Below are positions 1 through 64,000 of a DNA stretch of 64,000 bases, in pieces. The stretch lies in the NCBI GenBank assembly GCA_029077825.1, contig JAQNCT010000002.1:1-64000 (forward strand), read 5' to 3'. Made by a program: the position numbers and the translations under genes. How positions within the stretch are numbered: the first letter of the stretch is position 1; the number at the start of each line of letters is the position of its first letter. The notes under the pieces were generated by a model, which saw only the letters and a list, made by a program, of their open reading frames with translations, was not told the DNA's origin and did no database searches. Source of the stretch: Acidocella sp. (lineage in GTDB: Bacteria > Pseudomonadota > Alphaproteobacteria > Acetobacterales > Acetobacteraceae).

Positions 1-191
1 TGGTTCTGGGTGTTCTGCCGTTGGTCCTGGCCAGCGGTGCAGGGGCGGCGGCGCGGGTGAATATGGGCGTAATAATTGCCGGTGGCCTCTCGATTGGTAC
101 GATGTTCACCCTGTTTGTGGTCCCGGCAGTGTATATGGTGCTCTCGGGTCCCAAAAACCCTAACACCCAGGCAACGCCTCCCGCCGTGTAG
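1..191 (+). CDS. RND efflux transporter permease, C-terminal fragment
   Basis: This is the last 63 codons of a gene that begins before the window. The reading frame opens at base 3 and stops at 189-191. The peptide begins VLGVLPLVLASGAGAAARV, then a glycine-rich stretch and the hydrophobic segment TMFTLFVVPAVYMVL, which is the usual final transmembrane helix of AcrB/MexF-type RND pumps in the inner membrane. The short polar tail after the helix is typical. The substrate cannot be judged from this fragment. The assignment to the RND superfamily is firm; the subfamily is open. Confidence 0.8.
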   Translation, partial: VLGVLPLVLASGAGAAARVNMGVIIAGGLSIGTMFTLFVVPAVYMVLSGPKNPNTQATPPAV

Positions 192-236
192 CCCCTTCTC
201 AACGCGGGGCATTTTGTGGCACGCTTAAATTGTGCC

Positions 237-989
237 ATGAGAAAAAACACAACCAATGGTTTTTCGGACGCCACGCAGCTCAACACGCTGTCGCCCGAAA
301 TTCGCCCAACCGCTCCGGCTGCCAGCTTGGCCGGACACCGTGAACGGTTGCGCTCAAGGTTATTGACTGCTGGGCCAGATTCCTTGGCTGACCATGAAAT
401 GATTGAGATGGTGTTGTTTTTAGCCATCCCCCGGCGTGACACCAAGCAGCTGGCGCGCAATTTAATAGCCAAATTTGGTAGTTTTGCCTCTGTCATCTCA
501 GCAAGTGTGCCAGATTTATTGGCCATAGATGGGTTGGGTGAAGCAGGGGCTGCGGCGTTGAAAATTGTGCAGGCAGGCTCACAACGGTTGGCCCGCGCCG
601 AGGTTCTCTACCGCCCAGTGTTAAGCAACTGGGACCGTCTGATGGAATATTTGCAGGCGGTACTGGCCCGTGAAAAAATTGAGCAGTTCCGGATTTTATT
701 CCTTGATAATCGTAACCGCTTGCTGGCGGACCAAGCCCAGGCGAAAGGTACCGTTAACCACACACCGGTTTACCCGCGTGAAGTGGTACGGCGGGCACTT
801 GAGTTGCATGCCACTGCCATCATCCTGGTGCATAACCACCCCAGTGGTGACCCTTCACCAAGCTCTAATGATATTGAAATGACCAAGGAGATTAAAAAAG
901 CCGCTGCGGCGCTCAGCATTGTGCTGCATGACCATGTGATCGTGGGCAATGGCCAGTGGCTGAGCTTCCGCAAAACCGGGCTGTTATGA
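237..989 (+). CDS. radC: RadC family JAB-domain protein
   Basis: About 250 residues. The N-terminal half (HRERLRSRLL, then a helix-hairpin-helix-like region with IDGLGEAGAAAL) and the C-terminal JAB/MPN domain match the RadC (UPF0758) family. The metal-binding motif is visible as VHNHPSGDPSPSSND near residue 200. The family was named for DNA repair, but its biochemical role is still unsettled. I chose the ATG at 237; an in-frame GTG at 216 would add 7 residues. The gene ends 6 bases inside the convergent methyltransferase gene. It may be transcribed alone, since only about 45 bases separate it from the upstream pump gene. Confidence 0.88.
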   Translation: MRKNTTNGFSDATQLNTLSPEIRPTAPAASLAGHRERLRSRLLTAGPDSLADHEMIEMVLFLAIPRRDTKQLARNLIAKFGSFASVISASVPDLLAIDGLGEAGAAALKIVQAGSQRLARAEVLYRPVLSNWDRLMEYLQAVLAREKIEQFRILFLDNRNRLLADQAQAKGTVNHTPVYPREVVRRALELHATAIILVHNHPSGDPSPSSNDIEMTKEIKKAAAALSIVLHDHVIVGNGQWLSFRKTGLL

Positions 990-1763
990 AGCCCAGCCGG
1001 TCATGATGGCCATGCGCAGCGTTGCTATATACCGGCCCTCGCGCCTGGGCAGTTGTGCCAGGGCAGCGGGAAACATCGCACGGGGCGGAATTTTCCGGGA
1101 GCGCGCCTGTACCGCGTTGGCCTCGCCAGCCTGGCGCAGCTCATGCAGCAACGCCAACGGGCTGGCATATAAAAATTCGATATCTTCAACATCCGCCACC
1201 GGCAATGCAAATCCTGCCCGCTGCAGCAGCCCTGCGCAGTCACGTAAGTCAGGAAACGGCGAGACGCGGGGGTGTACTTGGCCGGTGAGCTCATGCTCGG
1301 CCTCCAGCAGGGCGGTGCGCAAATCCTGCAACGTGCCCAGCGTTGGTATGCTGGCCAGAAACAATCCGTTGGGCCGTAGCGCCCGGCGCAGCTGGATGAG
1401 TGCGCCGGGCAGGTCATTCACCCAATGCAGGCTTAAATGTGCGACGATCAAATCGAATGTCTTGTCGCCAAACGGCATGGCCTCGCCGTCAATTGCCAAA
1501 GCCATGCCGCCCGCCTTGGCTGCCATGGCGCCCGATAGATCAGCGCAGACAACTGCCATTCCGCGTGCCGCCAATGCGGGTGCTATGCTGCCGCGACCGC
1601 CAAAATCCAGCGCCGTTTTAAAAATGGTCGTGGTATCATCAAGCCGGTCCAGCAACCGCGCCGCCAGATCATCAAGCACTGGCGCCAGCGTGGCCACGCC
1701 GGCTGCGGCCCGCGCTCGGTGCTGGCGCACCGCTTGCGCATCGAAAATCTCTGCATCACTCAC
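984..1763 (-). CDS. NDUFAF5-like SAM-dependent methyltransferase
   Basis: A class I methyltransferase of about 259 residues. The SAM-binding loop is ALDFGGRGS near residue 50, followed by a motif III-like SLHWVNDLPGALIQLRRAL, which is the hallmark of the NDUFAF5/BioC-related group. In mitochondria NDUFAF5 modifies an arginine in complex I subunit NDUFS7; that this bacterial protein does the same is inference. The frame stays open upstream to 2054, but that part lies over comF, so I chose the GTG at 1761-1763. The start codons of this gene and the divergent comF are only 3 bases apart. Its neighbours comF, grxC and the DUF1178 gene recur together in Alphaproteobacteria. Confidence 0.8.
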   Translation of the reverse strand: MSDAEIFDAQAVRQHRARAAAGVATLAPVLDDLAARLLDRLDDTTTIFKTALDFGGRGSIAPALAARGMAVVCADLSGAMAAKAGGMALAIDGEAMPFGDKTFDLIVAHLSLHWVNDLPGALIQLRRALRPNGLFLASIPTLGTLQDLRTALLEAEHELTGQVHPRVSPFPDLRDCAGLLQRAGFALPVADVEDIEFLYASPLALLHELRQAGEANAVQARSRKIPPRAMFPAALAQLPRREGRYIATLRMAIMTGWAS

Positions 1764-1766
1764 GAC

Positions 1767-2513
1767 ATGACCCTTATCAGTTTCATCAAACCCATTGGCC
1801 GGGCGATTCTGGATACGCTGCTGCCGCCGAATTGTCTTGCCTGTGATACCCCAGTGGAAACCGACGGGCAGTTTTGCCTGGAATGTTTTCGCAAAACCAA
1901 TTTTATCTCCGCCCCCTTTTGCGATTGCTGCGGGGTGCCGTTGCCCTTTGGCGAGGCTGGTGGGCGAGCCGGTATCTGTCTGGTGTGCGAGGCAACGCCG
2001 CCGGCTTTCACCCAGGCCCGTGCAGCGCTGCGTTATGATGATGCGACCAAGCATCTCATCCTGCCCTTCAAATACGCTGACCGCACCGAGTCAGCCCGCG
2101 GGCTGGCCCTGCTGATGGCCAAAGCAGGTGCGGCCTTGCTATTGCGTGCTGACCAACTGGTGCCAGTGCCGTTGCATATCTCGCGTCTGCGCCAGCGCCG
2201 CTACAACCAGGCGGCATTACTGGCTTGGCAACTCGGGCGGATGATCAAAAAGCCAGTGCAGCCGGATGCTTTGGTGCGCAACCGCGTTACGGTTCCGCTG
2301 GGTCCATTGGGGTTTGAAGCACGGCGGAGCGAATTGCAGGATGCGATCACGGTGCGGGCCAAAAACATCGGCGGCAAGAACATTCTGTTGATCGACGACA
2401 TCATGACCTCTGGCGCTACTGCCAATGCCTGCGCTGTGGCCCTGCTGGCGGCGGGCGCTGCGCGGGTGGATGTGCTCACCGCCGCGCGCGTGCCTGATCC
2501 GCGTCTCACGTAA
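1767..2513 (+). CDS. comF: ComF family phosphoribosyltransferase-like protein
   Basis: 248 residues. The N-terminus carries a double zinc-ribbon pattern with cysteines at about 23, 26, 37, 40, 52, 55, 71 and 74. The C-terminus is a type I phosphoribosyltransferase domain with the PRPP loop ILLIDDIMTSGATA at about 206-219. ComF proteins are linked to DNA uptake in competent bacteria, and dprA, a second uptake gene, lies at about 29 kb. Start: the ATG at 1767 begins directly before the conserved N-terminal region; upstream in-frame codons overlap the divergent methyltransferase gene. The next gene, grxC, begins 52 bases downstream on the same strand. Confidence 0.88.
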   Translation: MTLISFIKPIGRAILDTLLPPNCLACDTPVETDGQFCLECFRKTNFISAPFCDCCGVPLPFGEAGGRAGICLVCEATPPAFTQARAALRYDDATKHLILPFKYADRTESARGLALLMAKAGAALLLRADQLVPVPLHISRLRQRRYNQAALLAWQLGRMIKKPVQPDALVRNRVTVPLGPLGFEARRSELQDAITVRAKNIGGKNILLIDDIMTSGATANACAVALLAAGAARVDVLTAARVPDPRLT

Positions 2514-2565
2514 CGCCCTCTTGCATCCGGCCCGGTTCCGGCTAGATGACGTTACGGAGACTATG

Positions 2566-2823
2566 ATGCCAAAAATCGAAATTTATACCCAAAACTTCTG
2601 CCCTTATTGTGCCCGTGCGGTAAAACTGCTGGCCAGTAAAGCTGTTGAATTCACTGAAATTGATGCACCGAACGGCTCGGCGGCTCGCAAGACCGCTATT
2701 GAGCGTTCAGGTGGCCGCAGCACTGTACCGCAGATTTTCATTAATGATCAGCCGATTGGTGGCTGCGATGATCTTGTGGCCCTCAACCGTGCCGGCAAGT
2801 TGGATGCAATGTTAGCCGGATGA
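2566..2823 (+). CDS. grxC: Glutaredoxin 3
   Basis: An 85-residue glutaredoxin with the dithiol active site CPYC at about residues 11-14, and the TVPQIFIN (cis-proline) and GGCDDL glutathione-binding motifs. It reduces protein and mixed disulfides in the cytoplasm using glutathione. Two ATG codons lie at 2563 and 2566; the GGAGA at 2556-2560 is better spaced for 2566. The frame stays open upstream into comF, but that region has no glutaredoxin similarity. The stop overlaps the start of the DUF1178 gene by 4 bases, so the two are translationally coupled. Confidence 0.93.
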   Translation: MPKIEIYTQNFCPYCARAVKLLASKAVEFTEIDAPNGSAARKTAIERSGGRSTVPQIFINDQPIGGCDDLVALNRAGKLDAMLAG

Positions 2824-3299
2824 TCCATTACCAACTTATTTGCGCTGGCTCACACGAGTTCGACGGCTGGTTCAAGGATAGTGAGAATTTTGAACGCCAG
2901 GCCAGGCGTGGTTTAATTTTATGCCCAATATGCGCCAGCACTAAGGTGGACCGCGCTCTTATGGCACCACGGCTGCGCAAAAAGGGCCGGGTGATCGACC
3001 ATGACCCGCAACCAAAAGTGTCAGCAACGCCCGCGATGGTTGAATCAACACCGTTGCAATCCACGGCGGGCATGATTCCGGACCAAGTGCGGGCAGTGCT
3101 TCATAAGTTACGCGCCGAGGTGGAGAAGAATTGCGATTACGTTGGCAATGAATTCGCAACTGAGGCCCGCAAAATTCATCACGGTGAGGCAAAGCCGCGT
3201 GGCATTTATGGTGAGAGTACCGAGGCTGAAGCCGAGGCGTTAGCCGACGATGGAATCGACGTGGCGCGGATCCCCTGGCTGCCAAGAGCTGATAGCTAG
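2820..3299 (+). CDS. DUF1178 family protein
   Basis: 159 residues. The N-terminus begins MIHYQLICAGSHEFDGWF and continues with a CPIC pair, which together give the cysteine pattern seen in DUF1178 proteins and suggest a small zinc-ribbon-like fold. The C-terminal half contains the conserved region around YVGNEFATEARKIHHGE. The function is unknown in the family. It overlaps grxC by 4 bases (ATGA) and ends 8 bases before the end of the convergent VWA gene. Co-occurrence with grxC suggests a redox or metal-related role, which is inference only. Confidence 0.85.
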   Translation: MIHYQLICAGSHEFDGWFKDSENFERQARRGLILCPICASTKVDRALMAPRLRKKGRVIDHDPQPKVSATPAMVESTPLQSTAGMIPDQVRAVLHKLRAEVEKNCDYVGNEFATEARKIHHGEAKPRGIYGESTEAEAEALADDGIDVARIPWLPRADS

Positions 3300-3307
3300 C
3301 CTGATCG

Positions 3308-4501
3308 CTAATGCATCAACCGATGCATCGCCGCGTCCAACCCTTCTAGTGTCAACCCATACATCCGGTTCCCGAACATATCGCGGATGATCTTGGTGCT
3401 CTGCGTATAGTTCCAGTGTTTTTCAGGTACGGGATTGATCCAGACGGATTTGGGAAAGGCGGTGACCAACCGGCGCAGCCAATCCTGGCCGGATTCGGTA
3501 TTCCAGCTTGAAATGCCACCGCCGGGTTGAATCAGCTCGTAGGGACTCATCGCGGCATCACCAATGAAAATCAGCTTCCAGCTGGGGTCATATTTATGCA
3601 AAACATCATAAGTTGGCACGGCATCAGCGCTGCGAAACCGCGCGTCGGTCCATAAAGTATCATACGGGCAGTTATGGAAATATAAATGCACCAGATGCTT
3701 AAATTCACCTTTGGCGGCGGTGAATAATTGCTCCGACAGGGCGATATGGTCATCCATCGAGCCGCCGATATCCAGCAGCAGCAGCAACTTCACCGCATTA
3801 TGCCGCTCGGGCACCATTTTTAAGTCTAAAAATCCGGCATTACGCGCGGTTGAACCAATTGTGTCAGCCAAATCCAAAGCTTCAGCCGCCCCTTCGCGGG
3901 CAAAGCGGCGTAACCGGCGAAGTGCCAATTTCATATTACGGGTGCCAATTTCAACATCCGCTGCCAAATTGCGAAACGCGCGCTGGTCCCAAATTTTCAC
4001 AGCCGCGCGGTTGCGCCCGGTTTGCTGGCCAATCCGCACCCCTTCAGGATTATAGCCATTGGCACCAAACGGCGAGGTGCCAGCGGTGCCAATCCATTTA
4101 GAGCCGCCTTCATGGCGGGCTTTTTGCTCCTCCAAGCGCTTGGCCAGTGTTTCCATCAATTTCTCAAACCCGCCCAGGGCTTCAATCTCGGCTTTTTCCG
4201 CATCGGTCAGCAGTTTTTCCGCCTGCAACCGCAACCATTCTTCAGGTAATGGTGTTGCTTCCACGCCGTTCAGTGCTTCCGGCTTGGGTTGCAAAATACC
4301 CTTGAAGGATTCCGCAAACACCCGGTCAAACTTATCAATAAATCGTTCTTCTTTCACCAGCGTGGCGCGGGCCAGGTAGTAGAAGGTGTCAATATCATAA
4401 TCTCCAAGCCCGGCCTGCATCGCTTCCTGCAGGGTAAGATATTCGCGCAAGCTTGGCTTTACCCCCGCCGCCCGCAAAGCCAGGAAGAAGCCGATGAACA
4501 T
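3308..4501 (-). CDS. CoxE-like VWA domain protein
   Basis: 397 residues, with a C-terminal von Willebrand factor A domain. The metal-ion-dependent adhesion motif reads DIGGSMDDH from residue 244, so the canonical DxSxS is D244-x-G246-x-S248, as is common in the CoxE-like group. The N-terminal half is helical and rich in charged residues, without signal peptide or membrane segment, so the protein is probably cytoplasmic. The MoxR-type AAA+ gene lies just upstream on the same strand (75 bases apart). Such pairs are thought to work as chaperone systems for metalloenzyme or complex maturation; the client here is unknown. Confidence 0.85.
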   Translation of the reverse strand: MFIGFFLALRAAGVKPSLREYLTLQEAMQAGLGDYDIDTFYYLARATLVKEERFIDKFDRVFAESFKGILQPKPEALNGVEATPLPEEWLRLQAEKLLTDAEKAEIEALGGFEKLMETLAKRLEEQKARHEGGSKWIGTAGTSPFGANGYNPEGVRIGQQTGRNRAAVKIWDQRAFRNLAADVEIGTRNMKLALRRLRRFAREGAAEALDLADTIGSTARNAGFLDLKMVPERHNAVKLLLLLDIGGSMDDHIALSEQLFTAAKGEFKHLVHLYFHNCPYDTLWTDARFRSADAVPTYDVLHKYDPSWKLIFIGDAAMSPYELIQPGGGISSWNTESGQDWLRRLVTAFPKSVWINPVPEKHWNYTQSTKIIRDMFGNRMYGLTLEGLDAAMHRLMH

Positions 4502-4576
4502 GGTCAGCCCGACACGGCTAGACGTTGGACCGCCCCGCGGTTCAATGCCACTGTAAACGTGACTCGCGGAAACATT

Positions 4577-5422
4577 TCAGCCACCGCGCCGATGGATGAA
4601 CGCCAGGCGCTCAAACAAATGCACATCCTGTTCGTTCTTCAACAAGGCACCGTGCAACGGTGGGATCAACTTCCCGGTTGATTTTTCGCGCAACAATTCC
4701 GGCCCAATATCCTCGGCCATCAGCAGCTTCAACCAGTCCAGAAACTCCGAAGTTGAAGGCCGCTTTTTCAACCCTGGTAACTCCCGCAATTCATAAAACG
4801 CCGTCAGCGCCTCGCGCAGCAACAGTTGCTTCATGCCGGGATAATGCACCTCTACAATCCGCTCCATCGTCTCGCGGTCTGGGAATTTAATGTAATGAAA
4901 AAAACACCGGCGCAAAAAAGCATCCGGTAATTCCTTTTCATTATTTGAGGTGATAATAATCACTGGCCGCTGCTTGGCCTTAATCGTCTGGCGCGTCTCG
5001 TAAACAAAGAACTCCATTCGGTCGAGTTCCAGCAGCAAATCATTCGGAAACTCAATATCGGCTTTGTCTATCTCATCAATCAGTAAAACCGGCGCGTTCT
5101 GTGCCTCAAACGCGTCCCATAATTTGCCATGGATGATGTAATTGCCAATGTCATGCACCCGCGCATCGCCCAACTGGCTATCACGCAGGCGCGAAACCGC
5201 GTCATACTCATACAAACCCTGCTGCGCTTTGGTGGTGGATTTGACATGCCAGGAAATAAGGTCTTTCCCCAATGCTCGCGCCACCTCCTGCGCCAACACT
5301 GTTTTTCCCGTCCCAGGCTCACCCTTTATTAACAATGGCCGCTGCAACGAAACCGCCGCATTCACCGCAACCTTCAAATCATCTGTTGCTACAAATGACG
5401 ATGTGCCTTCAAACCGTGCCAA
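4577..5422 (-). CDS. MoxR-family AAA+ ATPase
   Basis: About 281 residues. Walker A is GEPGTGKTVLA, Walker B is LLIDEIDKAD, and the sensor 1 region is PVIIITSNNEKELPDAFLRR. I chose the TTG at 5420-5422 because the reverse strand carries AAGGGGG 6 bases upstream; an in-frame ATG at 5476 would add 18 residues read from a repeat-like intergenic element, and those residues look non-conserved. It is likely to form a ring ATPase working with the VWA protein encoded next downstream. No substrate can be read from the sequence. Confidence 0.87.
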   Translation of the reverse strand: MARFEGTSSFVATDDLKVAVNAAVSLQRPLLIKGEPGTGKTVLAQEVARALGKDLISWHVKSTTKAQQGLYEYDAVSRLRDSQLGDARVHDIGNYIIHGKLWDAFEAQNAPVLLIDEIDKADIEFPNDLLLELDRMEFFVYETRQTIKAKQRPVIIITSNNEKELPDAFLRRCFFHYIKFPDRETMERIVEVHYPGMKQLLLREALTAFYELRELPGLKKRPSTSEFLDWLKLLMAEDIGPELLREKSTGKLIPPLHGALLKNEQDVHLFERLAFIHRRGG

Positions 5423-5449
5423 TGCATGCCCCCTTAGATAGCCAAGGTC

Positions 5450-5548
5450 AGGGGCTCTGCCCCAGGACCCCGCCAAAGGCTGAGCCTTTGGAATTTATTC
5501 GTAAAGAGTCTTAATTTTTCCTGGGGATCAGGGGGCAAGCCCCCTGAT
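5450..5548. repeat. Multi-hairpin palindromic element
   Basis: The spacer between sodB and the MoxR gene contains a cluster of inverted repeats. These are GGGGC-TCT-GCCCC at 5451-5463, CCAAAGGC-TGA-GCCTTTGG at 5473-5491, and a perfect 10-base arm pair at 5527-5536 and 5539-5548. In addition CCCCAGGA at 5460-5467 can pair with TCCTGGGG at 5519-5526, bracketing the second hairpin. The arrangement looks like a dispersed REP-type element rather than a simple terminator, as no T-run follows the strong 3' arm on the reverse strand. No second copy occurs in this window. Confidence 0.6.
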
Positions 5549-5557
5549 CTGACTTAT

Positions 5558-6166
5558 TCAGGCCGCTTTGAGGGCAGCTTCGGCGAATTCGTAATTGGCG
5601 AGATTATCAATCCAGTTGGTCAGGTAATCCGGGCGGCGGTTACGGAAATCGAGGTAATAGGAATGTTCCCATACATCGATACCCAGCAGAGCTTTGCCTT
5701 CGCCGGTGGCAAGCGGGTTGGAGCCGTTCGGGGTTTTGGTGATTTTCAGCTTGCCGTCAGCAGCCAGAACGAGCCATGCCCAGCCGGAGCCAAACTGGCC
5801 AATGCCGGCAGCCTTAAAAGCGTCTTTATAGGCGGCGACGGAGCCGAAATCGGCGATGATTTTAGCTTCCAGGGTGGCGGGCATGGCACCACCGGTAGGG
5901 CTCATGTTCTGCCAGAACAAAATATGATTCCAATGCTGGCCGGCGTTGTTAAACACCGGTGCCAGTTCAGGCTTGCCGTGCGAAAAAGCAACAATTTCCT
6001 CAAGCGTCTTGCCCTGCAGCTCAGGGTGTTTTTCAACAAAGCCGTTCAACGCGGTAACGTAAGCCTGGTGGTGCTTGCCGTGGTGCAGTTCCAGAGTTTC
6101 CTGGCACATTCCTTTTGAGGCAAGGGCAGAGGCAGCGTAGGGCAGGGTGGGTAGTTCAAAAGCCAT
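5558..6166 (-). CDS. sodB: Superoxide dismutase, iron type
   Basis: 202 residues, the usual length. The four metal ligands are visible as H28 (LELHHGKHHQ), H81 (QHWNH), D164 and H168 (DVWEHSYY). Gln77 in NNAGQHWNH is at the position that favours iron over manganese. It converts superoxide to hydrogen peroxide and oxygen in the cytoplasm; no signal peptide is present. AGGAGA lies about 7 bases before the ATG on the reverse strand. The divergent NDUFAF6-like gene starts 59 bases away, so the two promoters share a short region. Confidence 0.96.
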   Translation of the reverse strand: MAFELPTLPYAASALASKGMCQETLELHHGKHHQAYVTALNGFVEKHPELQGKTLEEIVAFSHGKPELAPVFNNAGQHWNHILFWQNMSPTGGAMPATLEAKIIADFGSVAAYKDAFKAAGIGQFGSGWAWLVLAADGKLKITKTPNGSNPLATGEGKALLGIDVWEHSYYLDFRNRRPDYLTNWIDNLANYEFAEAALKAA

Positions 6167-6225
6167 GGGGCGGGTCTCCTGGGTTGGGGTTTTATTTAAC
6201 CGTGCTATTTAGCTATGGACTGTGC

Positions 6226-6921
6226 ATGACATCGTCAAGCGAACTTCTTGTCCATATTCGCCGGGCCGACCCGGACCGGTATTTCACATCATTATTTGCC
6301 CCGGCTGATAAGCGTGAGGCGTTGTGGCTTTTATATGGCTTTAACAACGAGCTGGCGCGGGCGCGTGAAGTGGCGTCGGAGCCGACTTTGGCGCTGATCC
6401 GCCTGACCTGGTGGCGCAAAGTGGTAGATGGCGCACAGCGCAACCACCTCATCGCAACGCCGCTCACCAAGGCGTTGAACCAAGGCATTTTCACCCGGGC
6501 GGATTTGGCAGCGCTGATCGATGCCCGTGAGGCTGAGACCGCCGCGATAGCTGATTTCACTCATTTCATGGCGTATGTTCGTGGCACGGCGGGTAAGCTA
6601 GCGCGGGTGGCAGGCAAGCTGCTGGGTGAGGATAGTGATGCCGTGGAAGATTTAGGCACCGCCTACGGCATTTCAGGGGTCCTACGGGCAGCGCCGTTTC
6701 TGGCGCGCCAGGGCCGCAGCCTGCTACCGGCTGATGGCACAACTGAAAAGCAATTGGTTTCCACCGCCCAGGCGCTGCTTAAAGCCTCACCGCCGCGTGC
6801 TGCCATGGCCGCCTGCCTGACAGCGGTTTATGCCAAGCGAGATTTGGGCAAAACTTACCGCCCGCATGGGCTTGCCGATAAATTGGCGGTGTTAAACGCT
6901 GCCGTGTGGGGCCGGGTTTAG
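6226..6921 (+). CDS. Squalene/phytoene synthase-like protein, NDUFAF6 type
   Basis: 231 residues with the isoprenoid synthase-type fold of the squalene/phytoene synthase family. The first aspartate-rich motif expected in true synthases is replaced by YGFNNELARAREV, as in the mitochondrial complex I assembly factor NDUFAF6 (which has a similar FNVELAQ stretch). A catalytic role is therefore unlikely. The conserved LIRLTWWRKVVDG segment follows. Start: the ATG at 6226; upstream in-frame codons overlap sodB. The gene ends 4 bases inside hemB (convergent). A role in respiratory complex I maturation is inference from the family. Confidence 0.75.
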   Translation: MTSSSELLVHIRRADPDRYFTSLFAPADKREALWLLYGFNNELARAREVASEPTLALIRLTWWRKVVDGAQRNHLIATPLTKALNQGIFTRADLAALIDAREAETAAIADFTHFMAYVRGTAGKLARVAGKLLGEDSDAVEDLGTAYGISGVLRAAPFLARQGRSLLPADGTTEKQLVSTAQALLKASPPRAAMAACLTAVYAKRDLGKTYRPHGLADKLAVLNAAVWGRV

Positions 6922-7910
6922 CCGGCCAAAATTCGCGCTGCCGACACCGCGAAATAGCTCAGCACGCCGGAGCACCCAGCCCGTTTGAAACCAAGCAAAC
7001 TCTCCAGCATTGCCCGGTCATGGTCCATCCAGCCGTTGTTTACCGCGGCCATAATCATGGCATACTCACCGGAAACTTGATAAGCAAAAACAGGGACTTT
7101 TAACTCGTCTTTGACACGGCGTATAATGTCCAGATACGGCATGCCGGGCTTGACCATGATCATGTCCGCCCCTTCGGCAATGTCCAAGGCGGCTTCACGC
7201 AAGGCCTCATCGGAATTAGCCGGGTTCATCTGGTAGGTTTTTTTATCACCTTTCAGCGCCCCACCGGAGCCGATGGCATCACGGAACGGGCCGTAAAAAG
7301 CCGAGGCGTATTTGGCGGCGTAGCTCATCAGGCGGGTGTGGATATGCCCAGCCTCATCCAGCCCGGCCCGCAAGGCGCCGATTCGGCCATCCATCATGTC
7401 AGAGGGGGAGATAATATCCACCCCCGCATTGGCCTGATTAACAGCTTGTTTTACCAGTATTTCAACCGATTCATCATTTGCCACATAGCCATCTCGTAAA
7501 ACGCCATCATGGCCATGGTTGGTGTAAGGGTCGAGTGCAACATCTCCCACAATGGCGATTTGCGGAAATTCCGCCTTCAAAATACGGGTGGCCTGGCACA
7601 GTAGGTTATTCGGGTTCAGCGCCTCGGTGCCTTCAGCATCTTTTTTTTCAGGGGATGTAGCGGGAAACAGCGCGATTGCAGGAATGCCAAGCCGGGCAGC
7701 TTCCTCAACATATTTTGCCAAACCATCCAGCGCTGTGCGCATTACGCCGGGCATCGAGGCAATCTCCACCGGGGCGCCGGTGCCCTCACGGATAAAAATC
7801 GGCCAGATCAGATCATCCACCGAGAGCTTGTTTTCCGCCACCAATCGCCGTGTTGCGTCATCAAACCGGTTACGGCGCATCCGGATAGCTGGGAATTTTG
7901 CATGTATCAT
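6918..7910 (-). CDS. hemB: Delta-aminolevulinic acid dehydratase (porphobilinogen synthase)
   Basis: 330 residues, full length. It condenses two aminolevulinate molecules to porphobilinogen in haem and cobalamin synthesis. The Schiff-base lysines are K200 (SYAAKYAS) and K254 (MVKPGMPYLD). The region where zinc enzymes have a cysteine triad reads DVALDPYTNHGHDG, so this belongs to the magnesium-responsive, zinc-independent type. It is transcribed away from rpiB, with 133 bases between the starts, and overlaps the NDUFAF6-like gene tail by 4 bases. Confidence 0.96.
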   Translation of the reverse strand: MIHAKFPAIRMRRNRFDDATRRLVAENKLSVDDLIWPIFIREGTGAPVEIASMPGVMRTALDGLAKYVEEAARLGIPAIALFPATSPEKKDAEGTEALNPNNLLCQATRILKAEFPQIAIVGDVALDPYTNHGHDGVLRDGYVANDESVEILVKQAVNQANAGVDIISPSDMMDGRIGALRAGLDEAGHIHTRLMSYAAKYASAFYGPFRDAIGSGGALKGDKKTYQMNPANSDEALREAALDIAEGADMIMVKPGMPYLDIIRRVKDELKVPVFAYQVSGEYAMIMAAVNNGWMDHDRAMLESLLGFKRAGCSGVLSYFAVSAARILAG

Positions 7911-8043
7911 AGAAACAATATTATCTGCTTATGCGCCGCAATCCAAGTCGTGAGATAGCCAAGCCGATTTTGCCACCCTGCCATTAGCCTGCCTCAGTAA
8001 GGGCTTGTTTCACAATAGCGATGCGCATGTTAAACTCCCACAC

Positions 8044-8496
8044 ATGACGAACTCTCTTATTGTGGCCATTGGTGCTGACCATGGCGGCGTATTGCTCAAA
8101 AACCGGCTGGCCGCAGTGCTGGCTGAAGCCGGTCATCAGGTGCTGGATTTCGGCACTGACGGCCCAGCCAGTGTTGATTACCCGGATTTCGCCCAGGCAG
8201 TCTGCGGTGCAATCACGCGCGCCGAGGCCGATTTAGGCATTCTGGTCTGTGGCACCGGCATCGGTATGTCGATTGCCGCCAACCGCCACCCAGCTATCCG
8301 TTGTGCCCTGGTGCATGATGTCACCACCACCCGGCTCACCCGCGCCCACAATGACGCTAACGTCATCGCCATGGGTGCTAGAATCATTGGCGAGGAAGTG
8401 GCGTTGGATATTCTCACCGCCTTTCTGACCACCAGATATGAAGGCGGACGACATGACCGCCGGATAGCCAAACTGAACATTGAAAGCGTGAAATAA
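8044..8496 (+). CDS. rpiB: Ribose 5-phosphate isomerase B
   Basis: 150 residues. It interconverts ribose 5-phosphate and ribulose 5-phosphate. Family landmarks are GADHGG near the N-terminus, the [13 protein letters not shown] phosphate loop with the active-site cysteine at about residue 69, and [14 protein letters not shown]. The ATG at 8044 opens the conserved IGADHG region; a longer in-frame start at 8005 is unsupported. It is the first gene of the long forward run and ends 4 bases before glyA. The 133-base spacer to hemB must hold the promoters; I saw no riboswitch in it. Confidence 0.93.
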
Positions 8497-8500
8497 AACA

Positions 8501-9799
8501 ATGAACAATCCCAACCTCTCGCCCAGCTATGACCGGTTTTTCACCGCCCACCTCGCGGAAACCGACCCCGAGTTGGCTGGCATTTTACACCAGGAACTCA
8601 CCCGCGAGCAGGACGGGATCGAGCTCATCGCCTCTGAAAACATCGTCTCTGCTGCGGTGATGGAAGCCCAAGGCTCGGTGCTGACCAACAAATACGCTGA
8701 AGGCTACCCCGGCAAACGCTATTACGGCGGCTGCGGCCCGGCGGACCTTGCCGAGACTTTGGCGATTGAGCGTGCCAAAAAACTCTTTGATGCCGGTTAC
8801 GCTAACGTGCAGCCCAATTCCGGCAGCCAGGCCAACCAGTCGGTGTTTTTGGCTTTGCTGAACGCAGGGGATACAATTCTGGGCATGTCTCTGGCGGCTG
8901 GCGGGCATTTAACCCACGGTGCTGCGCCCAACCTGTCTGGCAAATGGTTCAAGCCGGTGCAGTATGGCGTGCGTAAGGATGATGGGCTGATTGACTATGC
9001 CGAAGTTGCAGCACTAGCCCATGACCACAAGCCCAAACTTATCATCGCCGGTGGTTCTGCCTATCCGCGCTTCATTGATTTTGCGAAATTTCGCGCCATT
9101 GCTGATGAGGTCGGCGCGATGTTCATGGTTGATATGGCGCATTTTGCCGGTTTGGTGGCGGCGGGCATTTATCCCTCGCCGCTACCGCATGCTCATGTGG
9201 TTACCACCACCACGCATAAAACCTTGCGCGGCCCGCGCGGTGGCATGGTGCTGACCAATCATGAGGATATCGCCAAAAAAATTAACTCAGCCATTTTCCC
9301 AGGGTTGCAAGGCGGCCCGCTGATGCATGTTATTGCCGCCAAGGCGGTGGCATTTGGTGAAGCGCTGCGCCCGGACTTTCGCATTTACCAGAAGGCCGTG
9401 GTGGAAAATGCCAAGGCGCTATCTGAAACCTTGGTGGAGCAGGGGCTTGCCATTGTCACCGGTGGTACTGATAGCCATTTGCTGCTGGTTGATTTGCGCC
9501 CGAAAAACGTTACCGGCAAAGCCGCCGAAGCCAGTTTGGAACGCGCGCATATGACCGCGAATAAAAACGCCATTCCGTTTGATCCGCAAAAACCTTTCAT
9601 CACTTCCGGCATCCGCCTGGGCACCCCCGCCGCCACCACCCGTGGTTTCGGCGTGCCGGAATTCCGTGAAGTTGGCCTGATGATTGGCGAAGTGCTGGAT
9701 GGATTGAGCAAATCCAACGACGGCTCAAATGACACCATCGAACAGGCGGTTGGCGCCCGGGCAAAGGCCTTATGCGCCCGCTTCCCGATTTACAGGTAA
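8501..9799 (+). CDS. glyA: Serine hydroxymethyltransferase
   Basis: 432 residues, full length. This PLP enzyme converts serine and tetrahydrofolate to glycine and methylenetetrahydrofolate. The PLP lysine is K240 in the signature [14 protein letters not shown]; the substrate region [10 protein letters not shown] and the [13 protein letters not shown] loop are intact. It directly follows rpiB, and nrdR begins 8 bases after its stop, so these are probably co-transcribed. Methylenetetrahydrofolate from this reaction also feeds thymidylate synthesis, which matches the nucleotide-related neighbour nrdR. Confidence 0.97.
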
Positions 9800-9807
9800 T
9801 TTAAAAA

Positions 9808-10284
9808 ATGCGTTGCCCCTTCTGTGGCGAAGCTGACACCCAGGTAAAGGACAGCCGGCCCACTGAAGATGGCAGCGCCATTCGGCGGCGGCGTTTTTGC
9901 AGCGTGTGCAGCCAGCGTTTCACCACCATCGAGCGCGTGCAGTTACGTGAGCTGACCGTGGTGAAATCTGACCAGCGCCGCGTAGCGTTTGACCGTGATA
10001 AACTGGCGCGTTCGGTTCGTATCGCGCTACGCAAGCGGCCCGTTGACGATGAGCGGATTGAGCGGATTGTCAATGGTATTGTGCGGAAGTTGGAAGCCAG
10101 CGGCGAGCCGGAGGTGAAATCCACTGAAATTGGTGAGCGCGTGATGGAGACACTGAAGGAGGTGGACACCGTGGCTTATGTGCGCTTCGCCTCGGTGTAT
10201 CGTGACTTCCGCGAGGCCAAGGATTTTGAGATGTTTTTGGATTTGATGACACCAGCATCCAAGCCGGAATCGTCCGATGCATGA
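9808..10284 (+). CDS. nrdR: Transcriptional repressor NrdR
   Basis: 158 residues. An N-terminal zinc ribbon has cysteines at 3, 6, 31 and 34 (CPFC and CSVC), followed by an ATP-cone domain from about residue 46 ([16 protein letters not shown]). NrdR senses adenine nucleotides and represses ribonucleotide reductase genes by binding paired NrdR boxes. A class I reductase gene with NrdR-box-like sites lies at about 63.3 kb in this window and is a plausible target. Its stop overlaps the ribD start by 8 bases. Confidence 0.97.
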
Positions 10285-11371
10285 TGAAGCCTTCATGCGG
10301 GGGGCTTTGGCGCTGGCCCGTCGCGGCCTCGGCGAAACCGCACCTAATCCTTCGGTCGGCTGCGTCATCGTCAAGCAAGGCCGGGTGATTGGCCGCGGCC
10401 GCACCCAAACTGGTGGCCGCCCACATGCTGAAACCGAGGCGTTGCGCGCGGCGGGTGCACAGGCGCGGGGTGCTACGGCTTATGTGACACTGGAGCCTTG
10501 CTCCCACAACGGCAAAACCCCGCCATGCGCTGCGGCGCTCATGGAAGCAGGTATTGCCCGTGTGGTAATCGGCACGCTGGACCCCAACCCGAAGGTAAAC
10601 GGCCAAGGTGCCGCGATGCTGCGCGAGGCTGGCGTGCAGGTAACTGAAAATTGTCTGCCGGCGGAATCCCAAGCCGTTATCAGTGGTTTCTTGAAGGTGA
10701 TAAAATCTGGCCGGCCGTTGCTGCGGCTTAAATTAGCCTCCACACTCGATGGCCGGATTGCCACCAAAACGCGCGAGAGCCAGTGGCTGACCGGCGAGCC
10801 CGCCCGCCGCGCCGCCCATGCCATGCGGGGCCGTCACGACGCCGTTCTGGTAGGGGTTGGCACGGTTTTGGCTGATGACCCGGAATTAAATTGCCGGATT
10901 GAAGGTTTCCGCATTGCGCCCTTGGTTCGCATCGTCGTGGATAGCCATTTGCGCACCCCGCTGATGAGCAAGCTGGTACGCAGCGCTTCGCGCGAGCCGG
11001 TTTGGATTTTACACCGCGATGGCGCGGATGCATCCCGCAAACGTGCGCTCGAACAGGCCGGTGTAAAATTATTCAACCTTCCAGGCTGCGCCGCCGGGGT
11101 TGATCTGCCGGAAGCCATGAAGCACCTTGCCAGATTGGGCCTCACCCGCATTTTAGCCGAAGGCGGTGGCAGCATTGCAGCCGGGCTGCTGCGGGACCAT
11201 TTAGTGGACAGGCTGGCTTGGTTTCATGCCCCCGCCATTATCGGCGGCGACGGCTGGCCTTCAGCACAGGGGTTTGGGATCATGAAGTTGACGGATATGC
11301 CGCGTTTTATACCAGTGGCGCAGGAGCGTCTGGGTGATGACATGTTAAGCACCTTCAGAGTGGCGGCTTAA
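10277..11371 (+). CDS. ribD: Bifunctional riboflavin deaminase/reductase
   Basis: 364 residues. The N-terminal deaminase domain has the zinc site H50-A-E52 with C75 (PCSH) and C84 (PPC). The C-terminal reductase domain begins at about residue 150 ([17 protein letters not shown]) and ends with the [11 protein letters not shown] region. It carries out the second and third steps of riboflavin synthesis. It starts inside the end of nrdR and shares one base with ribE (TAATG), so translation is coupled through the operon. No FMN riboswitch is possible directly before it because there is no leader. Confidence 0.96.
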
Positions 11372-11982
11372 TGTTTACCGGATTGATCACCGGTGTTGGG
11401 ACCGTGCGCGAGGTTCTCCCGATCGGGCAAAGCCAGGATGCGCGCTTCGTGATTGCGGTGCCCTCTACAGGCGAATGGGCCGCGATCAACGCGGTGAAAC
11501 TTGGTGCCTCGATCGCTTGCTCCGGCTGCTGCCTTACCGTGATCGACCGCGGTGACGACTGGTTTGCTGTTGAAGTTTCTGCTGAATCACTGGGCCTGAC
11601 CACATTAGGTGCTTGGAAACCAGGTGCCAAAATCAACCTTGAAGGTTCGCTGAGACTAGGTGACGAACTTGGTGGTCATCTGGTTTCTGGTCATGTTGAT
11701 GGTCTGGCCGAAGTGATTGAAAAAACCTCCGAGCATGGCTCAACCCGCTGGCGGTTTGAACTGCCGGTAGCGCTGGCAAAGTTTGTCGCCCCAAAGGGTA
11801 GCATTGCCATCAATGGTGTCTCGTTGACGGTTAATGAGGTTGATGGCGTGCGCTTTGGTGTCAACATCATTGCGCACACCACGCAACATACCAATTTCGC
11901 AACATTGGCTGTTGACGAGAGAGTGAATATTGAAATTGACATGCTGGCCCGCTATGTCGCGCGGCTTAGGGAGTTTGCTTGA
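11371..11982 (+). CDS. ribE: Riboflavin synthase alpha subunit
   Basis: 203 residues made of two lumazine-binding repeats. The N-terminus [12 protein letters not shown] is diagnostic, and each half carries a barrel with a conserved pattern (SIACSGCCLTV in the first, SIAINGVSLTV in the second). It dismutates two 6,7-dimethyl-8-ribityllumazine molecules to riboflavin. The start codon overlaps the ribD stop by one base, and the stop lies just before the ribB start. It acts with the lumazine synthase RibH encoded two genes downstream. Confidence 0.96.
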   Translation: MFTGLITGVGTVREVLPIGQSQDARFVIAVPSTGEWAAINAVKLGASIACSGCCLTVIDRGDDWFAVEVSAESLGLTTLGAWKPGAKINLEGSLRLGDELGGHLVSGHVDGLAEVIEKTSEHGSTRWRFELPVALAKFVAPKGSIAINGVSLTVNEVDGVRFGVNIIAHTTQHTNFATLAVDERVNIEIDMLARYVARLREFA

Positions 11983-11984
11983 CT

Positions 11985-13118
11985 ATGGATGGCATGAAAA
12001 CCTCGACGCTGCGGGATTATATCTCATCAGCCGCCGAAATCATCGAAGAGGCGAGGGCTGGCCGGATATTCATTCTCGTCGATGATGAAGACCGTGAGAA
12101 TGAAGGCGATCTTGTTATCCCCGCGCAATTTTCCACACCAGATGCCATTAATTTCATGGCCAAGCACGCCCGCGGCCTGATTTGCCTGGCCATGACCAAA
12201 GGCCGCTGCGAGCGTCTTGGGCTGCCGCTGATGAGCCAGTCCAATGGCTCGCGCCACGAAACCGCTTTCACCGTATCCATCGAAGCCCGCGAGGGTGTGA
12301 CCACCGGCATTTCTGCAGCTGACCGCGCCCGCACCGTTGCGGTAGCGATCAACCCGGAGTTGGGCCGTGATGATATCGTCACACCAGGCCATGTATTTCC
12401 GCTGATGGCGCGTGAAGGTGGTACATTGGTGCGCGCTGGCCATACCGAAGCCGCTGTCGATATTGCCCGGCTTGCGGGTTTAATTCCTGCGGGCGTGATC
12501 TGCGAAATCATGAATGATGACGGTACCATGGCCCGCCTGCCGGACCTCATCGGTTTTGCGCAGCGCCATAACCTCAAGCTCGGTACCATCGCTGATCTGA
12601 TCGCTCATCGTGGCCGTACTGAAAAACTGGTGAAGCGCAAGGAAGCTGGTATTGTTTCTGATGGCCACGGTGGCACCTGGCGGATGATTGCGTTTGAGGA
12701 CTCGATTGAAAAAATCGAGCATCTGGCGCTGGTGAAAGGCGACATCTCATCACCGGCACCAGTGCTAGTGCGGATGCACGCGATTGATTCAATCGGCGAT
12801 ATCCTCGGCGGCACGCATCTCGCCACCTTGCAGGGCGCAATGGCGCAAATTCGCGAGGCGGGACGTGGTGTGGTGGTGCTGATTCGTGAATCAAAACTCG
12901 ATGCCGTATCCGATCGCATCCGGCAGTTAAGCAATGGCATGCGGCCAACACCGGCCTTGCGTGATTACGGGGTTGGCGCGCAAATTCTTACCGACATCGG
13001 CGTCAAGGATATGGTTTTGCTCTCCAACCACAAACGCACCATCATTGGGCTTGAAGGCTACGGGCTGAACATTGTGGAGCAGCGCGATATTATGGTGCCG
13101 GATATAAAAACCTCATGA
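11985..13118 (+). CDS. ribB: 3,4-dihydroxy-2-butanone-4-phosphate synthase with degenerate GTP cyclohydrolase II domain
   Basis: About 377 residues. Residues up to about 205 are a full DHBP synthase with the acidic loop DDEDRENEGD and HTEAAVD. The C-terminal half is related to GTP cyclohydrolase II but lacks the C-x(10)-C-x-C zinc site: where it should be (around residues 264-282) the sequence is SIGDILGGTHLATL, and there is no cysteine in the rest of the protein. It should therefore not hydrolyse GTP. This resembles the RibBX hybrids described in Proteobacteria. Start: ATG at 11985; a TTG at 11979, 5 bases after AGGGAG, is an alternative. Confidence 0.9.
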   Translation: MDGMKTSTLRDYISSAAEIIEEARAGRIFILVDDEDRENEGDLVIPAQFSTPDAINFMAKHARGLICLAMTKGRCERLGLPLMSQSNGSRHETAFTVSIEAREGVTTGISAADRARTVAVAINPELGRDDIVTPGHVFPLMAREGGTLVRAGHTEAAVDIARLAGLIPAGVICEIMNDDGTMARLPDLIGFAQRHNLKLGTIADLIAHRGRTEKLVKRKEAGIVSDGHGGTWRMIAFEDSIEKIEHLALVKGDISSPAPVLVRMHAIDSIGDILGGTHLATLQGAMAQIREAGRGVVVLIRESKLDAVSDRIRQLSNGMRPTPALRDYGVGAQILTDIGVKDMVLLSNHKRTIIGLEGYGLNIVEQRDIMVPDIKTS

Positions 13119-13597
13119 GCACAGCCGACGCGCCGTTGCCTGCCGCCCCAAATTTATCGGGTGCCGCGCCGCATATCCTGATCATTAAAGCACCTTATTA
13201 CACTGGTGTCGTGAATGGCATGGAACAGGCCGCTCATGAAATTTTTCAGGCTGTTTCTGCAACAACTGAAACCATAGAGGTTGCAGGTGCATTTGAATTG
13301 CCGCAGGCGTTGCGCATCGCTCTGCGTGCCCCCAAAAAATTTGACGGTTTTATAGCACTGGGCTGCGTGGTGCGCGGTGAAACCGACCATTATGAATTCA
13401 TCTGCGCCAGCGCGATGGATGGGTTGATGCACGTGGCCTTGCAATTTGGCATTTGCCTTGGCACAGCCTTATTAACTGTTGATACACTGGCACAGGCCCA
13501 AGCAAGGTCGCGTGAAACTGGCTCCAATAAAGGCGCTGAAGCCGCTGTGGCTTGTTTAAAACAAATCGCGCTTGCGCGTACATTGGAAGCCGTATGA
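13115..13597 (+). CDS. ribH: 6,7-dimethyl-8-ribityllumazine synthase
   Basis: 160 residues. Lumazine synthase features are GAFELPQAL (substrate contact), the general-base histidine in GETDHYEF, and the GNKG-equivalent GSNKGAEAA near the C-terminus. It condenses DHBP from RibB with the pyrimidine from RibD. The start overlaps the ribB stop by 4 bases, and its own stop overlaps the nusB start by 4. An N-terminal stretch of about 18 residues rich in Ala and Pro is extra compared with minimal family members. Confidence 0.95.
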   Translation: MSTADAPLPAAPNLSGAAPHILIIKAPYYTGVVNGMEQAAHEIFQAVSATTETIEVAGAFELPQALRIALRAPKKFDGFIALGCVVRGETDHYEFICASAMDGLMHVALQFGICLGTALLTVDTLAQAQARSRETGSNKGAEAAVACLKQIALARTLEAV

Positions 13598-14082
13598 CTG
13601 AGAATAATAAACCCCGGCCGCGCACGCTCTCACGCGTGGCCGCTGTGCAGGCGCTTTATCAGGCAGAGCAAGCCACCCAAAGCCCCGAAACCGTGATTGA
13701 TCAATTTGTGCGCCACCGCATTGGTAATATTCCGGGCCGCGGCGGGCTTGATGATGGCCACTTAACCGAAGCCCAGGTGCCGCTTTTTGCCCGCATCGTG
13801 CGCACCGCAACCCAGCAGCAAGATGTGATTGATTGCATGATCGTGCAGGCGCTGCCGGAATCCTGGCCGCTGGACCGACTCGACCCTGTGTTACGTGCCC
13901 TGCTACGGGCCAGCGGCGCTGAATTATGGATGTCTGATGGCCCGCCAGCGAAAGTGGTCATCAATGAATATCTTGATGTTGCGCACGGGTTTTTTGCTGG
14001 TGAGGAATCACGTTTAGCCAACGGCGTCCTAGACCGCGTCGCACATCTGCTGCGCCCGGCTGAATTTTCTCCCGCCGCCTGA
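13594..14082 (+). CDS. nusB: Transcription antitermination factor NusB
   Basis: 162 residues, all helical. The N-terminal RTLSRVAAVQALYQAEQ motif and the C-terminal PAKVVINEYLDVAHGFFAGEESRLANGVLDR region (shown here only in part as INEYLDVAHGFF) are the conserved parts of NusB. It binds boxA RNA with NusE (S10) during rRNA transcription. The ATG at 13594 overlaps the ribH stop by 4 bases; the frame extends 14 codons further upstream inside ribH but without NusB similarity. The ribH-nusB-thiL order is widespread in Proteobacteria. Confidence 0.95.
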   Translation: MTENNKPRPRTLSRVAAVQALYQAEQATQSPETVIDQFVRHRIGNIPGRGGLDDGHLTEAQVPLFARIVRTATQQQDVIDCMIVQALPESWPLDRLDPVLRALLRASGAELWMSDGPPAKVVINEYLDVAHGFFAGEESRLANGVLDRVAHLLRPAEFSPAA

Positions 14083-14097
14083 AATGATGTAAATGCC

Positions 14098-15036
14098 ATG
14101 GGCGATGAATTCTCCCGCATCGCCCGCTATTTAGCCCCGCTCGCCGGACCGGAAGGGCTAGGGCTAACTGATGATGCCGCATTATTCACCCCACCCGCCG
14201 GGCGGCAATTGGTGCTCACCACGGACCAAATGCTTGAAGGCGTGCACTTCATCCCCGGCGATTTGCCAGCGTTGATTGCGCGTAAATTATTACGCCGCAA
14301 CCTCTCCGATCTCGCGGCGATGGGTGCCACGGCGTGTGGCTATTTGCTGACAACCGCGCTGCCGCCTACCACCGATGAAAGTTGGTTAGCCGGATTTGCA
14401 GCCGGGTTGGCGCAGGACCAAGCCGAATTTGGCATTCAATTGTTTGGTGGTGACAGCTCATCATCCCCCACCCATATCTCGCTAAGTGCCACGCTCATTG
14501 GCCATGTCACACCCGGCGCAGCGCTACGCCGCAACGGCGCCAAAGCCGGAGACGACATCTGGGTTACCGGCACCATCGGTGATGCGGCTTTGGGACTACA
14601 AGCCAGACGTGGAACATTGCAGGATAAATCAGGCTTTTTAACCAGCCGCTCGTTGCTGCCCAATCCTCGCATGGGTTTGAACTTGTCTGGCATCGCGCAT
14701 GCCGCCATCGATATCTCAGATGGCCTGGTGCAGGACCTCGGGCATTTATGCAAAACCTCCAACCTCGCCGCCACCCTCTATGTAGCCCTTGTACCTACCT
14801 CACACGAGGCTGCCATATTTGGCGATGCTATGCTGGAAACACGTCTTACCGGTGGCGATGATTATGAATTATTGCTAGCCGTACCACCCGAAGCAGCCAC
14901 CGCCCTGCGCCTCGCCTGTGGCAATCTTGCGATCACAAAAATCGGCACATTTTCCAGCGGTCAGGCCGGCGTCACAATCCTCGGTCCACATGGCCAGGCA
15001 ATGAATTTTTCAACAGCCGGCTGGCAACATTTTTAA
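14098..15036 (+). CDS. thiL: Thiamine-monophosphate kinase
   Basis: 312 residues, a PurM-like ATP-dependent kinase that makes thiamine diphosphate. The N-terminus MGDEFSRIARYLAPLAG, the DDAALF metal site, the LTTDQMLEGVHF substrate segment and the later AIDISDGLVQDL and GGDDYELL motifs are all present. It follows nusB by 15 bases and closes the forward run. Its last 4 bases overlap the end of the convergent SDR gene; no terminator hairpin with a T-run was seen. Confidence 0.95.
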   Translation: MGDEFSRIARYLAPLAGPEGLGLTDDAALFTPPAGRQLVLTTDQMLEGVHFIPGDLPALIARKLLRRNLSDLAAMGATACGYLLTTALPPTTDESWLAGFAAGLAQDQAEFGIQLFGGDSSSSPTHISLSATLIGHVTPGAALRRNGAKAGDDIWVTGTIGDAALGLQARRGTLQDKSGFLTSRSLLPNPRMGLNLSGIAHAAIDISDGLVQDLGHLCKTSNLAATLYVALVPTSHEAAIFGDAMLETRLTGGDDYELLLAVPPEAATALRLACGNLAITKIGTFSSGQAGVTILGPHGQAMNFSTAGWQHF

Positions 15037-15902
15037 ACAATCGGCGCCGCCGATGGCTTTAATGAAAACGGATCGCTCGGATTTCGAAGTGCTAAAATAT
15101 CCTGCATCCGCAATTCCACCGCACCTAAAATTTTAGGATGCGTCAAACAATAAAACTGGTTTTGCCTGATACACTCGAAGGTCCTCTCGGCCACGTCAGC
15201 CGCCGTCAGCCGCCCAGATTCCACCGCCTTGATGGTTGCCGCCGCCGCAATCTGCTGGCTTTCAGTGAGTGGCGCATGATCTTGCATATCCGCCGGCCGG
15301 TTGCGTTCCGAGGCTGCAATGCCGGTGCTCACAAATGCCGGGCAAAGTACGGTTACCCCGATATTCGCGTTCGCGACACGCAAATCCTGATACAAAGTCT
15401 CTGAGAGTGTTACCACCGCGTGCTTGCTGACATTGTAAACACCCATGGTCTGCGCTGATAACAGCCCAGCCACCGAGGCGGTATTTACAACATGGCACTC
15501 ATCACCCTGCGCCAGCATTTTAGGCACGAACAGCCGGATGCCGTGGATGACGCTCCATAGATTTACCCCCAGCACCCATTCCCAGTCTTTAACGGAATTT
15601 TCCCAAACAAATCCACCGGCGCCGACTCCTGCATTGTTGAACAACAATTGTACGCCCCAAAAACGCGCGAAACTCGCCGCCGCCAGAGCTTCCATATCCT
15701 CCGCCCGGCTTACGTCAGTGCGCACCGCCAACACTTGTGCTCCCTGCGCCTGCATTTCCCCAGCCACCGCAGCCAACGCTTCGGCATTGATATCAGCCAA
15801 CACCAGTTTCATGCCCAGCGCCGACGCCTGCCTTGCAAACTCGCGCCCAAAGCCGCTGCCAGCGCCGGTAATCACCGCCACTTTGCCTGAAAATTCCTTC
15901 AT
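15033..15902 (-). CDS. SDR family NAD(P)-dependent oxidoreductase
   Basis: 289 residues, classical short-chain dehydrogenase. The cofactor motif TGAGSGFGREFA is at residues 13-24, NNAG follows near residue 90, and the catalytic YNVSK is near residue 160. The C-terminal extension of about 30 residues beyond the usual core is polar. The 5' end overlaps the quinone oxidoreductase gene by 4 bases, so it is the third gene of the reverse operon that starts at 18168. The substrate is unknown; the operon context points to an acyl-CoA or hydroxyacid pathway (inference). Confidence 0.88.
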   Translation of the reverse strand: MKEFSGKVAVITGAGSGFGREFARQASALGMKLVLADINAEALAAVAGEMQAQGAQVLAVRTDVSRAEDMEALAAASFARFWGVQLLFNNAGVGAGGFVWENSVKDWEWVLGVNLWSVIHGIRLFVPKMLAQGDECHVVNTASVAGLLSAQTMGVYNVSKHAVVTLSETLYQDLRVANANIGVTVLCPAFVSTGIAASERNRPADMQDHAPLTESQQIAAAATIKAVESGRLTAADVAERTFECIRQNQFYCLTHPKILGAVELRMQDILALRNPSDPFSLKPSAAPIV

Positions 15903-16870
15903 GGCCGCACGACAATTTTGCCAATGACTTTGCGCGCCGCCATATCAAGCAGCGCCTTGGGAACCTCATCCAGGCTATAGGTTTTGGAAATCAGCGGCTT
16001 GATTTTGCCCTGCGCCATCCAGCCCAGCATCTCCGCCATGCCCTTGATATTATTTTGCGGCTCGCGCCTGGCAAAATCACCCCAGAACACCCCTACCAGC
16101 GAGGCGCCCTTTAACAGCGCCAAATTTAACGGCAGGGCAGGGATGTCACCTGCGGCAAACCCAATGATCAAATGCCGCCCGCGCCAGCCGATCGAGCGAA
16201 ATGCACTTTCAGTATATTTTCCACCAACCGGGTCAAAAATCACATCTGGTCCGCGCCCGCAGGTGCGCTTGATGCCCTCGCGTAAATCCTCGGTGCTGTA
16301 GTTAATCACTTCATCAGCGCCATGCGCGCGGCAAATATCGCATTTTTCATCTGTTGAAGCAGCGGCAACAATTTTTGCCCCAATGGCCTTGCCAATTTCT
16401 ACCGCCGCCAGCCCCACGCCACCAGCGGCACCCAGCACCAGCATGGTCTCATTGGGTTGTAATGCCCCCCGGTCCCGCACCGCGTGCCACGACGTGCCAT
16501 AGGCCAGCATAAAACCCGCCGCTACATCATAGCTGAGCGTATCTGGAATTTTCACGCATTTGCCAGCATCAACAGCAACGGCCTCGGCAAATCCGCCCAC
16601 CGAGCATAACGCCGCTACCCTATCGCCTACCCGCAGCGCTGTAACATTGTCACCAATGGCCACCACCTCGCCGCTGATCTCGGCACCAGGGGTGAAAGGT
16701 AATTCCGGCTGCACCTGATATTTTTTCTGAATAATCAGCACATCTGGAAAATTCACTCCAGCCGCGTGGATTTTTACCACCACTTCGCCCGGCTTTGCCA
16801 ATGGCGCGGCAAGTTCGCGCACGCTTAGCAATTCCGGCCCGCCCCAGGCTGAACACACAACCGCCCGCAT
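15899..16870 (-). CDS. Zinc-independent NADPH:quinone oxidoreductase family protein
   Basis: 323 residues of the medium-chain dehydrogenase superfamily. The nucleotide-binding motif is GAAGGVGLAAVEI near residue 150, and the zinc-ligand cysteines of alcohol dehydrogenases are absent, which places it in the QOR/enoyl reductase-like branch. The family includes quinone reductases and 2-enoyl reductases, so the substrate is open. It overlaps the acyl-CoA dehydrogenase stop by one base and the SDR start by 4. All three genes should be translated from one transcript. Confidence 0.87.
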   Translation of the reverse strand: MRAVVCSAWGGPELLSVRELAAPLAKPGEVVVKIHAAGVNFPDVLIIQKKYQVQPELPFTPGAEISGEVVAIGDNVTALRVGDRVAALCSVGGFAEAVAVDAGKCVKIPDTLSYDVAAGFMLAYGTSWHAVRDRGALQPNETMLVLGAAGGVGLAAVEIGKAIGAKIVAAASTDEKCDICRAHGADEVINYSTEDLREGIKRTCGRGPDVIFDPVGGKYTESAFRSIGWRGRHLIIGFAAGDIPALPLNLALLKGASLVGVFWGDFARREPQNNIKGMAEMLGWMAQGKIKPLISKTYSLDEVPKALLDMAARKVIGKIVVRP

Positions 16871-18168
16871 TAAATCGGCAGCCCTGACATCGGCAAACCC
16901 GGGTGAGAAATCCCATCAGCCACCATCACATCGCCCCAACCGCCCGTGCTGGCAGGGTTGGTGTTGGCAAAGCGCTTCAGCTCCATACGCCCCAACTGGT
17001 CGCGGTGTACCTCATCGGGCCCGTCAGCAAAGCGCAAAGCCCGCTGCCAGGTGTGCGCTGCCGCAAGCCAGGTATCAGCCATACCGCCGCCGCCAAATGA
17101 CTGGATCGCCCAATCGACGATTTTGTAAGCAATATTGGGTGCTACCACCTTGATCATCGCAATCTCAGCCTTGGCGTGTTTATTGCCCACCGTGTCCATT
17201 AGATGCGCGGCGTGCAGGCACAGCAGGCGCGCCTGGTCGATCATGATGCGCGACTCCGCAATCCGCTCACGCCACAGGCTTTGCTCTGCCACCGGCTTGC
17301 CAAACGCCACGCGCTGGTTAAGCCGCCTGATCATCCGCTCCAGTGCGCGTTCAGCACAACCAATCGAACGCATGCAGTGATGGATCCGCCCTGGCCCCAA
17401 GCGCCCCTGCGCAATCTCAAACCCGCGGCCTTCGCCCAACAGCATGTTCGCAGCCGGCACCCGCACATTCTCAAACATCATCTCAGCATGGCCGTGCGGT
17501 GCATCATCGCCACCAAACACCGGCAAAGCACGCTTAATGGTAACACCAGGGTGCGGGTTTGGCACCAAAATCATTGATTGTTGCTTGTAGCGGTCAGTGT
17601 TGTGAGGGTCTGATTTTCCCATCACAATAAACACCTTGCAACGCGGATCAGGTGCGCCGGAAATCCACCATTTATGGCCGTTTATCACATATTCATCACC
17701 ATCACGGATGATCGATGTCTCAATATTGGTCGCATCAGATGATGCGACATTCGGCTCGGTCATCGCAAAAGCTGAGCGTATTTCACCGGCCAGCAGTGGC
17801 TTCAACCAGCGTTCTTTTTGCTCTGGCGTGCCGTAGCGTACAAACACTTCCATATTGCCAGTGTCTGGGGCTGAGCAGTTAAACGCCTCTGGCGCAAACG
17901 GTGAGCGGCCCATAATTTCTGCCAGCGGCGCATACTCAGTGTTGGTTAGCCCAGCGCCATAGTCGCTTTCTGGCAAAAACAGGTTCCATAGCCCCGCCGC
18001 CTTGGCTTTTTCCTTAATCTCTTGCAGCAATGCCAAAGGCTGCCAACGGTCAGCTGCCAGATGTGTGGCGGCAAACAGCGCATTTTCATTTGGGTAAATA
18101 TGCTCTGCCATAAAATCCAGTAGCCGGGCACGCAGCGCCTCAACTTTGGGTGAATACGTCATTGTCAT
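16870..18168 (-). CDS. Acyl-CoA dehydrogenase family protein
   Basis: 432 residues. The FAD and substrate loop [24 protein letters not shown] and the C-terminal [11 protein letters not shown] region are typical of the ACAD10/ACAD11-like group of acyl-CoA dehydrogenases. In human ACAD10/11 a dehydrogenase is fused to an APH-type kinase domain; here a separate APH-type kinase gene lies across the divergent promoter at 19106-20158. Such pairs act on 4-hydroxyacyl-CoA in characterised systems. The first ATG pair (MTMT) is at 18168; the second ATG is 2 codons later. Confidence 0.9.
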
Positions 18169-18332
18169 TATGCGGGCCCCTCGGAAATTATGTTTGAAAC
18201 TAGTTTGCTGCGGCAGCGGCGCCAGTGCAACCCCGCCCGCTCATCCCCATCTGCGCATTAATTGCGCGTAACTATTGACAGTCTGCCCATCCATCAGGAT
18301 TTTGGGGGCATAACAATCAGGGGAACCCACCA

Positions 18333-19109
18333 ATGAGCGATTTATTCCGTCTCGATGGCCAAGTGGCTATTATCACTGGCTCATCGCGTGGCATAGGCCG
18401 GGCCATAGCTGAGACGATGGCGGATTTAGGTGCCTCAGTGGTGATTTGCTCTCGCAAAATCGAGCCTTGCGAGGCCGTGCGTGATGGCATCATCGCCAAG
18501 GGCGGCAAAGCCATCGCCCTGAAATGCAACACCGGCGCGAAGGATGACCTCGCCGCCCTGATCGCCGCTACCCTGGCGGCCTTTGGCAAGCTTGACCATG
18601 TGGTGGCCAATGTCGCGGTTAACCCGCATTACGGCCCGCTCTCTACAATTTCCGATGAAGCCTGGGACAAGATCATGGCTGTCAATATCAAATCGAATTT
18701 ATGGCTGGCGAATATGGCGCTACCGGAAATTGCCAAGCAGGGTGGCGGCAGTTTCACCATCATCTCATCCATCGGCGCGCTACACGGCAACACGCTAATC
18801 CCGGCTTATAATATTTCCAAATTGGCAGACATCGCACTGGTGAAAAATCTGGCGGTGGAGTGGGGCCCCAGCAAAATTCGTGTCAACGCCATTCTACCAG
18901 GCTTGGTGCGTACCGATTTCGCCAAGGCCCTATGGGAAAACCCCGAGACTTTAAAAATCACCGAGGCCCATACTCCGCTTGGACGCATCGGCGAAGTGGA
19001 AGACCTCGGCGGGGTTGGTGCTTTCCTTGCCACCCGTGCTGCTGCCTACATCACCGGGCAATCAATCGTGGTCGATGGCGGTACCGTTACCACCAGCCGT
19101 TTTGCATGA
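18333..19109 (+). CDS. SDR family oxidoreductase
   Basis: 258 residues. The cofactor motif GSSRGIGRAIAE is at about 16-27, the catalytic serine is in ISSIGA, and YNISK is near residue 157. The C-terminal GQSIVVDGG motif ends the core fold. It is closest in look to glucose/3-oxoacyl-reductase type SDRs. A TTGACA at 18275-18280 could be the -35 element, but the matching -10 is poor. The stop overlaps the APH-type kinase start by 4 bases (ATGA), so the two genes form a small operon divergent from the acyl-CoA dehydrogenase operon. Confidence 0.88.
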   Translation: MSDLFRLDGQVAIITGSSRGIGRAIAETMADLGASVVICSRKIEPCEAVRDGIIAKGGKAIALKCNTGAKDDLAALIAATLAAFGKLDHVVANVAVNPHYGPLSTISDEAWDKIMAVNIKSNLWLANMALPEIAKQGGGSFTIISSIGALHGNTLIPAYNISKLADIALVKNLAVEWGPSKIRVNAILPGLVRTDFAKALWENPETLKITEAHTPLGRIGEVEDLGGVGAFLATRAAAYITGQSIVVDGGTVTTSRFA

Positions 19110-20158
19110 GCAGTGCCCCGCAGCTCATCGAGCCATTGCCTGCGCACCGGCTCGATTCCGGCAAAATATTTGAATATTTGCAGCGCCACATTACGGGTTT
19201 TGCAACACCAGCCAGCTTGCAGCAATTTCAGGGCGGGCAATCCAACCCCACCTATCTCATCACCACGCCCACCCAAAAATACGTGCTGCGGAAAAAGCCA
19301 CCAGGCCATTTACTACCCTCCGCGCATATGATCGACCGCGAATACCGCATCCAAAAAGCTCTGAGTGGCTCCGGCGTACCGGTGGCCGAAATGTTTCATT
19401 ACTGCACGGATATCGCCGTTATCGGCACTGAATTCTACGTCATGGAATTCCTTGAAGGCCGGGTATTCTCTGATGTGATGATGAGTGAGCTGCAACCAAC
19501 AGCACGTGGTGCCATTCAAGCACAGGTTTTTGACACCATCGGTGCCCTGCACGCGGCTGACTATACCGCACTGGGCCTGGCTGATTACGGCAAACCCAGC
19601 CATTATATCGCCCGCCAGATTGAGCGTTGGAGCAAACAATATATCGCCTCCTGCACCGAGGATTTGTCGGCCATGAACAAGTTAATCGCTTATCTTGCCG
19701 CCAACATTCCACCAGAGGAAACTACCGCAATTGTGCATGGTGATTTTCGGCTCGGCAACATGATGATCCACCCAACCGAGCCTCGGATTATTGCTGTGCT
19801 GGACTGGGAACTTTCAACCCTTGGCCATCCGCTGGCTGATTTAGCTTATTGCTGTATGGCCTTCCATATGCCTGATAAAGCTGGCCCGGCTTATTCTGGT
19901 TACGCCAGTGTTAACCTTACCGAACATGGGTTAAAGTCAGAGGCTGAAATGCTGGAAATTTACTGCAAACGCACTGGCCGCACCGGCATTGAAAATTGGA
20001 ATTTCTATCTCGGATTCTCGATGTTCCGCAGTGCCGCCATCGCCGAGGGCGTGTACGCCCGCTCCCTTGCAGGTAACGCCGCTGATGAACGCGGCAGCAA
20101 ATTTCACGCGATGACGAAACTAACCTCCGAAACGGGATGGGCGTTAGTGAACAGCTAA
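19106..20158 (+). CDS. APH-like phosphotransferase (ACAD10/11-kinase type)
   Basis: 350 residues of the aminoglycoside-phosphotransferase/choline-kinase fold. The nucleotide region GGQSNPTYLI, the catalytic loop HGDFRLGNMMIH and the metal-binding LDWELSTLGHP are all present. Members found beside acyl-CoA dehydrogenases phosphorylate the 4-hydroxyl of 4-hydroxyacyl-CoAs (LvaA in Pseudomonas levulinate catabolism) rather than antibiotics. That role here is inferred from the divergent ACAD10/11-like gene. The ATG at 19106 overlaps the SDR stop; the frame continues upstream through the SDR gene but that part is shadow. Confidence 0.88.
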   Translation: MSSAPQLIEPLPAHRLDSGKIFEYLQRHITGFATPASLQQFQGGQSNPTYLITTPTQKYVLRKKPPGHLLPSAHMIDREYRIQKALSGSGVPVAEMFHYCTDIAVIGTEFYVMEFLEGRVFSDVMMSELQPTARGAIQAQVFDTIGALHAADYTALGLADYGKPSHYIARQIERWSKQYIASCTEDLSAMNKLIAYLAANIPPEETTAIVHGDFRLGNMMIHPTEPRIIAVLDWELSTLGHPLADLAYCCMAFHMPDKAGPAYSGYASVNLTEHGLKSEAEMLEIYCKRTGRTGIENWNFYLGFSMFRSAAIAEGVYARSLAGNAADERGSKFHAMTKLTSETGWALVNS

Positions 20159-20236
20159 TCCAATTCGTGAGGAGTGAGTTGGCGGGTGGTTGTAAGCTGC
20201 ATTTGACAATTTTGCCCCTTTGGCTTTGCTTCACGC

Positions 20237-21721
20237 ATGAAACAACCAAAACCTGCCGGCCACCCCGGCATGTCAGCCGCCGAGGCCGCTGAACGCCAAG
20301 GTGCCCCGCCACTACTTGTAAAGCGCCTTGAACAAGGTGAGGTGTTCGAGCCACGCAATTCCGAGGTGGAGTCTCTCATCACCCCCGGTGAGCCCTGGGA
20401 AGCTCGCGAAGCCACCGGGCGTGCTTTGCGCGAACACACCCCGCGCGAAACCCACGGTAATTGGAAGCCGGCTCCACACCGGCCGGATCCGATGAGCCTA
20501 ATTAAAGCCAGCAATAAGGGTCGGGTGCCGGAGTTGGTTAAAATCCGCATGGAGCGCATGGCGGCCTCGCCCTTCGCGTTCCTGCGGGGTGCTGCAGTGG
20601 TAATGGCATGGGACCTGGCACAAACCAAAACCATGGGCCTTGATGTGGTAATCGACGGTGATTGCCACGTTGATAATTTTGGCCTGTTTGGCACCGCGCA
20701 GGACGAATTGGTGCTCGACCTCAATGATTTCGACGAAACCACCATCGGCCCTTGGGAATATGACCTCAAACGCCTGACCGCCAGCATCAACCTCTCGGGC
20801 CGCGAAAATGGTCTCTCAAGCAAGGAGCGCAAAAAGGCGGTGATGGCGGCGGTGAATGGTTACCGTTTCTCGCTCAACCGTTTGCAAAGTCTGCCGGTGC
20901 TGGAGCTCTGGAACCGCCATACCATTCCTGAGCGCATGGACCAGCGGCAGATGAAACTCGATAAAAAATCCGCCGCCATCATCCGCAAATCAGCTGCCAA
21001 AGCCCGTGCCACCAACAACACCACCTTTTTGGAAACCGCCGCTGAGCGCGGCAGCAACGGCAAATGGCACCTCAAGCTTGACGCCCCGATCACCACCTCA
21101 GTTGATCCAGCCTTAAAAGCCAAAATCATCACGGCCTTACATGATTACATCGAAACACTGGCCCCCGAGCGGCAATACATGATCCGGCGTTATCATGTGG
21201 TGGATATCGTCCGGCGCGTGGTCGGCGTAGGGAGTGTGGGTTTGCGCGCCTATCTCATCATGTTGATCGGTAATGGCGATGATGACGGGCTGTTCCTGCA
21301 ATTAAAGGAGGCCGCGCCCGCAGCCTTGGCACCGTACCTGCCGGTGCTGCCCAAAGCCTACAAGCACCAAGGCCAGCGTGTGATATATGGCCAGCGCCTG
21401 CTGCAAGCGGCGGGGGACCCGTTGCTGGGCTGGACCACCATGGACGAGCGCCCCTATTACGTCCGCCAGATGCGCAACTTTAAAGGCGCCATCCCCACCG
21501 AATTTCTTTATGGTCAACCCTTTAACTTCTTCGCCTTTGGCTACGGCGCCTTACTGGCCCGCGCCCACGCCAGGGTAGGGGACGCCGCCGTCATCAGCGG
21601 TTATTGTGGCGCCTCAGATACGCTCGATCTCGCCATGGCCAAGTGGGCGGAAGCCTATGGCGACCAGACTGTAGCCGACCATGCGCGCTTCAAGGCGCTC
21701 ATCAAAAAACAGGCAAAATAA
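20237..21721 (+). CDS. DUF2252 family protein (kinase-like)
   Basis: 494 residues. The N-terminal part has RMAASPFAFLRGAA, followed by DGDCHVDNFG and LDLNDFDET, which define DUF2252. The last two motifs resemble the HxDxxxxN catalytic loop and DFD metal loop of APH-type kinases, so a phosphotransferase-like fold is a reasonable inference; no activity is established to my knowledge. A TTGACA lies at 20203-20208, but a convincing -10 is not visible. The stop codon merges with the hairpin that terminates rpmG on the other strand. Confidence 0.85.
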   Translation: MKQPKPAGHPGMSAAEAAERQGAPPLLVKRLEQGEVFEPRNSEVESLITPGEPWEAREATGRALREHTPRETHGNWKPAPHRPDPMSLIKASNKGRVPELVKIRMERMAASPFAFLRGAAVVMAWDLAQTKTMGLDVVIDGDCHVDNFGLFGTAQDELVLDLNDFDETTIGPWEYDLKRLTASINLSGRENGLSSKERKKAVMAAVNGYRFSLNRLQSLPVLELWNRHTIPERMDQRQMKLDKKSAAIIRKSAAKARATNNTTFLETAAERGSNGKWHLKLDAPITTSVDPALKAKIITALHDYIETLAPERQYMIRRYHVVDIVRRVVGVGSVGLRAYLIMLIGNGDDDGLFLQLKEAAPAALAPYLPVLPKAYKHQGQRVIYGQRLLQAAGDPLLGWTTMDERPYYVRQMRNFKGAIPTEFLYGQPFNFFAFGYGALLARAHARVGDAAVISGYCGASDTLDLAMAKWAEAYGDQTVADHARFKALIKKQAK

Positions 21722-21748
21722 AAACCCGCGCGAGTAACCCGCGCGGGT
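21714..21748 (-). terminator. Intrinsic terminator of rpmG
   Basis: Arms ACCCGCGCG at 21724-21732 and CGCGCGGGT at 21740-21748 form a perfect 9-base stem with a 7-base loop. On the reverse strand the stem is followed by TTTTTATTTT, the classic T-run, so it should stop transcripts coming out of rpmG. It lies 25 bases past the rpmG stop. On the forward strand the hairpin is not followed by T residues, so it is weaker for the DUF2252 gene. Confidence 0.85.
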
Positions 21749-21772
21749 ACAAAAAGCCGGAAACCAAAAATC

Positions 21773-21940
21773 TTACTTGATTTTGGCTTCTTTGAACTTC
21801 ACGTGCTTGCGCACAACGGGGTCGTACTTGTTCAGCTCCAGCTTGGTGGTCTGCGCCCGCGCGTTCTTTTTGGTCACATAAAAGTAACCAGTGTCCGCGG
21901 TCGAAATAAGCTTGATTTGAACTACGTTAGATTTGGCCAT
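21773..21940 (-). CDS. rpmG: 50S ribosomal protein L33
   Basis: A 55-residue basic protein beginning [18 protein letters not shown] and ending [14 protein letters not shown]. It contains the [17 protein letters not shown] core of L33. There are no CxxC pairs, so this is the zinc-free type that does not depend on zinc supply. It is a component of the large ribosomal subunit near the E site. A strong terminator follows. The 59 bases upstream, before the S41 protease stop, include a GGAGATCGATATC stretch with the ribosome binding site just before the ATG. Confidence 0.96.
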
Positions 21941-21999
21941 GATATCGATCTCCAGTCGCGGGCGTATGCCCCATAGGGGCGGCTTTGGTCAAGAGCTGA

Positions 22000-23538
22000 T
22001 TACTTCCAGGGCGGCAGCAATGCAGCGTCGTAGGTGGTTTTTGAGGCTAAAAGCGCCTGTGCAGCAACAAAATCAAGGCTCCCGCCGATGTCGGCAGGGC
22101 ATTGGTTGCGAATGTTGAGAATTTTATTAACCGGCATCGGTGCGCGTGCGGCGCGCGAGGCCACCAGGGCAGGAGCCAATTTATTAACGCCGCGATACAG
22201 GGCCTCAAGCTGGCTATGCAATCCCGCCTCGCCGAGGCTGGTACATACCTGTGGCAGCACGCCCAATGTTTGCAAAGGCCAGCCGCGTGGGGCCAAAACC
22301 CGGCTCCAGGTTATATAAAGTTCGCCGCCATCGGGCAGCGATGTCACGGTCTGCACCAGCCCCTTGCCCAACGTCGCGCTGCCGACCACCACGGCGCGAC
22401 CATCATCGGCGAGGGCGGCGGCCAGAATTTCAGCAGCACTGGCGGTTTGGCCATCTACCAGCACCACCATCGGCAGCCCGGCGGTCAAATCACTGCCCTC
22501 GGCGGTAAAATCCTGGTCCGCGGAAGCATCCCGGCCCGCCGCTTCAACAATTTTGCCACTTGCCAGCAGGGAGTCGGCAATCAGCACGGCTTGGCGCAGC
22601 ACACCGCCCCGGTTGCCACGCAAATCCAAAACCAAGCTTGCCGGTGCGGGTGATGCACTCAGCCCCGCCTCAAGTGCGGCCGAAAACTGGTCGCTGGTGC
22701 CTTTATTGAAACCGGCAATTTTTAGCACCAGAACTCCCGGTATTGCGGTGTCCCTGGTCTCATCGAACACCGTTTGCGGTGGCACCAGTGCGCGGGTGAG
22801 TGTGATGTCGCTGCTGCTTCCCGAGTCATTACTGTCGGCAACCCGCAAGGTAATGTTGCTGCCTAAAATACCGTTCAGCCGGCTGTTCAACGCCGCAATC
22901 TGGCTCGCATAGGCAGGCTTGCCGTCAATCGCCAGCACCACGGTCCCCACAGCCAGCCCGGCCTCAACGGCGGGTCCGGCAGCGGCTACGGCGGTAATGA
23001 CAACCTTGTTGTCCTGGCGGCCCAGGGTAAGTCCGGTCCCGGCAATGCCGGTGATCATCAACTGGTCTTGCGCTGCCTGCGAGGGCGGCTCGTAACGCGA
23101 ATACGGATCAAAATGGTTGAACAACTCATCAAAAAAGCTATCGATCACGCCCTGCGTTCCCGCCTGCTGCAACCCTGGCGAGGCCGCATACGCCGCCTTT
23201 GCCACCACCGCCGCCGCTTCTCCCCAGCCCGCCGCGTCATTTGGCTGGGGTGCCGGTAGCGCAATCAATAATTGTTCAGGCCCGTACAGCCTGATTTGGT
23301 TATCCTGTAAGGTAGCGTTCAAATCCGGGTCCAGCGCCGTTAAGCCGTTCAGCCCCCACAACGTCATTTGCGGCACGGTTAGCGGTTGCAGTGAGCGCGG
23401 CGCGATGTACGATAATGCCGCCCCCCACACTGAAGCCGCCGTCGCGGTATCAAACGCGGTTGCCGCCAAGGCAGGCTTCGCCCAGCTCGCCATCGGCAGA
23501 GCTATAATCAACAACAGCAAGATAGCGCGGCGGCTCAC
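22000..23538 (-). CDS. S41 family peptidase (C-terminal processing protease-like)
   Basis: 512 residues. An N-terminal signal peptide (RRAILLLLIIALPMASWA, probable cleavage near ALA at 23-25) sends it to the periplasm. A PDZ domain lies around residues 175-235 (GTGLTLGRQDNKVVITAV), then the S41 core with LVLDLRGNRGG, the nucleophile serine in GQTASAAEIL and the general-base lysine in LGKGLVQT. These match CtpA/tail-specific proteases. The start overlaps the rnr stop by 4 bases. Substrates are unknown. Confidence 0.9.
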   Translation of the reverse strand: MSRRAILLLLIIALPMASWAKPALAATAFDTATAASVWGAALSYIAPRSLQPLTVPQMTLWGLNGLTALDPDLNATLQDNQIRLYGPEQLLIALPAPQPNDAAGWGEAAAVVAKAAYAASPGLQQAGTQGVIDSFFDELFNHFDPYSRYEPPSQAAQDQLMITGIAGTGLTLGRQDNKVVITAVAAAGPAVEAGLAVGTVVLAIDGKPAYASQIAALNSRLNGILGSNITLRVADSNDSGSSSDITLTRALVPPQTVFDETRDTAIPGVLVLKIAGFNKGTSDQFSAALEAGLSASPAPASLVLDLRGNRGGVLRQAVLIADSLLASGKIVEAAGRDASADQDFTAEGSDLTAGLPMVVLVDGQTASAAEILAAALADDGRAVVVGSATLGKGLVQTVTSLPDGGELYITWSRVLAPRGWPLQTLGVLPQVCTSLGEAGLHSQLEALYRGVNKLAPALVASRAARAPMPVNKILNIRNQCPADIGGSLDFVAAQALLASKTTYDAALLPPWK

Positions 23539-25754
23539 CTTCGGCGTTTCGGTTTGGACTTTTGTGGTGGAATGAAGCGCTTTGGCACCCGCAACGCGCC
23601 GGTTGTGGCACTCGTGATGATATTGAACAGTAAACCGCCGGTCACCGGCTTGGCTTCCGCCAGCCGCACGTCAATATTTTGGGCCAGTTGGAATGAAAGA
23701 CGGGTGCGCTTGCCAATCAAGCTCTGGCTGGCCTCGTCATGCACCCAATAATCATCCGGTAAACTCGCCATCGGCGCAAACCCACTAGCCCCTGTTTCGT
23801 TTAAAGTGACGAATAAGCCGAACTTCGTCACCCCGGAAATCCGTCCCTCGAACAACTCTCCCACGCGGTGTTGCAAATACAGCGCAAGGTAGCGGTCGGT
23901 CGAATCGCGCTCCGCCAGGGTGGCGCGGCGTTCGGTGGCGGTAATATGCTCGGCTGTGTCAGCAAACTTCGCAATATCAGCCTCTGTCAAACCATCCTTG
24001 CCCAGCTTCAGCCCGGTAATAAGCGCACGGTGCACCAGCAAATCCGCATACCGGCGAATCGGCGATGTGAAATGCGCGTATTTTGTCAGTGCCAGGCCAA
24101 AATGCCCGATGTTATCCGGCCCATATTCAGCCTGAGACTGGCTGCGCAGCATGGTTTCATTCACCAGCACCGCCTTGTCGGTCCCGGCCACCAGCTTCAG
24201 CACATGGTCGAGGTCGCGCGGGTGTAACTGGTCGGCGGCTTTCAGGGAGATATCCAAAGTCGCCAAAAAACTGCGCAGATTGTCAATCTTCTCCGGGCTG
24301 GGCGGGGCGTGCAGCCGGTACATGCAAGGTAATTTATGGCGTTCCAACTCCTCCGCCGCACACACATTGGCCAGGATCATGAATTCCTCGATCAGCCGGT
24401 GGCTATTCAGGCGCGGACGCGGCGCGATGCTGGCCACCTGGCCATCAGGGGTCAGTTCAACCTTGCGCTCGGGTAAATCCAAATCCAGCGTGCCACGCGC
24501 CGTGCGGGCGGCTGAAAGTGCCGCAAACGCGGCATATAAGTTGGCATGGGCTTGCGGGTTGGCGTCATGCTCGGCCTGCACCTCCTCATAGGTTTTACGC
24601 GCCGCCGAGCGCATTAACCCACGACCAAACTTATGTGATTGTTTTCGCCCCTGCGTATCAATGAACATCTCAACAAACAAACACCCGCGGTCTTCATGCG
24701 GCTTGAGGCTACACCAGCCGTTTGAGAGTGCTTCAGGCAGCATTGGCACCACCCGGTCAGGGAAGTAGCAGGAGTTGCCGCGCTCACGGGCTGATACATC
24801 AAGCCCGGATGCGGGCTTTACGTAATGCGCTACATCGGCAATCGCCACGATCAGCCGCAGGCCGTTTCCCATAGGTTCGGCAAACACCGCGTCGTCAAAA
24901 TCCCTGGCGTCGGCGCCATCAATCGTAATCAGCCCAACCTCGCGCAAATCAGTCCGCTTACCCAACGGGGTGGCTTTTGCACGTTCGGCTTCCTTTAAAG
25001 CCGCGTCTGGAAAATCCACTGGAATTTCATGCGTCGCAATCGCAATCAAACTCACTGACCTGGCATCAGTCACCTGGCCCAAACACTCCGTCACCCGGGC
25101 AGGCTTGGGGCCATAGCCAGAGCCGGGCAAGGGCTCCGCCCGAACAATCTCGCCAGTGCTCGCCCCCATGGTTTCAGTGGCGGGCACCACCCATTCCGCC
25201 TTTTGCTTTTTGTCAGTAGGCTCAATGCGTCCACCGGCGCCCTCAGCACGGAACACCCCGATAATGCTGCCAGTTTTCTCGGTAATGCGTTTGAGGGTGC
25301 GGCCCTCATATTTATCGGGCCCCACCCGGCGCAGCCGCGCCAGCACACGCGCCCCTGGTGCCAAAGCCGGCTGCCCACGGGCTTCGGCCATCATGAAAAT
25401 AATTGGTGGCCTGCCTTGGCCTTCCCACACCACCGGGCGCGCCAGCGCCTCGCCGTCACGGTCAATGCCGGTAACCTCTACCACCGCATTTTCCGGCAGC
25501 CGCCCGGCCTCGTTGAATTGCTTAGGGCCCACCCGGTCTAGCGCGCCATCAGCCTCGAGTGACTTCATCAGCCCCCTCAGCCCCTTTTTATCATTCGGAC
25601 CAACGCCAAACGCCTGCGCAATTTCGCGCATGCCGACCTTACCCTTGGCCGCCGCTAGAAAACTCTTAATAGCCTCACGAGTCGGCAGGTTTTGGGTCGG
25701 CTGGCTCTCTGTTTTGGGCAGTTTTGGCCGCGATTTTTTATGGACTGTCTTCAT
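23535..25754 (-). CDS. rnr: Ribonuclease R
   Basis: 739 residues. An N-terminal winged-helix region (about 27-80) is followed by cold-shock-type OB folds, the RNB catalytic domain with the acidic cluster TIDGADARDFDDAV (about 278-291), and a C-terminal S1 domain (LFEGRISGVTKFGLFVTL). The tail ends in a basic PPQKSKPKRRR. It degrades structured RNA 3' to 5' in the cytoplasm. It is co-transcribed with the downstream S41 protease, whose start it overlaps. Confidence 0.95.
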   Translation of the reverse strand: MKTVHKKSRPKLPKTESQPTQNLPTREAIKSFLAAAKGKVGMREIAQAFGVGPNDKKGLRGLMKSLEADGALDRVGPKQFNEAGRLPENAVVEVTGIDRDGEALARPVVWEGQGRPPIIFMMAEARGQPALAPGARVLARLRRVGPDKYEGRTLKRITEKTGSIIGVFRAEGAGGRIEPTDKKQKAEWVVPATETMGASTGEIVRAEPLPGSGYGPKPARVTECLGQVTDARSVSLIAIATHEIPVDFPDAALKEAERAKATPLGKRTDLREVGLITIDGADARDFDDAVFAEPMGNGLRLIVAIADVAHYVKPASGLDVSARERGNSCYFPDRVVPMLPEALSNGWCSLKPHEDRGCLFVEMFIDTQGRKQSHKFGRGLMRSAARKTYEEVQAEHDANPQAHANLYAAFAALSAARTARGTLDLDLPERKVELTPDGQVASIAPRPRLNSHRLIEEFMILANVCAAEELERHKLPCMYRLHAPPSPEKIDNLRSFLATLDISLKAADQLHPRDLDHVLKLVAGTDKAVLVNETMLRSQSQAEYGPDNIGHFGLALTKYAHFTSPIRRYADLLVHRALITGLKLGKDGLTEADIAKFADTAEHITATERRATLAERDSTDRYLALYLQHRVGELFEGRISGVTKFGLFVTLNETGASGFAPMASLPDDYWVHDEASQSLIGKRTRLSFQLAQNIDVRLAEAKPVTGGLLFNIITSATTGALRVPKRFIPPQKSKPKRRR

Positions 25755-25792
25755 ACCCCTAGTATGGGGCTTTGGGCGCTACCCACAAAGGG

Positions 25793-26212
25793 TTATAACG
25801 CGATCAACACCGCAACAACACTGGCCCATCCCATCATCACCCAGGTCAATACCACACCACCAAAACGGAAAGGGTTGGGGGCAGGGCGGCTCATGCCGAT
25901 CGGGTGAGCCATTCTGGCCACCACCAGCATCACAGCCAGCAATGTTACCATCCAGCGCGCCGCCCCCGCTGCTTCAATGCCGCCCAGCAGGATCAGCGCC
26001 AGTGGTACATATTCGGCAAAATTTGCATGGCAGCGCACTGCAATCTGCAATTTGGGGGCCTTGGTTTCTTCACCCAACAGAATTCGTCCATCCGCATCAT
26101 CGCCAAGGCTGATGTTGGTTTTGGCCCGCGCCATCACCACCCGTACTGACAATACCAAATACAGCAGTCCCAACACCCCAGCCGTCAGCAACGTGATTGA
26201 AATATTTCTCAT
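25793..26212 (-). CDS. MAPEG family membrane protein
   Basis: 139 residues with four hydrophobic segments at roughly 5-25, 66-80, 86-102 and 120-138. The RCHANFAEYVPLALILLGGIE segment (quoted in part as HANFAEYVPLALI) is the MAPEG signature, related to microsomal glutathione S-transferases and leukotriene synthases. Bacterial members may conjugate or reduce lipid hydroperoxides with glutathione, but specific activity cannot be assigned. It lies between topA and rnr on the same strand, with about 40-80 base spacers on each side. Confidence 0.85.
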   Translation of the reverse strand: MRNISITLLTAGVLGLLYLVLSVRVVMARAKTNISLGDDADGRILLGEETKAPKLQIAVRCHANFAEYVPLALILLGGIEAAGAARWMVTLLAVMLVVARMAHPIGMSRPAPNPFRFGGVVLTWVMMGWASVVAVLIAL

Positions 26213-26289
26213 ATTAAACTCTCACCGTTTTTTTTGCTCACATCAGGATTTGTAAGATTACTGGCCCGGAATCTACGACAACAATTTAG

Positions 26290-28965
26290 TCACGACTTAG
26301 CTCTAATTTTGGGTTTGGCAGCCACCTTGGCCTTTGGTTTTGCCTTCTCTTTCACCTTTGGCTTTGCCTTGGGTGTCGCCTTGGCCTTCGCCGCCGGTTC
26401 CTTCATCAGTGCTGCGGCTTTCAACTTCGGCGCAGCCTTTTTTGCAGCGGGTTTTTTGCCCTTGGGGATCAGCACTTTGCCCTTTTCCGCAAGCAACGCT
26501 ACGGCTTCATCCAAGGTGAATTCAGCCAGTTCCGAGCCACGCGGCAAATTCGCCACCATCTTGCCCCATTGCGCATAGGGGCCAAACCGCCCCTTGCGTG
26601 CCACCACCGGCTCGCCGTCCTTTGGGTGGGCGCCCAAGCTGCGGATGGAATCCTGCTTCTTGCCGATCAAATCCATCGCCCGGTTTAACCCGATGTGCAG
26701 AACATCATCATCGCGGTCGAGCGAGGCATAAATCGCCCCCATTTTTACAAATGGCCCAAACCGCCCCACACCGGCCTCAATCGGCTCCTTGGCATCGGGG
26801 TGGATACCCACCAGACGCGGCAATGAAAGCAGTCCCAGCGCATCCTCCAAAGTTAGCGCATCGGCATCCATGCCCTTGGTGAGAGACGAGCGCCTGGGTT
26901 TGGACTTTTTGTCCGCCGGGTCAGCCTCACCAAGCTGAACATACAGCCCGTAAGGACCACGCTTGAGGGTAATATCCTGCTCGGTGTCAGGGTGTTTTCC
27001 CAACACGCGCATGCCGTCTTTTAGTGAATCATCAGGGTTATCGCCGCCATCAATCGCCAGCTTGCGGGTGTATTGGCAGGCCGGATAATTTGAGCAGCCG
27101 ATAAAGCTACCAAATTTACCCAACCGCAGCCCAATCCGCCCTGTCCCGCACGCCGGGCAGGAGCGGGGGTCCGAGCCATCTTCACGCGAGGGGAAAAAAT
27201 GCGGGCCTAAATCAGCATCCAACGCATCGATCACGTCGGAGATTTTTAAATCCTTGGTCTCGGCAATCGCTGATGAAAAATCAGTCCAGAATTTGCGCAA
27301 CACCTCGCGCCAGTTGGCTTTGCCCTCGGCGATATCGTCAAGCTGTTCTTCAAGGGCGGCAGTAAAACCGGTATCCACATAGCGGGTGAAAAAGCTCATC
27401 AAAAAAGCTGTCACCAGCCGGCCACGGTCTTCTGGAATAAACCGCCGCGCTTCAAGCCGCACGTAGTTACGGTCCCGCAACACCGTCAAAATTGAGGCAT
27501 AGGTTGAAGGCCGGCCAATGCCAAGCTCTTCCATCTTTTTCACCAGCGATGCTTCCGAATAGCGCGGCGGCGGCTGGGTGAAATGCTGGGTAGCCTCTAC
27601 TTTGGCGGTTTTTGCGGCATCACCCTTGTTGATCGGCGGCAAAATCCGCGCATCATCATCATCGGCGGCGTCATCCTGGTCTTCATGATAAAGCTTCAAA
27701 AAGCCATCGAAAGCCAGCACAGAGCCATTGGCCCGTAAAATCTGCCCCTTGCCGTCCGATAAATCAACGCTGGTTTGGTCTAACTCTGCCGACTGCATCT
27801 GGCAGGCCAGGGCTCGCTTATAAATCAGCTCATACAACCGCGCCTGATCGTTTGAGAGAATTTTAGCCACCCGCGCCGGCGCCAGGGTAATATCAGTCGG
27901 CCTGATCGCCTCATGGGCTTCCTGCGCGTTTTTTGACTTTGAAATATATTCGCGCGGTGCCCCCGGCAGATAATCCGGGCCAAATTCTGATTTTATCTGC
28001 TCGCGCATCGCCAGCACGGCTTCCTTGGCCAACTGCACGCCGTCGGTTCGCATGTAGGTAATCAACCCCACCGTCTCGCCGCCAATCTCAACGCCCTCGT
28101 AAAGCTGCTGCGCGGTACGCATGGTCTGCTGCGATGAGAACCCCAGCTTGCGGCTGGCCTCCTGCTGCAAGGTGGAGGTAATAAACGGCGGCGGCGGGTT
28201 GCGCTTGCTGCGTTTTTTATCAATCGCGGAAACTTCAAACGAGCCCGCTTGCACAGCCGCCTTGGCGGCATACGCCTTGGCTTCGTTGTTCAGGTCAAAC
28301 TGATCAAGCTTTTTGCCCTGGTAATGCGTCAGCTTGGCGGCAAACGGCGCCCCGCTTGGGGTGGTAAACCCGCCCTCAACTGTCCAATATTCCCGCGCCT
28401 TGAAAACCTCAATCTCAGCTTCGCGCTCGCAAATCAGGCGCAACGAGACCGACTGCACCCGCCCGGCGCTCTTGCTGCCCGGCAATTTGCGCCACAACAC
28501 CGGCGAGAGGGTGAACCCCACCAGATAATCCAGCGCCCGGCGCGCCAAATAAGCCTCGATCAGCGGTTGATCCAGCTCACGCGGCGCCGCCATCGCGGCC
28601 TTCACGGCGGTTTTGGTAATCTCGTTGAATGTCACCCTGAGGACATTCACACCCTTCAGAGCGTTTTTATCCTCCAGCATGGCCCGCACATGCCAGGAGA
28701 TTGCTTCCCCCTCACGGTCAGGGTCAGTGGCCAGATAAAGGGTTTTGGCCCCCTTAACGGCCTTGGCGATGGCGGCCATGTGTTTCTGGCCGCGCTCATC
28801 GGCCTCCCAGGACATCGCGAAATCATCATCCGGGCGAACCGAGCCATCCTTCGGCGGCAAATCCCGCACATGGCCGAAGGACGCCAGAACGGTGTATTTA
28901 TCGCCCAAATATTTGTTGATTGTCTTGGCCTTGGAAGGCGATTCGACGACGACGATATCAGTCAA
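26290..28965 (-). CDS. topA: DNA topoisomerase I
   Basis: 891 residues, type IA. The N-terminal Toprim domain starts MTDIVVVESPSKAKTINKYLG. The catalytic tyrosine is Y304 in GLITYMRTDG. After the core come one topoisomerase zinc ribbon (CPACGTGRIGL with two further cysteines in CSNYPAC), then repeated Toprim C-terminal motifs (LGKHPDT, VGIHPDAKEP, LGAHPKDGEP). The last 65 residues are a Lys/Ala/Pro-rich tail, a common DNA-binding extension. It relaxes negative supercoils. dprA lies 13 bases upstream on the same strand. Confidence 0.97.
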   Translation of the reverse strand: MTDIVVVESPSKAKTINKYLGDKYTVLASFGHVRDLPPKDGSVRPDDDFAMSWEADERGQKHMAAIAKAVKGAKTLYLATDPDREGEAISWHVRAMLEDKNALKGVNVLRVTFNEITKTAVKAAMAAPRELDQPLIEAYLARRALDYLVGFTLSPVLWRKLPGSKSAGRVQSVSLRLICEREAEIEVFKAREYWTVEGGFTTPSGAPFAAKLTHYQGKKLDQFDLNNEAKAYAAKAAVQAGSFEVSAIDKKRSKRNPPPPFITSTLQQEASRKLGFSSQQTMRTAQQLYEGVEIGGETVGLITYMRTDGVQLAKEAVLAMREQIKSEFGPDYLPGAPREYISKSKNAQEAHEAIRPTDITLAPARVAKILSNDQARLYELIYKRALACQMQSAELDQTSVDLSDGKGQILRANGSVLAFDGFLKLYHEDQDDAADDDDARILPPINKGDAAKTAKVEATQHFTQPPPRYSEASLVKKMEELGIGRPSTYASILTVLRDRNYVRLEARRFIPEDRGRLVTAFLMSFFTRYVDTGFTAALEEQLDDIAEGKANWREVLRKFWTDFSSAIAETKDLKISDVIDALDADLGPHFFPSREDGSDPRSCPACGTGRIGLRLGKFGSFIGCSNYPACQYTRKLAIDGGDNPDDSLKDGMRVLGKHPDTEQDITLKRGPYGLYVQLGEADPADKKSKPRRSSLTKGMDADALTLEDALGLLSLPRLVGIHPDAKEPIEAGVGRFGPFVKMGAIYASLDRDDDVLHIGLNRAMDLIGKKQDSIRSLGAHPKDGEPVVARKGRFGPYAQWGKMVANLPRGSELAEFTLDEAVALLAEKGKVLIPKGKKPAAKKAAPKLKAAALMKEPAAKAKATPKAKPKVKEKAKPKAKVAAKPKIRAKS

Positions 28966-28978
28966 ACGACCATCCTAT

Positions 28979-30106
28979 TCATTCAGTGGTGACACGCACC
29001 ACCCGGTTACCAGCCAGCATTTCAACCTTGCCTGCAATCTCTAGTTCAAGGAGGACCGCCATTATGGCGGATATGGACAACTGGCAGCGCCGGGCTATCT
29101 CGTCAACCATTACCGGGTCAGGACCCACCAAATCCGGGATTTTTCGCCGCCCGATGGCCATTTCAGCCTCGCTGGCGGCCTCCCAGAGGGCGGGTTTTTC
29201 GGCAAATCCGCTCCTTGCATGCACAAACAGCGGGTCTCGGGCCAAGCCTTCGCGGGCTGGGTGGTCGGGCAAATTGGCCAGCACGTCGGCAGCACTCTCG
29301 GTCAAATGGGCACCTTGCCGGATTAAATCATTCGAGCCTTTGCAGCGCGGATCCAAAGGTGAGCCTGGCACGGCAAAAATCTCTCGCCCCGCCTCATTGG
29401 CCATGCGGGCGGTAATCAACGAGCCAGATCGGACCGCCGCTTCAATCACCACCAACCCCAAAGACAGCCCGGCGATCACCCGGTTACGCTTTGGAAAATG
29501 CTTCGCCATCGCCGCCGTTCCAAACGGCGCTTCCGCCACCACGCAGCCATTTTCCGCAATCTGAGCCTGCAGTTTTTCATTCTCGGGCGGGTAGGGGACA
29601 TCAATGCCGCCGGCGATGGCGGCAATCGTGCGTCCGGTGGCCATCGCCCCTTTATGCGCAGCCGCATCAATGCCGCGTGCCAAGCCTGACACCACAGTCA
29701 GTCTCTGTTCAGCCAGATCCGCTGCTAGTTGCTCGGCCATCCGCATCCCGTTCGCCGAGGCATTGCGCGCCCCCACCACACCGACGCAGCGTGTAAGCAG
29801 CAGTTTGACATTCCCCAGCACCGCCAAAACCGGCGGCGCATCGGCCATATCGGCCAGAAACGCCGGATAGTCGGGCGTATCGACAAAAATAAAGTTACCG
29901 CCGATTTTGCACAATTGCGCCATTTCGCGCTCAGCATCGGCCCGGCTGGGAATTTTCGTCACCGCCCGGCCCCCCGCCCGCGCCAACTCTGGCAATGCGG
30001 CAATCGCCTGGGTCACACCGCCAAACCTTGCCATCAGCCGCCGGTAGGTGAGGGGGCCAACTCCTTCGGTTCGGATCAGTCGCAGCCGATCAATCTGATC
30101 ATTCAA
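28979..30106 (-). CDS. dprA: DNA processing protein DprA
   Basis: 375 residues. It has an N-terminal helix-hairpin-helix/SAM-like region ([21 protein letters not shown]), a Rossmann-type core with [19 protein letters not shown] and [12 protein letters not shown], and a C-terminal winged-helix domain ([21 protein letters not shown]). DprA binds incoming single-stranded DNA during natural transformation and loads RecA. With comF at 1.8 kb it hints that DNA uptake genes are kept. The start overlaps the plsY stop by 4 bases. Confidence 0.95.
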
Positions 30107-30684
30107 GTTTTTTGGCCGATTTTTGGTTCCGTGCCGGCCTTTAGCCGCGCAATATTGGCGCTATGCTTCCAGAACACCAAAGCGGCAATCAGCAAAGCCA
30201 AAGCCGCCAGCCTGAAATGTCCCAGAACCACCGAGGCAAACGGCGCCACGGCAAAAGCAATCAGCGCCGCGGCCGAGGAGATGCGCAGCAAAAATGCCGT
30301 AGCCAACCATGTGGCACAGGCGATCAGCCCCACCGGAAATGACCCAGCCAGCAGCACGCCCAGCCCGGTTGCAACGCCTTTGCCGCCTTTGAACCCTAGC
30401 CAGACCGGGAATAAATGCCCCAGCAAAACCGCCAGCCCCACAAAGTAAGGCGCTACACCGCCAAACCGCCAGGCAATTACCACGGCCAGATAACCTTTAA
30501 AGCCATCCAGAAACAGCGTCGCCGCCGCCAGCTTTTTATTACCGGTGCGCAGCACATTGGTCGCGCCAATATTGCCCGAACCAATGGCGCGAATATCTCC
30601 CAAGCCGGCTGTCCGCGTGAGAATAAGCCCGAAAGGCACTGAACCTAAAAGATAACCAAAAAAGCAGGGAATAAGGATTGTCAT
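30103..30684 (-). CDS. plsY: Acyl-phosphate:glycerol-3-phosphate acyltransferase
   Basis: 193 residues, a polytopic membrane enzyme with about five to six hydrophobic segments. The catalytic motifs [20 protein letters not shown] and [13 protein letters not shown] are intact. It makes lysophosphatidate from acyl-phosphate and glycerol 3-phosphate, the first step of phospholipid synthesis. I chose the ATG at 30684, which forms an ATGA overlap with the upstream dihydroorotase stop; an in-frame start at 30711 would add 9 non-conserved residues. dprA follows, also with a 4-base overlap. Confidence 0.95.
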
Positions 30685-31946
30685 CCGAATACCCGCCGCC
30701 CAGCTTTCCATGTGCCTAACACCTGGCCTTCAAGGGCGCGGCCATCAAAGGGCGTGTTCTGCGCCTTGCCTGGCAGCTTACCGGCTTCCACCAGCCAGGA
30801 ACGCTCCGGGTGAAACAGGCATAAATCCGCTGCGGCGTTTTTGCGCAGGACCCCGGCATCCAGCCCCAGCCATTTCGCCGGCTTCTCGGTTAATAATGCC
30901 AGCGCTTGGATCATACCCAATGTCCCCGCCTGCACCTGCGCCAAAGTTACCGCCAGCAAGGTTGCCAACCCGGCACCACCTGATGACGCCTCGGCAAATG
31001 GCAGGCGTTTATCATCCGCATCGCGCGGTTGATGGTCAGAGGCAATCGCATCAATGGTTCCATCAGCCAGTGCGGCCAGAATTCCCAACCGGTCGGCTTC
31101 CACCCGCAACGGCGGCGAAAACTTCGCATAAGTGCGGAAATCTCCAATCGCTGTCTCATTCAAATCAAAGTACGGCGGCGCTGTATCGCAGGTAACGTGG
31201 AGCCCTTTATCCTTGGCCTGGCGAATTAACCCACAGGCTTCGGCGGTGGTGATATGGGCAAAATGCACGGCTCCGCCGGTGAGTTCAGCCAGGCGAATAT
31301 CGCGCGCCACCATGATCGCTTCCGCCGCCGCTGGAATGCCCGGCAATCCCATCATCGTGGCCCGCGCCCCCGAGGTTACCGCCCCGCCGGTCGCCAGTCC
31401 TGGGTCTTCGGGGTGTTGCACAATCCGCGCCCCAAAGCCGCTGGCATAGGCCAGTGCGTTGCGCATCAAACGAATGGAGGCCACAGCTTTGCGGCCATCT
31501 GTGAATGCCACAGCGCCCTCAGCCTTTAGCAGCCCATATTCCGCCAGCTCCTCACCTTTGCAACCGCGCGTGGCGGCGGCGTAAGGAATAAGCGAAACCG
31601 TACCAATTTCCTCGCCCCGCGCTCTGATAAACCGCACCAGCGCCGGGTCATCAATTGCGGGTTTCGTGTCTGGCAGCACCGCAATGCTGGTAATGCCACC
31701 CGCTGCCGCCGCCTGCGCCGCCGTGGCGATGGTCTCGCGGTACTCATACCCAGGCTCCCCCAGCGAGGCCCGCATATCAACCAGCCCCGGGCATAAAATG
31801 GCTCCATGCGCCTCAACAATCTCAGCCCCGTCCGGGTTGCCCAGCGAGGCGCCAAAATCAGCAATCTTGCCATCCTGCACCAGCAATTCGCCCGCCGTCA
31901 GACCATCCGGTGTCGCCAACCGCACCTTGCGGATCAGGGTGATCAT
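30681..31946 (-). CDS. pyrC: Dihydroorotase-like protein lacking the HxH metal site (PyrC/PyrX type)
   Basis: 421 residues of the amidohydrolase superfamily. The first metal motif, normally DxHxH, reads [11 protein letters not shown] at 56-66, so both histidines are missing. The later DHAPH-type motif is changed to SDHQPR, and HITTAE is present near residue 231. Lack of the HxH pair makes an active dihydroorotase unlikely. Inactive PyrC' homologues are known as structural partners of aspartate carbamoyltransferase in Pseudomonas, and pyrB lies directly upstream with a 4-base overlap, which fits that role. A catalytic pyrC would have to lie elsewhere. Confidence 0.85.
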
Positions 31947-32863
31947 ATCGTGCCTCGCGCCAGCGTATCGAGCACCGCCATCCGCACCGCGACCCCCATT
32001 TCCACCTGTTCCTTGATCACGGAGCGCACCGCATCATCAGCCACCGCACTATCAATCTCAACGCCGCGATTCATTGGCCCTGGATGCATCACCAGCGCAT
32101 CCGGTTTGGCGTGGCTGAGCTTCTCGGCGTTTAGCCCATAAAAGGCGAAAAACTCCCGCTCGCTCGGGATCAGCCCGGTATTCATCCGCTCTTTCTGCAA
32201 CCGCAGCGCCATTACAATGTCAGCCCCGGCCAGCCCTTTGGCCATGTCGTTGTAAACGCTAACACCCAGCGCGCCGATTTCCGCCGGCATTAGGGTAGGG
32301 GGGGCAATAACCCGAACATGGTTCCCCATCATCGACAGCAATAGCATGTTGGAGCGTGCCACCCGCGAATGGGCAATATCCCCGCAAATCGCAATCGTCA
32401 GCCCATCCAGGCGGCCTTTGCGGCGGCGGATGGTCAGCGCATCCAGCAGCGCCTGGGTTGGGTGTTCATGTGTGCCATCACCGGCGTTGATCACCGAGGC
32501 GTCAACTTTTTGCGCCAGCAATGCAGGAGCACCAGACTGGTTATGCCGCACCACTAGCAAATCGCAGTTCATGGCGTTCAGCGTGGCGGCGGTGTCCAGC
32601 AGCGTCTCGCCCTTGGTGACCGAGGAGGTCGAGACCGACATATTGATCACATCCGCGCCGAGGCGTTTGCCGGCCAGCTCAAAGCTGGTGCGGGTGCGGG
32701 TGGAGTCCTCAAAAAACAGGTTAATCAGCGTTCGCCCGCGCAATAAATCACGCTGGGTTTTGCCCGACCGGTTCAATAAAACGTAATTTTCCGCCAGATC
32801 AAGCAGCGACGTAATGGCGGGCGGGTTGAGACCCTGAATGCCCAGAAGATGGCGGTTTGTCAT
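31943..32863 (-). CDS. pyrB: Aspartate carbamoyltransferase, catalytic chain
   Basis: 306 residues. The carbamoyl-phosphate loop [15 protein letters not shown], the HPTQALLD motif and the HPGPMNRG aspartate-binding region are intact. It makes carbamoyl-aspartate in pyrimidine synthesis. No pyrI regulatory gene is present; the neighbouring dihydroorotase-like protein may be its partner. Start: the ATG at 32863 ([11 protein letters not shown]); an upstream TTG at 32884 directly abuts a GGAGG and is too close to use it. Confidence 0.95.
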
Positions 32864-32958
32864 TAAAACATGGTTAAACCACAAACCTCCCCGCGCTGGG
32901 AAGCCTCACGATAAAACTTACGCTTTTTGAAATAATTAGCCCGCCTATGGCTTAGCCG

Positions 32959-33633
32959 CTACGCAGGTGCCCCCACTTGCCGGTGCGGGGCCGCCTGAGC
33001 AAACGCCTCATGGCCCTGACAGGCGGCGAAAATCCGGTCGATGATCGGCGTATTGGGCACTTCCACCTTAAAAATCGGCATCACCACCTTGATGCTGGCG
33101 AGGCAGATATCGGCGATGGTGATGCTATCACCATGGCAGAACACCCCGGTCTCGGCTTCGGTGGCCAAACGCTGCTCGAACGCTTGCAAGCCGGTGCCAA
33201 ACCAGTTGGTTCGCCACGCATGAATTTGCTCCGGCGAAAGCTGCAACACATTCGTGAGGTACTTTATCACCCGTGGCGTAATCAGCGGGTGGGTATCGGC
33301 CACCAGCATCGAAGCCAATGAGCGTACCCGGGCGCGCTCATGCACATCCTTTGGCATTATGGGCGGGGCAGGGTAAAGCTCATCGAGAAATTCCAAAATG
33401 GCCAGGGACTGCGTAAGCGGCGGCGTCGGCTTTTTGGCTTCACGGTCAATCACCGCCGGAATCGCGCCCAGCGGGTTGATTTCCAAAAACGCCGCACTGC
33501 GGTTTTCCCCGGCTTCCATATTCACAAACCGCTCGTCCGCCTTCACCCCTTTCAGGTTAAACGCCACGCGGGCGCGATAGGTCGCGGATGTTCGCCAGAA
33601 TGCAAACATCTCAAAACGGGCGTCTATGGTCAT
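32959..33633 (-). CDS. maiA: Glutathione S-transferase, maleylacetoacetate isomerase-like (zeta class)
   Basis: 224 residues. The N-terminal thioredoxin-like domain has WRTSATYRARVAFNLKG, at the place of the SSCSYRVRIALNLKG motif of zeta-class enzymes; the active-site Ser-Cys is changed to Ser-Ala. NPLGAIPAVID and QSLAILEFLDELYP supply the glutathione site. Family members isomerise maleylacetoacetate in tyrosine breakdown, but the altered motif and lack of neighbouring tyrosine genes leave the substrate open. I chose the ATG at 33633, preceded by AGGAG on the reverse strand. The gene is divergent from the RcnR-type regulator. Confidence 0.75.
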   Translation of the reverse strand: MTIDARFEMFAFWRTSATYRARVAFNLKGVKADERFVNMEAGENRSAAFLEINPLGAIPAVIDREAKKPTPPLTQSLAILEFLDELYPAPPIMPKDVHERARVRSLASMLVADTHPLITPRVIKYLTNVLQLSPEQIHAWRTNWFGTGLQAFEQRLATEAETGVFCHGDSITIADICLASIKVVMPIFKVEVPNTPIIDRIFAACQGHEAFAQAAPHRQVGAPA

Positions 33634-33673
33634 GGCGTCAGTCTCCTGTTGGTCTGGCCTGAAGCTGAATGAT

Positions 33674-33716
33674 ATACGGGGGTGATTCAAGAGGCTTGTA
33701 TAGGTATCCCCCCTAT
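33674..33716. promoter_or_regulatory. Candidate RcnR/DmeR operator pair
   Basis: Two related G-tract sites lie in opposite orientation in the spacer upstream of the RcnR-type gene: ATACGGGGGTGAT at 33674-33686, and TATCCCCCCTAT at 33705-33716 (reading ATAGGGGGGATA on the other strand). RcnR/DmeR-type proteins recognise a run of G bases flanked by AT-rich inverted repeats. The sites end 14 bases before the chosen regulator start, so binding could block it. The call is based on pattern only. Confidence 0.55.
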
Positions 33717-33729
33717 GCTATCATTCGTC

Positions 33730-34008
33730 ATGGTTCATACAGTCCATGAAAAACAAAAGCTGCTGGCGCGGGTCAAGCGCATCAAAGGCCAGGTTGAAGC
33801 CATTGAGCGAGCACTTGAGGGTGAAGCCGGCTGTGAGCAGGTGCTGCACCTCATCGCAGGCTCCCGCGGCGCCATGACCGGCCTGATGGGCGAGATCATC
33901 GAGGACCATATCCGCAACCATTTGGTAGATGTCGAAAAATATCCTAACGCCCTGAATCACGGTGCCGCTGAGCAACTGCTCGACGTGGTCCGCACCTATC
34001 TGAAATGA
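33730..34008 (+). CDS. RcnR-type metal-sensing transcriptional repressor
   Basis: 92 residues, all-helical CsoR/RcnR family. The ligand fingerprint is H3, C35, H60 and H64, exactly the set that defines nickel/cobalt sensor RcnR, and not the formaldehyde sensor FrmR, which lacks the H3/H64 pair, or copper CsoR. It should release DNA on binding Ni or Co. I chose the ATG at 33730 so that His is residue 3; an ATG at 33715 would add 5 residues. The exporter gene begins 7 bases downstream, so the regulator and its presumed target form one unit. Confidence 0.9.
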   Translation: MVHTVHEKQKLLARVKRIKGQVEAIERALEGEAGCEQVLHLIAGSRGAMTGLMGEIIEDHIRNHLVDVEKYPNALNHGAAEQLLDVVRTYLK

Positions 34009-34015
34009 GCCACCG

Positions 34016-35242
34016 ATGAGCCAGCATACCCATGTCTTCCTCGGCGAAGGCCATGATGAGAACGCCAGCCGCACCTGGACCGTGATTTGGCTGTGCGGCG
34101 CCATGATGCTGCTGGAAATCATCGGCGGCATCTGGTTCGGCTCAATCGCGCTGGTGGCTGACGGTATGCATATGAGCACCCATGCGGGGGCACTGTTGCT
34201 GGCGGCTCTGGCCTATAAATATGCCCGTAAGCACGCTGATGACAGGCGGTTTTCCTTCGGTACTGGCAAAATGGGGGACCTTGCGGGCTTCACCAGCGCC
34301 ATCATCCTGGCGATGATCTCGTTGCTGATCGGCTATGAAGCCATCAGCCGGATTTTTGCGCCAGTGCCGATTCATTTCGCTGAGGCAATCCCCATCGCGT
34401 TTCTCGGCCTTGGGGTAAATGTTGTTTCCGCCTGGCTGCTCAGCGGGGGCGGGCACCATCATCATGGCCACGGCCATGACCACGGGCATGACCACGCGCA
34501 TCACCATGACCACAATGACTTCCAGACCATCACCACCACCAGCGGCACGTTGGCGCTTGAAATATTCGAGGACGGTGTGCCGCCGCGCTTGCGCCTAACC
34601 GCGCGAACCGGCGCGCTGCCCGCCGCCGCCAGCATTGAAACCATCCGTCCTGACGGTGGGCGGCAGGTATTCGCCATGCAGGCAAAGGCAGATTATCTGG
34701 AATCCGTCAAGGAAATTCCCGAGCCGCATGCTTTCGTGGCAGAGGTGATGGTTGATGGTGCCGCGCATCAGGCGCTGTTCGAGGAGCACGAGCACGCCAC
34801 TGCCAAAACCGGGCGCGACAATAACATGCGGGCCGCCGTGGTGCATGTAATGGCCGATGCCGCCGTCTCGGTGCTTGTCATCATGGGGCTGATTTTGGCC
34901 AAACTATTTGGCTGGTTATGGATGGACCCGCTGGCCGGCATTATCGGTGCGCTGGTCATCGCAAGCTGGGCGCTTGGCTTGGTGCGCGATACTGGTGCCA
35001 TATTGCTGGACATGACCCCTGACGCCGACATGGAGGCCAAAATTCGCCAGACCATTGAAAGCAAAGAAGATGGGGAAGGGGATACCCTAACTGACCTTCA
35101 TCTCTGGCGCCTTGGCCCTGGCCACCTCGGCGCGATCATCAGCATTATCACACCCCACCCGCACGGCCCTGACCATTACCGTGCCAAGCTATCACGCTTC
35201 AAAGCGCTGTCACACCTGACAGTGGAAGTCCGGCAGAGCTAA
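34016..35242 (+). CDS. dmeF: Cation diffusion facilitator, DmeF-type Co(II)/Ni(II) exporter
   Basis: 408 residues, longer than common DmeF proteins. Six transmembrane helices are suggested, with metal-site residues in ADGMHMSTHAG (about 48-58) and HVMADAAVS (277-285). The cytoplasmic loop has a His-rich run (147-167, GHGHDHGHDHAHHHDH) and then an extra soluble segment at about 169-262 not expected in the family, before helix 5. The C-terminal cytosolic domain (LTDLHLWRLGPGHLGAII) is intact. It should export cobalt or nickel from the cytoplasm, controlled by the RcnR-type gene 7 bases upstream. Confidence 0.9.
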   Translation: MSQHTHVFLGEGHDENASRTWTVIWLCGAMMLLEIIGGIWFGSIALVADGMHMSTHAGALLLAALAYKYARKHADDRRFSFGTGKMGDLAGFTSAIILAMISLLIGYEAISRIFAPVPIHFAEAIPIAFLGLGVNVVSAWLLSGGGHHHHGHGHDHGHDHAHHHDHNDFQTITTTSGTLALEIFEDGVPPRLRLTARTGALPAAASIETIRPDGGRQVFAMQAKADYLESVKEIPEPHAFVAEVMVDGAAHQALFEEHEHATAKTGRDNNMRAAVVHVMADAAVSVLVIMGLILAKLFGWLWMDPLAGIIGALVIASWALGLVRDTGAILLDMTPDADMEAKIRQTIESKEDGEGDTLTDLHLWRLGPGHLGAIISIITPHPHGPDHYRAKLSRFKALSHLTVEVRQS

Positions 35243-35252
35243 TTCCCTGTGT

Positions 35253-35400
35253 CACCTCGTCATACCCGCGCAGGCGGGTATCTTTTCGCCACCATCACCC
35301 ATTTCAACCATTACCCATTTCAACAACAGTTGTATCCTCATCCATTTTAGCAACAGTTCTATCCTCGTCATACCCGCGAAGGCGGGTATCTTCTCACACA
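35253..35400. repeat. Paired palindromic repeats with short tandem duplications
   Basis: The 243-base spacer after dmeF holds two near-identical copies of an inverted repeat, ATACCCGC-GCAG-GCGGGTAT at 35262-35281 and ATACCCGC-GAAG-GCGGGTAT at 35372-35391, each preceded by CTCGTC and followed by CTT. Between them ACCCATTTCAAC occurs at 35297 and 35313, and CAACAGTTNTATCCTCNTC at 35324 and 35353. The first hairpin is followed by a T-rich stretch and could end dmeF transcripts. Such 20-base palindromes resemble dispersed intergenic repeats in other Proteobacteria. Confidence 0.7.
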
Positions 35401-35485
35401 TCCAATAATCGCAGAATCAATATTATGGAAAGTAATTTAGCAACCTTGTTTTTCCCAGCGCTAGGTTTCTGCCAGCGTTAGATAT

Positions 35486-36277
35486 TCAGAGCGCGACGAC
35501 CAAGCCATCAAACCCAGGCTCAACTCCCTTTGGCAGTTCTTTCAGCAATGTTTGGTAATCCATCGTTGGCCCCATGTGCGTTAAAATAGTGCGCACCGGC
35601 CTTAACTGGTTAACCCAACTTAAAACCCGCTCCAAATTTGCATGGGTTGGGTGTGGCTGGCCGTTGGTAAAACAATCAATCACCAGCACCTCAAGGCCCT
35701 GCAAAGCTGCCAATGCGGTCTCATCCAACCGCACCACATCGGTACAATAGGCAAAGCCGCCCACCCGCAACCCGAGCGTGGTGATGTAGCCATGGTCTTG
35801 CTCCAGCAACTGCACTGGGAGCGCCAAAATCTCCACCGTTTGTCCCGCCTCGATGGTCTGCGTGGCCAGCACCGGCCGGTAAAATCCGCTGCCGTTCCAG
35901 GGTTTGAAGGCATAGTCAAAGCGCTTCTCAAGGTCAGCAAACACCGCCTTGGTGGCGTAAGTCGGCATCGGTCCGCCCAGCAGCCGGTTGAGAATGCGAA
36001 TTTCGTCCAGCCCGGCGATATGGTCAGCGTGGGCATGGGTGTAGAGCACCGCGTCGATGCCCGGAATTTTGCAATCAGTTAATTGCAACCGCAAATCTGG
36101 CCCGGTATCCACCAGTAGCCGTTTGCCCTCGGGGTTTTCAATCACGATGCTGGGCCGGGTGCGCCGGTTGCGCGGCTCGGTAGGGTCAAGCGTGCCCCAG
36201 TCACCAGCCCCATCCTCACCACCAATCTGCGGCGAGCCGGCGGAGCCGCCAACCCCCAGCAGCGTGACCCTAAGCAT
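35486..36277 (-). CDS. MBL-fold metallohydrolase
   Basis: 263 residues of the beta-lactamase-fold hydrolase superfamily. The metal site THAHADHIAGLDEIR is at about 78-92, and a later histidine appears in LTHMGPTMDY. The N-terminal LGVGGSAGSPQIGG and the RTRPSIVI line resemble the PhnP/PqqB/cyclic-phosphodiesterase branch of the superfamily, but no phn or pqq genes are adjacent. The stop-to-start overlap with tatD upstream is 8 bases, so it is part of the tatD-metG-holB-tmk reverse operon, where this gene is commonly found in Alphaproteobacteria. Confidence 0.87.
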   Translation of the reverse strand: MLRVTLLGVGGSAGSPQIGGEDGAGDWGTLDPTEPRNRRTRPSIVIENPEGKRLLVDTGPDLRLQLTDCKIPGIDAVLYTHAHADHIAGLDEIRILNRLLGGPMPTYATKAVFADLEKRFDYAFKPWNGSGFYRPVLATQTIEAGQTVEILALPVQLLEQDHGYITTLGLRVGGFAYCTDVVRLDETALAALQGLEVLVIDCFTNGQPHPTHANLERVLSWVNQLRPVRTILTHMGPTMDYQTLLKELPKGVEPGFDGLVVAL

Positions 36278-37058
36278 GTGCCAGCCGTGCCTTGGTGTAT
36301 AATTTACGGAAATTATCAGTGGTCAGGGCCGCTATCGCCTCTGATGTTATGCCCTTCACCTCGGCCAGCACCTTGGCGGTATATTGTGTGTGGCCAGGCT
36401 CATTACGCTTGCCGCGGAACGGCACCGGTGCAAGGTAGGGCGAATCAGTTTCAACCAATAGCCGCTCAGGCGGCACCATCGCCGCGATATCCCGGATTTC
36501 CTGCGATTTCGGAAACGTCAAAATCCCCGAGAACGAAATATACCCCCCCATCGCAAGTGCTGCTTGCGCCAGCGCCCGCGATGATGAAAAGCAATGTAGC
36601 AGGAAGGCAAAATCCCCGCCCCCTGCCCGTTCCTCGGCCAATATGCGGGCAATATCGTCGTCAGCGTCGCGGGCATGAATCGCCAATGGTAACCCGGTGA
36701 TTTGGGCGGCACGGATATGGGCGCGGAAATTCTCGGCCTGCGTGTCCTTCGGCGCTTTATCATAAAAATAATCCAGGCCGGACTCACCAATGCCAATCAC
36801 CTTGGGGTGCGTGGTCATCTGTGCGATGATCTCCGGCGTTGCCACCGGCAATTCATCAGCCGCGTGGTTGGGGTGCACGCCAACGCAGCACCACACATTC
36901 GGGTCGGCTTGCGCCATCGCAATGGCTTGGCGCGACTGGCTGAGTGTCACGCCGATGGTGACCATCTCCATCACCCCAGCAGCTTTGGCGCGGGCGATGA
37001 CATCTGGCCGCTCAGCCTCGGTGTAATAATCCAGATGACAATGAGAATCTATCAACAT
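36270..37058 (-). CDS. tatD: TatD family metal-dependent hydrolase
   Basis: 262 residues, a TIM-barrel hydrolase. Metal motifs are DSHCHLDY at 4-11, GESGLDYFYD, the IHARDADDD histidine, HCFSSS and the final ETDSPYLAP. TatD-type proteins act as 3' to 5' DNA/RNA exonucleases; despite the name they are not part of Tat export. I chose the ATG at 37058, since residues encoded before it lie in the metG tail region and are not conserved. It follows metG by 7 bases and overlaps the MBL-fold gene. Confidence 0.93.
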   Translation of the reverse strand: MLIDSHCHLDYYTEAERPDVIARAKAAGVMEMVTIGVTLSQSRQAIAMAQADPNVWCCVGVHPNHAADELPVATPEIIAQMTTHPKVIGIGESGLDYFYDKAPKDTQAENFRAHIRAAQITGLPLAIHARDADDDIARILAEERAGGGDFAFLLHCFSSSRALAQAALAMGGYISFSGILTFPKSQEIRDIAAMVPPERLLVETDSPYLAPVPFRGKRNEPGHTQYTAKVLAEVKGITSEAIAALTTDNFRKLYTKARLAHA

Positions 37059-37065
37059 CAGTGTA

Positions 37066-38604
37066 TTAAGCTGCTTTTTCAATGTAACGTGGGAAGATAC
37101 CAAATGGTGCTGGTAACGCAGCACCCTCAACCATCGGCGTTTCCAGCGCTGCAATCTGCCTTGCATCCGCCGCCACGCCCATCTGGTCCAAAAGTGCCGC
37201 CATACTGCCTGGCATGTAAGGTTGCAGTAAAATCCCCACAGTCCGGATCGCTTCCAGCAGCACCCGCAGCACTGTGTTCATGCGCGCCGTATCGGTCTTT
37301 TTCAGCGCCCAGGGGGCTTGGTGGTCAATGTAGGCATTGGCGTTGCGGATCAGTTTCCACACATCTTCCAGCGCTTCATGGAATGCCAGACGGTCCAGAG
37401 CCTCGCGCAGCTTGCCCGTTAGTGCGGCGGCGGTGGCCAGCAACGCATGGTCAGCCTCATGTAAATCACCGCGCACCGGCACCATGCCGCCAGCGTTTTT
37501 GGCAATGAATGAGAGCGTACGCTGGGCCAAATTCCCCAGGTCATTGGCTAATTCCACATTCAACCGCGAAATCAACGATTGGCGCGAAAAATCCCCATCG
37601 CCGCCAAACGGCACTTCGCGCAGCAAAAAGAACCGCACGGCATCCACCCCAAACTCATCAACTAATGGCCGTACATCAATGAAATTGCCGAGCGATTTGC
37701 TCATTTTCTCGCCCTCAACCGTCCACCAGCCGTGCGAGAATATTTTTTTCGGCAGCGGCAAGCCTGCCGCCATTAAAAATGCGGGCCAATACACCGCATG
37801 AAACCGAATAATTTCCTTGCCCACCAGATGCACATCAGCCGGCCAGTATTTCAACCGCGCAGCGCCTTCATCCGGGTAGCCACAGGCGGTAAGGTAATTC
37901 ATCAGCGCATCGAGCCACACATACATCACATGCGCATCATCACCCGGCACCGGAATGCCCCAGGAGAAGCTGGTGCGGCTGACCGAGAGGTCATTCAGCC
38001 CGCCTTTGACGAATGACAGAATTTCATTGCGCTTGGCGCTTGGCGCGATGAAGTTGGGGTTGGCTTCATAATAAGCCAAAAGCTGGTCCTGAAACGCGCT
38101 GAGCTTAAAAAAATATGAAGGCTCAACCACCCATTCCACCGCCGCACCTGAGGCTATGGCAACCCGCGACCCATCAGGTTTTAGGCTGGTCTCATCCGCG
38201 TCATAAAACGCCTCATCACGCACCGCGTACCAGCCCTCATACGCGCCCAGATAAATCGCCCCGGCATCCACCAGCCTTTGCCAAATCGCCTGACAGGAGC
38301 GTTTATGCCTGGGCTCGGTGGTGCGGATAAAATCATCATTTGAGATGTTCATCCGCGCTGCCATATCCTGAAAATCCGCTGAAACCCGGTCAGTAAAATG
38401 CTGCGGGTCAACCCCTGCCGCCCGCGCCGCGGATTCCACTTTTTGGCCGTGTTCATCGGTGCCGGTGAGGAAAAACACATCATACCCATCCAGCCGTTTA
38501 AACCGCGCCAGAACGTCAGCTGCGGTTGAAGTGTAGGCGTGGCCCAGGTGCGGCGCCCCATTGACGTAATAAATCGGCGTGGTGATGTAAAATGGCTTGC
38601 TCAT
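37066..38604 (-). CDS. metG: Methionyl-tRNA synthetase
   Basis: 512 residues. The class I signatures are APHLGHAY (HIGH) at about 16-23 and EKMSKSLG (KMSKS) near residue 300. It lacks the C-terminal dimerisation extension seen in longer enzymes and the zinc-knuckle cysteines, which places it in the MetG2-like short type. It charges tRNA-Met. It overlaps the holB stop by 4 bases and sits in the usual alphaproteobacterial tmk-holB-metG-tatD order. Confidence 0.96.
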   Translation of the reverse strand: MSKPFYITTPIYYVNGAPHLGHAYTSTAADVLARFKRLDGYDVFFLTGTDEHGQKVESAARAAGVDPQHFTDRVSADFQDMAARMNISNDDFIRTTEPRHKRSCQAIWQRLVDAGAIYLGAYEGWYAVRDEAFYDADETSLKPDGSRVAIASGAAVEWVVEPSYFFKLSAFQDQLLAYYEANPNFIAPSAKRNEILSFVKGGLNDLSVSRTSFSWGIPVPGDDAHVMYVWLDALMNYLTACGYPDEGAARLKYWPADVHLVGKEIIRFHAVYWPAFLMAAGLPLPKKIFSHGWWTVEGEKMSKSLGNFIDVRPLVDEFGVDAVRFFLLREVPFGGDGDFSRQSLISRLNVELANDLGNLAQRTLSFIAKNAGGMVPVRGDLHEADHALLATAAALTGKLREALDRLAFHEALEDVWKLIRNANAYIDHQAPWALKKTDTARMNTVLRVLLEAIRTVGILLQPYMPGSMAALLDQMGVAADARQIAALETPMVEGAALPAPFGIFPRYIEKAA

Positions 38605-39566
38605 AATCCGTGCAGTTGGCTCAGTGCTACGATGATCGCAGCACGCTTATCGAGGTTAAGGTTTTGCACGTCTCGTTCGAGCTTGCCAAATCCCTCCCAC
38701 AAATCCACCGCCCGCCCTAAGGATGGCGCGTTGGCCCGCGCTGCCTGCCTGGTTGTGCTGGCCAGGCCGGTGCGCAGTAAATTCATAAAAACCTCATAAC
38801 CATCCTCACTGCGCGCCACCGCATCCGCGATCGCCTGGGCGCGGGCCGGCGGCAATGCTGTGGCCAAAGCTTCATCCACCAGCCCGGCCATCGCTACCCC
38901 ATCCTCGGCGGCCAGTGTCAAAGCGGTGCCAATGCTCCCCTCGCTTAACCGCGCCAGCCGGGCAACATCCACGCTGCTCAACGCCGGTGCATGTTGATGC
39001 AGCAATGTGGCCAGATCGTGCGCCGCCAGTGGGCCTAAATTCAGCGTTCGGCACCGGCTGCGCAGGGTTGGTAATAATCGCCCCGGTGCATGGCTTACCA
39101 GCAGCAAAATCGCGCGGCTCGGCGGTTCCTCCAGCAGTTTGAGCAAGGCATTGGCGGCATTGCGGTTCATCTCCTCCGCACCATCCACAATCACCACCCG
39201 CCAGCCGCCTTCTCCCGGCGTGAGGCGCAGGAATTTACCCACCTCCAGCACGGTGTCGATGACAATCTCGCTTTGCATCTTCTTGCGCTTCTCATCAAAG
39301 CGCCGCTCAATGGTCAGCAAATCCGAATGGGTGTTGGCTGCCACGCGCTTGAAGGTGGGATGGCTGGCAGGCAGCGCTAAATCCGCATCTGTTGCCCCAG
39401 CCAGCAGCCAGCGGGCAAAGCGGTAGGCCACTGTGGCCTTACCCACCCCCACCTGCCCGCCGATCAGCCAAGCATGATGCAACCGCCCGGATGTCGCGGC
39501 ATCATGCAACGCAGCAACCGCTGACCCGTGGCCAATAAACGCCGGATTTTCACGCGGTGCGCTCAC
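38601..39566 (-). CDS. holB: DNA polymerase III delta' subunit
   Basis: 321 residues, AAA+-type clamp-loader subunit. The P-loop-like GGQVGVGKATVAYRFA is at about 37-52, the Walker-B region reads VVIVDGAEEMNRNAANALLKLLE (cited in part as VVIVDGAEEMN), and the SRC motif is RSRCRTL. The zinc-binding cysteines of E. coli delta' are missing. It acts in loading the sliding clamp at the replication fork. Start and stop overlap tmk and metG by 4 bases each. Confidence 0.93.
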   Translation of the reverse strand: MSAPRENPAFIGHGSAVAALHDAATSGRLHHAWLIGGQVGVGKATVAYRFARWLLAGATDADLALPASHPTFKRVAANTHSDLLTIERRFDEKRKKMQSEIVIDTVLEVGKFLRLTPGEGGWRVVIVDGAEEMNRNAANALLKLLEEPPSRAILLLVSHAPGRLLPTLRSRCRTLNLGPLAAHDLATLLHQHAPALSSVDVARLARLSEGSIGTALTLAAEDGVAMAGLVDEALATALPPARAQAIADAVARSEDGYEVFMNLLRTGLASTTRQAARANAPSLGRAVDLWEGFGKLERDVQNLNLDKRAAIIVALSQLHGL

Positions 39567-40180
39567 AGCCCCAACCGCTTGGTAACCAGTGCCGCCACGC
39601 TGCCAAACACTGCATCAGCATCGCCATTGGCATCCACCAGCACGCATCGCTCCGGTGCTGATAGCGCAATCGCGTGAAACCCGGCGCTAATCCGCGCCAT
39701 GACATCAGCGCCCATCTGCTCATAGCGGTCAGCCGCGTTCCCGCGTGAAGCTAACCGATTTTTAGCTGTGAGTTCAAAGACTTCAAGAACAAATGTTAAG
39801 TCAGGTGTCAGCCCAACCAAATCGATCAATGTTGCTATCGCGTTTCGATCAACCCCCAGCCCATAGCCTTGATACGCCATGGTGGAATCATAAAACCGGT
39901 CACAAATTACCACCGCGCCGCGCGCCAGGGCCGGGTTTATCACCCGCGCCACATGGTCGGCCCTGGCGGCAAAATGCAGCAGCGTATCAGCCAACGGGGT
40001 TAGTACAGTCGCCGGGTTAAGCAGCAAACCCCGCACCGCCTCTGCCCCCGGCGTACCGCCCGGTTCACGTGTTAGCACAATTTCGCGGCCATTTGTTTGC
40101 ATTGAGGCCGCCAGACGCCGCGCCACGGTTGATTTACCTGCCCCCTCGCCACCCTCAAACGTGATAAAAACGCCCCTCAC
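39563..40180 (-). CDS. tmk: Thymidylate kinase
   Basis: 205 residues. The P-loop FEGGEGAGKSTVARRLA is at about 8-24, TREPGG follows at 37-42, and the DRFYDSTMAYQG substrate segment is near residue 92. It phosphorylates dTMP to dTDP, an essential step for DNA synthesis. It overlaps holB downstream and the RlpA-like gene upstream by 4 bases each, so the cell-wall genes and the replication genes share a transcript. Confidence 0.96.
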   Translation of the reverse strand: MRGVFITFEGGEGAGKSTVARRLAASMQTNGREIVLTREPGGTPGAEAVRGLLLNPATVLTPLADTLLHFAARADHVARVINPALARGAVVICDRFYDSTMAYQGYGLGVDRNAIATLIDLVGLTPDLTFVLEVFELTAKNRLASRGNAADRYEQMGADVMARISAGFHAIALSAPERCVLVDANGDADAVFGSVAALVTKRLGL

Positions 40181-41046
40181 CGAACGATGATTTCAGGCCC
40201 CGCCACACCATCCTGCAACACCTGCTGGCGTGCGGCGTCAGCGTCGGAGACGTTCTCATACGGGCCAATGCGTACCGCATACAAAGTACGGTCACCGCCA
40301 AACACCGGCACGGTGCGGGCTGGTAAGCCACCCAACTGGTTCATCACCCGGTGCGCATCATAGGCCCGGCCAAACCCCGGTATCTGCACAAACAGCGGCC
40401 CCGGCTCAGGGTTCCCCGCACTCACCCGGCCCGATAATTGGCCAGGGTCAGTGGCTGCCACGGCCTGATCCTGCGGCGTGAGATTTTGTGTCACACCGCC
40501 GCTTGCTGCCCCCGGCGGCCCCAGGCTTTGCGCGGTTATCCCCGCCATTGGCGCGGCAGTCATGTGCGGCCCCTCACCCAAGGTGGCATCAAGTGCGGCG
40601 GTTTGCTGGCTGTTCAGTACCACCTCAACCTCCACTGGCCCACTGCTTGGAAACCCCAGCAGGCTTGCCACCTTCGGCGTTACCGCCAGCACCCGGCCGG
40701 GGTCATCCGGCCCGCGTTCATTCACCCGCACATCCATGCTCTCACCATTTTGCAGATTGGTCACGGTCACGATGGCGGGTAATTGCAGCACCGGGCTGTC
40801 CGCTGCCAGCGCATCCGGGTCATAAATCTCGTTATTGGCAGTGGTGGGCGACGTATGGTCGGTAATAACTGTTGCCAGCCCGGTCACGTCATAGTTGGCA
40901 AACGCTCGCGGGTAAAGCCACTCGCCCTGCGACTGATAGCCATCCCCCACAACAAATTTCGGCGGCTCCGGTGGTAGTGGGGGCTGTCGATGCACGCATC
41001 CTGACAACGCCACAATCAGCCCCAGCAATACCCGATTCAGCGTCAT
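40177..41046 (-). CDS. RlpA-like lipoprotein with SPOR domain
   Basis: 289 residues. A lipobox (VALSGC, C17) marks an outer-membrane lipoprotein. Residues about 50-135 form a double-psi beta-barrel related to RlpA; residues about 215-289 form a SPOR domain (GPLFVQIPGFG to YAVRIGPYEN) that binds denuded peptidoglycan at the septum. The RlpA catalytic residues are altered: the NDRGP aspartate is glutamate (NERGP), and the AHxxLP histidine is missing (AADSPVLQLP). It overlaps tmk and the transglycosylase gene by 4 bases. Confidence 0.82.
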   Translation of the reverse strand: MTLNRVLLGLIVALSGCVHRQPPLPPEPPKFVVGDGYQSQGEWLYPRAFANYDVTGLATVITDHTSPTTANNEIYDPDALAADSPVLQLPAIVTVTNLQNGESMDVRVNERGPDDPGRVLAVTPKVASLLGFPSSGPVEVEVVLNSQQTAALDATLGEGPHMTAAPMAGITAQSLGPPGAASGGVTQNLTPQDQAVAATDPGQLSGRVSAGNPEPGPLFVQIPGFGRAYDAHRVMNQLGGLPARTVPVFGGDRTLYAVRIGPYENVSDADAARQQVLQDGVAGPEIIVR

Positions 41047-42002
41047 GACAACGCCATGCGGCCAAGGGCTCCCACCGCCAAAGCGTAAAAATCTGAGGGG
41101 TTGTAACGGCGGATCACGCTAAAATTCGGGAACACCAGAAACGCCTGCCCGCCAGCGCCATCGGGCAGCAGCAACGCCGCTGGCATTTCATTGCTCAGTC
41201 GTGGCGCACCGGGCAATCGTTGCACCCCGCGGCTGGTCCAATAACCAATGGTGCGTTGATTTTGGCGGCCGGTCATCGCCAGGTTGATCCCCGGTGGCAC
41301 TAAAACTGACTCGCTGGAAGGCTCATCGGGGCGCCATCCGTCTTTTGCCAAATAATTCGCCATCGAGGCCAGAGTATCGGCGTCGCTGGACCAGATATCC
41401 GGGCGACCATCGCCTGAAAACGCCACGGCGGTTGATAAATACACGCTCGGCATGAATTGCGGTTGCCCCATTGCTCCGGCGTAGGAGCCGATGAGCTTAT
41501 CCGCCGGCGCCTGCCCGGCCGCAATAATCTTCATTGCCGCAATGGCCTCGCCGCCGAAATATGAACTCTGGCGGTCCCAGGCCAGCGTCACCAGCGCGTC
41601 AATCACGCCGAAGTCACCCTGGGTTTTGCCATAGTTGGTCTCAATGCCCCAAATGCCCATCAGCACGCCAGAAGCCACACCGAACCGGCTGGTCACCGCC
41701 GCCAGTAAATTTGCGGCCTCAGCGGCCTTCGCCTGCCCCGCAGCTACCCGCGCCTGATTTAGCACATGTGAACTATAGGTCTCCCAGGTCTCGGTGAATT
41801 CCGGCTGATGCTTGTCCAGCCGCAGAACATCGGCATTCGGCACCAATGCCCCGGTGGTTTGTGTAATAACATCCCGTGGGATACCCGCCGCCGCCGCCCT
41901 GGCCTGCAAACCCGCCAGATAACTGGCAAAATCCCTGGCCCGTGCCGCCATCGGCAACAGCGAAGCCGCGATACCTGTCGCTAGAAATATCCGTCTATCC
42001 AT
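41043..42002 (-). CDS. Lytic murein transglycosylase, MltB family
   Basis: 319 residues. A short N-terminal hydrophobic segment with RR (MDRRIFLATGIAASLLPMAA) suggests export, possibly by the Tat route. The catalytic glutamate is in WGIETNYGKTQG near residue 125, followed by YAGAMGQPQFMPSVY and the SDGDTLASMANYL-like stretch (here SDADTLASMANYL). It cleaves peptidoglycan glycan strands without water. No C-terminal PG-binding domain is present. I chose the ATG at 42002; the frame opens 12 codons earlier without conserved residues. The 109-base gap upstream contains no feature I can name. Confidence 0.9.
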   Translation of the reverse strand: MDRRIFLATGIAASLLPMAARARDFASYLAGLQARAAAAGIPRDVITQTTGALVPNADVLRLDKHQPEFTETWETYSSHVLNQARVAAGQAKAAEAANLLAAVTSRFGVASGVLMGIWGIETNYGKTQGDFGVIDALVTLAWDRQSSYFGGEAIAAMKIIAAGQAPADKLIGSYAGAMGQPQFMPSVYLSTAVAFSGDGRPDIWSSDADTLASMANYLAKDGWRPDEPSSESVLVPPGINLAMTGRQNQRTIGYWTSRGVQRLPGAPRLSNEMPAALLLPDGAGGQAFLVFPNFSVIRRYNPSDFYALAVGALGRMALS

Positions 42003-42111
42003 ATGTTGATATTGCCACGCCAAACACCAGCACCGCAACCGCGTTGCGTGTTATAACGCGGTAAGGCAAATACATCGTCGGGCTTGGCGAGCCGGCCTAA
42101 AATCGCGCTGA

Positions 42112-43113
42112 CTAGAACCGCGCTGAAATGGTTACCGAGCCGTACTGGAAGGCCGGCGCCGCGCCGTGGAATTCCGGCGTGGTAAAAATTTCGGTGGCGC
42201 TGATGCGTAAGCCGTAAAGGATGATTGCCAACCCCACCTCGGCGTCGCCTTGCAACGGCACCAGCCCAACACCCCGGCTGGACTGGAAATTATTGCCCTG
42301 CACCAGGGTATCATGCGCCACCATCCGGCCCGAGATGCCGCCAAACACGTACCAGACGAACGGCTGGGTCGGCGTATAGGCCTCGGTTCCGCTCATCACC
42401 GGCCCGATCACCGAGGGGCCAAAATCCGAATCCAACCCGGAGCCGAGCCGGACAATACTACCCACTTGCCCGTAAATTTCGGTGCTGCCTAACTGCGCCG
42501 AGGCTTGCGAGAGCATTTGCAGCGTCAACCCGCCTTGGTCGAATTTCGCAAGATCATAACGCCAGGTCCGGCTGGCCATAAAATCCAATGTCGGCTCATT
42601 ACGAAGCTGGTGGCTCCAGCCTTTGGAACTTGGGTTACCAATCAAGGAATGGAAGCCATTTTGCACCGGCTGGCCGAGTGCGGCGGGGCCAATCATACCG
42701 ATGCTCGCCTGCAGCACGCTGCGGGTGTTGCTGGTGTCCTGAATAATCGCCCCATTCAGCGTCAAATGTCCGGCGTAAGGGCGGTCTTGCGGGTTCGGGT
42801 TCAGCGCCTGGGTATTAACCGGCGTGTAAATTACCTGTTGCAGGTTTATCTCAAGCCGCTGGGCACCGCTGCTAAACACCGTATGCCCGAGCGCTGCGAT
42901 CGGCGAAGGCAATGAACCTGTGGGGCCAACATAACCCAGACTAAAGCCATTGGTGTAATAACGGTCCGTTCCAGGCAGCGAATAAGCGTCGTTCTCGGTC
43001 TGCAACGTCAGAATCGTTGCAGGGTCATTCAGCGGGTCAGCCGCATGAGCTACCGGAATTTCGCCCAGCAAAAACATCGGGACCAAAGCAGCCGCGCCGA
43101 TTAGAAATTTCAT
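42112..43113 (-). CDS. LpxR-like lipid A deacylase family outer membrane protein (DUF2219)
   Basis: 333 residues with a signal peptide (cleavage likely after AHA at about 22-24). The N-terminal motif LQTENDAYSLPGTDRYYTNG is typical of the DUF2219/LpxR barrel family, where an END-type motif forms part of the catalytic site; RPYAGHLTLNG follows. The C-terminus ends in Phe (VTISARF), as in outer-membrane barrels. LpxR removes the 3'-acyloxyacyl chain from lipid A. It stands alone between spacers of about 110 bases. Substrate in this organism is untested. Confidence 0.82.
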   Translation of the reverse strand: MKFLIGAAALVPMFLLGEIPVAHAADPLNDPATILTLQTENDAYSLPGTDRYYTNGFSLGYVGPTGSLPSPIAALGHTVFSSGAQRLEINLQQVIYTPVNTQALNPNPQDRPYAGHLTLNGAIIQDTSNTRSVLQASIGMIGPAALGQPVQNGFHSLIGNPSSKGWSHQLRNEPTLDFMASRTWRYDLAKFDQGGLTLQMLSQASAQLGSTEIYGQVGSIVRLGSGLDSDFGPSVIGPVMSGTEAYTPTQPFVWYVFGGISGRMVAHDTLVQGNNFQSSRGVGLVPLQGDAEVGLAIILYGLRISATEIFTTPEFHGAAPAFQYGSVTISARF

Positions 43114-43220
43114 GCCGCCCGGTCCTTAATGTCAGGAGATAAAGAATTATTAACACTTGTTGATGTGGTGCGCCAACTTCAATATTTAAGACCAGCAACG
43201 CCGCCGCGATACGAATCCCG

Positions 43221-43886
43221 CTAAAGCCGGGGTGTGCAGGCGGCCAGGTCGATCAGACGTTCCAAAACTTCTGGCTCCTGGGCCCCAGCAATTGCCTGAT
43301 CCCCATCAATCAAAAAGCACGGCACGCCATTGATGCCCAGACGGTGCGCGTGCAGATTTTCCGCATGCACAAACTCGATACCCTCGCCCGAGGTCAGGAA
43401 TTTGCGAATCGTGATAGGGTCCAGCCCTTGGGCAGCGGCGATGGCGGTAAGAATATCGGTATTCCCAATGTCCAACCCTTCAATAAAATGCGCCCGGAAG
43501 ATCAGATGCACCAGCGAATTGGCAATCCCGAGCGGGGCAATATGGCGTACCAGACGGTGTGCATCGACGCTGCTGGGGGTCCGCCGGATGTTGCTGAAAT
43601 TAAATATAATGCCCTCAGCAGCAGCAATTTCAGTAATTGAGGAATACAGGCGCTTGGCGCGGTCCTCGGCGCCAAACTTGCGCACCATATAATCAGTGCG
43701 CGACATGCCTTGCCGTGGCATATCAGGGTTCAGCAAAAATGGCCGCCATGTGAGATCAATTGATAAATCAGGCCGCCGCGCCAGCAGGAACGCCAGCCGT
43801 TGGATGCCAAGGTAGCACCAGGGGCAAACGAAATCGAACACCACCTCGATGGATAACCGGCCCGGACGATGCGCTAGTACGTTCAT
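43221..43886 (-). CDS. DsbA family oxidoreductase (FrnE-like)
   Basis: 221 residues of the DsbA-type thioredoxin fold. The active-site motif is FDFVCPWCYLG at about 17-27, and the cis-proline loop reads INGVPCFLIDG near residue 185. There is no signal peptide, so it is a cytoplasmic FrnE/2-hydroxychromene isomerase-like member rather than a periplasmic disulfide catalyst. It is divergent from a small secreted-protein gene, with about 107 bases between starts. The substrate is unknown. Confidence 0.88.
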   Translation of the reverse strand: MNVLAHRPGRLSIEVVFDFVCPWCYLGIQRLAFLLARRPDLSIDLTWRPFLLNPDMPRQGMSRTDYMVRKFGAEDRAKRLYSSITEIAAAEGIIFNFSNIRRTPSSVDAHRLVRHIAPLGIANSLVHLIFRAHFIEGLDIGNTDILTAIAAAQGLDPITIRKFLTSGEGIEFVHAENLHAHRLGINGVPCFLIDGDQAIAGAQEPEVLERLIDLAACTPRL

Positions 43887-43993
43887 TGAGACAACTCATA
43901 GCGGATTATCAGCCGGGCTGCGAGCTTATCCTTGCGCCGGTTTTACCGCAGCAGCCAAGCGGTTTATACTGCCTTATCCTAAGGAGACCGACA

Positions 43994-44305
43994 TTGAAGC
44001 TCACCCCCCTGCTGGCTGGAATCCTGTTGACCACCGGCTTTGCCGCCGCCGCCTTGGCCGGCCCGCAACCAAACCCGCCGCCCTCCGGCGTGGTGGTGCA
44101 TTTATTCGGCGCGGACTCCGTCATGTCGAACGTGCTGCCGACCAGCGCAGCCACCGCGCTGGGCGCGACATCCAGCGCGTCACCGGGAACGCCGGCGGCT
44201 GAACCGACGCTGGGTGACATTGCGCACCAGATGTTCGTGGTGGGTGACCCGGAGCACCCACCCAAACCAGCGCCCGGTAAAACCCAGCCCGCCCCTACTA
44301 ATTAG
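43994..44305 (+). CDS. Small secreted hypothetical protein
   Basis: 103 residues starting at TTG 43994, which follows AAGGAG by 7 bases. A clear signal peptide (KLTPLLAGILLTTGFAAAALA, cleavage near ALA-GP) precedes a mature part rich in Pro, Ala, Thr and Ser with no recognisable domain. The Pro-rich start and end of the mature protein suggest an unfolded periplasmic or surface-linked peptide. The frame remains open upstream to 43760 but overlaps the DsbA-like gene. The stop overlaps the tail of the convergent EF-hand gene by 4 bases. Confidence 0.6.
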   Translation: MKLTPLLAGILLTTGFAAAALAGPQPNPPPSGVVVHLFGADSVMSNVLPTSAATALGATSSASPGTPAAEPTLGDIAHQMFVVGDPEHPPKPAPGKTQPAPTN

Positions 44306-44706
44306 CCAGCGGCGCGCAATTCACCTGCTTTTTTTTCCAGACGTTTGGCCATTTCGTCCATGTGCCAAGCCTGCACCTCGTTGAACGTGACATAGCCGCG
44401 TTTGGCGGTGTCAATCTCGGCAAAATGCTTCACCACCGGCTTCAAGTCGGCAGCCGTGGCCTGTGCCAGCGTTAAGTGCCCATCATGGGTGGTATTGGCG
44501 GCGTTAAATCGGTCATGCATTTTCTGGTCCATCGCCATGTGCCTATGGTCCCCATGACCGGGCGCAACGGGTGCGCCAAGCGGTGTGCCGGGCGGTGCGC
44601 CACCCGGGCCTTGCATGGTGGAGGGCGGGTTGGGCGCGGACTGGGCCAGCGCCATGCCTGGGACGATCAAGGTAGCGAGCAACGGTATAAAAATAAAACG
44701 GCGCAT
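44302..44706 (-). CDS. Secreted EF-hand-like protein
   Basis: 134 residues. A signal peptide (FIFIPLLATLIVPGMALA) is followed by a Pro/Gly/His-rich linker and two EF-hand-like loops: NTTHDGHLTLAQ near residue 72 and DTAKRGYVTFNE near residue 98. The loops keep only part of the acidic calcium ligands, and the linker holds HGDHRHMAMD, so calcium or other metal binding is uncertain. Similar short EF-hand proteins are common in alphaproteobacterial periplasms. It is convergent with the small secreted protein gene and lies 72 bases after rpsD on the same strand. Confidence 0.72.
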   Translation of the reverse strand: MRRFIFIPLLATLIVPGMALAQSAPNPPSTMQGPGGAPPGTPLGAPVAPGHGDHRHMAMDQKMHDRFNAANTTHDGHLTLAQATAADLKPVVKHFAEIDTAKRGYVTFNEVQAWHMDEMAKRLEKKAGELRAAG

Positions 44707-44778
44707 TTAAACCTCCATTACTGAAAGTTCTATGTGCGCCGTCTTTGTAACAGCCGGTTGCCCGGCGGGTAACGTTAA

Positions 44779-45393
44779 TTAACGGGAGTAGAATTCCACC
44801 ACTAAATTCGGGTCCATCTGCACCGGATAGGGCACATCAGCCAGCTTTGGGGCCCGCAGGAACTTGCCCTTCATGGCGCGGTGATCAACTTCCATATATT
44901 CCGGGATGTCGCGCTCGGTGCTCTGGGCGGCGTCTAAAACCACAGCGATCTGCTTGGATTTCTCACGCACTTCAATCTCGTCACCATCCTTCACCAGGAA
45001 CGACGGGATATTCACCTTCTGGCCGTTGACCATCACATGGCCATGGCTGACGAACTGGCGGGCCGCAAACGGGGTGACCGCGAATTTCATCCGGTAGATC
45101 ACCGCATCCAGGCGGCGCTCGAGGATTTCGATGAGGTTTTCAGAAGTGTCACCCTTACGGCGCACCGCTTCCTCATAATATTTGTAGAAGGATTTTTCGG
45201 AAATATTGCCGTAATAGCCCTTCAGCTTCTGCTTCGCCATCAACTGCACGCCGTAATCGGACGGCTTCTTGCGGCGCTGGCCATGCTGGCCCGGCCCGTA
45301 TTCGCGCTTGTTCACCGGCGATTTGGCGCGGCCCCACAAATTAGCGCCCAAACGGCGGTTAATTTTATACTTACTCTCAGTGCGCTTGGTCAT
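44779..45393 (-). CDS. rpsD: 30S ribosomal protein S4
   Basis: 204 residues. It begins [21 protein letters not shown] and contains the S4 RNA-binding domain ([15 protein letters not shown] to [15 protein letters not shown]). S4 is one of the primary 16S rRNA-binding proteins and often represses its own synthesis. It stands outside the ribosomal operon, as is usual in Alphaproteobacteria. The ribosome binding site AAAGGG lies before the ATG. Its leader (about 110 bases) carries a strong hairpin, and a good promoter lies at 45509-45537. Confidence 0.97.
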
Positions 45394-45430
45394 GGCGCAT
45401 ACCCTTTCTTGTTAAAATTCCGCCAGTAGT

Positions 45431-45460
45431 CTCCCTTTGTTTCATAAAGAACAAAAGGAG
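45431..45460 (-). promoter_or_regulatory. Hairpin in the rpsD leader
   Basis: CTCCCTTTGTT at 45431-45441 and AACAAAAGGAG at 45450-45460 form an 11-base stem (one G-U pair when read as reverse-strand RNA) with an 8-base loop. It lies about 38-67 bases upstream of the rpsD start. A second smaller hairpin, CAGGCG-ACCAC-CGCCTG, lies at 45467-45483. No T-run follows, so these are not intrinsic terminators. S4 autoregulation through the leader is a possible role, by inference. Confidence 0.5.
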
Positions 45461-45508
45461 CGGGCGCAGGCGACCACCGCCTGTCCACGTTCCCGGCAAC
45501 GAAAGCCG

Positions 45509-45537
45509 CAATTATGAGGCTTGGCCTCTCAAGTCAA
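45509..45537 (-). promoter_or_regulatory. Sigma70-type promoter of rpsD
   Basis: On the reverse strand TTGACT (-35, 45532-45537) and TAATTG (-10, 45509-45514) are separated by 17 bases. The spacer contains the inverted repeat GAGGC-CAA-GCCTC (45516-45528). Transcription would begin near 45502, about 110 bases before the rpsD start. Confidence 0.6.
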
Positions 45538-45599
45538 TGGCCCGCTTCACGGCGAAAGCCTGACTACCCTACATTAACTCAAGCAAAACTGACCTTACT

Positions 45600-48500
45600 C
45601 TACGGCGCAACCCAGGACTGAATCACCGCCGCTAGCGCAAGCGTTAGGCCGTGCCGGGGCGGTTCGTGCAAATACAACTCGGCGCTGGCACCCATCCATA
45701 TCCCCTGATCATCCGCAGCCTGCTCATACCACCCCTGCCCCAGCCCGGTCTGGCTGGGCAGCCTAGCCAGACAAATTCCCAGTTGCCGCCTGTCCTCGGA
45801 GTCTGGGTCGGTATCAGCCGGGGCAGCGCTGCGGGTTACCAGGGCCAGCTTGCCCGCCGCCCGGTTGATAGGGAACGCCGCAATCCGCTGCCCGCGCCGC
45901 CAGCCAAAGCACGGCAGCAGCGATTGCTGCCCGGCGATGCCGCGCAGCCCGGCGTGGTAAGTGAGGCAAAACCCGGCCTGTAGCGCGATATCATGCAGCC
46001 TGCGCCGGATTTTTGCCAATTCTGGCCCCTTGGTGACCAGCGGGGCGCAAGGTACTCGGCCTGAGCCGCGCTCACCAAGCTCATGATACAGCGCGCCGCG
46101 GTTGCCGGTATCAAGATAACTCTCCGCCGCCATGCCGTCGGCCAGCAGAAGATCGTGCCGGTCCAACTCGATATGGTAATAGGTCACTGCTGCCTGTGGC
46201 GTTTCGGTAATGGTAGCACCGTTTACCAAATGGCACGCTGGCACCAGCACGCCTTGCAAATACACCGCGTGCAACGGTGATAAATACACTGGCCGGGCTG
46301 GCACGCCCGGCCCCAACGCGCCAGCTGCAAAGCGTACCGGGCTGGCCGCCGGTTTGCCGCCGAGATCAAGTGTTCGCCAGCCAACCCAGCATACCCGGCG
46401 GCGCACGCCATTCAGGGTGATGATCGGGTCATTCGGCTTGAACGCCTCCACCGGCTTGTAGCCGTTCGGCGTCAGCAGCCTGGTGCCGCGCTTGAAGCAA
46501 GGCATGTCACCGCCCAGTGTGATCAGCGTGCCGCCATGACCATCGGAGAGTAGTTGCACCCCCGGCTGGCTCGCCGCCACGCTTAATGCAAAGCTGCCAA
46601 GTGCTATGCCATTGGCATCGCTGGCGCTGATTGTGCCGCCGCTAAAACTCACCAGCGATGGTGCCACGCCGACAAGATCAATCGCGTCATGGTCCAGCAT
46701 ATTGGCTACCGCACCACTGAACTGCGCAACATCATTGATCGTCAGTTCGGCGCTGCCGCCGGTGAAATCAATTGTGCCGCCGCTAAACCCGTGTGCCACA
46801 TCCAGCGCCGAAAACCCGGATATCACGATCACACTGCCGTCGCTCAAGCTGATGTTATCCGCCAGTAGCAAATTGCCGCCGGCTTGAATCTCGCCCCCCA
46901 GCAAGCTGATACTTCCCAGTCCGCCAGCCTGCCCGACCATGCCGCTGCCGCTCAGCATGGCCCCCGCCAGCAGCGTCACTGAGGGGCTGAATAAACGACC
47001 GCCCGCCAGTGTGATGCTGCCCTGCGAGATGAGCGCACCACTCAACGACATTTCCCCGGCCAGAGTGATGAGCCCGCTGTTTTGCTGCAACGATGCCGCT
47101 TGCAAAACCGCCCCCGGCCCCACCAGCAGCGTGCCCGATTGCGCCACCCCGCCGCTGAGCGCGAGGGTGGCGGTGCCGCCGAGGTCAATAGCGCCCGGCA
47201 GAGACAGGCTGGTGCCGCTCAGCACCGCCTGATCGAAAATATTCAGCACGCCAAAATCGCTCAGCGTCCCGACACTCACCAGCGCTGCACCCTCACCGCT
47301 TAGCGTGCCAAAGCTGCTGATATTTGAAGCCACCAGGCTGCCGGTGACCACCACAGCCGCGCCGGGGGCCACAGCCAAGGTTCCGGCAATATCAATGGCG
47401 CCAGCAATATCCATCCCGCTGGCGGCACCGAGCGTGACATTGCCATCAGCCACAAAATAGCTGGTCAGAACACTTAGCGAGCCGCTCCCCGTTGAATCGC
47501 CAATCGTAACGTTTTCCCGCAGCGTGACGTTGGCACCGGCATCGAACAGCGCATTACCACCGCCATCCACCAGCAACGCGGTGCCGGATAGCCCATCCAC
47601 CATCAGCACACTGGCAATATCCTTGGTACCGGTAATGATTATTTCCCCTGGAGCAGCCTGCCCCTGGATGGGTGTCATTACCTGATCATTGAATACTGAG
47701 ACCTGCCCGGCATCGCCGAAAAATCCGGTCACCGTGCCGCCGGCATTATTCATCATCACCGGCACCGTAGTATTCAGCCCCGGTAACAAAGCGCTGTTGC
47801 TGCTGATGGTGAGCACATCGGCTACCGCCCCGGCTTTTGCCGTATAATTCAACCCGGCCAGATCAGCGTTCAGCGCCGTGGGGTTGGCCGCGATAAATGT
47901 CATCTGCGCCGCCGCCGTGCCGTTCGTTTCGCTCAGGACCCCGTTGGCAACTGCCAGCGTGAGTGAAATGCTCTGGCCGCTCCAACCGCGCAGCAATACG
48001 TCAAAGCCTAAAAGCGGCTGCGCCACGCCCGGCTGCGCCACAATCGCCGCTGAAGCCGCGCTTAATCCATTAATAAAAATATCCGCGCTGGCATTTCGCA
48101 GGCTAACTTCACCGTCGCCTTGCGCATCAACCCCCACAAACAACGATGCGCCCACCGGATAAGCGGCGTTGATGGTGAAAGATTGCGTAACCCCTTGCGC
48201 ATCGGTTCCGGCAACGACAAAATTATTAGCGGTGATGTTAAACAAAGACAGCCCGTTCAACCCAGGAAAAATCAGCCGGTCACCTGGCGCGAAGTTCAGA
48301 ATTTTGCCCGAAAATACCGCCGGGCTGGTTATCACAATCACCCCGCCGGTCTGCGCCAGCGTATCAGCATAGGCACCGGTGAATGTTGCAGCACCGCTAT
48401 CATTCAGAAAATTAAGTACCGCTGGTGATGCCACCGTCAGCGGGGTGGTGCTGAACACCCCGTATAACGGATCCAATGGCCCAAGTGCCAGCACCCCACC

Positions 48501-49790
48501 GGCGGCGACATCGAGCGTGGTGCCTATAATATCGCCCGCCGCGATCACGATGGTCTCACCGCCGCCCGCCAGAATTTCACCGGCCCCGCTGATCAACCCG
48601 GCCTCGCTGAAATTACCGGCCACCAGTTCGCCCGAGCCGGTTAACACAGCACCCGCCGCCAGTGACAAGGCCGCAACGTAGTTCGTGCCGATGGCTGTCC
48701 CTGCCTCAAACGTACCGGCAAAGTCCAGCAGCGCGCCGCTACCCAGTGACACCAGCCCCGCCACGCTGGCACTGCCTGACACAATCAGCGTCCCTGCCTC
48801 GCTGAATGATGCTGCCCCGAGCTGGCCGAAATCATACGAGGTGCCACCCAGGACGAGCTGGTTATATGGCATCTGCAAGGCCGCATCTGGGGTGATTATC
48901 ACTGAACCAGCGCCGCCGATGCCACCGATGTCACTGACGGTTTGCGTCACTTGCAGGGTGCTGCCCAGGCTGAGCATGCTCACCCCCAATATCGCGGTGT
49001 CCGCACCGCTATTAATGGTGCTGAGCGGCCCCGGCACGCCGGTGACATCAAGCGTGATGTTGCCGGACGTGACAGCACTCCCAAGCGGCCCCGCCACATC
49101 GCGCGCCGCATAGGCCAGCCCGGTGATGGCGGCTGGCCCGGCCCATTGCAGGCCGGCCAGCAATATATTCACCGCTGTCAACTGAGTGGCGGTAAAGTTA
49201 AGTATAATTTGGTTTGTTCCAACGCCGCTTGCACTAATGCCACTTTGCAGCGAGAGGCCCGGGAGCAGCAGCACGCCAGAGGCGGCACTCAGCGTCACCG
49301 CCAGGCTCTCGCTATTGCCCTGCCCGGCCGCCGCCAGCGCACTGGCCGCCGGGTTTGCAAGCACCAGCCCGCTGATCGGATCTACCGTGTAGGATACCAA
49401 ATTCATACTGGTGGGCGGTGCTACAAACGCTGCCCCCACCGCCGGAATAACATTGACCGCTATATCCGTTGTGGCACTCAGCAAAGCCGGATCATTGGCG
49501 ATGATCAGCAACGTATCTGGCACGGTCTCCCGATCCTGCAAGCTTGCCAAGGCGGCATTTACTTGCGCCAGACTGCCGGCAATGCTGAGCGTATTGGCGA
49601 CACTGCTGATTGTGGCGCCGCTGGCGGAACTAGCGCTCAGCCGTGCCGCGCTGTTCCCTGCAATGATCGTGACGCTAATGATGCCGCCGGATGAGTCCAG
49701 CAGACTTAACGGTGCCGGATCACTCGTGCTGGTCACACTGCCAAGCAGTGCCACCGTGGCGGGGGCAATGATGTCGATCCGGTTGGTCAC
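45600..49790 (-). CDS. Large beta-repeat protein with C-terminal Hint domain
   Basis: 1396 residues. The first 1090 or so are low-complexity beta-type repeats rich in Ala, Gly, Ser, Leu and Val, with three related units (near 20-110, 130-250 and 570-680) containing patterns like ANDPALLSATTDIAVNV and SSNSALLPGLNTTVPV, then many SG-rich strands resembling a right-handed beta-helix. A Hint domain starts at C1098 (PCFKRGTRLLTPNGYKPVE) and includes LSPLHAVYLQGVLVPACHL. No Sec signal is seen, so type I secretion is possible. Hint folds can self-cleave, but an Asn-Cys/Ser splice end is not obvious. The gene lies upstream of rpsD and divergent from the photolyase gene. Confidence 0.8.
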   Translation of the reverse strand: MTNRIDIIAPATVALLGSVTSTSDPAPLSLLDSSGGIISVTIIAGNSAARLSASSASGATISSVANTLSIAGSLAQVNAALASLQDRETVPDTLLIIANDPALLSATTDIAVNVIPAVGAAFVAPPTSMNLVSYTVDPISGLVLANPAASALAAAGQGNSESLAVTLSAASGVLLLPGLSLQSGISASGVGTNQIILNFTATQLTAVNILLAGLQWAGPAAITGLAYAARDVAGPLGSAVTSGNITLDVTGVPGPLSTINSGADTAILGVSMLSLGSTLQVTQTVSDIGGIGGAGSVIITPDAALQMPYNQLVLGGTSYDFGQLGAASFSEAGTLIVSGSASVAGLVSLGSGALLDFAGTFEAGTAIGTNYVAALSLAAGAVLTGSGELVAGNFSEAGLISGAGEILAGGGETIVIAAGDIIGTTLDVAAGGVLALGPLDPLYGVFSTTPLTVASPAVLNFLNDSGAATFTGAYADTLAQTGGVIVITSPAVFSGKILNFAPGDRLIFPGLNGLSLFNITANNFVVAGTDAQGVTQSFTINAAYPVGASLFVGVDAQGDGEVSLRNASADIFINGLSAASAAIVAQPGVAQPLLGFDVLLRGWSGQSISLTLAVANGVLSETNGTAAAQMTFIAANPTALNADLAGLNYTAKAGAVADVLTISSNSALLPGLNTTVPVMMNNAGGTVTGFFGDAGQVSVFNDQVMTPIQGQAAPGEIIITGTKDIASVLMVDGLSGTALLVDGGGNALFDAGANVTLRENVTIGDSTGSGSLSVLTSYFVADGNVTLGAASGMDIAGAIDIAGTLAVAPGAAVVVTGSLVASNISSFGTLSGEGAALVSVGTLSDFGVLNIFDQAVLSGTSLSLPGAIDLGGTATLALSGGVAQSGTLLVGPGAVLQAASLQQNSGLITLAGEMSLSGALISQGSITLAGGRLFSPSVTLLAGAMLSGSGMVGQAGGLGSISLLGGEIQAGGNLLLADNISLSDGSVIVISGFSALDVAHGFSGGTIDFTGGSAELTINDVAQFSGAVANMLDHDAIDLVGVAPSLVSFSGGTISASDANGIALGSFALSVAASQPGVQLLSDGHGGTLITLGGDMPCFKRGTRLLTPNGYKPVEAFKPNDPIITLNGVRRRVCWVGWRTLDLGGKPAASPVRFAAGALGPGVPARPVYLSPLHAVYLQGVLVPACHLVNGATITETPQAAVTYYHIELDRHDLLLADGMAAESYLDTGNRGALYHELGERGSGRVPCAPLVTKGPELAKIRRRLHDIALQAGFCLTYHAGLRGIAGQQSLLPCFGWRRGQRIAAFPINRAAGKLALVTRSAAPADTDPDSEDRRQLGICLARLPSQTGLGQGWYEQAADDQGIWMGASAELYLHEPPRHGLTLALAAVIQSWVAP

Positions 49791-49861
49791 TGGGAAGAGA
49801 GTGATACAACCAAATCCACTTCGTCAATTCATCAACACAACTTTAAATTAATCAAGATGAA

Positions 49862-49875
49862 TTGACCGCCATCAA
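49862..49875. promoter_or_regulatory. FNR/FixK-like box upstream of the photolyase operon
   Basis: TTGAC-CGCC-ATCAA differs at one base from the TTGAT-N4-ATCAA consensus of FNR/FixK-type regulators. It is centred about 65 bases before the photolyase start and about 78 bases from the start of the Hint protein gene, so it could act on either. No clear -10 element confirms the promoter. Confidence 0.35.
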
Positions 49876-49933
49876 ACTTATGTGCGCTGCCAGGCTGTAG
49901 CATCACCGGCCCGCCTGTGCTTTTGGACGTAAT

Positions 49934-51364
49934 ATGAATGTTAATATTGTCTGGTTCAAAAACGATCTTCGGCTGGCTGATAACCCGGCCCTCCACGCCG
50001 CGTTGCAATCAGCTGAACGTATTCTGCCAGTGTTTGTGCTGGATGATCATATGCCGGCCATTGAAACGCCCGGCGGTGCCAGCCGATGGTGGCTGCACCA
50101 TTCGCTCAGCGCGCTGGCCGCCGATCTACGTGTAATTGGTGCGGAGCTGGTGCTGCGCCGGGGCGAGGCCAGCCACATTATTCCGGCCTTGGCCTTGGAA
50201 ACCGGGGCCAGCGCCGTGCATACCGCCCGCGCCCATGAACCGGCGATGCGGGCCGTTGACAAACAAGTGGCCACGGCACTGCAAGTCCATAAAATAGAAT
50301 TTCATCGCCACCTGTCAGCTGCGCTATTCGCGCCGGAGCGGATCACCACCAAAACCGGCGGCGTTTACGGGGTTTACACGCCATTTTCCCGCGCTTGTTT
50401 TGACGCCGGCGTCTCGGAGGATGAACTGCCCGTCCCCACCAATATTCCTGGCGTGCGCAATATCGCCAGCGATGATTTATCAAGCTGGGCGCTACTGCCC
50501 ACCCAACCCGACTGGGCACAGGCATTCCCTGCCTCCTGGCAACCCGGCGAGGCTGGGGCGCACCAGAAGCTTGCCGCTTTCCTGCAAACCGCCGTCGGGC
50601 CTTACGCCGACGCCCGCAACCTGCCCGGCCAGCCTGGCACCTCGCGTTTGTCACCGCATCTGCATTTTGGCGAAATCTCACCGCGGACCGTATGGAACCG
50701 TGCGGTCCACGCCAAAGGCCAGGGCGTGCAAACTTATCTAAAGGAGCTACTCTGGCGCGAGTTTTCAATGTATCTGCTTTGGCACCATCCCAACCTCGCC
50801 AGTGTGCCGATTCGCTCCGAATTTGCCAATTTCCCATGGGCTGATGATCGTGCCGGTTTGCGTGCCTGGCAGCGCGGCCAGACCGGCATTCCGATCGTTG
50901 ACGCCGGGATGCGCGAACTCTGGCAAACCGGCTGGATGCATAACCGGGTGCGCATGATTGTCGCCTCGTTCCTGGTTAAGCATTTGTTAATACCCTGGCA
51001 GGTGGGCGAGGCGTGGTTCTGGGACACGCTGGTCGATGCCGACTTGGCCGCCAACGCAGCCTCCTGGCAATGGGTGGCCGGCTGCGGCGCCGATGCCGCG
51101 CCGTATTTCCGAATTTTCAATCCGGTGCTGCAAGGACAAAAATTCGATGCCGATGGCACCTATGTGCGTCGCTACATTCCCGAGCTCGCGGCGCTGCCGA
51201 ACCAATATATCCACGCCCCATGGGACGCACCGGAAATTATTCTCACAAGCGCTCGCGTAACACTGGGCCGGACCTATCCAAAGCCGTTAATAACGCTTAC
51301 CCAAGGTAGGGAACGAGCACTTGCCGCCTACCGGCAGATTTCGAAATCGGGACAGCATGACTGA
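49934..51364 (+). CDS. phrB: Deoxyribodipyrimidine photolyase
   Basis: 476 residues. An N-terminal Rossmann-type antenna domain (IVWFKNDLRLADNPAL) is followed by the C-terminal FAD-binding helical domain with LRPHLHFGEIS-type SRLSPHLHFGEISPRTV, WREFSMYLLW, GIPIVDAGMRELWQTGWMHNR and YFRIFNPVLQG. It repairs pyrimidine dimers using blue light. It opens a forward operon; its stop overlaps the next gene by 8 bases, which links repair to the lipid-type genes that follow. Confidence 0.95.
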   Translation: MNVNIVWFKNDLRLADNPALHAALQSAERILPVFVLDDHMPAIETPGGASRWWLHHSLSALAADLRVIGAELVLRRGEASHIIPALALETGASAVHTARAHEPAMRAVDKQVATALQVHKIEFHRHLSAALFAPERITTKTGGVYGVYTPFSRACFDAGVSEDELPVPTNIPGVRNIASDDLSSWALLPTQPDWAQAFPASWQPGEAGAHQKLAAFLQTAVGPYADARNLPGQPGTSRLSPHLHFGEISPRTVWNRAVHAKGQGVQTYLKELLWREFSMYLLWHHPNLASVPIRSEFANFPWADDRAGLRAWQRGQTGIPIVDAGMRELWQTGWMHNRVRMIVASFLVKHLLIPWQVGEAWFWDTLVDADLAANAASWQWVAGCGADAAPYFRIFNPVLQGQKFDADGTYVRRYIPELAALPNQYIHAPWDAPEIILTSARVTLGRTYPKPLITLTQGRERALAAYRQISKSGQHD

Positions 51365-52628
51365 AGTAAAGCCTAAAATCGCCGTGATTGGCGCTGGCAT
51401 TTCCGGCCTTTCAGCGGCCTGGCTGCTGCGTGACAAATTTGATGTCACTCTCTACGAGTCGGAATCCCGCGCCGGCGGCCATGCGGATACGCAATTGGTA
51501 ACATTGGATGGCGAAACCGTGCCGGTGGATACCGGCTTCATCGTGTTCAATAATGTCAACTACCAAAATCTTGTTGGTTTTTTCGAGCATCTTGGCATTG
51601 CAACGCATGATAGCAACATGTCGTTTGGGGTTTCCAAGGATAATGGGGCGTTTGAATACGCTGGCGGCGAGTTTAAGCAATTGTTTGCCCAACCCACTAA
51701 TTTACTGAAACCGCGCTTCTGGCGATTGCTGCGCGATATTATGCGTTTCAATCGTGCCGCACCCGCACTGCTTGAGACAACTTCCGAGCTGAGCCTTGGC
51801 GAGTACCTCACCCGTAACAATTATTCCACCGCCTTTATCGAAGATTACATCCTACCGATGGGCGCTGCCATCTGGTCGTCCTCGGTGGAGGGCATGAAGG
51901 CGTTTCCGGCGCGAGGTTTCATCCGGTTCTTCGTCAATCATGGGCTGTTGAAATTCACGGACCGCCCGCAGTGGCGCACGGTCACCGGCGGCTCAAAGGT
52001 TTATGTCGAGCGGGTTCTGCGCGACCTTGCCGATGTCAAACTTGACTCCGCGGTGCGGCAAGTCTCCCGCAGCGATGCCGGCGTGATTGTCGAATCGCTG
52101 GCTGGACGTGAGACTTTCGCGCATGTCGTGTTCGCCTGCCATGCTGATCAGGCACTGGCGATGATCGACAGGCCGGAGCCTGAGGAGTCGCTCATTCTGG
52201 GCGCGATCAAATTTCAGAACAACATCGCCATTTTACATCAGGACGCCAAGCTAATGCCAAAGCGCAAGCTGGCCTGGTCATCCTGGAACTATCTGAGCTA
52301 CGCCAAGGATGATCAGTGCCATGCTGTGTGCCTGACCTACTGGATGAACCTGCTGCAAGGAATGCACACCAAGTTGCCTTTGCTGGTCAGCCTGAATCCT
52401 TTAATATCGATCGATTCCGATAAAATCCTGCTGCGCAAAGTCTATCGCCATCCACAGTTCAACGCCGCTGCCATGCAGGCGCAAGAAGACTTACCGAAAC
52501 TCCAGGGGGCTGACCGGCTGTGGTTTGCGGGTGCTTGGACCTGCTGGGGCTTCCATGAAGATGGCATCGCCTCCGCAGTGCGAATTGCCAATGCTTTGGG
52601 GGTGCAGGCACCTTGGCAAAGGTCCTGA
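51357..52628 (+). CDS. NAD(P)/FAD-dependent oxidoreductase
   Basis: 423 residues. The dinucleotide-binding motif IGAGISGLSAAWLL lies at about 11-24, followed by the amine-oxidase-type ESESRAGGHADT. The C-terminus ends with the FAD-contact WFAGAWTCWGFHEDGIASA. This protein is regularly encoded between photolyase and DUF1365/cyclopropane synthase genes. Family relatives are amine oxidases and carotenoid/fatty-acid desaturases, so redox change of a lipid is plausible. ATG at 51357 overlaps the photolyase stop by 8 bases. Confidence 0.87.
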   Translation: MTEVKPKIAVIGAGISGLSAAWLLRDKFDVTLYESESRAGGHADTQLVTLDGETVPVDTGFIVFNNVNYQNLVGFFEHLGIATHDSNMSFGVSKDNGAFEYAGGEFKQLFAQPTNLLKPRFWRLLRDIMRFNRAAPALLETTSELSLGEYLTRNNYSTAFIEDYILPMGAAIWSSSVEGMKAFPARGFIRFFVNHGLLKFTDRPQWRTVTGGSKVYVERVLRDLADVKLDSAVRQVSRSDAGVIVESLAGRETFAHVVFACHADQALAMIDRPEPEESLILGAIKFQNNIAILHQDAKLMPKRKLAWSSWNYLSYAKDDQCHAVCLTYWMNLLQGMHTKLPLLVSLNPLISIDSDKILLRKVYRHPQFNAAAMQAQEDLPKLQGADRLWFAGAWTCWGFHEDGIASAVRIANALGVQAPWQRS

Positions 52629-53395
52629 CGGCGCCAGCCACACTTTATGTCGGCCGGGTGGCGCATATCCGCCACACGCCGTTTCGCTATCGGTTTGATT
52701 ACCGGATGTTTATGTTCGCGGTTGACCTTGACCGCATTGATGAGGTTGCCGCTGCCAGCCGGGTTTTCAAGCACAACAAGCCTGGCCTGACCGCCATTGC
52801 TGACCGCGATCACGGCTTTCGTGATGGCCGCTCGCTGCGGGCTTTCGTTGAGGACGCGCTGGCCCAGCAGAACATGCAGAGCTTCGGTGCTCGGATTACT
52901 TTCATCACCATACCGCGTCTGCTCGGTTATGCCTTCAACCCCATCAGTTTTTATTACTGCTACGATGCCGAGGGCCGCCTTGGCGCGGTGCTGCATCAGG
53001 TGAAAAACACCTTCGGCTGCCAAATCGGCTACTTATTGCCAGTGCATGGCACCGGCATCATCCGCCAGTCCACGGTTAAACGCATGTATGTCTCACCATT
53101 TTTTGATATGCAGGGCGGCTACCGTTTTGCTCTCTCCCCGCCTGCGGATAAACTTACCGTGTCAATCCAGTACGGCGAGGCGGCGCAGAAGCGGATGACC
53201 GCCACGATGGTTTTGAACGCGCGAGCGTTCACAGATGCGTCAATCCTGAGTTTACTGGCCAAAATGCCGTTCGCGCCAATGAAAGTGATGATGGCGATTC
53301 ACTGGCAGGCCCTAAAGCTTTACCTGCGCGGTGCCAAGTTCCATCCAGTACCGCCAATCAATCGCGAAACGATCATCGCCGGAGAGGGTAAATGA
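52613..53395 (+). CDS. DUF1365 family protein
   Basis: 260 residues. The conserved landmarks are TLYVGRVAHIRHTPFRYRF at the N-terminus, LLGYAFNPISFYYCYD in the middle, and VSPFFDMQGGYRF. The function is unknown; the family occurs next to cyclopropane-fatty-acid synthase genes. The TTG at 52613 sits 16 bases before the end of the FAD gene. Its own stop overlaps the synthase gene start by 4 bases, so the three genes are coupled. Confidence 0.85.
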   Translation: MAKVLTAPATLYVGRVAHIRHTPFRYRFDYRMFMFAVDLDRIDEVAAASRVFKHNKPGLTAIADRDHGFRDGRSLRAFVEDALAQQNMQSFGARITFITIPRLLGYAFNPISFYYCYDAEGRLGAVLHQVKNTFGCQIGYLLPVHGTGIIRQSTVKRMYVSPFFDMQGGYRFALSPPADKLTVSIQYGEAAQKRMTATMVLNARAFTDASILSLLAKMPFAPMKVMMAIHWQALKLYLRGAKFHPVPPINRETIIAGEGK

Positions 53396-54624
53396 CTGAG
53401 ACGACGACCGCTAACGCCATGACCAATTTTCCCCTGGCCAAACCCCGGGACCGCCGCTTGCAACTGGCTCTGCAATTTGCCCGCCTGCTGCGCGCTGGGC
53501 GGCTGAACCTGGTTCTACCCAATGGCAGCACGCATCATTTTGAAGGCTCCGAACCCGGCCCAACCGCCACCATGCTGCTGCGTGACCCCCGCATGATCAC
53601 CAAGCTCGTGTTTGGCGGCTGCCTTGGCCTCTCGGAAGCCTATATGGACGGCATGTGGGACAGCCCCAACCTTACTGACGTATTGCGGCTCGGCACCGCC
53701 AATGAGCAAGCCTTTGAGGCTATGCTGCGCGGCAAAAATTGGGCTCGGTTTGCCTCCTGGATGATGCATAAACTGCGCCCCAACACCCGCAAGGGTTCGC
53801 GCAAAAATATCGCCGAGCATTACGACCTTGGCAATGATTTTTATGCGCAGTGGCTTGATGGCTCGATGACCTACTCCGCCGCCCTGTTCAGCAATGGCGA
53901 GAATGATTTGCAAGCCGCCCAAGTTGAAAAATATCGCCGCCTTTGCCGTGCGCTGGACATTCAACCCGGCATGAGCGTGTTGGAAATCGGCTGCGGCTGG
54001 GGCGGTTTTGCTGAGGTGGCTGCTGGTGAATTTGGCGCCATTGTCACCGGCATCACGCTCTCAACCGAGCAGCTTATTTTCGCGCAGGAGCGCATGATAA
54101 AGGCTGGACTGGCCGATAAAGTGACCCTTAAATTGGAAGACTACCGCGACACCACAGGCCATTTTGACCGTGTTGCCTCCATTGAGATGTTTGAAGCCGT
54201 AGGAGAAGCATACTGGCCGGTGTATTTCCAGACCGTGCGCGACCGTCTTCGCCCCGGCGGCCAGGCGGGCATACAGGTTATTACGATCGCAGATAGGTTT
54301 TTCGCCGACTACCGCATGACCGCCGATTTCATTCAGCGCTATGTGTTCCCAGGCGGCATGTTGCCCTCCCCCACCCGGCTGCGTGAGGAAATTGCTGCCG
54401 CAGGTATGCATTTACATGATAGTTTCTGGTTTGGCCGTGACTATGCTGAAACCCTCAGCCGCTGGCAGGCCAGCTTCCAGGCGGCGTGGGATAAAATTGC
54501 CGGACTTTCTTCGCAATATGACGAACGTTTTAAGCGTTTGTGGGAGTTTTATCTAGGCTATTGCGAAGTTGGCTTTGAAGCCGGCTGGACGGATGTCAGC
54601 CAGATCGTGATTCGCCGCGCCTGA
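53392..54624 (+). CDS. cfa: Cyclopropane-fatty-acyl-phospholipid synthase family methyltransferase
   Basis: 410 residues. The SAM motif VLEIGCGWGGFAE (about 195-207), HYDLGNDFYAQWLD and the SIEMFEAVGEAYWPVYF segment match CFA synthases. It adds a methylene or methyl group to unsaturated phospholipid acyl chains in the membrane. Relatives in photo-oxidative-stress operons methylate vaccenate (UfaM-like), so product could be a methylated rather than cyclopropane lipid. It overlaps DUF1365 by 4 bases; 36 bases separate it from the transporter gene. Confidence 0.92.
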   Translation: MTETTTANAMTNFPLAKPRDRRLQLALQFARLLRAGRLNLVLPNGSTHHFEGSEPGPTATMLLRDPRMITKLVFGGCLGLSEAYMDGMWDSPNLTDVLRLGTANEQAFEAMLRGKNWARFASWMMHKLRPNTRKGSRKNIAEHYDLGNDFYAQWLDGSMTYSAALFSNGENDLQAAQVEKYRRLCRALDIQPGMSVLEIGCGWGGFAEVAAGEFGAIVTGITLSTEQLIFAQERMIKAGLADKVTLKLEDYRDTTGHFDRVASIEMFEAVGEAYWPVYFQTVRDRLRPGGQAGIQVITIADRFFADYRMTADFIQRYVFPGGMLPSPTRLREEIAAAGMHLHDSFWFGRDYAETLSRWQASFQAAWDKIAGLSSQYDERFKRLWEFYLGYCEVGFEAGWTDVSQIVIRRA

Positions 54625-54660
54625 AGCAAGACAGGTTTTGGTTGAAATGGAGCTTCTCTG

Positions 54661-56004
54661 ATGACGCCTGACCAAAGCGCGGCGGCACCTCTGCGCTGGC
54701 GGACATTGCTGATCTATGCGGCACCTGCGCTGCCGCTTGGGATGCTAGGGTTGCCGCTGCTGGTTATATTGCCAAACTTCTGGGCCGGGCCGATGGGCAT
54801 GAACCTTGCTACCGTAGGTTTTGTGCTCACCTTAGTCCGCGTGATGGACGCGGTGTTCGACCCCACCATAGGCCGCTTGTCAGACATGAGCCGCTCGCGC
54901 TTTGGCCGCCGCAAACCCTTCATAGCCGTTGCTATTCCCGTCGCGGTGGTGGGCGCTGTTGGGCTGTTCTTCCCGCCGCTGCATGCGGGTGTGGTGTGGC
55001 TGTTTATTTTCAACGCCCTGGTCACCTGGGGCTGGACCATGATCTCGCTGCCTTATTGGGCCTGGGGGGCTGAACTCTCTGATGAATATAAAGAGCGCCA
55101 GCGCATCACCAGCTTTCGCGAAGGTGGCACCATCATCGGAATTCTCATCTCGGCACTGGCCCCGGTGGTGCTCGGCATCACCAGCCCTGAAGGTGAAGCG
55201 CATCTGTTGGTTATCCTTACAATCGGCCTGGCGTCGCCCTTCGTGCTGGCCGCCTTGCTCATGGTGCCTGACCCCTTACCGGCCCAGATCGAAAAGCCGG
55301 TGGGTCTGGCGGCGGCGTTAAAGGTGGCGGCAGCCAACGCGCCGTTTCGCAAGCTAATTTTCGCCTGGCTGATCAATGGCCTTGCCAACGGCCTGCCAGC
55401 GGTATTGTTTTTAATGGTCTGCACCCAGTATCTTAACGCTCCGGCTGCCCAAGGGCCCTTACTGCTGGTATATTTTGCCTCCGGCGTGCTGGCCGTGCCG
55501 CTCTGGCTTTGGCTGGCGGTGCGCATTGGCAAACACCGCGCCTGGATCACCTCGCTGTTGGTCACCGCCTTCGCCTTTTCGTTTGTCCCGCTGGTTCCGC
55601 ATATTGGCCTGTGGTTTTTTGGCCTGATCAGCGTGTTCACCGGCTCCGGTCTGGGGGCTGACTTTACCATCCCGCCGGCGATCCAGGCTGATGTGGTTGA
55701 CCTTGATGAACTGCAAAGCGGCGAGCGCCGTGCTGGATTGTTCTTTGCCGCCTCGACCATGGCACAGAAGGCCGGCAATGCGCTGGCGGTTGGCATCGCC
55801 TTCCCGCTCCTGCAATTGGTGGGTTTTACCACCCATGCGGCAAATGGCCCCTTTCAAAAAGCCGCGTTACTCATCATGTATTGTGGTATGCCGAGTGCTC
55901 TGAAACTCATCTGTGCCCTGATCCTGCGTGGTTTCCCCCTCGACGAGCACGAGCAGCACCGGCTGCGTGCCGAAATTTCGCTAAGGCAGACCAAAGCCGC
56001 ATGA
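54661..56004 (+). CDS. MFS transporter, glycoside-pentoside-hexuronide (GPH) type
   Basis: 447 residues with about 12 hydrophobic segments. The signature DPTIGRLSDMSRSRFGRRKPF in the 2-3 loop and the WAWGAELSDEYKERQRI segment belong to the GPH (sodium:sugar) branch of the major facilitator superfamily. Its substrate is unknown; members in photolyase/CFA operons may move a lipid-type compound rather than a sugar. It follows the synthase by 36 bases and overlaps the phosphoesterase start by 4. Confidence 0.88.
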   Translation: MTPDQSAAAPLRWRTLLIYAAPALPLGMLGLPLLVILPNFWAGPMGMNLATVGFVLTLVRVMDAVFDPTIGRLSDMSRSRFGRRKPFIAVAIPVAVVGAVGLFFPPLHAGVVWLFIFNALVTWGWTMISLPYWAWGAELSDEYKERQRITSFREGGTIIGILISALAPVVLGITSPEGEAHLLVILTIGLASPFVLAALLMVPDPLPAQIEKPVGLAAALKVAAANAPFRKLIFAWLINGLANGLPAVLFLMVCTQYLNAPAAQGPLLLVYFASGVLAVPLWLWLAVRIGKHRAWITSLLVTAFAFSFVPLVPHIGLWFFGLISVFTGSGLGADFTIPPAIQADVVDLDELQSGERRAGLFFAASTMAQKAGNALAVGIAFPLLQLVGFTTHAANGPFQKAALLIMYCGMPSALKLICALILRGFPLDEHEQHRLRAEISLRQTKAA

Positions 56005-56681
56005 TCCCTGAAGGCCGCGGTTTGCGCATTATCGGCGATGTTCATGGCGACACCAAAGCTTTCGCGATCGCCGCCGAAACTGATTTGTTCGTTATTCAGT
56101 TAGGCGATCTGGTTGATGACGGCCCAGACACCCCAGGCACGCTCGACATCATGTTCCGCCTGCTCGATGAAAAGCGCGGTTTGTTTCTGCTTGGCAATCA
56201 TGATTTCAAGCTCGCCCGGGCATTACGCGGTGATTTAGTCACCAAGTCCCCCAGCCTGCATCGCACCTTGGAGACGTTGTCACCAGCCCAGGCGGCGCGC
56301 GCGCAATCTGAAATCATGCAAGCACCGGCTTGGCTGAACCATAAAAACCGGTTTTTCGTCCATGGCGGTTTTCACCCCGCCATGCTGGCAACACCGCCGC
56401 CGAACTTCCCCGCCGCCCGCCCCGACCCCCTGCTCGCCCGCGCTTTGTATGGCCAGACCACCGGCCGGGTGACCGGCGCTGGCAGACCGGAACGATTGAT
56501 CGGCTGGGTGCATCATGTTCCCGCAGATGTGATTGTGTATTGCGGCCACGACCGTCGCAGTTTGGATGATCGCCCCTACATCAAAAACGGTGTATTAGGC
56601 GGCACCACGGTGTTTCTTGACACCGGTGCGGGCAAGGGCGGACATCTTAGTTGGATCGATATTCCGGCTGCAAACACATAA
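56001..56681 (+). CDS. Metallophosphoesterase
   Basis: 226 residues. The calcineurin-type metal motifs GDVHGD (13-18), GDLVDDG (37-43) and GNHDFK (about 67-72) are in the right order, with YCGHDRR near residue 180. Small phosphoesterases of this kind act on nucleotides, phosphoproteins or lipids; no choice is possible from sequence. The ATG at 56001 overlaps the MFS gene stop. The DUF3833 gene starts 12 bases downstream, so it belongs to the same operon. Confidence 0.87.
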   Translation: MIPEGRGLRIIGDVHGDTKAFAIAAETDLFVIQLGDLVDDGPDTPGTLDIMFRLLDEKRGLFLLGNHDFKLARALRGDLVTKSPSLHRTLETLSPAQAARAQSEIMQAPAWLNHKNRFFVHGGFHPAMLATPPPNFPAARPDPLLARALYGQTTGRVTGAGRPERLIGWVHHVPADVIVYCGHDRRSLDDRPYIKNGVLGGTTVFLDTGAGKGGHLSWIDIPAANT

Positions 56682-56692
56682 GGATTTTCATA

Positions 56693-57232
56693 ATGCGTTG
56701 GTTCAATTTTGTTCTTCCACTGTTCACTGCCGGTAGTCTCAGCGCCTGCGCCAGCATGCAGCCACAGGATTTCGCCAGCGGCTCTCCCACCATGGCCCTC
56801 AACGATTATTTCCCGGGCCATTCCACTGCCTACGGTATTTTCATCGACCGTTTCGGCACTGTGAGAAACCAGTTCACTGTGGATTGTCAAGGCAGTTGGG
56901 ACGGCACCACCATGACATTGCAGGAACATTTCACCTATGTTGGCGGCGCCAATGGCCAGCCCACCAGCCGCACCTGGCATTTCCACAAAACCGGGCCAAA
57001 CACCTGGGAAGGCACAGCTAATGATGTGATCGGCGTTGCCACCGGCGAGCAGGATGGCAATGCGTTTCACATGACATACGTCACCGAGCTTCATATGGGT
57101 TCCAGCACCCATACGGTTTCGGTTAGTGACTGGATGTTCCGTCAGAGCCCTGGCGTGGTGATCAACCATACCACCATCAGCAAATTAGGGGTCACCTTGG
57201 GCGACGTGCAGATCGCCTTCGTGCATCAGTAA
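56693..57232 (+). CDS. DUF3833 family lipoprotein
   Basis: 179 residues. The signal sequence ends in a lipobox (LSAC, C19). The mature part has the family regions LNDYFPGHSTAYGIFIDRFG and WTFRRV-type counterparts (here SRTWHFHKTGPNTWEG). DUF3833 proteins have a beta-barrel-like look and are linked with cyclopropane synthase/photolyase operons. AAGGA lies about 8 bases before the ATG at 56693. It is the last forward gene before the convergent YeiH gene. Confidence 0.85.
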   Translation: MRWFNFVLPLFTAGSLSACASMQPQDFASGSPTMALNDYFPGHSTAYGIFIDRFGTVRNQFTVDCQGSWDGTTMTLQEHFTYVGGANGQPTSRTWHFHKTGPNTWEGTANDVIGVATGEQDGNAFHMTYVTELHMGSSTHTVSVSDWMFRQSPGVVINHTTISKLGVTLGDVQIAFVHQ

Positions 57233-57244
57233 CGCGAACAGAAC

Positions 57245-58267
57245 TCAGGCGATGGCAAGCAACCTGATGAGCCCAAGACTAATTAGCCCCAACACGATCA
57301 GTGAAATCGTCACCGCCGCGGTAACCCGCACCCCAGCCTTTGCCACCGCCCGCAGATCAACCCCCAGACCAAGCGCTGCCATTGAGACTGTGGTCAGCAC
57401 TGAGGCGATATGCTTGATCGGGCTAAGCGCCAAATGCGGGATCAAATCGGCGGAGCGTAGCAGCAACATCACGAGAAACCCGCCGATAAACCACGGCACC
57501 AGTTGTTGCAGTTTTAACTTGCGCTTTACAACCTCAACCCCTGGTTCGTTCAGCTTGCTGGCGAACAGCGAAATTACCAGCACAACAGGCCCCAGCATCA
57601 ACACCCGCACCAGCTTGACCACCGTGCCGATTTGGTTGCTGAGCGCGCCGATTGGCAAAGTTGCTGCCAGCACCTGCGGCACCGCGTAAACGGTCAAGCC
57701 TGCCAGAACGCCATACTGAGTCAATGACATATGCAACAACGGCACCAGCAGCGGCAGTATCAGTACCGTAATCACACCTAATACGGCCGTAAAAGCAATC
57801 GAGGTGGCGATGTCATGGCCATCAGCGCCTATAACAGGTGCTACCGCCGCAATCGCCGAATTCCCGCAGATCGAATTGCCACACGCCACCAGCAGCGCCA
57901 TTTTCCGCGGCAATTTCAGTACCCGTCCAATCGTGTAGCTTATGACAATTGCCACCGCCACCACCACCGCAATGCTGATCAGCAATGGTATGCCCAATGC
58001 CGCCACCGTTTTGGCACTGACTGAAGCGCCAAGCATTACCACCGCCACTTCCAGCAACGTTTTCGCACTGAAATGAATCCCAGGGCGCCACATCGCTCCG
58101 GGTTGCCAGGCAGTGCGGATGATCACGCCCAGCAAAATCGCCAGCACCAGCGCCTCCAGAAACGCCTCGCCCACCAACCGCGCCTCGAGCATTTCAAGCA
58201 GTGTGGCCAGACCCGTGATCAGCGCGCACAGGACAACGCCGGGCAATATGCCAAGTTGCAATTTCAT
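57245..58267 (-). CDS. YeiH family putative sulfate export transporter
   Basis: 340 residues with about 9-10 transmembrane helices. The family motif CGNSICGNSAIAAVAPVIGA lies near residue 125, and LNLL-type MLGASVSAKTVAALG precedes it. YeiH/UPF0324 proteins are annotated as sulfate exporters, but direct evidence is limited. I chose the ATG at 58267 because the frame upstream overlaps the polyprenyl synthase gene tail. It starts 10 bases after that stop, so they may be co-transcribed. Confidence 0.87.
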   Translation of the reverse strand: MKLQLGILPGVVLCALITGLATLLEMLEARLVGEAFLEALVLAILLGVIIRTAWQPGAMWRPGIHFSAKTLLEVAVVMLGASVSAKTVAALGIPLLISIAVVVAVAIVISYTIGRVLKLPRKMALLVACGNSICGNSAIAAVAPVIGADGHDIATSIAFTAVLGVITVLILPLLVPLLHMSLTQYGVLAGLTVYAVPQVLAATLPIGALSNQIGTVVKLVRVLMLGPVVLVISLFASKLNEPGVEVVKRKLKLQQLVPWFIGGFLVMLLLRSADLIPHLALSPIKHIASVLTTVSMAALGLGVDLRAVAKAGVRVTAAVTISLIVLGLISLGLIRLLAIA

Positions 58268-58277
58268 TGCGATAACA

Positions 58278-59279
58278 TCAGGAACGCCTGGCGGTGGTGT
58301 ACAATGCAATCTCCTGCAGATTATCGCGCAAATTGGATGGCGCAAATGCCTCAAGCGCCCGGCTGGCGGTGTCGGCAAATTGCCGCGCCCGATCGATGGT
58401 CCGCTCAATGGCGTTATGGCGGACAATCAGCGCCAGGGCCGCTGCCAAATCAGCTTCGGTTTGCTCACCGGCCCCGATGGTCCGCGCCCAGAACAGCCGC
58501 TCCTCCGCGTCGCCGGCGCTGATTGCCGCCAACACCGGATAGGTTAATTTACCTTCGCGGAAATCATCGCCGATGGTTTTACCAAGCTCAGCCACATTGG
58601 CATTATAATCGAGCGCGTCATCAACCAGCTGGAACGCCATACCCAGGTCCATCCCGTAGTTCGCCAGGGCAGCGCACTCAGAGGCTGGTCGGTTGGCAAT
58701 CACGCCCCCAACCTCGCAGGCGGCAGCGAACAAAGCTGCGGTTTTACCGCGAATAACCTCGAAATATTTATCCTCGGTGGTGGCAATATCATTTTGGGTG
58801 CTCAGTTGCAGCACTTCACCTTCGGCAATTGTCGCAGCCGCGGTTGAGAGAATCCGCAGCACCTCCAGCGAGCCATCAGCCACCATCAACTGAAAAGCCC
58901 GGGCGAATAAAAAATCCCCCACCAGTACCGAAGCCTTGTTGCCGAACACCGCATTGGCGCTGGCCAGCCCGCGCCGCAGCACGCTCTCATCCACCACGTC
59001 GTCATGCAACAAGGTCGCCGTGTGGATAAACTCCACACAGGCCGCCAATTGCACATGGCGCTCACCCTCGTAGCCGCACAGTCGGGCGGCAGCCAAGGTC
59101 AGCAAAGGCCGCAGCCGCTTGCCCCCAGCCGCCACCAGATGCGCCGCCAGTTGCGGGATCAGCGCCACCGGCGAGTCCATCCGGGCCACGATCGCCCGGT
59201 TGGTAGCCTGTAAATCCGCATCCAGTGACGCGGTTAACCGGGTCAACGCATCAGTTGTCAAAGGTGTCGTACCGTCCAA
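58278..59279 (-). CDS. ispB: Polyprenyl diphosphate synthase (octaprenyl-type)
   Basis: 333 residues. The two aspartate-rich motifs are LLHDDVVDES (first, near residue 92) and QLVDDALDYN (second, near residue 217), and GGKRLRPLLTLAAARL is intact. It makes the long isoprenoid tail of ubiquinone; chain length cannot be fixed by eye. The N-terminus TASLDADLQATNRAI is typical of IspB. It is divergent from the DUF2007 gene, with 82 bases between the starts. Confidence 0.92.
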   Translation of the reverse strand: MDGTTPLTTDALTRLTASLDADLQATNRAIVARMDSPVALIPQLAAHLVAAGGKRLRPLLTLAAARLCGYEGERHVQLAACVEFIHTATLLHDDVVDESVLRRGLASANAVFGNKASVLVGDFLFARAFQLMVADGSLEVLRILSTAAATIAEGEVLQLSTQNDIATTEDKYFEVIRGKTAALFAAACEVGGVIANRPASECAALANYGMDLGMAFQLVDDALDYNANVAELGKTIGDDFREGKLTYPVLAAISAGDAEERLFWARTIGAGEQTEADLAAALALIVRHNAIERTIDRARQFADTASRALEAFAPSNLRDNLQEIALYTTARRS

Positions 59280-59361
59280 ACCCGCATCCCAGCTTGCTAT
59301 TCATCCCACTCTTGCCACCATATCGGTCGGGGTGAAACAGGGTCAAGCAGGAGACAGCCAC

Positions 59362-59568
59362 ATGGAAATGGTCATTGCGTCAAACGAGCCGGTCCGCCTG
59401 AGCTTTTTAATGGCTGTGCTGCGCGATGCCGGGCTGCAGCCGGTGCTATATGATATGAATATGTCGGTTCTTGAAGGCAGCGCCGGCGCCATTTTGCGCC
59501 GCATTATGGTGCCAAGCCATCAGGCTGACCAGGCCAGGCGAGTGCTGCGCGAGGCGGGGGAGTTATGA
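59362..59568 (+). CDS. DUF2007 domain protein
   Basis: A 68-residue protein with the DUF2007 pattern: a beta-alpha-beta fold starting VIASNEPVRLSFLMAVLRDAG and ending RIMVPSHQADQARRVLREAG. Proteins of this type are similar to PII-like or signal-transducing small domains, but function is unknown. AGGAG lies 9 bases before the ATG. The stop overlaps the downstream TrmN6-like methyltransferase start by 4 bases, so they work from one transcript. Confidence 0.8.
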   Translation: MEMVIASNEPVRLSFLMAVLRDAGLQPVLYDMNMSVLEGSAGAILRRIMVPSHQADQARRVLREAGEL

Positions 59569-60290
59569 GCGAGATTACTGAAGGCACGCTGCTAGATGGC
59601 AAGGTCACTTACCGGCAATTCGCCTCTGGCCACCGCAGCGGGTTCGAGCCGGTGCTGCTGGCCGCCAGTGTCCGCGCCAAACCGGGAGAGCTGGTGCTGG
59701 AAGCCGGCAGCGGCGCAGGCGCTGCCCTGCTATGCCTGGGGCACCGCGTCCCGGGCTTGAGCGGTACCGGCATTGAGATTGACCCAACCCTGGTCGCGCT
59801 CGCCAATGAAAATTTTAAAATCAATGGATTAAACGGTATATCCAGCCTTCAAGGCGATGCGTGCCATCCGCCTTTCAGCGCAATTTTTCAGCATGCCATC
59901 GCCAACCCGCCCTGGTTCAATCCGGCCAGCACAAAGTCACCGGACCAGCAGCGCGCCCTGGCACACCACAGCCAGCCCGGCCTTTTGGCCGCCTGGATCA
60001 ATGGGCTGACACATTGCCTGCATCCCAGGGGGTGGATTTATCTCATCCTGCCCGCCGCCTCGGTGAGCGATGCCATCGTGGGCTTAAAATCCCATAAATA
60101 CGGCGCTGTTACGTTGTTTCCGCTCTGGCCGCGCGCCGGTCAGGCCGCGGGGCAGATTATCCTGAGCGCCCGCCGGGGCAGCCGCACCGCTGACCAATGT
60201 TTGTCCGGCCTAATTCTACATGATGAAAACGGCATCACCGCAGCTGCAAACGCTATTCTGCGTGATGGTGCTGCAATTTCAATGGACTGA
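59565..60290 (+). CDS. tRNA1(Val) (adenine(37)-N6)-methyltransferase-like
   Basis: 241 residues. The SAM motif VLEAGSGAGAALLCLGHRV and the adenine-N6 catalytic motif ANPPWFNP place it in the TrmN6/YfiC group. The N-terminal GKVTYRQFASGHRSGFEPVLL is the typical lead-in. It likely modifies an adenine in tRNA or another RNA. It overlaps the DUF2007 gene by 4 bases, and its tail overlaps the DHA2 exporter end by 12 bases. Confidence 0.85.
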   Translation: MSEITEGTLLDGKVTYRQFASGHRSGFEPVLLAASVRAKPGELVLEAGSGAGAALLCLGHRVPGLSGTGIEIDPTLVALANENFKINGLNGISSLQGDACHPPFSAIFQHAIANPPWFNPASTKSPDQQRALAHHSQPGLLAAWINGLTHCLHPRGWIYLILPAASVSDAIVGLKSHKYGAVTLFPLWPRAGQAAGQIILSARRGSRTADQCLSGLILHDENGITAAANAILRDGAAISMD

Positions 60291-61649
60291 CCGCAGTGAG
60301 CTATCGCGCATCAGCGCACCAATGACCAGCGCCAGCAACGCCGCCACCGCGCAGGCCCCAAAGGCGGCATGAAATCCCGCCGCCAGCAGCATGGTGCCGG
60401 CCAAGGTAGCCCCCGCCGCCCCGCCAATCGCCCGAAACAGCAACATGCTGCCAGTTGCCACCCCAACATCGCGGCGCTCCGCCGCGTTTTGAATGGCCAC
60501 GGTGACATTGGGCTGCACCAGCCCAATGCCGCCGCCCAGCAACACCATGTAAAAAACACAGAGGCCCAGATTGGTTGTGCTCTCCATACTGGCCAGCAAC
60601 AGCAACCCGGCAAGACACATGCTCAGCGCCACCAAAATCGTCGGCTTGGTGCGCCCCAACCACCGAGCAATATGCCCGCCAGCGTAGGACATCACCACAA
60701 ACGCCAGTAACAACGGCGTGGTAAATGCCCCGGAGGCCGCCGCATTGGTGCCCCGCACATATTGAAAATACAGCGGCAACAAAAACGTACCGCCAAAGGT
60801 GCACAATGAATTGGTGAACGATAACGCAAGGCCGCCCAGCACGATTTTATTACCGAAAATATGTAACGGCAGCATTGGCGTGACTGCCCGCCGCTCCTGC
60901 CATATCATCAACCCGGTCAGCACCGCGCCAGCCATCGCCAACCCAGAGGCGAGCGGTGAGCCCCAGGCAAAATCCCGCCCGCCGGAGGCGCACAGTATCA
61001 GCCAGGCGGTGATGCTCGCCATCAGCAACCCCGCCCCCAAATAATCTATCTTCACCGGCCCCGGTGCGTGCGGCGGCAATATGCGCAATGCCCGCCCGCT
61101 GCTCACATAGGCCAGTGCACCCAACGGCAAATTCACCCAAAAAATCGCCCGCCAGGACAGCAAATCCGTCAACGCCCCACCAGCAATTGGCCCGGCAATG
61201 CTGGCAATGCCCCACATGCCGCTCATGTATATTTGGTAGCGCCCACGTTCGCGTGGCGGCACCACATCGGCAATCGCGGTCTGGGCGATGGTGATCAGCC
61301 CGGCCCCGCCGATCCCCTGCACGGCCCGCATAAAAATCATCTGCGGCAGGTTTTGCGCCATCGCGCAGCCCATTGAGGCCAGCACAAACACAATAATCGC
61401 CGGCTGCAGCAACTTCCGGCGCCCATAAATATCCGAGAGTTTGCCAAATACCGGGGTCGCCGCGGTGCCGGAGAGCAAATACGCCGCCACAATCCAGGCC
61501 AGATGCCCCTGGCCATGCAATTCCACCGCCATTTTGGGTACTGCCGGCACCACGATGGTCTGGTCGAGTGCTGAGAGCAAAATTGCCAGCGCAACCCCGC
61601 GAATCACCGGCAAAATCTCTTGATGGGTGTAAATGCGCGTCTCGGTCAT
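60279..61649 (-). CDS. MFS transporter, DHA2 (EmrB/QacA) family
   Basis: 456 residues with about 12-14 hydrophobic segments. Motif A appears as GKLSDIYGRRKLLQ, motif C-like PIAGGALTDLLSWRAIFWVNLPLG (cited in part as GGALTDLLSWRAIFWVN) is present, and the N-terminal ALDQTIVVPAVPKMA is a classic DHA2 signature. It probably exports drugs or toxic metabolites with protons. I chose the ATG at 61649 (TETRIYTHQEI); a longer start at 61688 is possible. No regulator lies next to it. Confidence 0.9.
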   Translation of the reverse strand: MTETRIYTHQEILPVIRGVALAILLSALDQTIVVPAVPKMAVELHGQGHLAWIVAAYLLSGTAATPVFGKLSDIYGRRKLLQPAIIVFVLASMGCAMAQNLPQMIFMRAVQGIGGAGLITIAQTAIADVVPPRERGRYQIYMSGMWGIASIAGPIAGGALTDLLSWRAIFWVNLPLGALAYVSSGRALRILPPHAPGPVKIDYLGAGLLMASITAWLILCASGGRDFAWGSPLASGLAMAGAVLTGLMIWQERRAVTPMLPLHIFGNKIVLGGLALSFTNSLCTFGGTFLLPLYFQYVRGTNAAASGAFTTPLLLAFVVMSYAGGHIARWLGRTKPTILVALSMCLAGLLLLASMESTTNLGLCVFYMVLLGGGIGLVQPNVTVAIQNAAERRDVGVATGSMLLFRAIGGAAGATLAGTMLLAAGFHAAFGACAVAALLALVIGALMRDSSLRSVH

Positions 61650-61718
61650 AGCTCCTGGCATAACAAGCCTGGCGCCGACCTCAAACAACCAGCTTCACAT
61701 CGCTGAAACCTGGCTGCG

Positions 61719-62477
61719 TCAGGCCTTCAGCGTATCGATCAGATCAATCATGAATTCGGTATCCTCCTGGGTCAGTGCCTCCCAGCCCTGAAACCCCAGT
61801 GATTCCAGCACTGAGGCGCCATTGCGCACGCTGGCCATGTTCTGCAACTGCGCGCGCAGCTTCGGCACCAGATCGCTCAGCCGTGGCCCGGCGATCAGCA
61901 CATGCTGGATGTCAGAAATCTGGCTGGTCACCAGCGGGCGCAATTCCCGGCGAATGGCGTTGGAGAATTCATTCCAGGTGTCTTTCGGGAAAAAACCGAT
62001 ATCCGCCCCATTGGTCATCAGCGCCTTGGCGATCAGAATATAATTATCCACCACCACCGGAACGATGTTGGCTTTTCCCAGATCAGCCGATTCCAGCATG
62101 ATCATGCCGATCAGATTAATATGCTCGTCATTGGTATAAGCCACCCGGGTCTGCGGCTTGAGATCTTCCACGCTCTGCGCCGGGCTGCCCACCGCCACTG
62201 CGATGATACACTCATCCGTAACACCTTGCGCCCGCGCCACCGGTGTAAAGTTTTTTTCACGCACCAGCATCGTGGCATCCAGCGGGTTGGCGTAGATCAG
62301 ATCCACCTTGTCAGCCCGGATCGCCGCCCGCTGCGTCTCAAAATCATTATACATTTCGCAGTGAAAATGCATCTCAAGGCTGCGCTGCAACCAGGTATTG
62401 AACACATACCAACCCACCAGCCGCGCCGGCGTAAAATCCGGGCTGACTGTCATCTGATAAACCGTCTCATCGCTCAT
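61719..62477 (-). CDS. Soluble PhnD-like substrate-binding protein
   Basis: 252 residues resembling the phosphite/phosphonate-type periplasmic binding protein fold (PhnD-like, PF12974 type). It starts MSDETVYQMTVSPDFTPARL with no signal peptide, so it should stay in the cytoplasm. The core pattern RAAIRADKVDLIYANPLDA and VAYTNDEHINLIGMIMLE is visible. There is no ABC transporter gene next to it. It overlaps the stop of the PAS gene upstream by 4 bases, so it seems to form a two-gene sensory unit rather than an uptake system. Confidence 0.75.
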   Translation of the reverse strand: MSDETVYQMTVSPDFTPARLVGWYVFNTWLQRSLEMHFHCEMYNDFETQRAAIRADKVDLIYANPLDATMLVREKNFTPVARAQGVTDECIIAVAVGSPAQSVEDLKPQTRVAYTNDEHINLIGMIMLESADLGKANIVPVVVDNYILIAKALMTNGADIGFFPKDTWNEFSNAIRRELRPLVTSQISDIQHVLIAGPRLSDLVPKLRAQLQNMASVRNGASVLESLGFQGWEALTQEDTEFMIDLIDTLKA

Positions 62478-62986
62478 TGGGTTGGCCCTTCCCAGCGTGA
62501 ACCTTCACCGGCCTTTAGGGTTTGATAGAGGGCGATCGAGGATTTGATCTTTTCACGTGATGGCTTGCGCCGCACTGAGGTAAAACCTACCACCTGACCT
62601 TGCCGGATATTGGGTATCACCGTCGCATAGACCCAGTAAAACCGGCCATCCTTGCGCAGATTCTTCACATAGCCATGCCAAATTTTGCAAGCCGCCACAT
62701 CATCCCACAGCCCCTTGAAGGCCAGCGTCGGCATGTCCGGGTGCCGCAGGATAGAATGCGCCGCCCCGGTTAGTTCTGCTTTGCTGTAGCCGGACATTTC
62801 CACGAATGACTGGTTACAATGGGTGATGATCCCCTTGGTGTCGGTGCGAGAGACGATCAACCGGCCATCGGGAAATGGCACCTCCTCGTCAGTGACCAGC
62901 AGATGCCGCGCCCCTTCCTCATACAACATTAAATCATAGCTGCGGTACGGTCCGGTTACATCCTGAGGCAACATCGGCTTGAGCAT
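62474..62986 (-). CDS. Aer-type PAS domain protein
   Basis: 170 residues, almost all one PAS domain (about 40-145). The segment RHPDMP (81-86), W94 and GFTSVRRKPS match the flavin-binding PAS of the aerotaxis receptor Aer, where these residues hold FAD. There is no membrane segment, HAMP or methyl-accepting domain. The C-terminal 25 residues form a short helix. It overlaps the PhnD-like gene start by 4 bases. It may sense redox state and pass it to the PhnD-like protein (inference). Confidence 0.85.
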   Translation of the reverse strand: MLKPMLPQDVTGPYRSYDLMLYEEGARHLLVTDEEVPFPDGRLIVSRTDTKGIITHCNQSFVEMSGYSKAELTGAAHSILRHPDMPTLAFKGLWDDVAACKIWHGYVKNLRKDGRFYWVYATVIPNIRQGQVVGFTSVRRKPSREKIKSSIALYQTLKAGEGSRWEGPTQ

Positions 62987-63093
62987 GCGGCAATCCCTTC
63001 GCGCTTAAATCACAGATCGTCGCAACAAAACCCGTGCGCCAGCCAGAGGTGGTGCTACACCCAGCATGTCGAAATTCTGATCGAGACTCTTCC

Positions 63094-63144
63094 TTGACCT
63101 AAATTAAGGACCATTCGCGGCATTCGCGCATTGAGTTAGATCAA
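63094..63144. promoter_or_regulatory. Two FNR/FixK-like boxes
   Basis: TTGAC-CTAA-ATTAA at 63094-63107 and TTGAG-TTAG-ATCAA at 63131-63144 resemble the TTGAT-N4-ATCAA anaerobox; centres are 37 bases apart. The second differs from the consensus at one base, the first at two. They lie 108-158 bases before the PAS gene start and more than 230 before the reductase start, so the PAS/PhnD unit is the nearer target. Confidence 0.4.
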
Positions 63145-63297
63145 ATACACCTTGAAGCCTTCGCCGCCATTTGGAGTCGAGCCAGCGCGCGGCGTTATTG
63201 CGTCATGTCGCACAAGAACGTAATATGAACATTCATGTTGCGCTGCGGTGACAGCCTGTTAAAAATCGAGGCGGGAATCGTAGTTAGAAAAAAATTT

Positions 63298-63346
63298 AAA
63301 CCATGATGTGGTATTCAATTGATAAAATCTCCCCAACATGTAGTGT
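63298..63346. promoter_or_regulatory. NrdR-box-like sites at the ribonucleotide reductase promoter
   Basis: The 16 bases at 63331-63346 (CCCCAACATGTAGTGT) match all six strongest positions of the NrdR box (C4, A6, A8, T9, T11, G13). A weaker partner, AAACCATGATGTGGTA, lies at 63298-63313, 33 bases upstream. A TAAAAT at 63323-63328 lies between them, so bound repressor would cover the promoter. Confidence 0.5.
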
Positions 63347-63375
63347 AGAGCTCCAATGAACAATCGAGGTCGGCG

Positions 63376-64000
63376 ATGAATATGATGTCCAAAAATGAAG
63401 CCGTCATGCTGGATGATACCATCCAGATGCCGGGCCGCTTCCAGGTTCAGGTTGATAGGTCACGCGATGCGCTGCTGACCGACTTCGGGCGCGCCACACT
63501 CGATGACCGCTACTTATTGCCTGGCGAAGGTTATCAGGATTTGTTCGCGCGCGTTGCTTCCTACTATGGCGACAATGCCGCTCATGCGCAGCGGATTTAT
63601 GACTACATGAGCAAAATGTGGTTCATGCCCTCCACACCGGTGCTCTCAAATGGTGGCACTGACCGCGGGTTGCCCATTTCCTGCTTTTTGAACGAAACCT
63701 CTGACAGTCTGGAGGGCATCGTCGGCCTCTGGAACGAAAATGTCTGGCTGGCTTCTAAAGGCGGCGGCATAGGCTCCTATTGGGGTAATTTGCGTTCGAT
63801 CGGCGAAAAAGTCGGCCAGAACGGTAAAACCTCCGGCGTGGTGCCATTCATCCGGGTAATGGACAGCCTTACCCTGGCCATCAGCCAAGGCTCGCTGCGC
63901 CGTGGCTCAGCCGCGGTGTATCTGCCAGTGTGGCACCCCGAAATCGAAGAATTCATCGAAATCCGCCGCCCTACCGGCGGTGACCCAAACCGCAAGGCGC
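63376..64000 (+). CDS. nrdA: Ribonucleoside-diphosphate reductase alpha subunit, N-terminal part
   Basis: The first 208 codons of a gene that runs out of the window. The conserved stretch MPSTPVLSNGGTDRGLPISC (residues 84-103) includes the redox cysteine C103; then LWNENVWLASKGGGIG and GVVPFIRVMDSLTLAISQG belong to the catalytic barrel. It makes deoxynucleotides. No N-terminal ATP-cone is visible before the catalytic domain, so allosteric activity control may sit in the beta subunit, as in some class I enzymes. GAGGT lies 5 bases before the ATG. NrdR-box-like sites precede it. Confidence 0.92.
   Translation, partial: MNMMSKNEAVMLDDTIQMPGRFQVQVDRSRDALLTDFGRATLDDRYLLPGEGYQDLFARVASYYGDNAAHAQRIYDYMSKMWFMPSTPVLSNGGTDRGLPISCFLNETSDSLEGIVGLWNENVWLASKGGGIGSYWGNLRSIGEKVGQNGKTSGVVPFIRVMDSLTLAISQGSLRRGSAAVYLPVWHPEIEEFIEIRRPTGGDPNRKA

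Follow-up and report, generated by a model that had tools for sequence, protein, structure and literature searches.

A gene on the minus strand of the window, a stretch of 64,000 nucleotides from Acidocella sp. (contig JAQNCT010000002.1, assembly GCA_029077825.1), encodes a long beta-rich passenger joined to a Hint domain and a further C-terminal domain (CTD). The reading that we favour, with moderate confidence, is a secreted adhesin-like protein with a type-B-like Hint domain that would cleave after Pro1097, either slowly or in response to a trigger. Three observations made here are new: a bias for Pro before the first residue of the Hint domain (Cys1), the joint loss of Cys1 and the block-B His in a few domains, and a step in composition at Cys1.

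The gene and its passenger

The preliminary description had reported an open reading frame of 1396 residues without its strand; the frame was confirmed and assigned to the minus strand (Table 1), and the plus strand of the same interval contains numerous stops. It is not a chance frame, because 32 of 38 Acidocella genomes matched the protein at E ≤ 1e-60 and 27 (Acidocella sp. included) have frames longer than 1250 aa. The orthologs usually adjoin rpsD, as seen in a synteny set of 32 loci, 30 of them distinct (L068 repeats L065 and L071 repeats L066). Of 27 orthologs, 17 carry a -10-like element that ends 9-12 nt ahead of the start codon; a simple promoter scan, which found 1 site against 2.1 expected, reported nothing at the position of this element (49802..49808) ahead of the Hint_2 gene. 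Searches against PADLOC and PHROGs at E ≤ 0.1 gave no match for the 1396-aa protein, by which a defence or phage protein was ruled out.

Table 1. Positions of the gene, its neighbour and the protein features in the window, with the basis of each assignment
Feature	Position	Strand	Basis
Whole gene	45600..49790	-	1396 aa; GTG start at 49790; GTG/ATG at matching place in most orthologs
rpsD, conserved downstream neighbour	44779..45393	-	neighbourhood comparison
-10-like TGTATCA, 11 nt ahead of start codon	49802..49808	-	similar element in orthologs
U1, beta-sandwich module, residues 25-118	49437..49718	-	model m16cd4d4b0a76; related to U3
U2, Ig-like beta-sandwich module, residues 140-252	49035..49373	-	model m16cd4d4b0a76; related to U3
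S1, first beta-helix-like stretch, residues about 257-470	48381..49022	-	strand pattern in model
U3, beta-sandwich module, residues 575-684	47739..48068	-	model m16cd4d4b0a76; profile comparison
S2, second beta-helix, residues about 715-1095	46506..47648	-	model; pLDDT mostly >90 from about 780
Pro1097, residue -1 of presumed scissile bond	46500..46502	-	Pro in 27/29 orthologs
Hint_2 domain, residues 1098-1236	46083..46499	-	Pfam match; modelled fold
Cys1098, Hint residue 1	46497..46499	-	56/56 aligned rows; 118/121 domains covering place
His1174, block-B His of S-P-x-H	46269..46271	-	56/56 rows
His1206, intein F:4 position by motif reading	46173..46175	-	55/56 rows; 117/122 domains
His1212, intein F:13 position by motif reading	46155..46157	-	56/56 rows; 121/122 domains
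Glu1223, near site of inteins' His-Asn end	46122..46124	-	56/56 rows; 122/122 domains
CTD, beta-rich, residues 1240-1396 (157 residues)	45603..46073	-	modelled, pLDDT >90

Across 26 orthologs, the Hint domain was the best conserved part (mean identity to the Acidocella protein 63.7%, compared with 40-54% in the passenger segments and 46% in the CTD). Passenger identity ranged from 36 to 82%, mostly 39-46%, next to 86-99% for the neighbouring rpsD, a ribosomal protein and thus a strict yardstick.

Residues 1-1097 contain 165 Ala, 157 Gly, 136 Leu and 120 Ser, and the model consists mostly of strands, in agreement with the earlier account of about 1090 Ala/Gly/Ser-rich beta residues, to which Leu has to be added. 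Structure modelling, which had been proposed as a check, was carried out and gave an adhesin-like passenger and a true HINT fold. No solid match for the passenger was obtained in Pfam or among PDB sequences. In the model, module U2 aligned with residues 142-256 of human B4GALNT1 (VIA Z 13.8, 110 residues, rmsd 2.0), and the helix S2 with antigen 43 (VIA Z 12.1, residues 712-1094, rmsd 9.1) and with the Awp1 adhesin domain (VIA Z 11.2, residues 737-979, rmsd 3.7). By profile comparison, modules U2 and U3 (E 2.8e-7) and U1 and U3 (E 3.2e-5) are related, with merely 0.026 for U1 and U2, and part of S1 resembles S2 (57 columns, E 4.1e-5). Of the three repeat units described earlier, three related sandwich modules were thus recovered, but the literal string DPALLSATTDIAV occurs in U1 only; U1, U2 and U3 have a common fold more than the common string quoted for them. 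With a pTM of 0.46, the passenger model does not fix the arrangement of the modules in space. On the basis of these models, the passenger appears to be adhesin-like, with three Ig/cadherin-like sandwiches and two beta-helices.

The Hint domain, its junction and the C-terminal domain

Pfam Hint_2 (PF13403) matched residues 1097-1228 with E 3.6e-39 and 134.9 bits, far over the cut-off of 28.4, and a scan of the whole protein at E ≤ 1 returned nothing besides Hint_2. In the model of residues 1060-1396 (pLDDT 90.2), the best structural match of the Hint domain was a bacterial intein-like (BIL) domain (Z 13.5, 116 residues, rmsd 2.1), and hedgehog 1at0 was matched with Z 11.4. Among the best 50 matches, 49 were intein, BIL, Vint or hedgehog chains (Z 8.4-13.5, 111-125 residues). 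Cys1098 falls on residue 1 of several inteins in the structural alignment, so the Hint-type domain said to open at this residue was borne out by profile, catalytic Cys and modelled fold alike.

Conservation was read in a main alignment of 56 rows (55 of 57 references plus the Acidocella protein, L048 and L060 omitted), in an ortholog alignment of 29 rows (28 of the listed references plus the Acidocella protein) and in a wider set of 122 domains read without assuming Cys, 121 of which cover the Cys1 position. Cys1 is not invariant, being present in 118 of the 121. The block-B motif [ST]xxH, S1171-P-L-H1174 in the Acidocella protein, keeps its His in all 118 Cys-bearing domains and in none of the three that lack Cys1 (L113, L152 and the second ORF of L135); His1206 is also gone from these three, and Glu1223 stays even there. 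Such joint loss is the pattern expected of a catalytic set, a comparison of sequences that rests on three domains. The stretch past block F reads AESYLDTGNR and lacks the C-terminal His-Asn of inteins (motif positions by reading), so that N-terminal cleavage or transfer would be the most to be expected, and not splicing. In these features the Hint domain matches the type-B kind of bacterial intein-like domain. An intein was ruled out, given the missing His-Asn and no split host gene around the domain.

The residue before Cys1 was Pro in 66 of 89 Hint_2 domains and in 10 of 28 further domains (76/117); Gly was never found there (0/117), and the remaining residues were mainly Ala or beta-branched. 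The 89 domains derive from 94 after removal of the duplicates L003, L107, L108 and L068 and of one short secondary match. The 28 derive from 30 rows, two without the Cys motif (including L113 and the second ORF of L135) not being counted, and three of them (L121, L124, L132) fall under the Pfam cut-off and are Hint-like only; L152, likewise without Cys1, is outside both tallies. In inteins, Pro at -1 is poor for N-terminal cleavage. A paper cited in an intein review reportedly has, by its title, preceding hydrophobic and beta-branched residues attenuating splicing. Pro slows thioester ligation, according to PMC5458133, and in one intein the acyl shift is favoured by a bulky residue at -1, as described in PMC6333167. 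The Pro ahead of Cys1 suggests that any reaction would be slow or trigger-dependent.

The composition changes sharply at the same bond. The passenger holds 12 Lys+Arg (3 Lys) and no Cys in 1097 residues; in the Hint domain plus CTD, with 299 residues, Lys+Arg rises to 32 and Cys to 7. The respective pI values are about 4 and 9.2, the former (4.05) presumably close to the floor of the program used. Lys+Arg amounted to 0.78% versus 12.15% in the same parts of 29 orthologs, and to 2.65% versus 10.66% in the passengers and Hint parts of 78 other Hint_2 proteins, whose passengers are partial because the family-wide loci hold about 1.5 kb of upstream sequence. For these counts, ORFs were read stop to stop, and duplicates and those with fewer than 150 upstream residues were dropped. 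The step at Cys1098 could merely reflect the needs of each fold.

The CTD had no Pfam match at E ≤ 0.1 in the Acidocella protein, and among 29 members scanned one matched DUF6302 at 0.0088. No clear structural relative was present among the matches listed for the Hint-CTD model (residues 1060-1396); a fucosidase-type chain was matched with Z 4.5, in the noise range of the tool. The CTD is basic (pI 9.1). A Hint match accompanied it in 89 of 90 CTD-bearing ORFs, the exception being cut by a contig end, and no CTD match was obtained for 46 of the 135 ORFs with Hint, duplicates counted; both totals count overlapping loci twice, and the loci were gathered mostly by Hint. L152, of the genus Acidocella, has the CTD in spite of lacking Cys1.

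Export and the fate of the junction

The absence of a Sec signal, stated in the preliminary description, held in so far as no clear one was found, but the crude hydropathy measure used does not settle the matter. The N-terminal value of 2.14 is about as hydrophobic as the Sec controls by this measure (2.22, 2.08 and 2.57 for the LpxR, SLT_2 and RlpA neighbours), with 0.65, -0.29 and 1.34 for cytoplasmic controls. Among 29 ortholog rows (the Acidocella protein and two duplicates included), 25 lay at 1.2-1.9 and 4 at 2.1-2.2, and the residues scored form strands in the model.

The search for a type I system that had been suggested earlier returned an ABC/HlyD gene pair in the genome, but none beside the Hint_2 gene, whose neighbourhood has no type I gene. 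The HlyD gene is over its profile cut-off; the adjoining ABC exporter has about 200 residues ahead of its membrane domain and is under the PrtD cut-off. Glycosyltransferases and Sel1 repeats surround the pair, and no Hint gene was recognised there among ORFs of at least 200 aa. Five plasmid neighbourhoods of Hint_2 genes, hand-picked among 30 listed of 203 records with a match, showed type I genes in 0/5 (gene tables incomplete), type II genes in one, a two-partner secretion gene in one and sugar genes nearby in two. HlyD-type genes were present in 144 of 150 Acetobacteraceae genomes (115 of the 117 with Hint_2 and 29 of the 33 without it; Fisher p 0.021, kinship ignored) and are so common that co-occurrence with Hint_2 tells little. 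A type I link was dropped as an argument both from neighbourhood, given the 0/5 in the plasmid tables, and from co-occurrence. In a paralog of the same genome, Hint_2 is joined to an M10 metallopeptidase and a serralysin-type C-terminal segment, a build typical of type I substrates. Type I is the likely export route of the Acidocella adhesin-like protein. An RTX adhesin was ruled out, as no GGxGxDxUx repeats were found by pattern (20 of 135 Hint ORFs have at least one GxGxDxU, and the Acidocella protein is outside these 20), and so was an autotransporter, the C-terminus being Hint plus CTD with no Pfam barrel match.

From this material we infer the following course of export, cleavage and thioester resolution. 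The N-terminal 1097 residues, with the Ig/cadherin-like modules and both beta-helices, would form the extracellular part, and the protein would leave the cell without a Sec signal, most likely through the HlyB/HlyD-type system whose genes lie in another part of the genome. Once exported, the Hint domain would make an N-to-S acyl shift at Pro1097-Cys1098, assisted by the block-B His, and water or an acceptor would resolve the thioester, by which the passenger would be freed or tethered and a 32-kDa Hint-CTD piece released.

Against cleavage, the Hint domain may act without cutting, as a folded cap at the C-terminus or a module for export in which the conserved residues hold the fold and the -1 Pro was selected against the acyl shift, a reading that we consider rather unlikely. 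The tallies of Pro, and otherwise Ala or beta-branched residues, before Cys1 agree with it, as do the cited title on attenuated splicing and the survival of the fold in the three domains of 121 without Cys1. On the other side, 118/121 domains retain both Cys1 and the block-B His and 3/121 have lost both with Glu1223 staying, which fits chemistry better than scaffolding, and bulk at -1 promotes the acyl shift in one intein (PMC6333167). A protein that stays in the cytoplasm or is otherwise not exported, of unknown use, would account for the lack of a clear Sec signal and of adjacent export genes; we give it very little probability in view of the adhesin-like and autotransporter-like folds, the depletion of Cys and Lys/Arg, the RTX-bearing relatives and the fast divergence of the passenger beside rpsD, strict as that yardstick is.

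Transfer in the manner of hedgehog is improbable, by our estimate: the CTD would recognise a nucleophile at the cell surface, be it a polysaccharide, a lipid A sugar or a hopanoid polyol, the thioester would pass to it, and the passenger would be anchored covalently via Pro1097. The order of parts is that of hedgehog, Hint and then a recognition region (PMC7765530), the basic CTD keeps company with Hint in nearly all CTD-bearing ORFs and has its one weak fucosidase-type match, sugar genes lie near two of the five plasmid genes, and three Lys in the passenger leave few rival amines. The same CTD lacks a clear tie in sequence or fold to a sterol- or sugar-binding domain, its Z of 4.5 lying in the tool's noise range, about a third of the Hint ORFs (46/135) do without it, and L152 retains it without Cys1. 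An elaboration of this idea, which we regard as highly improbable, has acid outside the cell favouring a slow Pro-thioester that the CTD of the secreted protein hands to a sugar or hopanoid polyol, welding the passenger to the surface. Protonation of the freed amine would favour the thioester at Cys1, the Lys-poor passenger would escape self-attack, and Hint_2-CTD tails would be a bacterial counterpart of hedgehog lipidation for varied Acetobacteraceae passengers; both the acid trigger and the hopanoid acceptor are conjectural.

Comparison with known systems

Hint proteins had been called frequent in acetic acid bacteria, and Hint_2 was indeed detected in 117 of 150 Acetobacteraceae genomes, with up to at least 24 matches per genome (at most 24 candidates scored in each). 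Many large Acetobacteraceae proteins carry Hint_2 tails. PMC11999647, the one paper found to name a Hint_2 protein in Acetobacteraceae, calls its function unknown, and the matches listed from the open-access literature, outside which most subscription papers on BIL domains lie, included no test of whether Hint_2 domains cleave. If the tails cleave or ligate, they would represent a widespread, little-studied route of protein processing or surface anchoring, and the proline junction could find use as a tool for slow thioester chemistry. The Acidocella gene, with one copy per genome, offers a clean case in which to examine this.

The domain architecture is ordinary for the family, and the junction and tail are unusual. 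As in other Pfam Hint_2 proteins of Acetobacteraceae and other Alphaproteobacteria, where the domain sits near the C-terminus after varied passengers, the Hint domain here follows a passenger, but this one is a long Ig/beta-helix passenger, and the gene is present once per genome and syntenic in most of the genus. With type-B BIL domains, which are reported to cleave without splicing (PMC4031507 and PMC7765530), it shares the HINT fold, Cys1, the block-B His and the lack of a C-terminal His-Asn; it may differ by the Pro before Cys1 and the fused CTD. Unlike in inteins, the domain that follows is a separate CTD, itself missing from some other Hint_2 proteins. The autoprocessing domain of hedgehog likewise has a Hint fold followed by a further C-terminal domain, but the Acidocella protein has no hedgehog N-terminal signalling domain (Pfam at E ≤ 1 gave Hint_2 alone), and no link between the CTD and the sterol-recognition region was detected in the search within the Hint-CTD model. 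Antigen 43 and other autotransporter passengers are also beta-helices (Z 12.1, at an rmsd of 9.1), with a barrel in the place that Hint occupies here and a Sec signal of which no clear counterpart was found. Finally, the protein resembles type I RTX adhesins and serralysins in being Cys-poor and acidic with no clear Sec signal and in having a paralog that unites M10/serralysin-type parts with Hint_2, and differs from them in its RTX-free sequence, by pattern, and in a gene that stands apart from transporter genes.

Gene, passenger and genomic setting

The open frame read in the preliminary description as a beta-repeat protein ending in a Hint domain is real, with a GTG start, in a source genome of 2.55 Mb; that observation was right as a whole, and the interpretation attached to it is plausible and was borne out in part only. 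Acidocella is an acidophilic genus within the Acetobacteraceae. As claimed for the Hint domain, the single Pfam domain of the protein is Hint_2, starting at residue 1097, and searches of NCBIfam, PHROGs and PADLOC gave zero matches. The protein joins an adhesin-like passenger (residues 1-1097) to a domain of a known family, and its junction and tail mean that known chemistry merits a test.

Relatives on two Acidocella MAG contigs were 72 and 75% identical, and the window was assigned to Acidocella on that basis. A match at E <= 1e-60 was obtained in 32 of 38 genus genomes, at one copy per matching genome except in G024, where the gene is split in two pieces. Open frames exceeding 1250 aa were found in 27 genomes, the focal one included, the other 26 orthologs being 41-83% identical. 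Its neighbour is rpsD at 28 of the 32 loci, or at 27 of 30 once duplicates are removed; of the three distinct loci lacking it, L066 and L090 stop at the contig end and L070 is truly different. Given this adjacency and the presence in most of the genus, the gene is stable within the genus and looks vertically inherited. Mean identity to the focal protein was highest in the Hint segment (63.7%), with 46% in the tail domain (CTD, residues 1240-1396) and 40-54% in the passenger segments.

Coordinates of the focal gene and associated features
Location	Feature	Remarks
49790-45600, minus strand	Focal gene	1396 codons
49791-49830	-10-like element (TGTATAA, TGTATCA or similar)	Ends 9-12 nt upstream of the start in 17/27 orthologs
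49934-54624	Divergent cluster: photolyase, amine oxidase, DUF1365, cyclopropane synthase	Photolyase is also next to the Hint gene at 4 further distinct loci of close relatives only; flanks are short
44302-44706	Small protein, EF-hand match below threshold	Between DSBA-like gene and rpsD; counterpart in many orthologous loci
901-3198 of L004 (contig C98, own genome)	M10 metallopeptidase, serralysin-type segment	Fusion with Hint_2 and CTD
Near 7862-9074 of L113	Hint ORF	Without Cys1

No ribosome-binding site was evident upstream of the start codon in the ortholog regions carrying the -10-like element, an arrangement resembling that of leaderless mRNA.

The passenger model (mean pLDDT 81.3, pTM 0.46) contains three beta-sandwiches and two beta-helix-like stretches. 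Of the three repeats described earlier, what stands is that the sandwiches are related to one another, by way of the module U3. In VIA-align, module U2 matched a human B4GALNT1 domain (Z 13.8), and the last beta-helix matched antigen 43 (Z 12.1, though at rmsd 9.1) and, with Z 11.2 and rmsd 3.7, the adhesin domain of Candida Awp1. Matches to integrins, cadherins and S-layer proteins had Z of about 7, middling by the tool's scale.

Composition and sequence at the junction

The passenger carries 12 Lys+Arg, 68 Asp+Glu and no Cys in 1097 residues (pI 4.05), against 32, 24 and 7 in the 299 residues of Hint+CTD (pI 9.2). Lys+Arg content was 0.78% versus 12.15% over 29 orthologs and 2.65% before versus 10.66% after Cys1 in 78 other Hint_2 proteins, with a wide spread in the passengers of the latter (0.24 to 13.56%). 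Separate fates of the two parts would explain this step, which does not thereby prove cleavage.

The residue preceding Cys1 in 89 Hint_2 domains was Pro in 66, Ala in 14, Thr in 3, Val and Ile in 2 each, and Ser and Leu in 1 each. In 28 further domains, which came from plasmids, other genera or other families and include 3 below the Pfam cut-off, it was Pro (10), Ile (5), Val (3), Ala (3), Thr (2), Lys (2), Cys (2) or Asn (1); Gly occurred in none of the 89 and 28 domains tallied. PMC5458133 names Pro, Val and Ile as slow sites in thioester ligation, and a paper cited in the intein review PMC4031507 has a title that attributes attenuated splicing to preceding residues of the hydrophobic and beta-branched kind; conversely, for one intein, PMC6333167 describes an acyl shift promoted by bulky -1 residues. 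On our reading, the junction has probably been selected to react slowly or upon a trigger, the rival reading being a loss of activity.

Export

A crude hydropathy measure, compared with controls, gave no clear Sec signal in the focal protein, although its N-terminus scored about as hydrophobic as the Sec controls. The proposed search for a type I system did find, elsewhere in the genome, an HlyD gene over cut-off next to an ABC exporter gene. An own-genome paralog combines an M10 peptidase, a serralysin-type segment, an RTX match and Hint_2, by its domains a protease bearing a Hint tail, and several RTX repeats occur in some relatives (L006, L114, L128). Against a type I link, HlyD-type genes are near-universal in Acetobacteraceae; no type I genes lie near the focal gene or in the five plasmid neighbourhoods of Hint_2 genes examined.

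Distribution, fold and catalytic residues of the Hint domain

Hint_2 was detected in 36 of 37 genus genomes and in 117 of 150 Acetobacteraceae genomes, in agreement with its supposed frequency in acetic acid bacteria. Class-wide, 14 of 289 gave a match at E <= 0.001, 10 of them over cut-off. A marine study (PMC12487129) describes Hint and RTX domains as over-represented in strongly responding Rhodobacteraceae. One 4.3-Mb genus genome (G013) has 37 Hint_2 matches versus 5 in the focal genome. On contig C28 of the latter, a contig-internal match limited to profile positions 77-146 (L005/L154) is perhaps a decayed copy.

The C-terminal model (pLDDT 90.2) bore out the Hint assignment, showing a HINT fold followed by a separate beta-rich CTD, for which the structure search gave no clear match. 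The best match of the Hint model was the bacterial intein-like domain 2lwy (Z 13.5), and hedgehog 1at0 scored Z 11.4. A Hint match accompanied the CTD match in 89 of 90 ORFs, the remaining one being truncated by a contig end, and the CTD match was missing in 46 of 135 Hint ORFs, mostly with tails of 43-70 residues; these counts are biased, as loci were mostly retrieved through Hint, and the CTD-led search (13 genomes, 24 places, some of them fetched) is the fairer test. This co-occurrence, the -1 residue preference and the composition change at Cys1 are new points.

Cys1098, His1174, His1212 and Glu1223 were invariant across 56 aligned Hint-CTD rows, and Ser1171 and His1206 were each present in 55. 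Among 122 Hint domains read without presuming Cys, Cys1 was present in 118; L005 is a fragment missing that region, and the three others (L113, L152 and the second ORF of L135) also lack the block-B His and His1206 and keep Glu1223. They are putative natural dead copies, usable as controls. By the intein motifs described in PMC4031507, where the block-B His assists the first acyl shift, His1174 is that residue; we place His1206 and His1212, on our own reading, at F:4 and F:13. The focal domain lacks the His-Asn end, and Asn cyclisation and splicing are therefore not expected. The reviews PMC4031507 and PMC7765530 describe type-B bacterial intein-like domains as cleaving without splicing, and the focal Hint profile matches those descriptions.

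Follow-up and report, generated by a model that had tools for sequence, protein, structure and literature searches.

The window analysed here is a stretch of 64,000 nucleotides from the genome of an Acidocella sp. (contig JAQNCT010000002.1), and the genes of interest lie on its minus strand, arranged as follows.

62474..62986, minus strand: gene for a PAS protein of 170 aa, with an Aer-type, predicted FAD-binding PAS domain at about residues 35-142 and no membrane, HAMP or signalling domain
61719..62477, minus strand: gene for a PhnD-fold protein of 252 aa without signal peptide, a predicted cytoplasmic ligand-binding protein
62474..62477, minus strand: ATGA overlap of 4 bp between the PAS stop and the PhnD start
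62987..63375, strand not assigned: intergenic stretch that separates the pair from a divergent ribonucleotide reductase gene, the presumed site of the pair's promoter

The original prediction for this DNA had described two genes overlapping by four bases, and both open reading frames are present at these coordinates; the minus strand is added here. The ATGA overlap makes translational coupling of the PAS and PhnD genes likely. No sigma-70 consensus was found on the minus strand of 62987..63375, and the scores of a promoter and terminator scan were close to those of shuffled sequences. Upstream the pair is flanked by the divergent ribonucleotide reductase gene and downstream by an MFS transporter gene, so that, as originally noted, no ABC transporter gene adjoins it at this locus.

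The PAS protein matched Pfam family PF08447 (E 1e-12), and among its solved relatives Aer was the best (E 2.5e-33 and 1.6e-31). The RHPDMP motif occupies residues 81-86, and W94 aligned with Aer W70. The FAD contacts in Aer are H53, R57, W70, N85 and R115 (PMC9668731), which in the alignment correspond to H77, R81, W94, N109 and R139 of the PAS protein, and all five of these residues were invariant among 45 PAS orthologs. From this likeness to the Aer PAS domain, both in sequence and in the five FAD contacts, we infer that the PAS protein binds FAD. The Aer receptor, however, has a membrane segment, a HAMP domain and an MCP signalling domain, whereas the window protein is a soluble, stand-alone protein with one PAS domain in its 170 aa, just as had been proposed.

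The PhnD-like protein matched PF12974 over residues 9-239 (E 4.4e-36), and its predicted structure was of high confidence (pLDDT 93.6). The closest folds found with Foldseek were PtxB (E 1.2e-17) and PhnD (1.7e-16), with ArrX and AioX also among the closest. Since the first strand of this confident model begins at residue 6, there is no space for a signal peptide, and since 80 of 82 PhnD-type relatives likewise have 21 residues or fewer ahead of the conserved GW motif, the family as a whole is leaderless. The absence of a signal peptide, already part of the original prediction, thus extends to the relatives. An ordinary periplasmic phosphonate/phosphite binding protein of an ABC transporter would show the same PF12974 match and the same PtxB/PhnD fold, but neither the window protein nor its relatives have an export signal, no ABC genes adjoin the pair, and in the sequence alignment the Ser/Thr anion-binding loop of PtxB is replaced. 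Without export the protein could not serve an ABC transporter in the periplasm, and we rejected this explanation as extremely improbable. The protein therefore shares its fold with the PhnD/PtxB binding proteins while lacking both their export signal and their anion loop. Since that loop is not kept, a phosphonate ligand is not expected, and judged from the alignment the ligand is probably another small molecule. The invariant polar residues of the family include N64, D88, E89, T115, D117 and H192.

A precedent for a PhnD fold serving as a sensor is found in AioX and ArrX, which are arsenic-sensing PhnD-type proteins (PMC5908839). They are periplasmic and signal with a histidine kinase, whereas the present family is leaderless and, as described below, linked to Roadblock and GTPase genes. 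It would represent a case in which the fold of periplasmic binding proteins has been taken over for sensing in the cytoplasm. A search of plasmids for relatives gave one distant match, on Sphaerotilus plasmid NZ_CP035710 (L018 4627-8708), where a natural STAS-PhnD fusion overlaps a SpoIIE-type phosphatase that also contains PAS and PilJ-type regions. This looks like a partner-switching system, and it shows a PhnD domain employed in cytoplasmic signalling.

Genome contigs were scanned with an alignment of the PhnD-type proteins alone. The scan gave 361 relatives, and the loci of the 80 best were examined. Many of these loci are from metagenome assemblies, and the counts are of loci and not of independent events. 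A simple ORF picker overlooks genes where loci are rich in GC, and conserved neighbours were therefore identified by tblastn and by clustering all ORFs. A PAS gene of the same subfamily was found directly upstream of the PhnD gene and on the same strand in 80/80 of these best loci, and in 78 of the 81 pairs measured no more than 30 bp separated the two genes. The hosts of the best 80 of the 361 were mostly Gamma- and Betaproteobacteria (Thiothrix, Methylomonas, Neptunomonas, Marinobacterium, Halothiobacillus, Sphaerotilus and Leptothrix). They also included a second Acidocella, as well as four bins that carry the label Anaerolineae, Anaerolineales or Ardenticatenaceae. Since a search with PhnD only recovered the PAS gene upstream in every one of the best 80, the pair is real and chance adjacency was rejected; the concern that the pairing might be restricted to close relatives failed on the same count. 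In one Anaerolineae bin (L040 3859-6821), genes resembling those for STAS proteins, a SpoIIE-type phosphatase, an anti-sigma-type ATPase and receiver proteins are located some kb upstream of the pair.

Just upstream of the PAS gene, 67 of the best 80 loci (of 361) carry a gene for a Roadblock/LC7 (MglB-type) protein of 120 aa, here called RobS. Further upstream follow a second protein, RobL, whose match to Roadblock is weak and which is present in most of the best 80 loci, and then an MglA-type GTPase and a conserved protein. The GTPase gene was located in the same cluster in 51 of these 80 loci, and none was found there in the other 29. The Aer-type PAS protein had been described as an orphan, which as a general property is not supported by these two counts. 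The conserved protein, seen in about 65 of the best 80 loci and without a Pfam match, lies at the response-regulator-like position of Group 3 systems, in which a conserved protein has a receiver-like N-terminus and a winged-helix C-terminus (PMC4316618). The GTPases of the relatives read YGTPGQ at G3 (T for D), lack the lysine at G4 (TQMD) and have DAR at G5, which are the marks given for MglA and Group 3 by Wuichet and Sogaard-Andersen (PMC4316618). The operons of the relatives therefore agree with the Group 3 MglA/MglB systems of Beta- and Gammaproteobacteria in their GTPase motifs and in having one or two Roadblock proteins. At the Oceanospirillaceae loci the response-regulator-like protein, RobL and RobS are kept and no GTPase was found in the cluster, which makes the Roadblock the steadiest partner of the pair. 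Since the two genes are co-inherited over a wide range of bacteria and usually share a cluster with MglA/MglB, the pair probably provides the sensors of this switch.

The present case differs from the accounts of Group 3 in that PAS and PhnD are not mentioned there and in that the GTPase is missing from the window Acidocella. The word PAS does not occur in the text of PMC4316618, and its section on gene neighbourhoods describes no binding protein. More generally, the published accounts that we found do not state which signals feed Group 3 MglA/MglB in Beta- and Gammaproteobacteria, and they name neither sensor. No described PAS-PhnD-Roadblock system was found in the literature, in which subscription journals were thinly covered, and this is weak evidence of novelty. 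Among actinobacteria, the conservons (CvnA-D) combine a sensor protein with a Roadblock protein and an MglA-type GTPase. They are alike in this general scheme, but in the conservons the sensor is a membrane protein resembling a histidine kinase, and the GTPase belongs to Group 2.

It was also considered that the pair is a self-contained sensor acting on some other target, such as chemoreceptors, a kinase or a cyclase, and that its linkage to mgl genes reflects shared regulation only. Consistent with this, 13 of the best 80 loci (of 361) have no adjoining Roadblock gene, although two of these are cut by contig ends, and the lone pairs are spread over several separate groups of the PhnD tree. 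The bin of L100 yielded neither a GTPase nor a Roadblock, and in the window genome three chemoreceptor genes and no MglA were detected. On the other hand, when the remaining 11 genomes with a lone pair were searched, a GTPase was found elsewhere in nine and a Roadblock in ten, with partners on the same contig as the pair in six of those genomes. The persistence of the partners in these genomes suggests that the pair is able to leave the operon. Moreover, the Roadblock gene stands just upstream in most of the loci, and among the best 80 of the 361 no chemoreceptor, kinase or cyclase recurred beside the pair. We therefore regard a self-contained sensor as unlikely, though with a real chance of being correct. 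The original prediction of a cytoplasmic redox- and ligand-sensing module that acts on another output stood in its first part, since the FAD contacts are conserved, an export signal is lacking and the pairing is wide, but not in its choice of a chemoreceptor, kinase or cyclase as the output, the conserved partner being Roadblock/LC7-MglA.

Within Acidocella the pair was present in only two of 38 genomes. In the PhnD tree the window pair was nested in the Halothiobacillus clade with support of 100/94, and from this placement we read a horizontal transfer, the pair having probably been acquired from a Halothiobacillus-like donor. No MglA was detected in the window genome with a profile that was positive in six control or relative genomes. 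With this profile an MglA did come up in two further Acidocella genomes, where it belongs to another kind of operon, ordered Roadblock-GTPase-Roadblock. Such an operon, with GLPGQ at G3, was observed in other Acidocella at L123 8309-9771 and L124 6835-9455 and is absent from the window genome. The window genome does contain three Roadblock proteins of the RobS subfamily, on contigs 80 and 86 and not coupled to the pair. One Acidocella Roadblock shares 54-62% identity with the RobS proteins of the operons, as against only 23-27% with MglBs from another Acidocella.

The rarity of the pair in the genus and the lack of a detected MglA would also be expected if the Acidocella pair were the decaying, functionless remnant of an mgl operon gained by horizontal transfer. 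One PhnD copy (L032, around 9015) lacks 1 bp close to its start relative to the window, but this is from a metagenome assembly and is perhaps an assembly error. When the two Acidocella genomes were compared, synonymous codon changes greatly exceeded nonsynonymous ones in both genes (45 versus 7 in PAS and 53 versus 9 in PhnD), and both therefore seem to be under purifying selection. Since, in addition, the reading frames and FAD contacts of the window pair are intact and Roadblocks of the matching subfamily are present in the same genome, decay appears very unlikely.

We therefore return to the sensory role, and propose as fairly probable that the pair supplies the sensory input of a Group 3 MglA/MglB Ras-like switch, and that in Acidocella the pair was horizontally acquired and acts in trans. 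The PAS protein would bind FAD and report the cytoplasmic redox (respiratory) state, while the PhnD-fold protein would sense a small molecule in the cytoplasm as a clam-shell sensor. Together they may act on the Roadblock/LC7 (MglB-type) protein, presumably by direct contact, whose altered effect on the Group 3 MglA-type GTPase would change the output of the latter. By analogy with related systems, this output may be transcription or motility that depends on type IV pili. In Snodgrassella such motility is altered when an orphan mglB of group 3 is mutated (PMC11112851), and no other experimental hint on the output was found in the literature. No GspE/PilB-type ATPase scored over the cut-off in the window genome. 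Since no MglA gene was found there, the pair is envisaged to act in trans on one of the three RobS-subfamily Roadblocks of contigs 80 and 86.

As a variant of this sensory switch, the PhnD-fold protein might bind no ligand and instead be a scaffold between the PAS sensor and the Roadblock. The loss of the anion-binding loop and the tight pairing with PAS would suit such a role, but the two-lobed binding-protein fold is retained in the confident model and many polar residues are invariant, and we consider a scaffold quite unlikely. With a sensory PhnD-fold protein, the pair offers two soluble and testable input candidates for Group 3 switches, namely redox state and a cytoplasmic ligand. Its conservation extends to methanotrophs, to filamentous sulfur and iron bacteria and to marine Oceanospirillaceae, and some of these organisms are genetically tractable. 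More tentatively, it is possible, though less likely than not, that a FAD-PAS protein and a cytoplasmic PhnD protein controlling a Roadblock constitute a widespread, undescribed class of sensory input to bacterial Ras-like switches, which moves between genomes as a two-gene unit and works without MglA in Acidocella.

The coupling of Roadblock proteins to exchangeable cytoplasmic sensor domains is a common theme. Protoglobin genes were found inside the mgl operons of three relatives (L051, L068 and L089), and the mgl operons of Halothiobacillus include a small protein of V4R-like appearance without a Pfam match. On contig 80 of the window genome (L030 1192-3071), a gene for a Roadblock-protoglobin fusion is accompanied by a converging Roadblock gene and then by a separate protoglobin gene. 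The fusion resembles, with the domain order reversed, the globin-Roadblock fusion HGbRL of Methylacidiphilum (PMC4476040). HGbRL thus parallels these contig 80 genes in joining a sensor domain to a Roadblock, but unlike the pair it is a single fused protein without a PAS or PhnD part. On contig 86 (L022 7628-9400) a Roadblock gene, an SCP2 gene and a second leaderless PhnD-type gene lie in a row without a PAS gene, and the same row occurs in two other Acidocella genomes (L127 and L129).

A protein of 449-458 aa without a Pfam match is encoded directly downstream of PhnD in Halothiobacillus (L033 9740-11113) and, in Acidocella, divergently from the contig 86 Roadblock gene (L022 6022-7368, minus strand), and in both it is close to a PhnD gene. 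The two versions are 67% identical, a second sign of exchange between Halothiobacillus and Acidocella. The AlphaFold model of the 458-aa Halothiobacillus protein was unusable (pLDDT 31), and the C-terminal CVAMGD motif of the protein recalls V4R domains.
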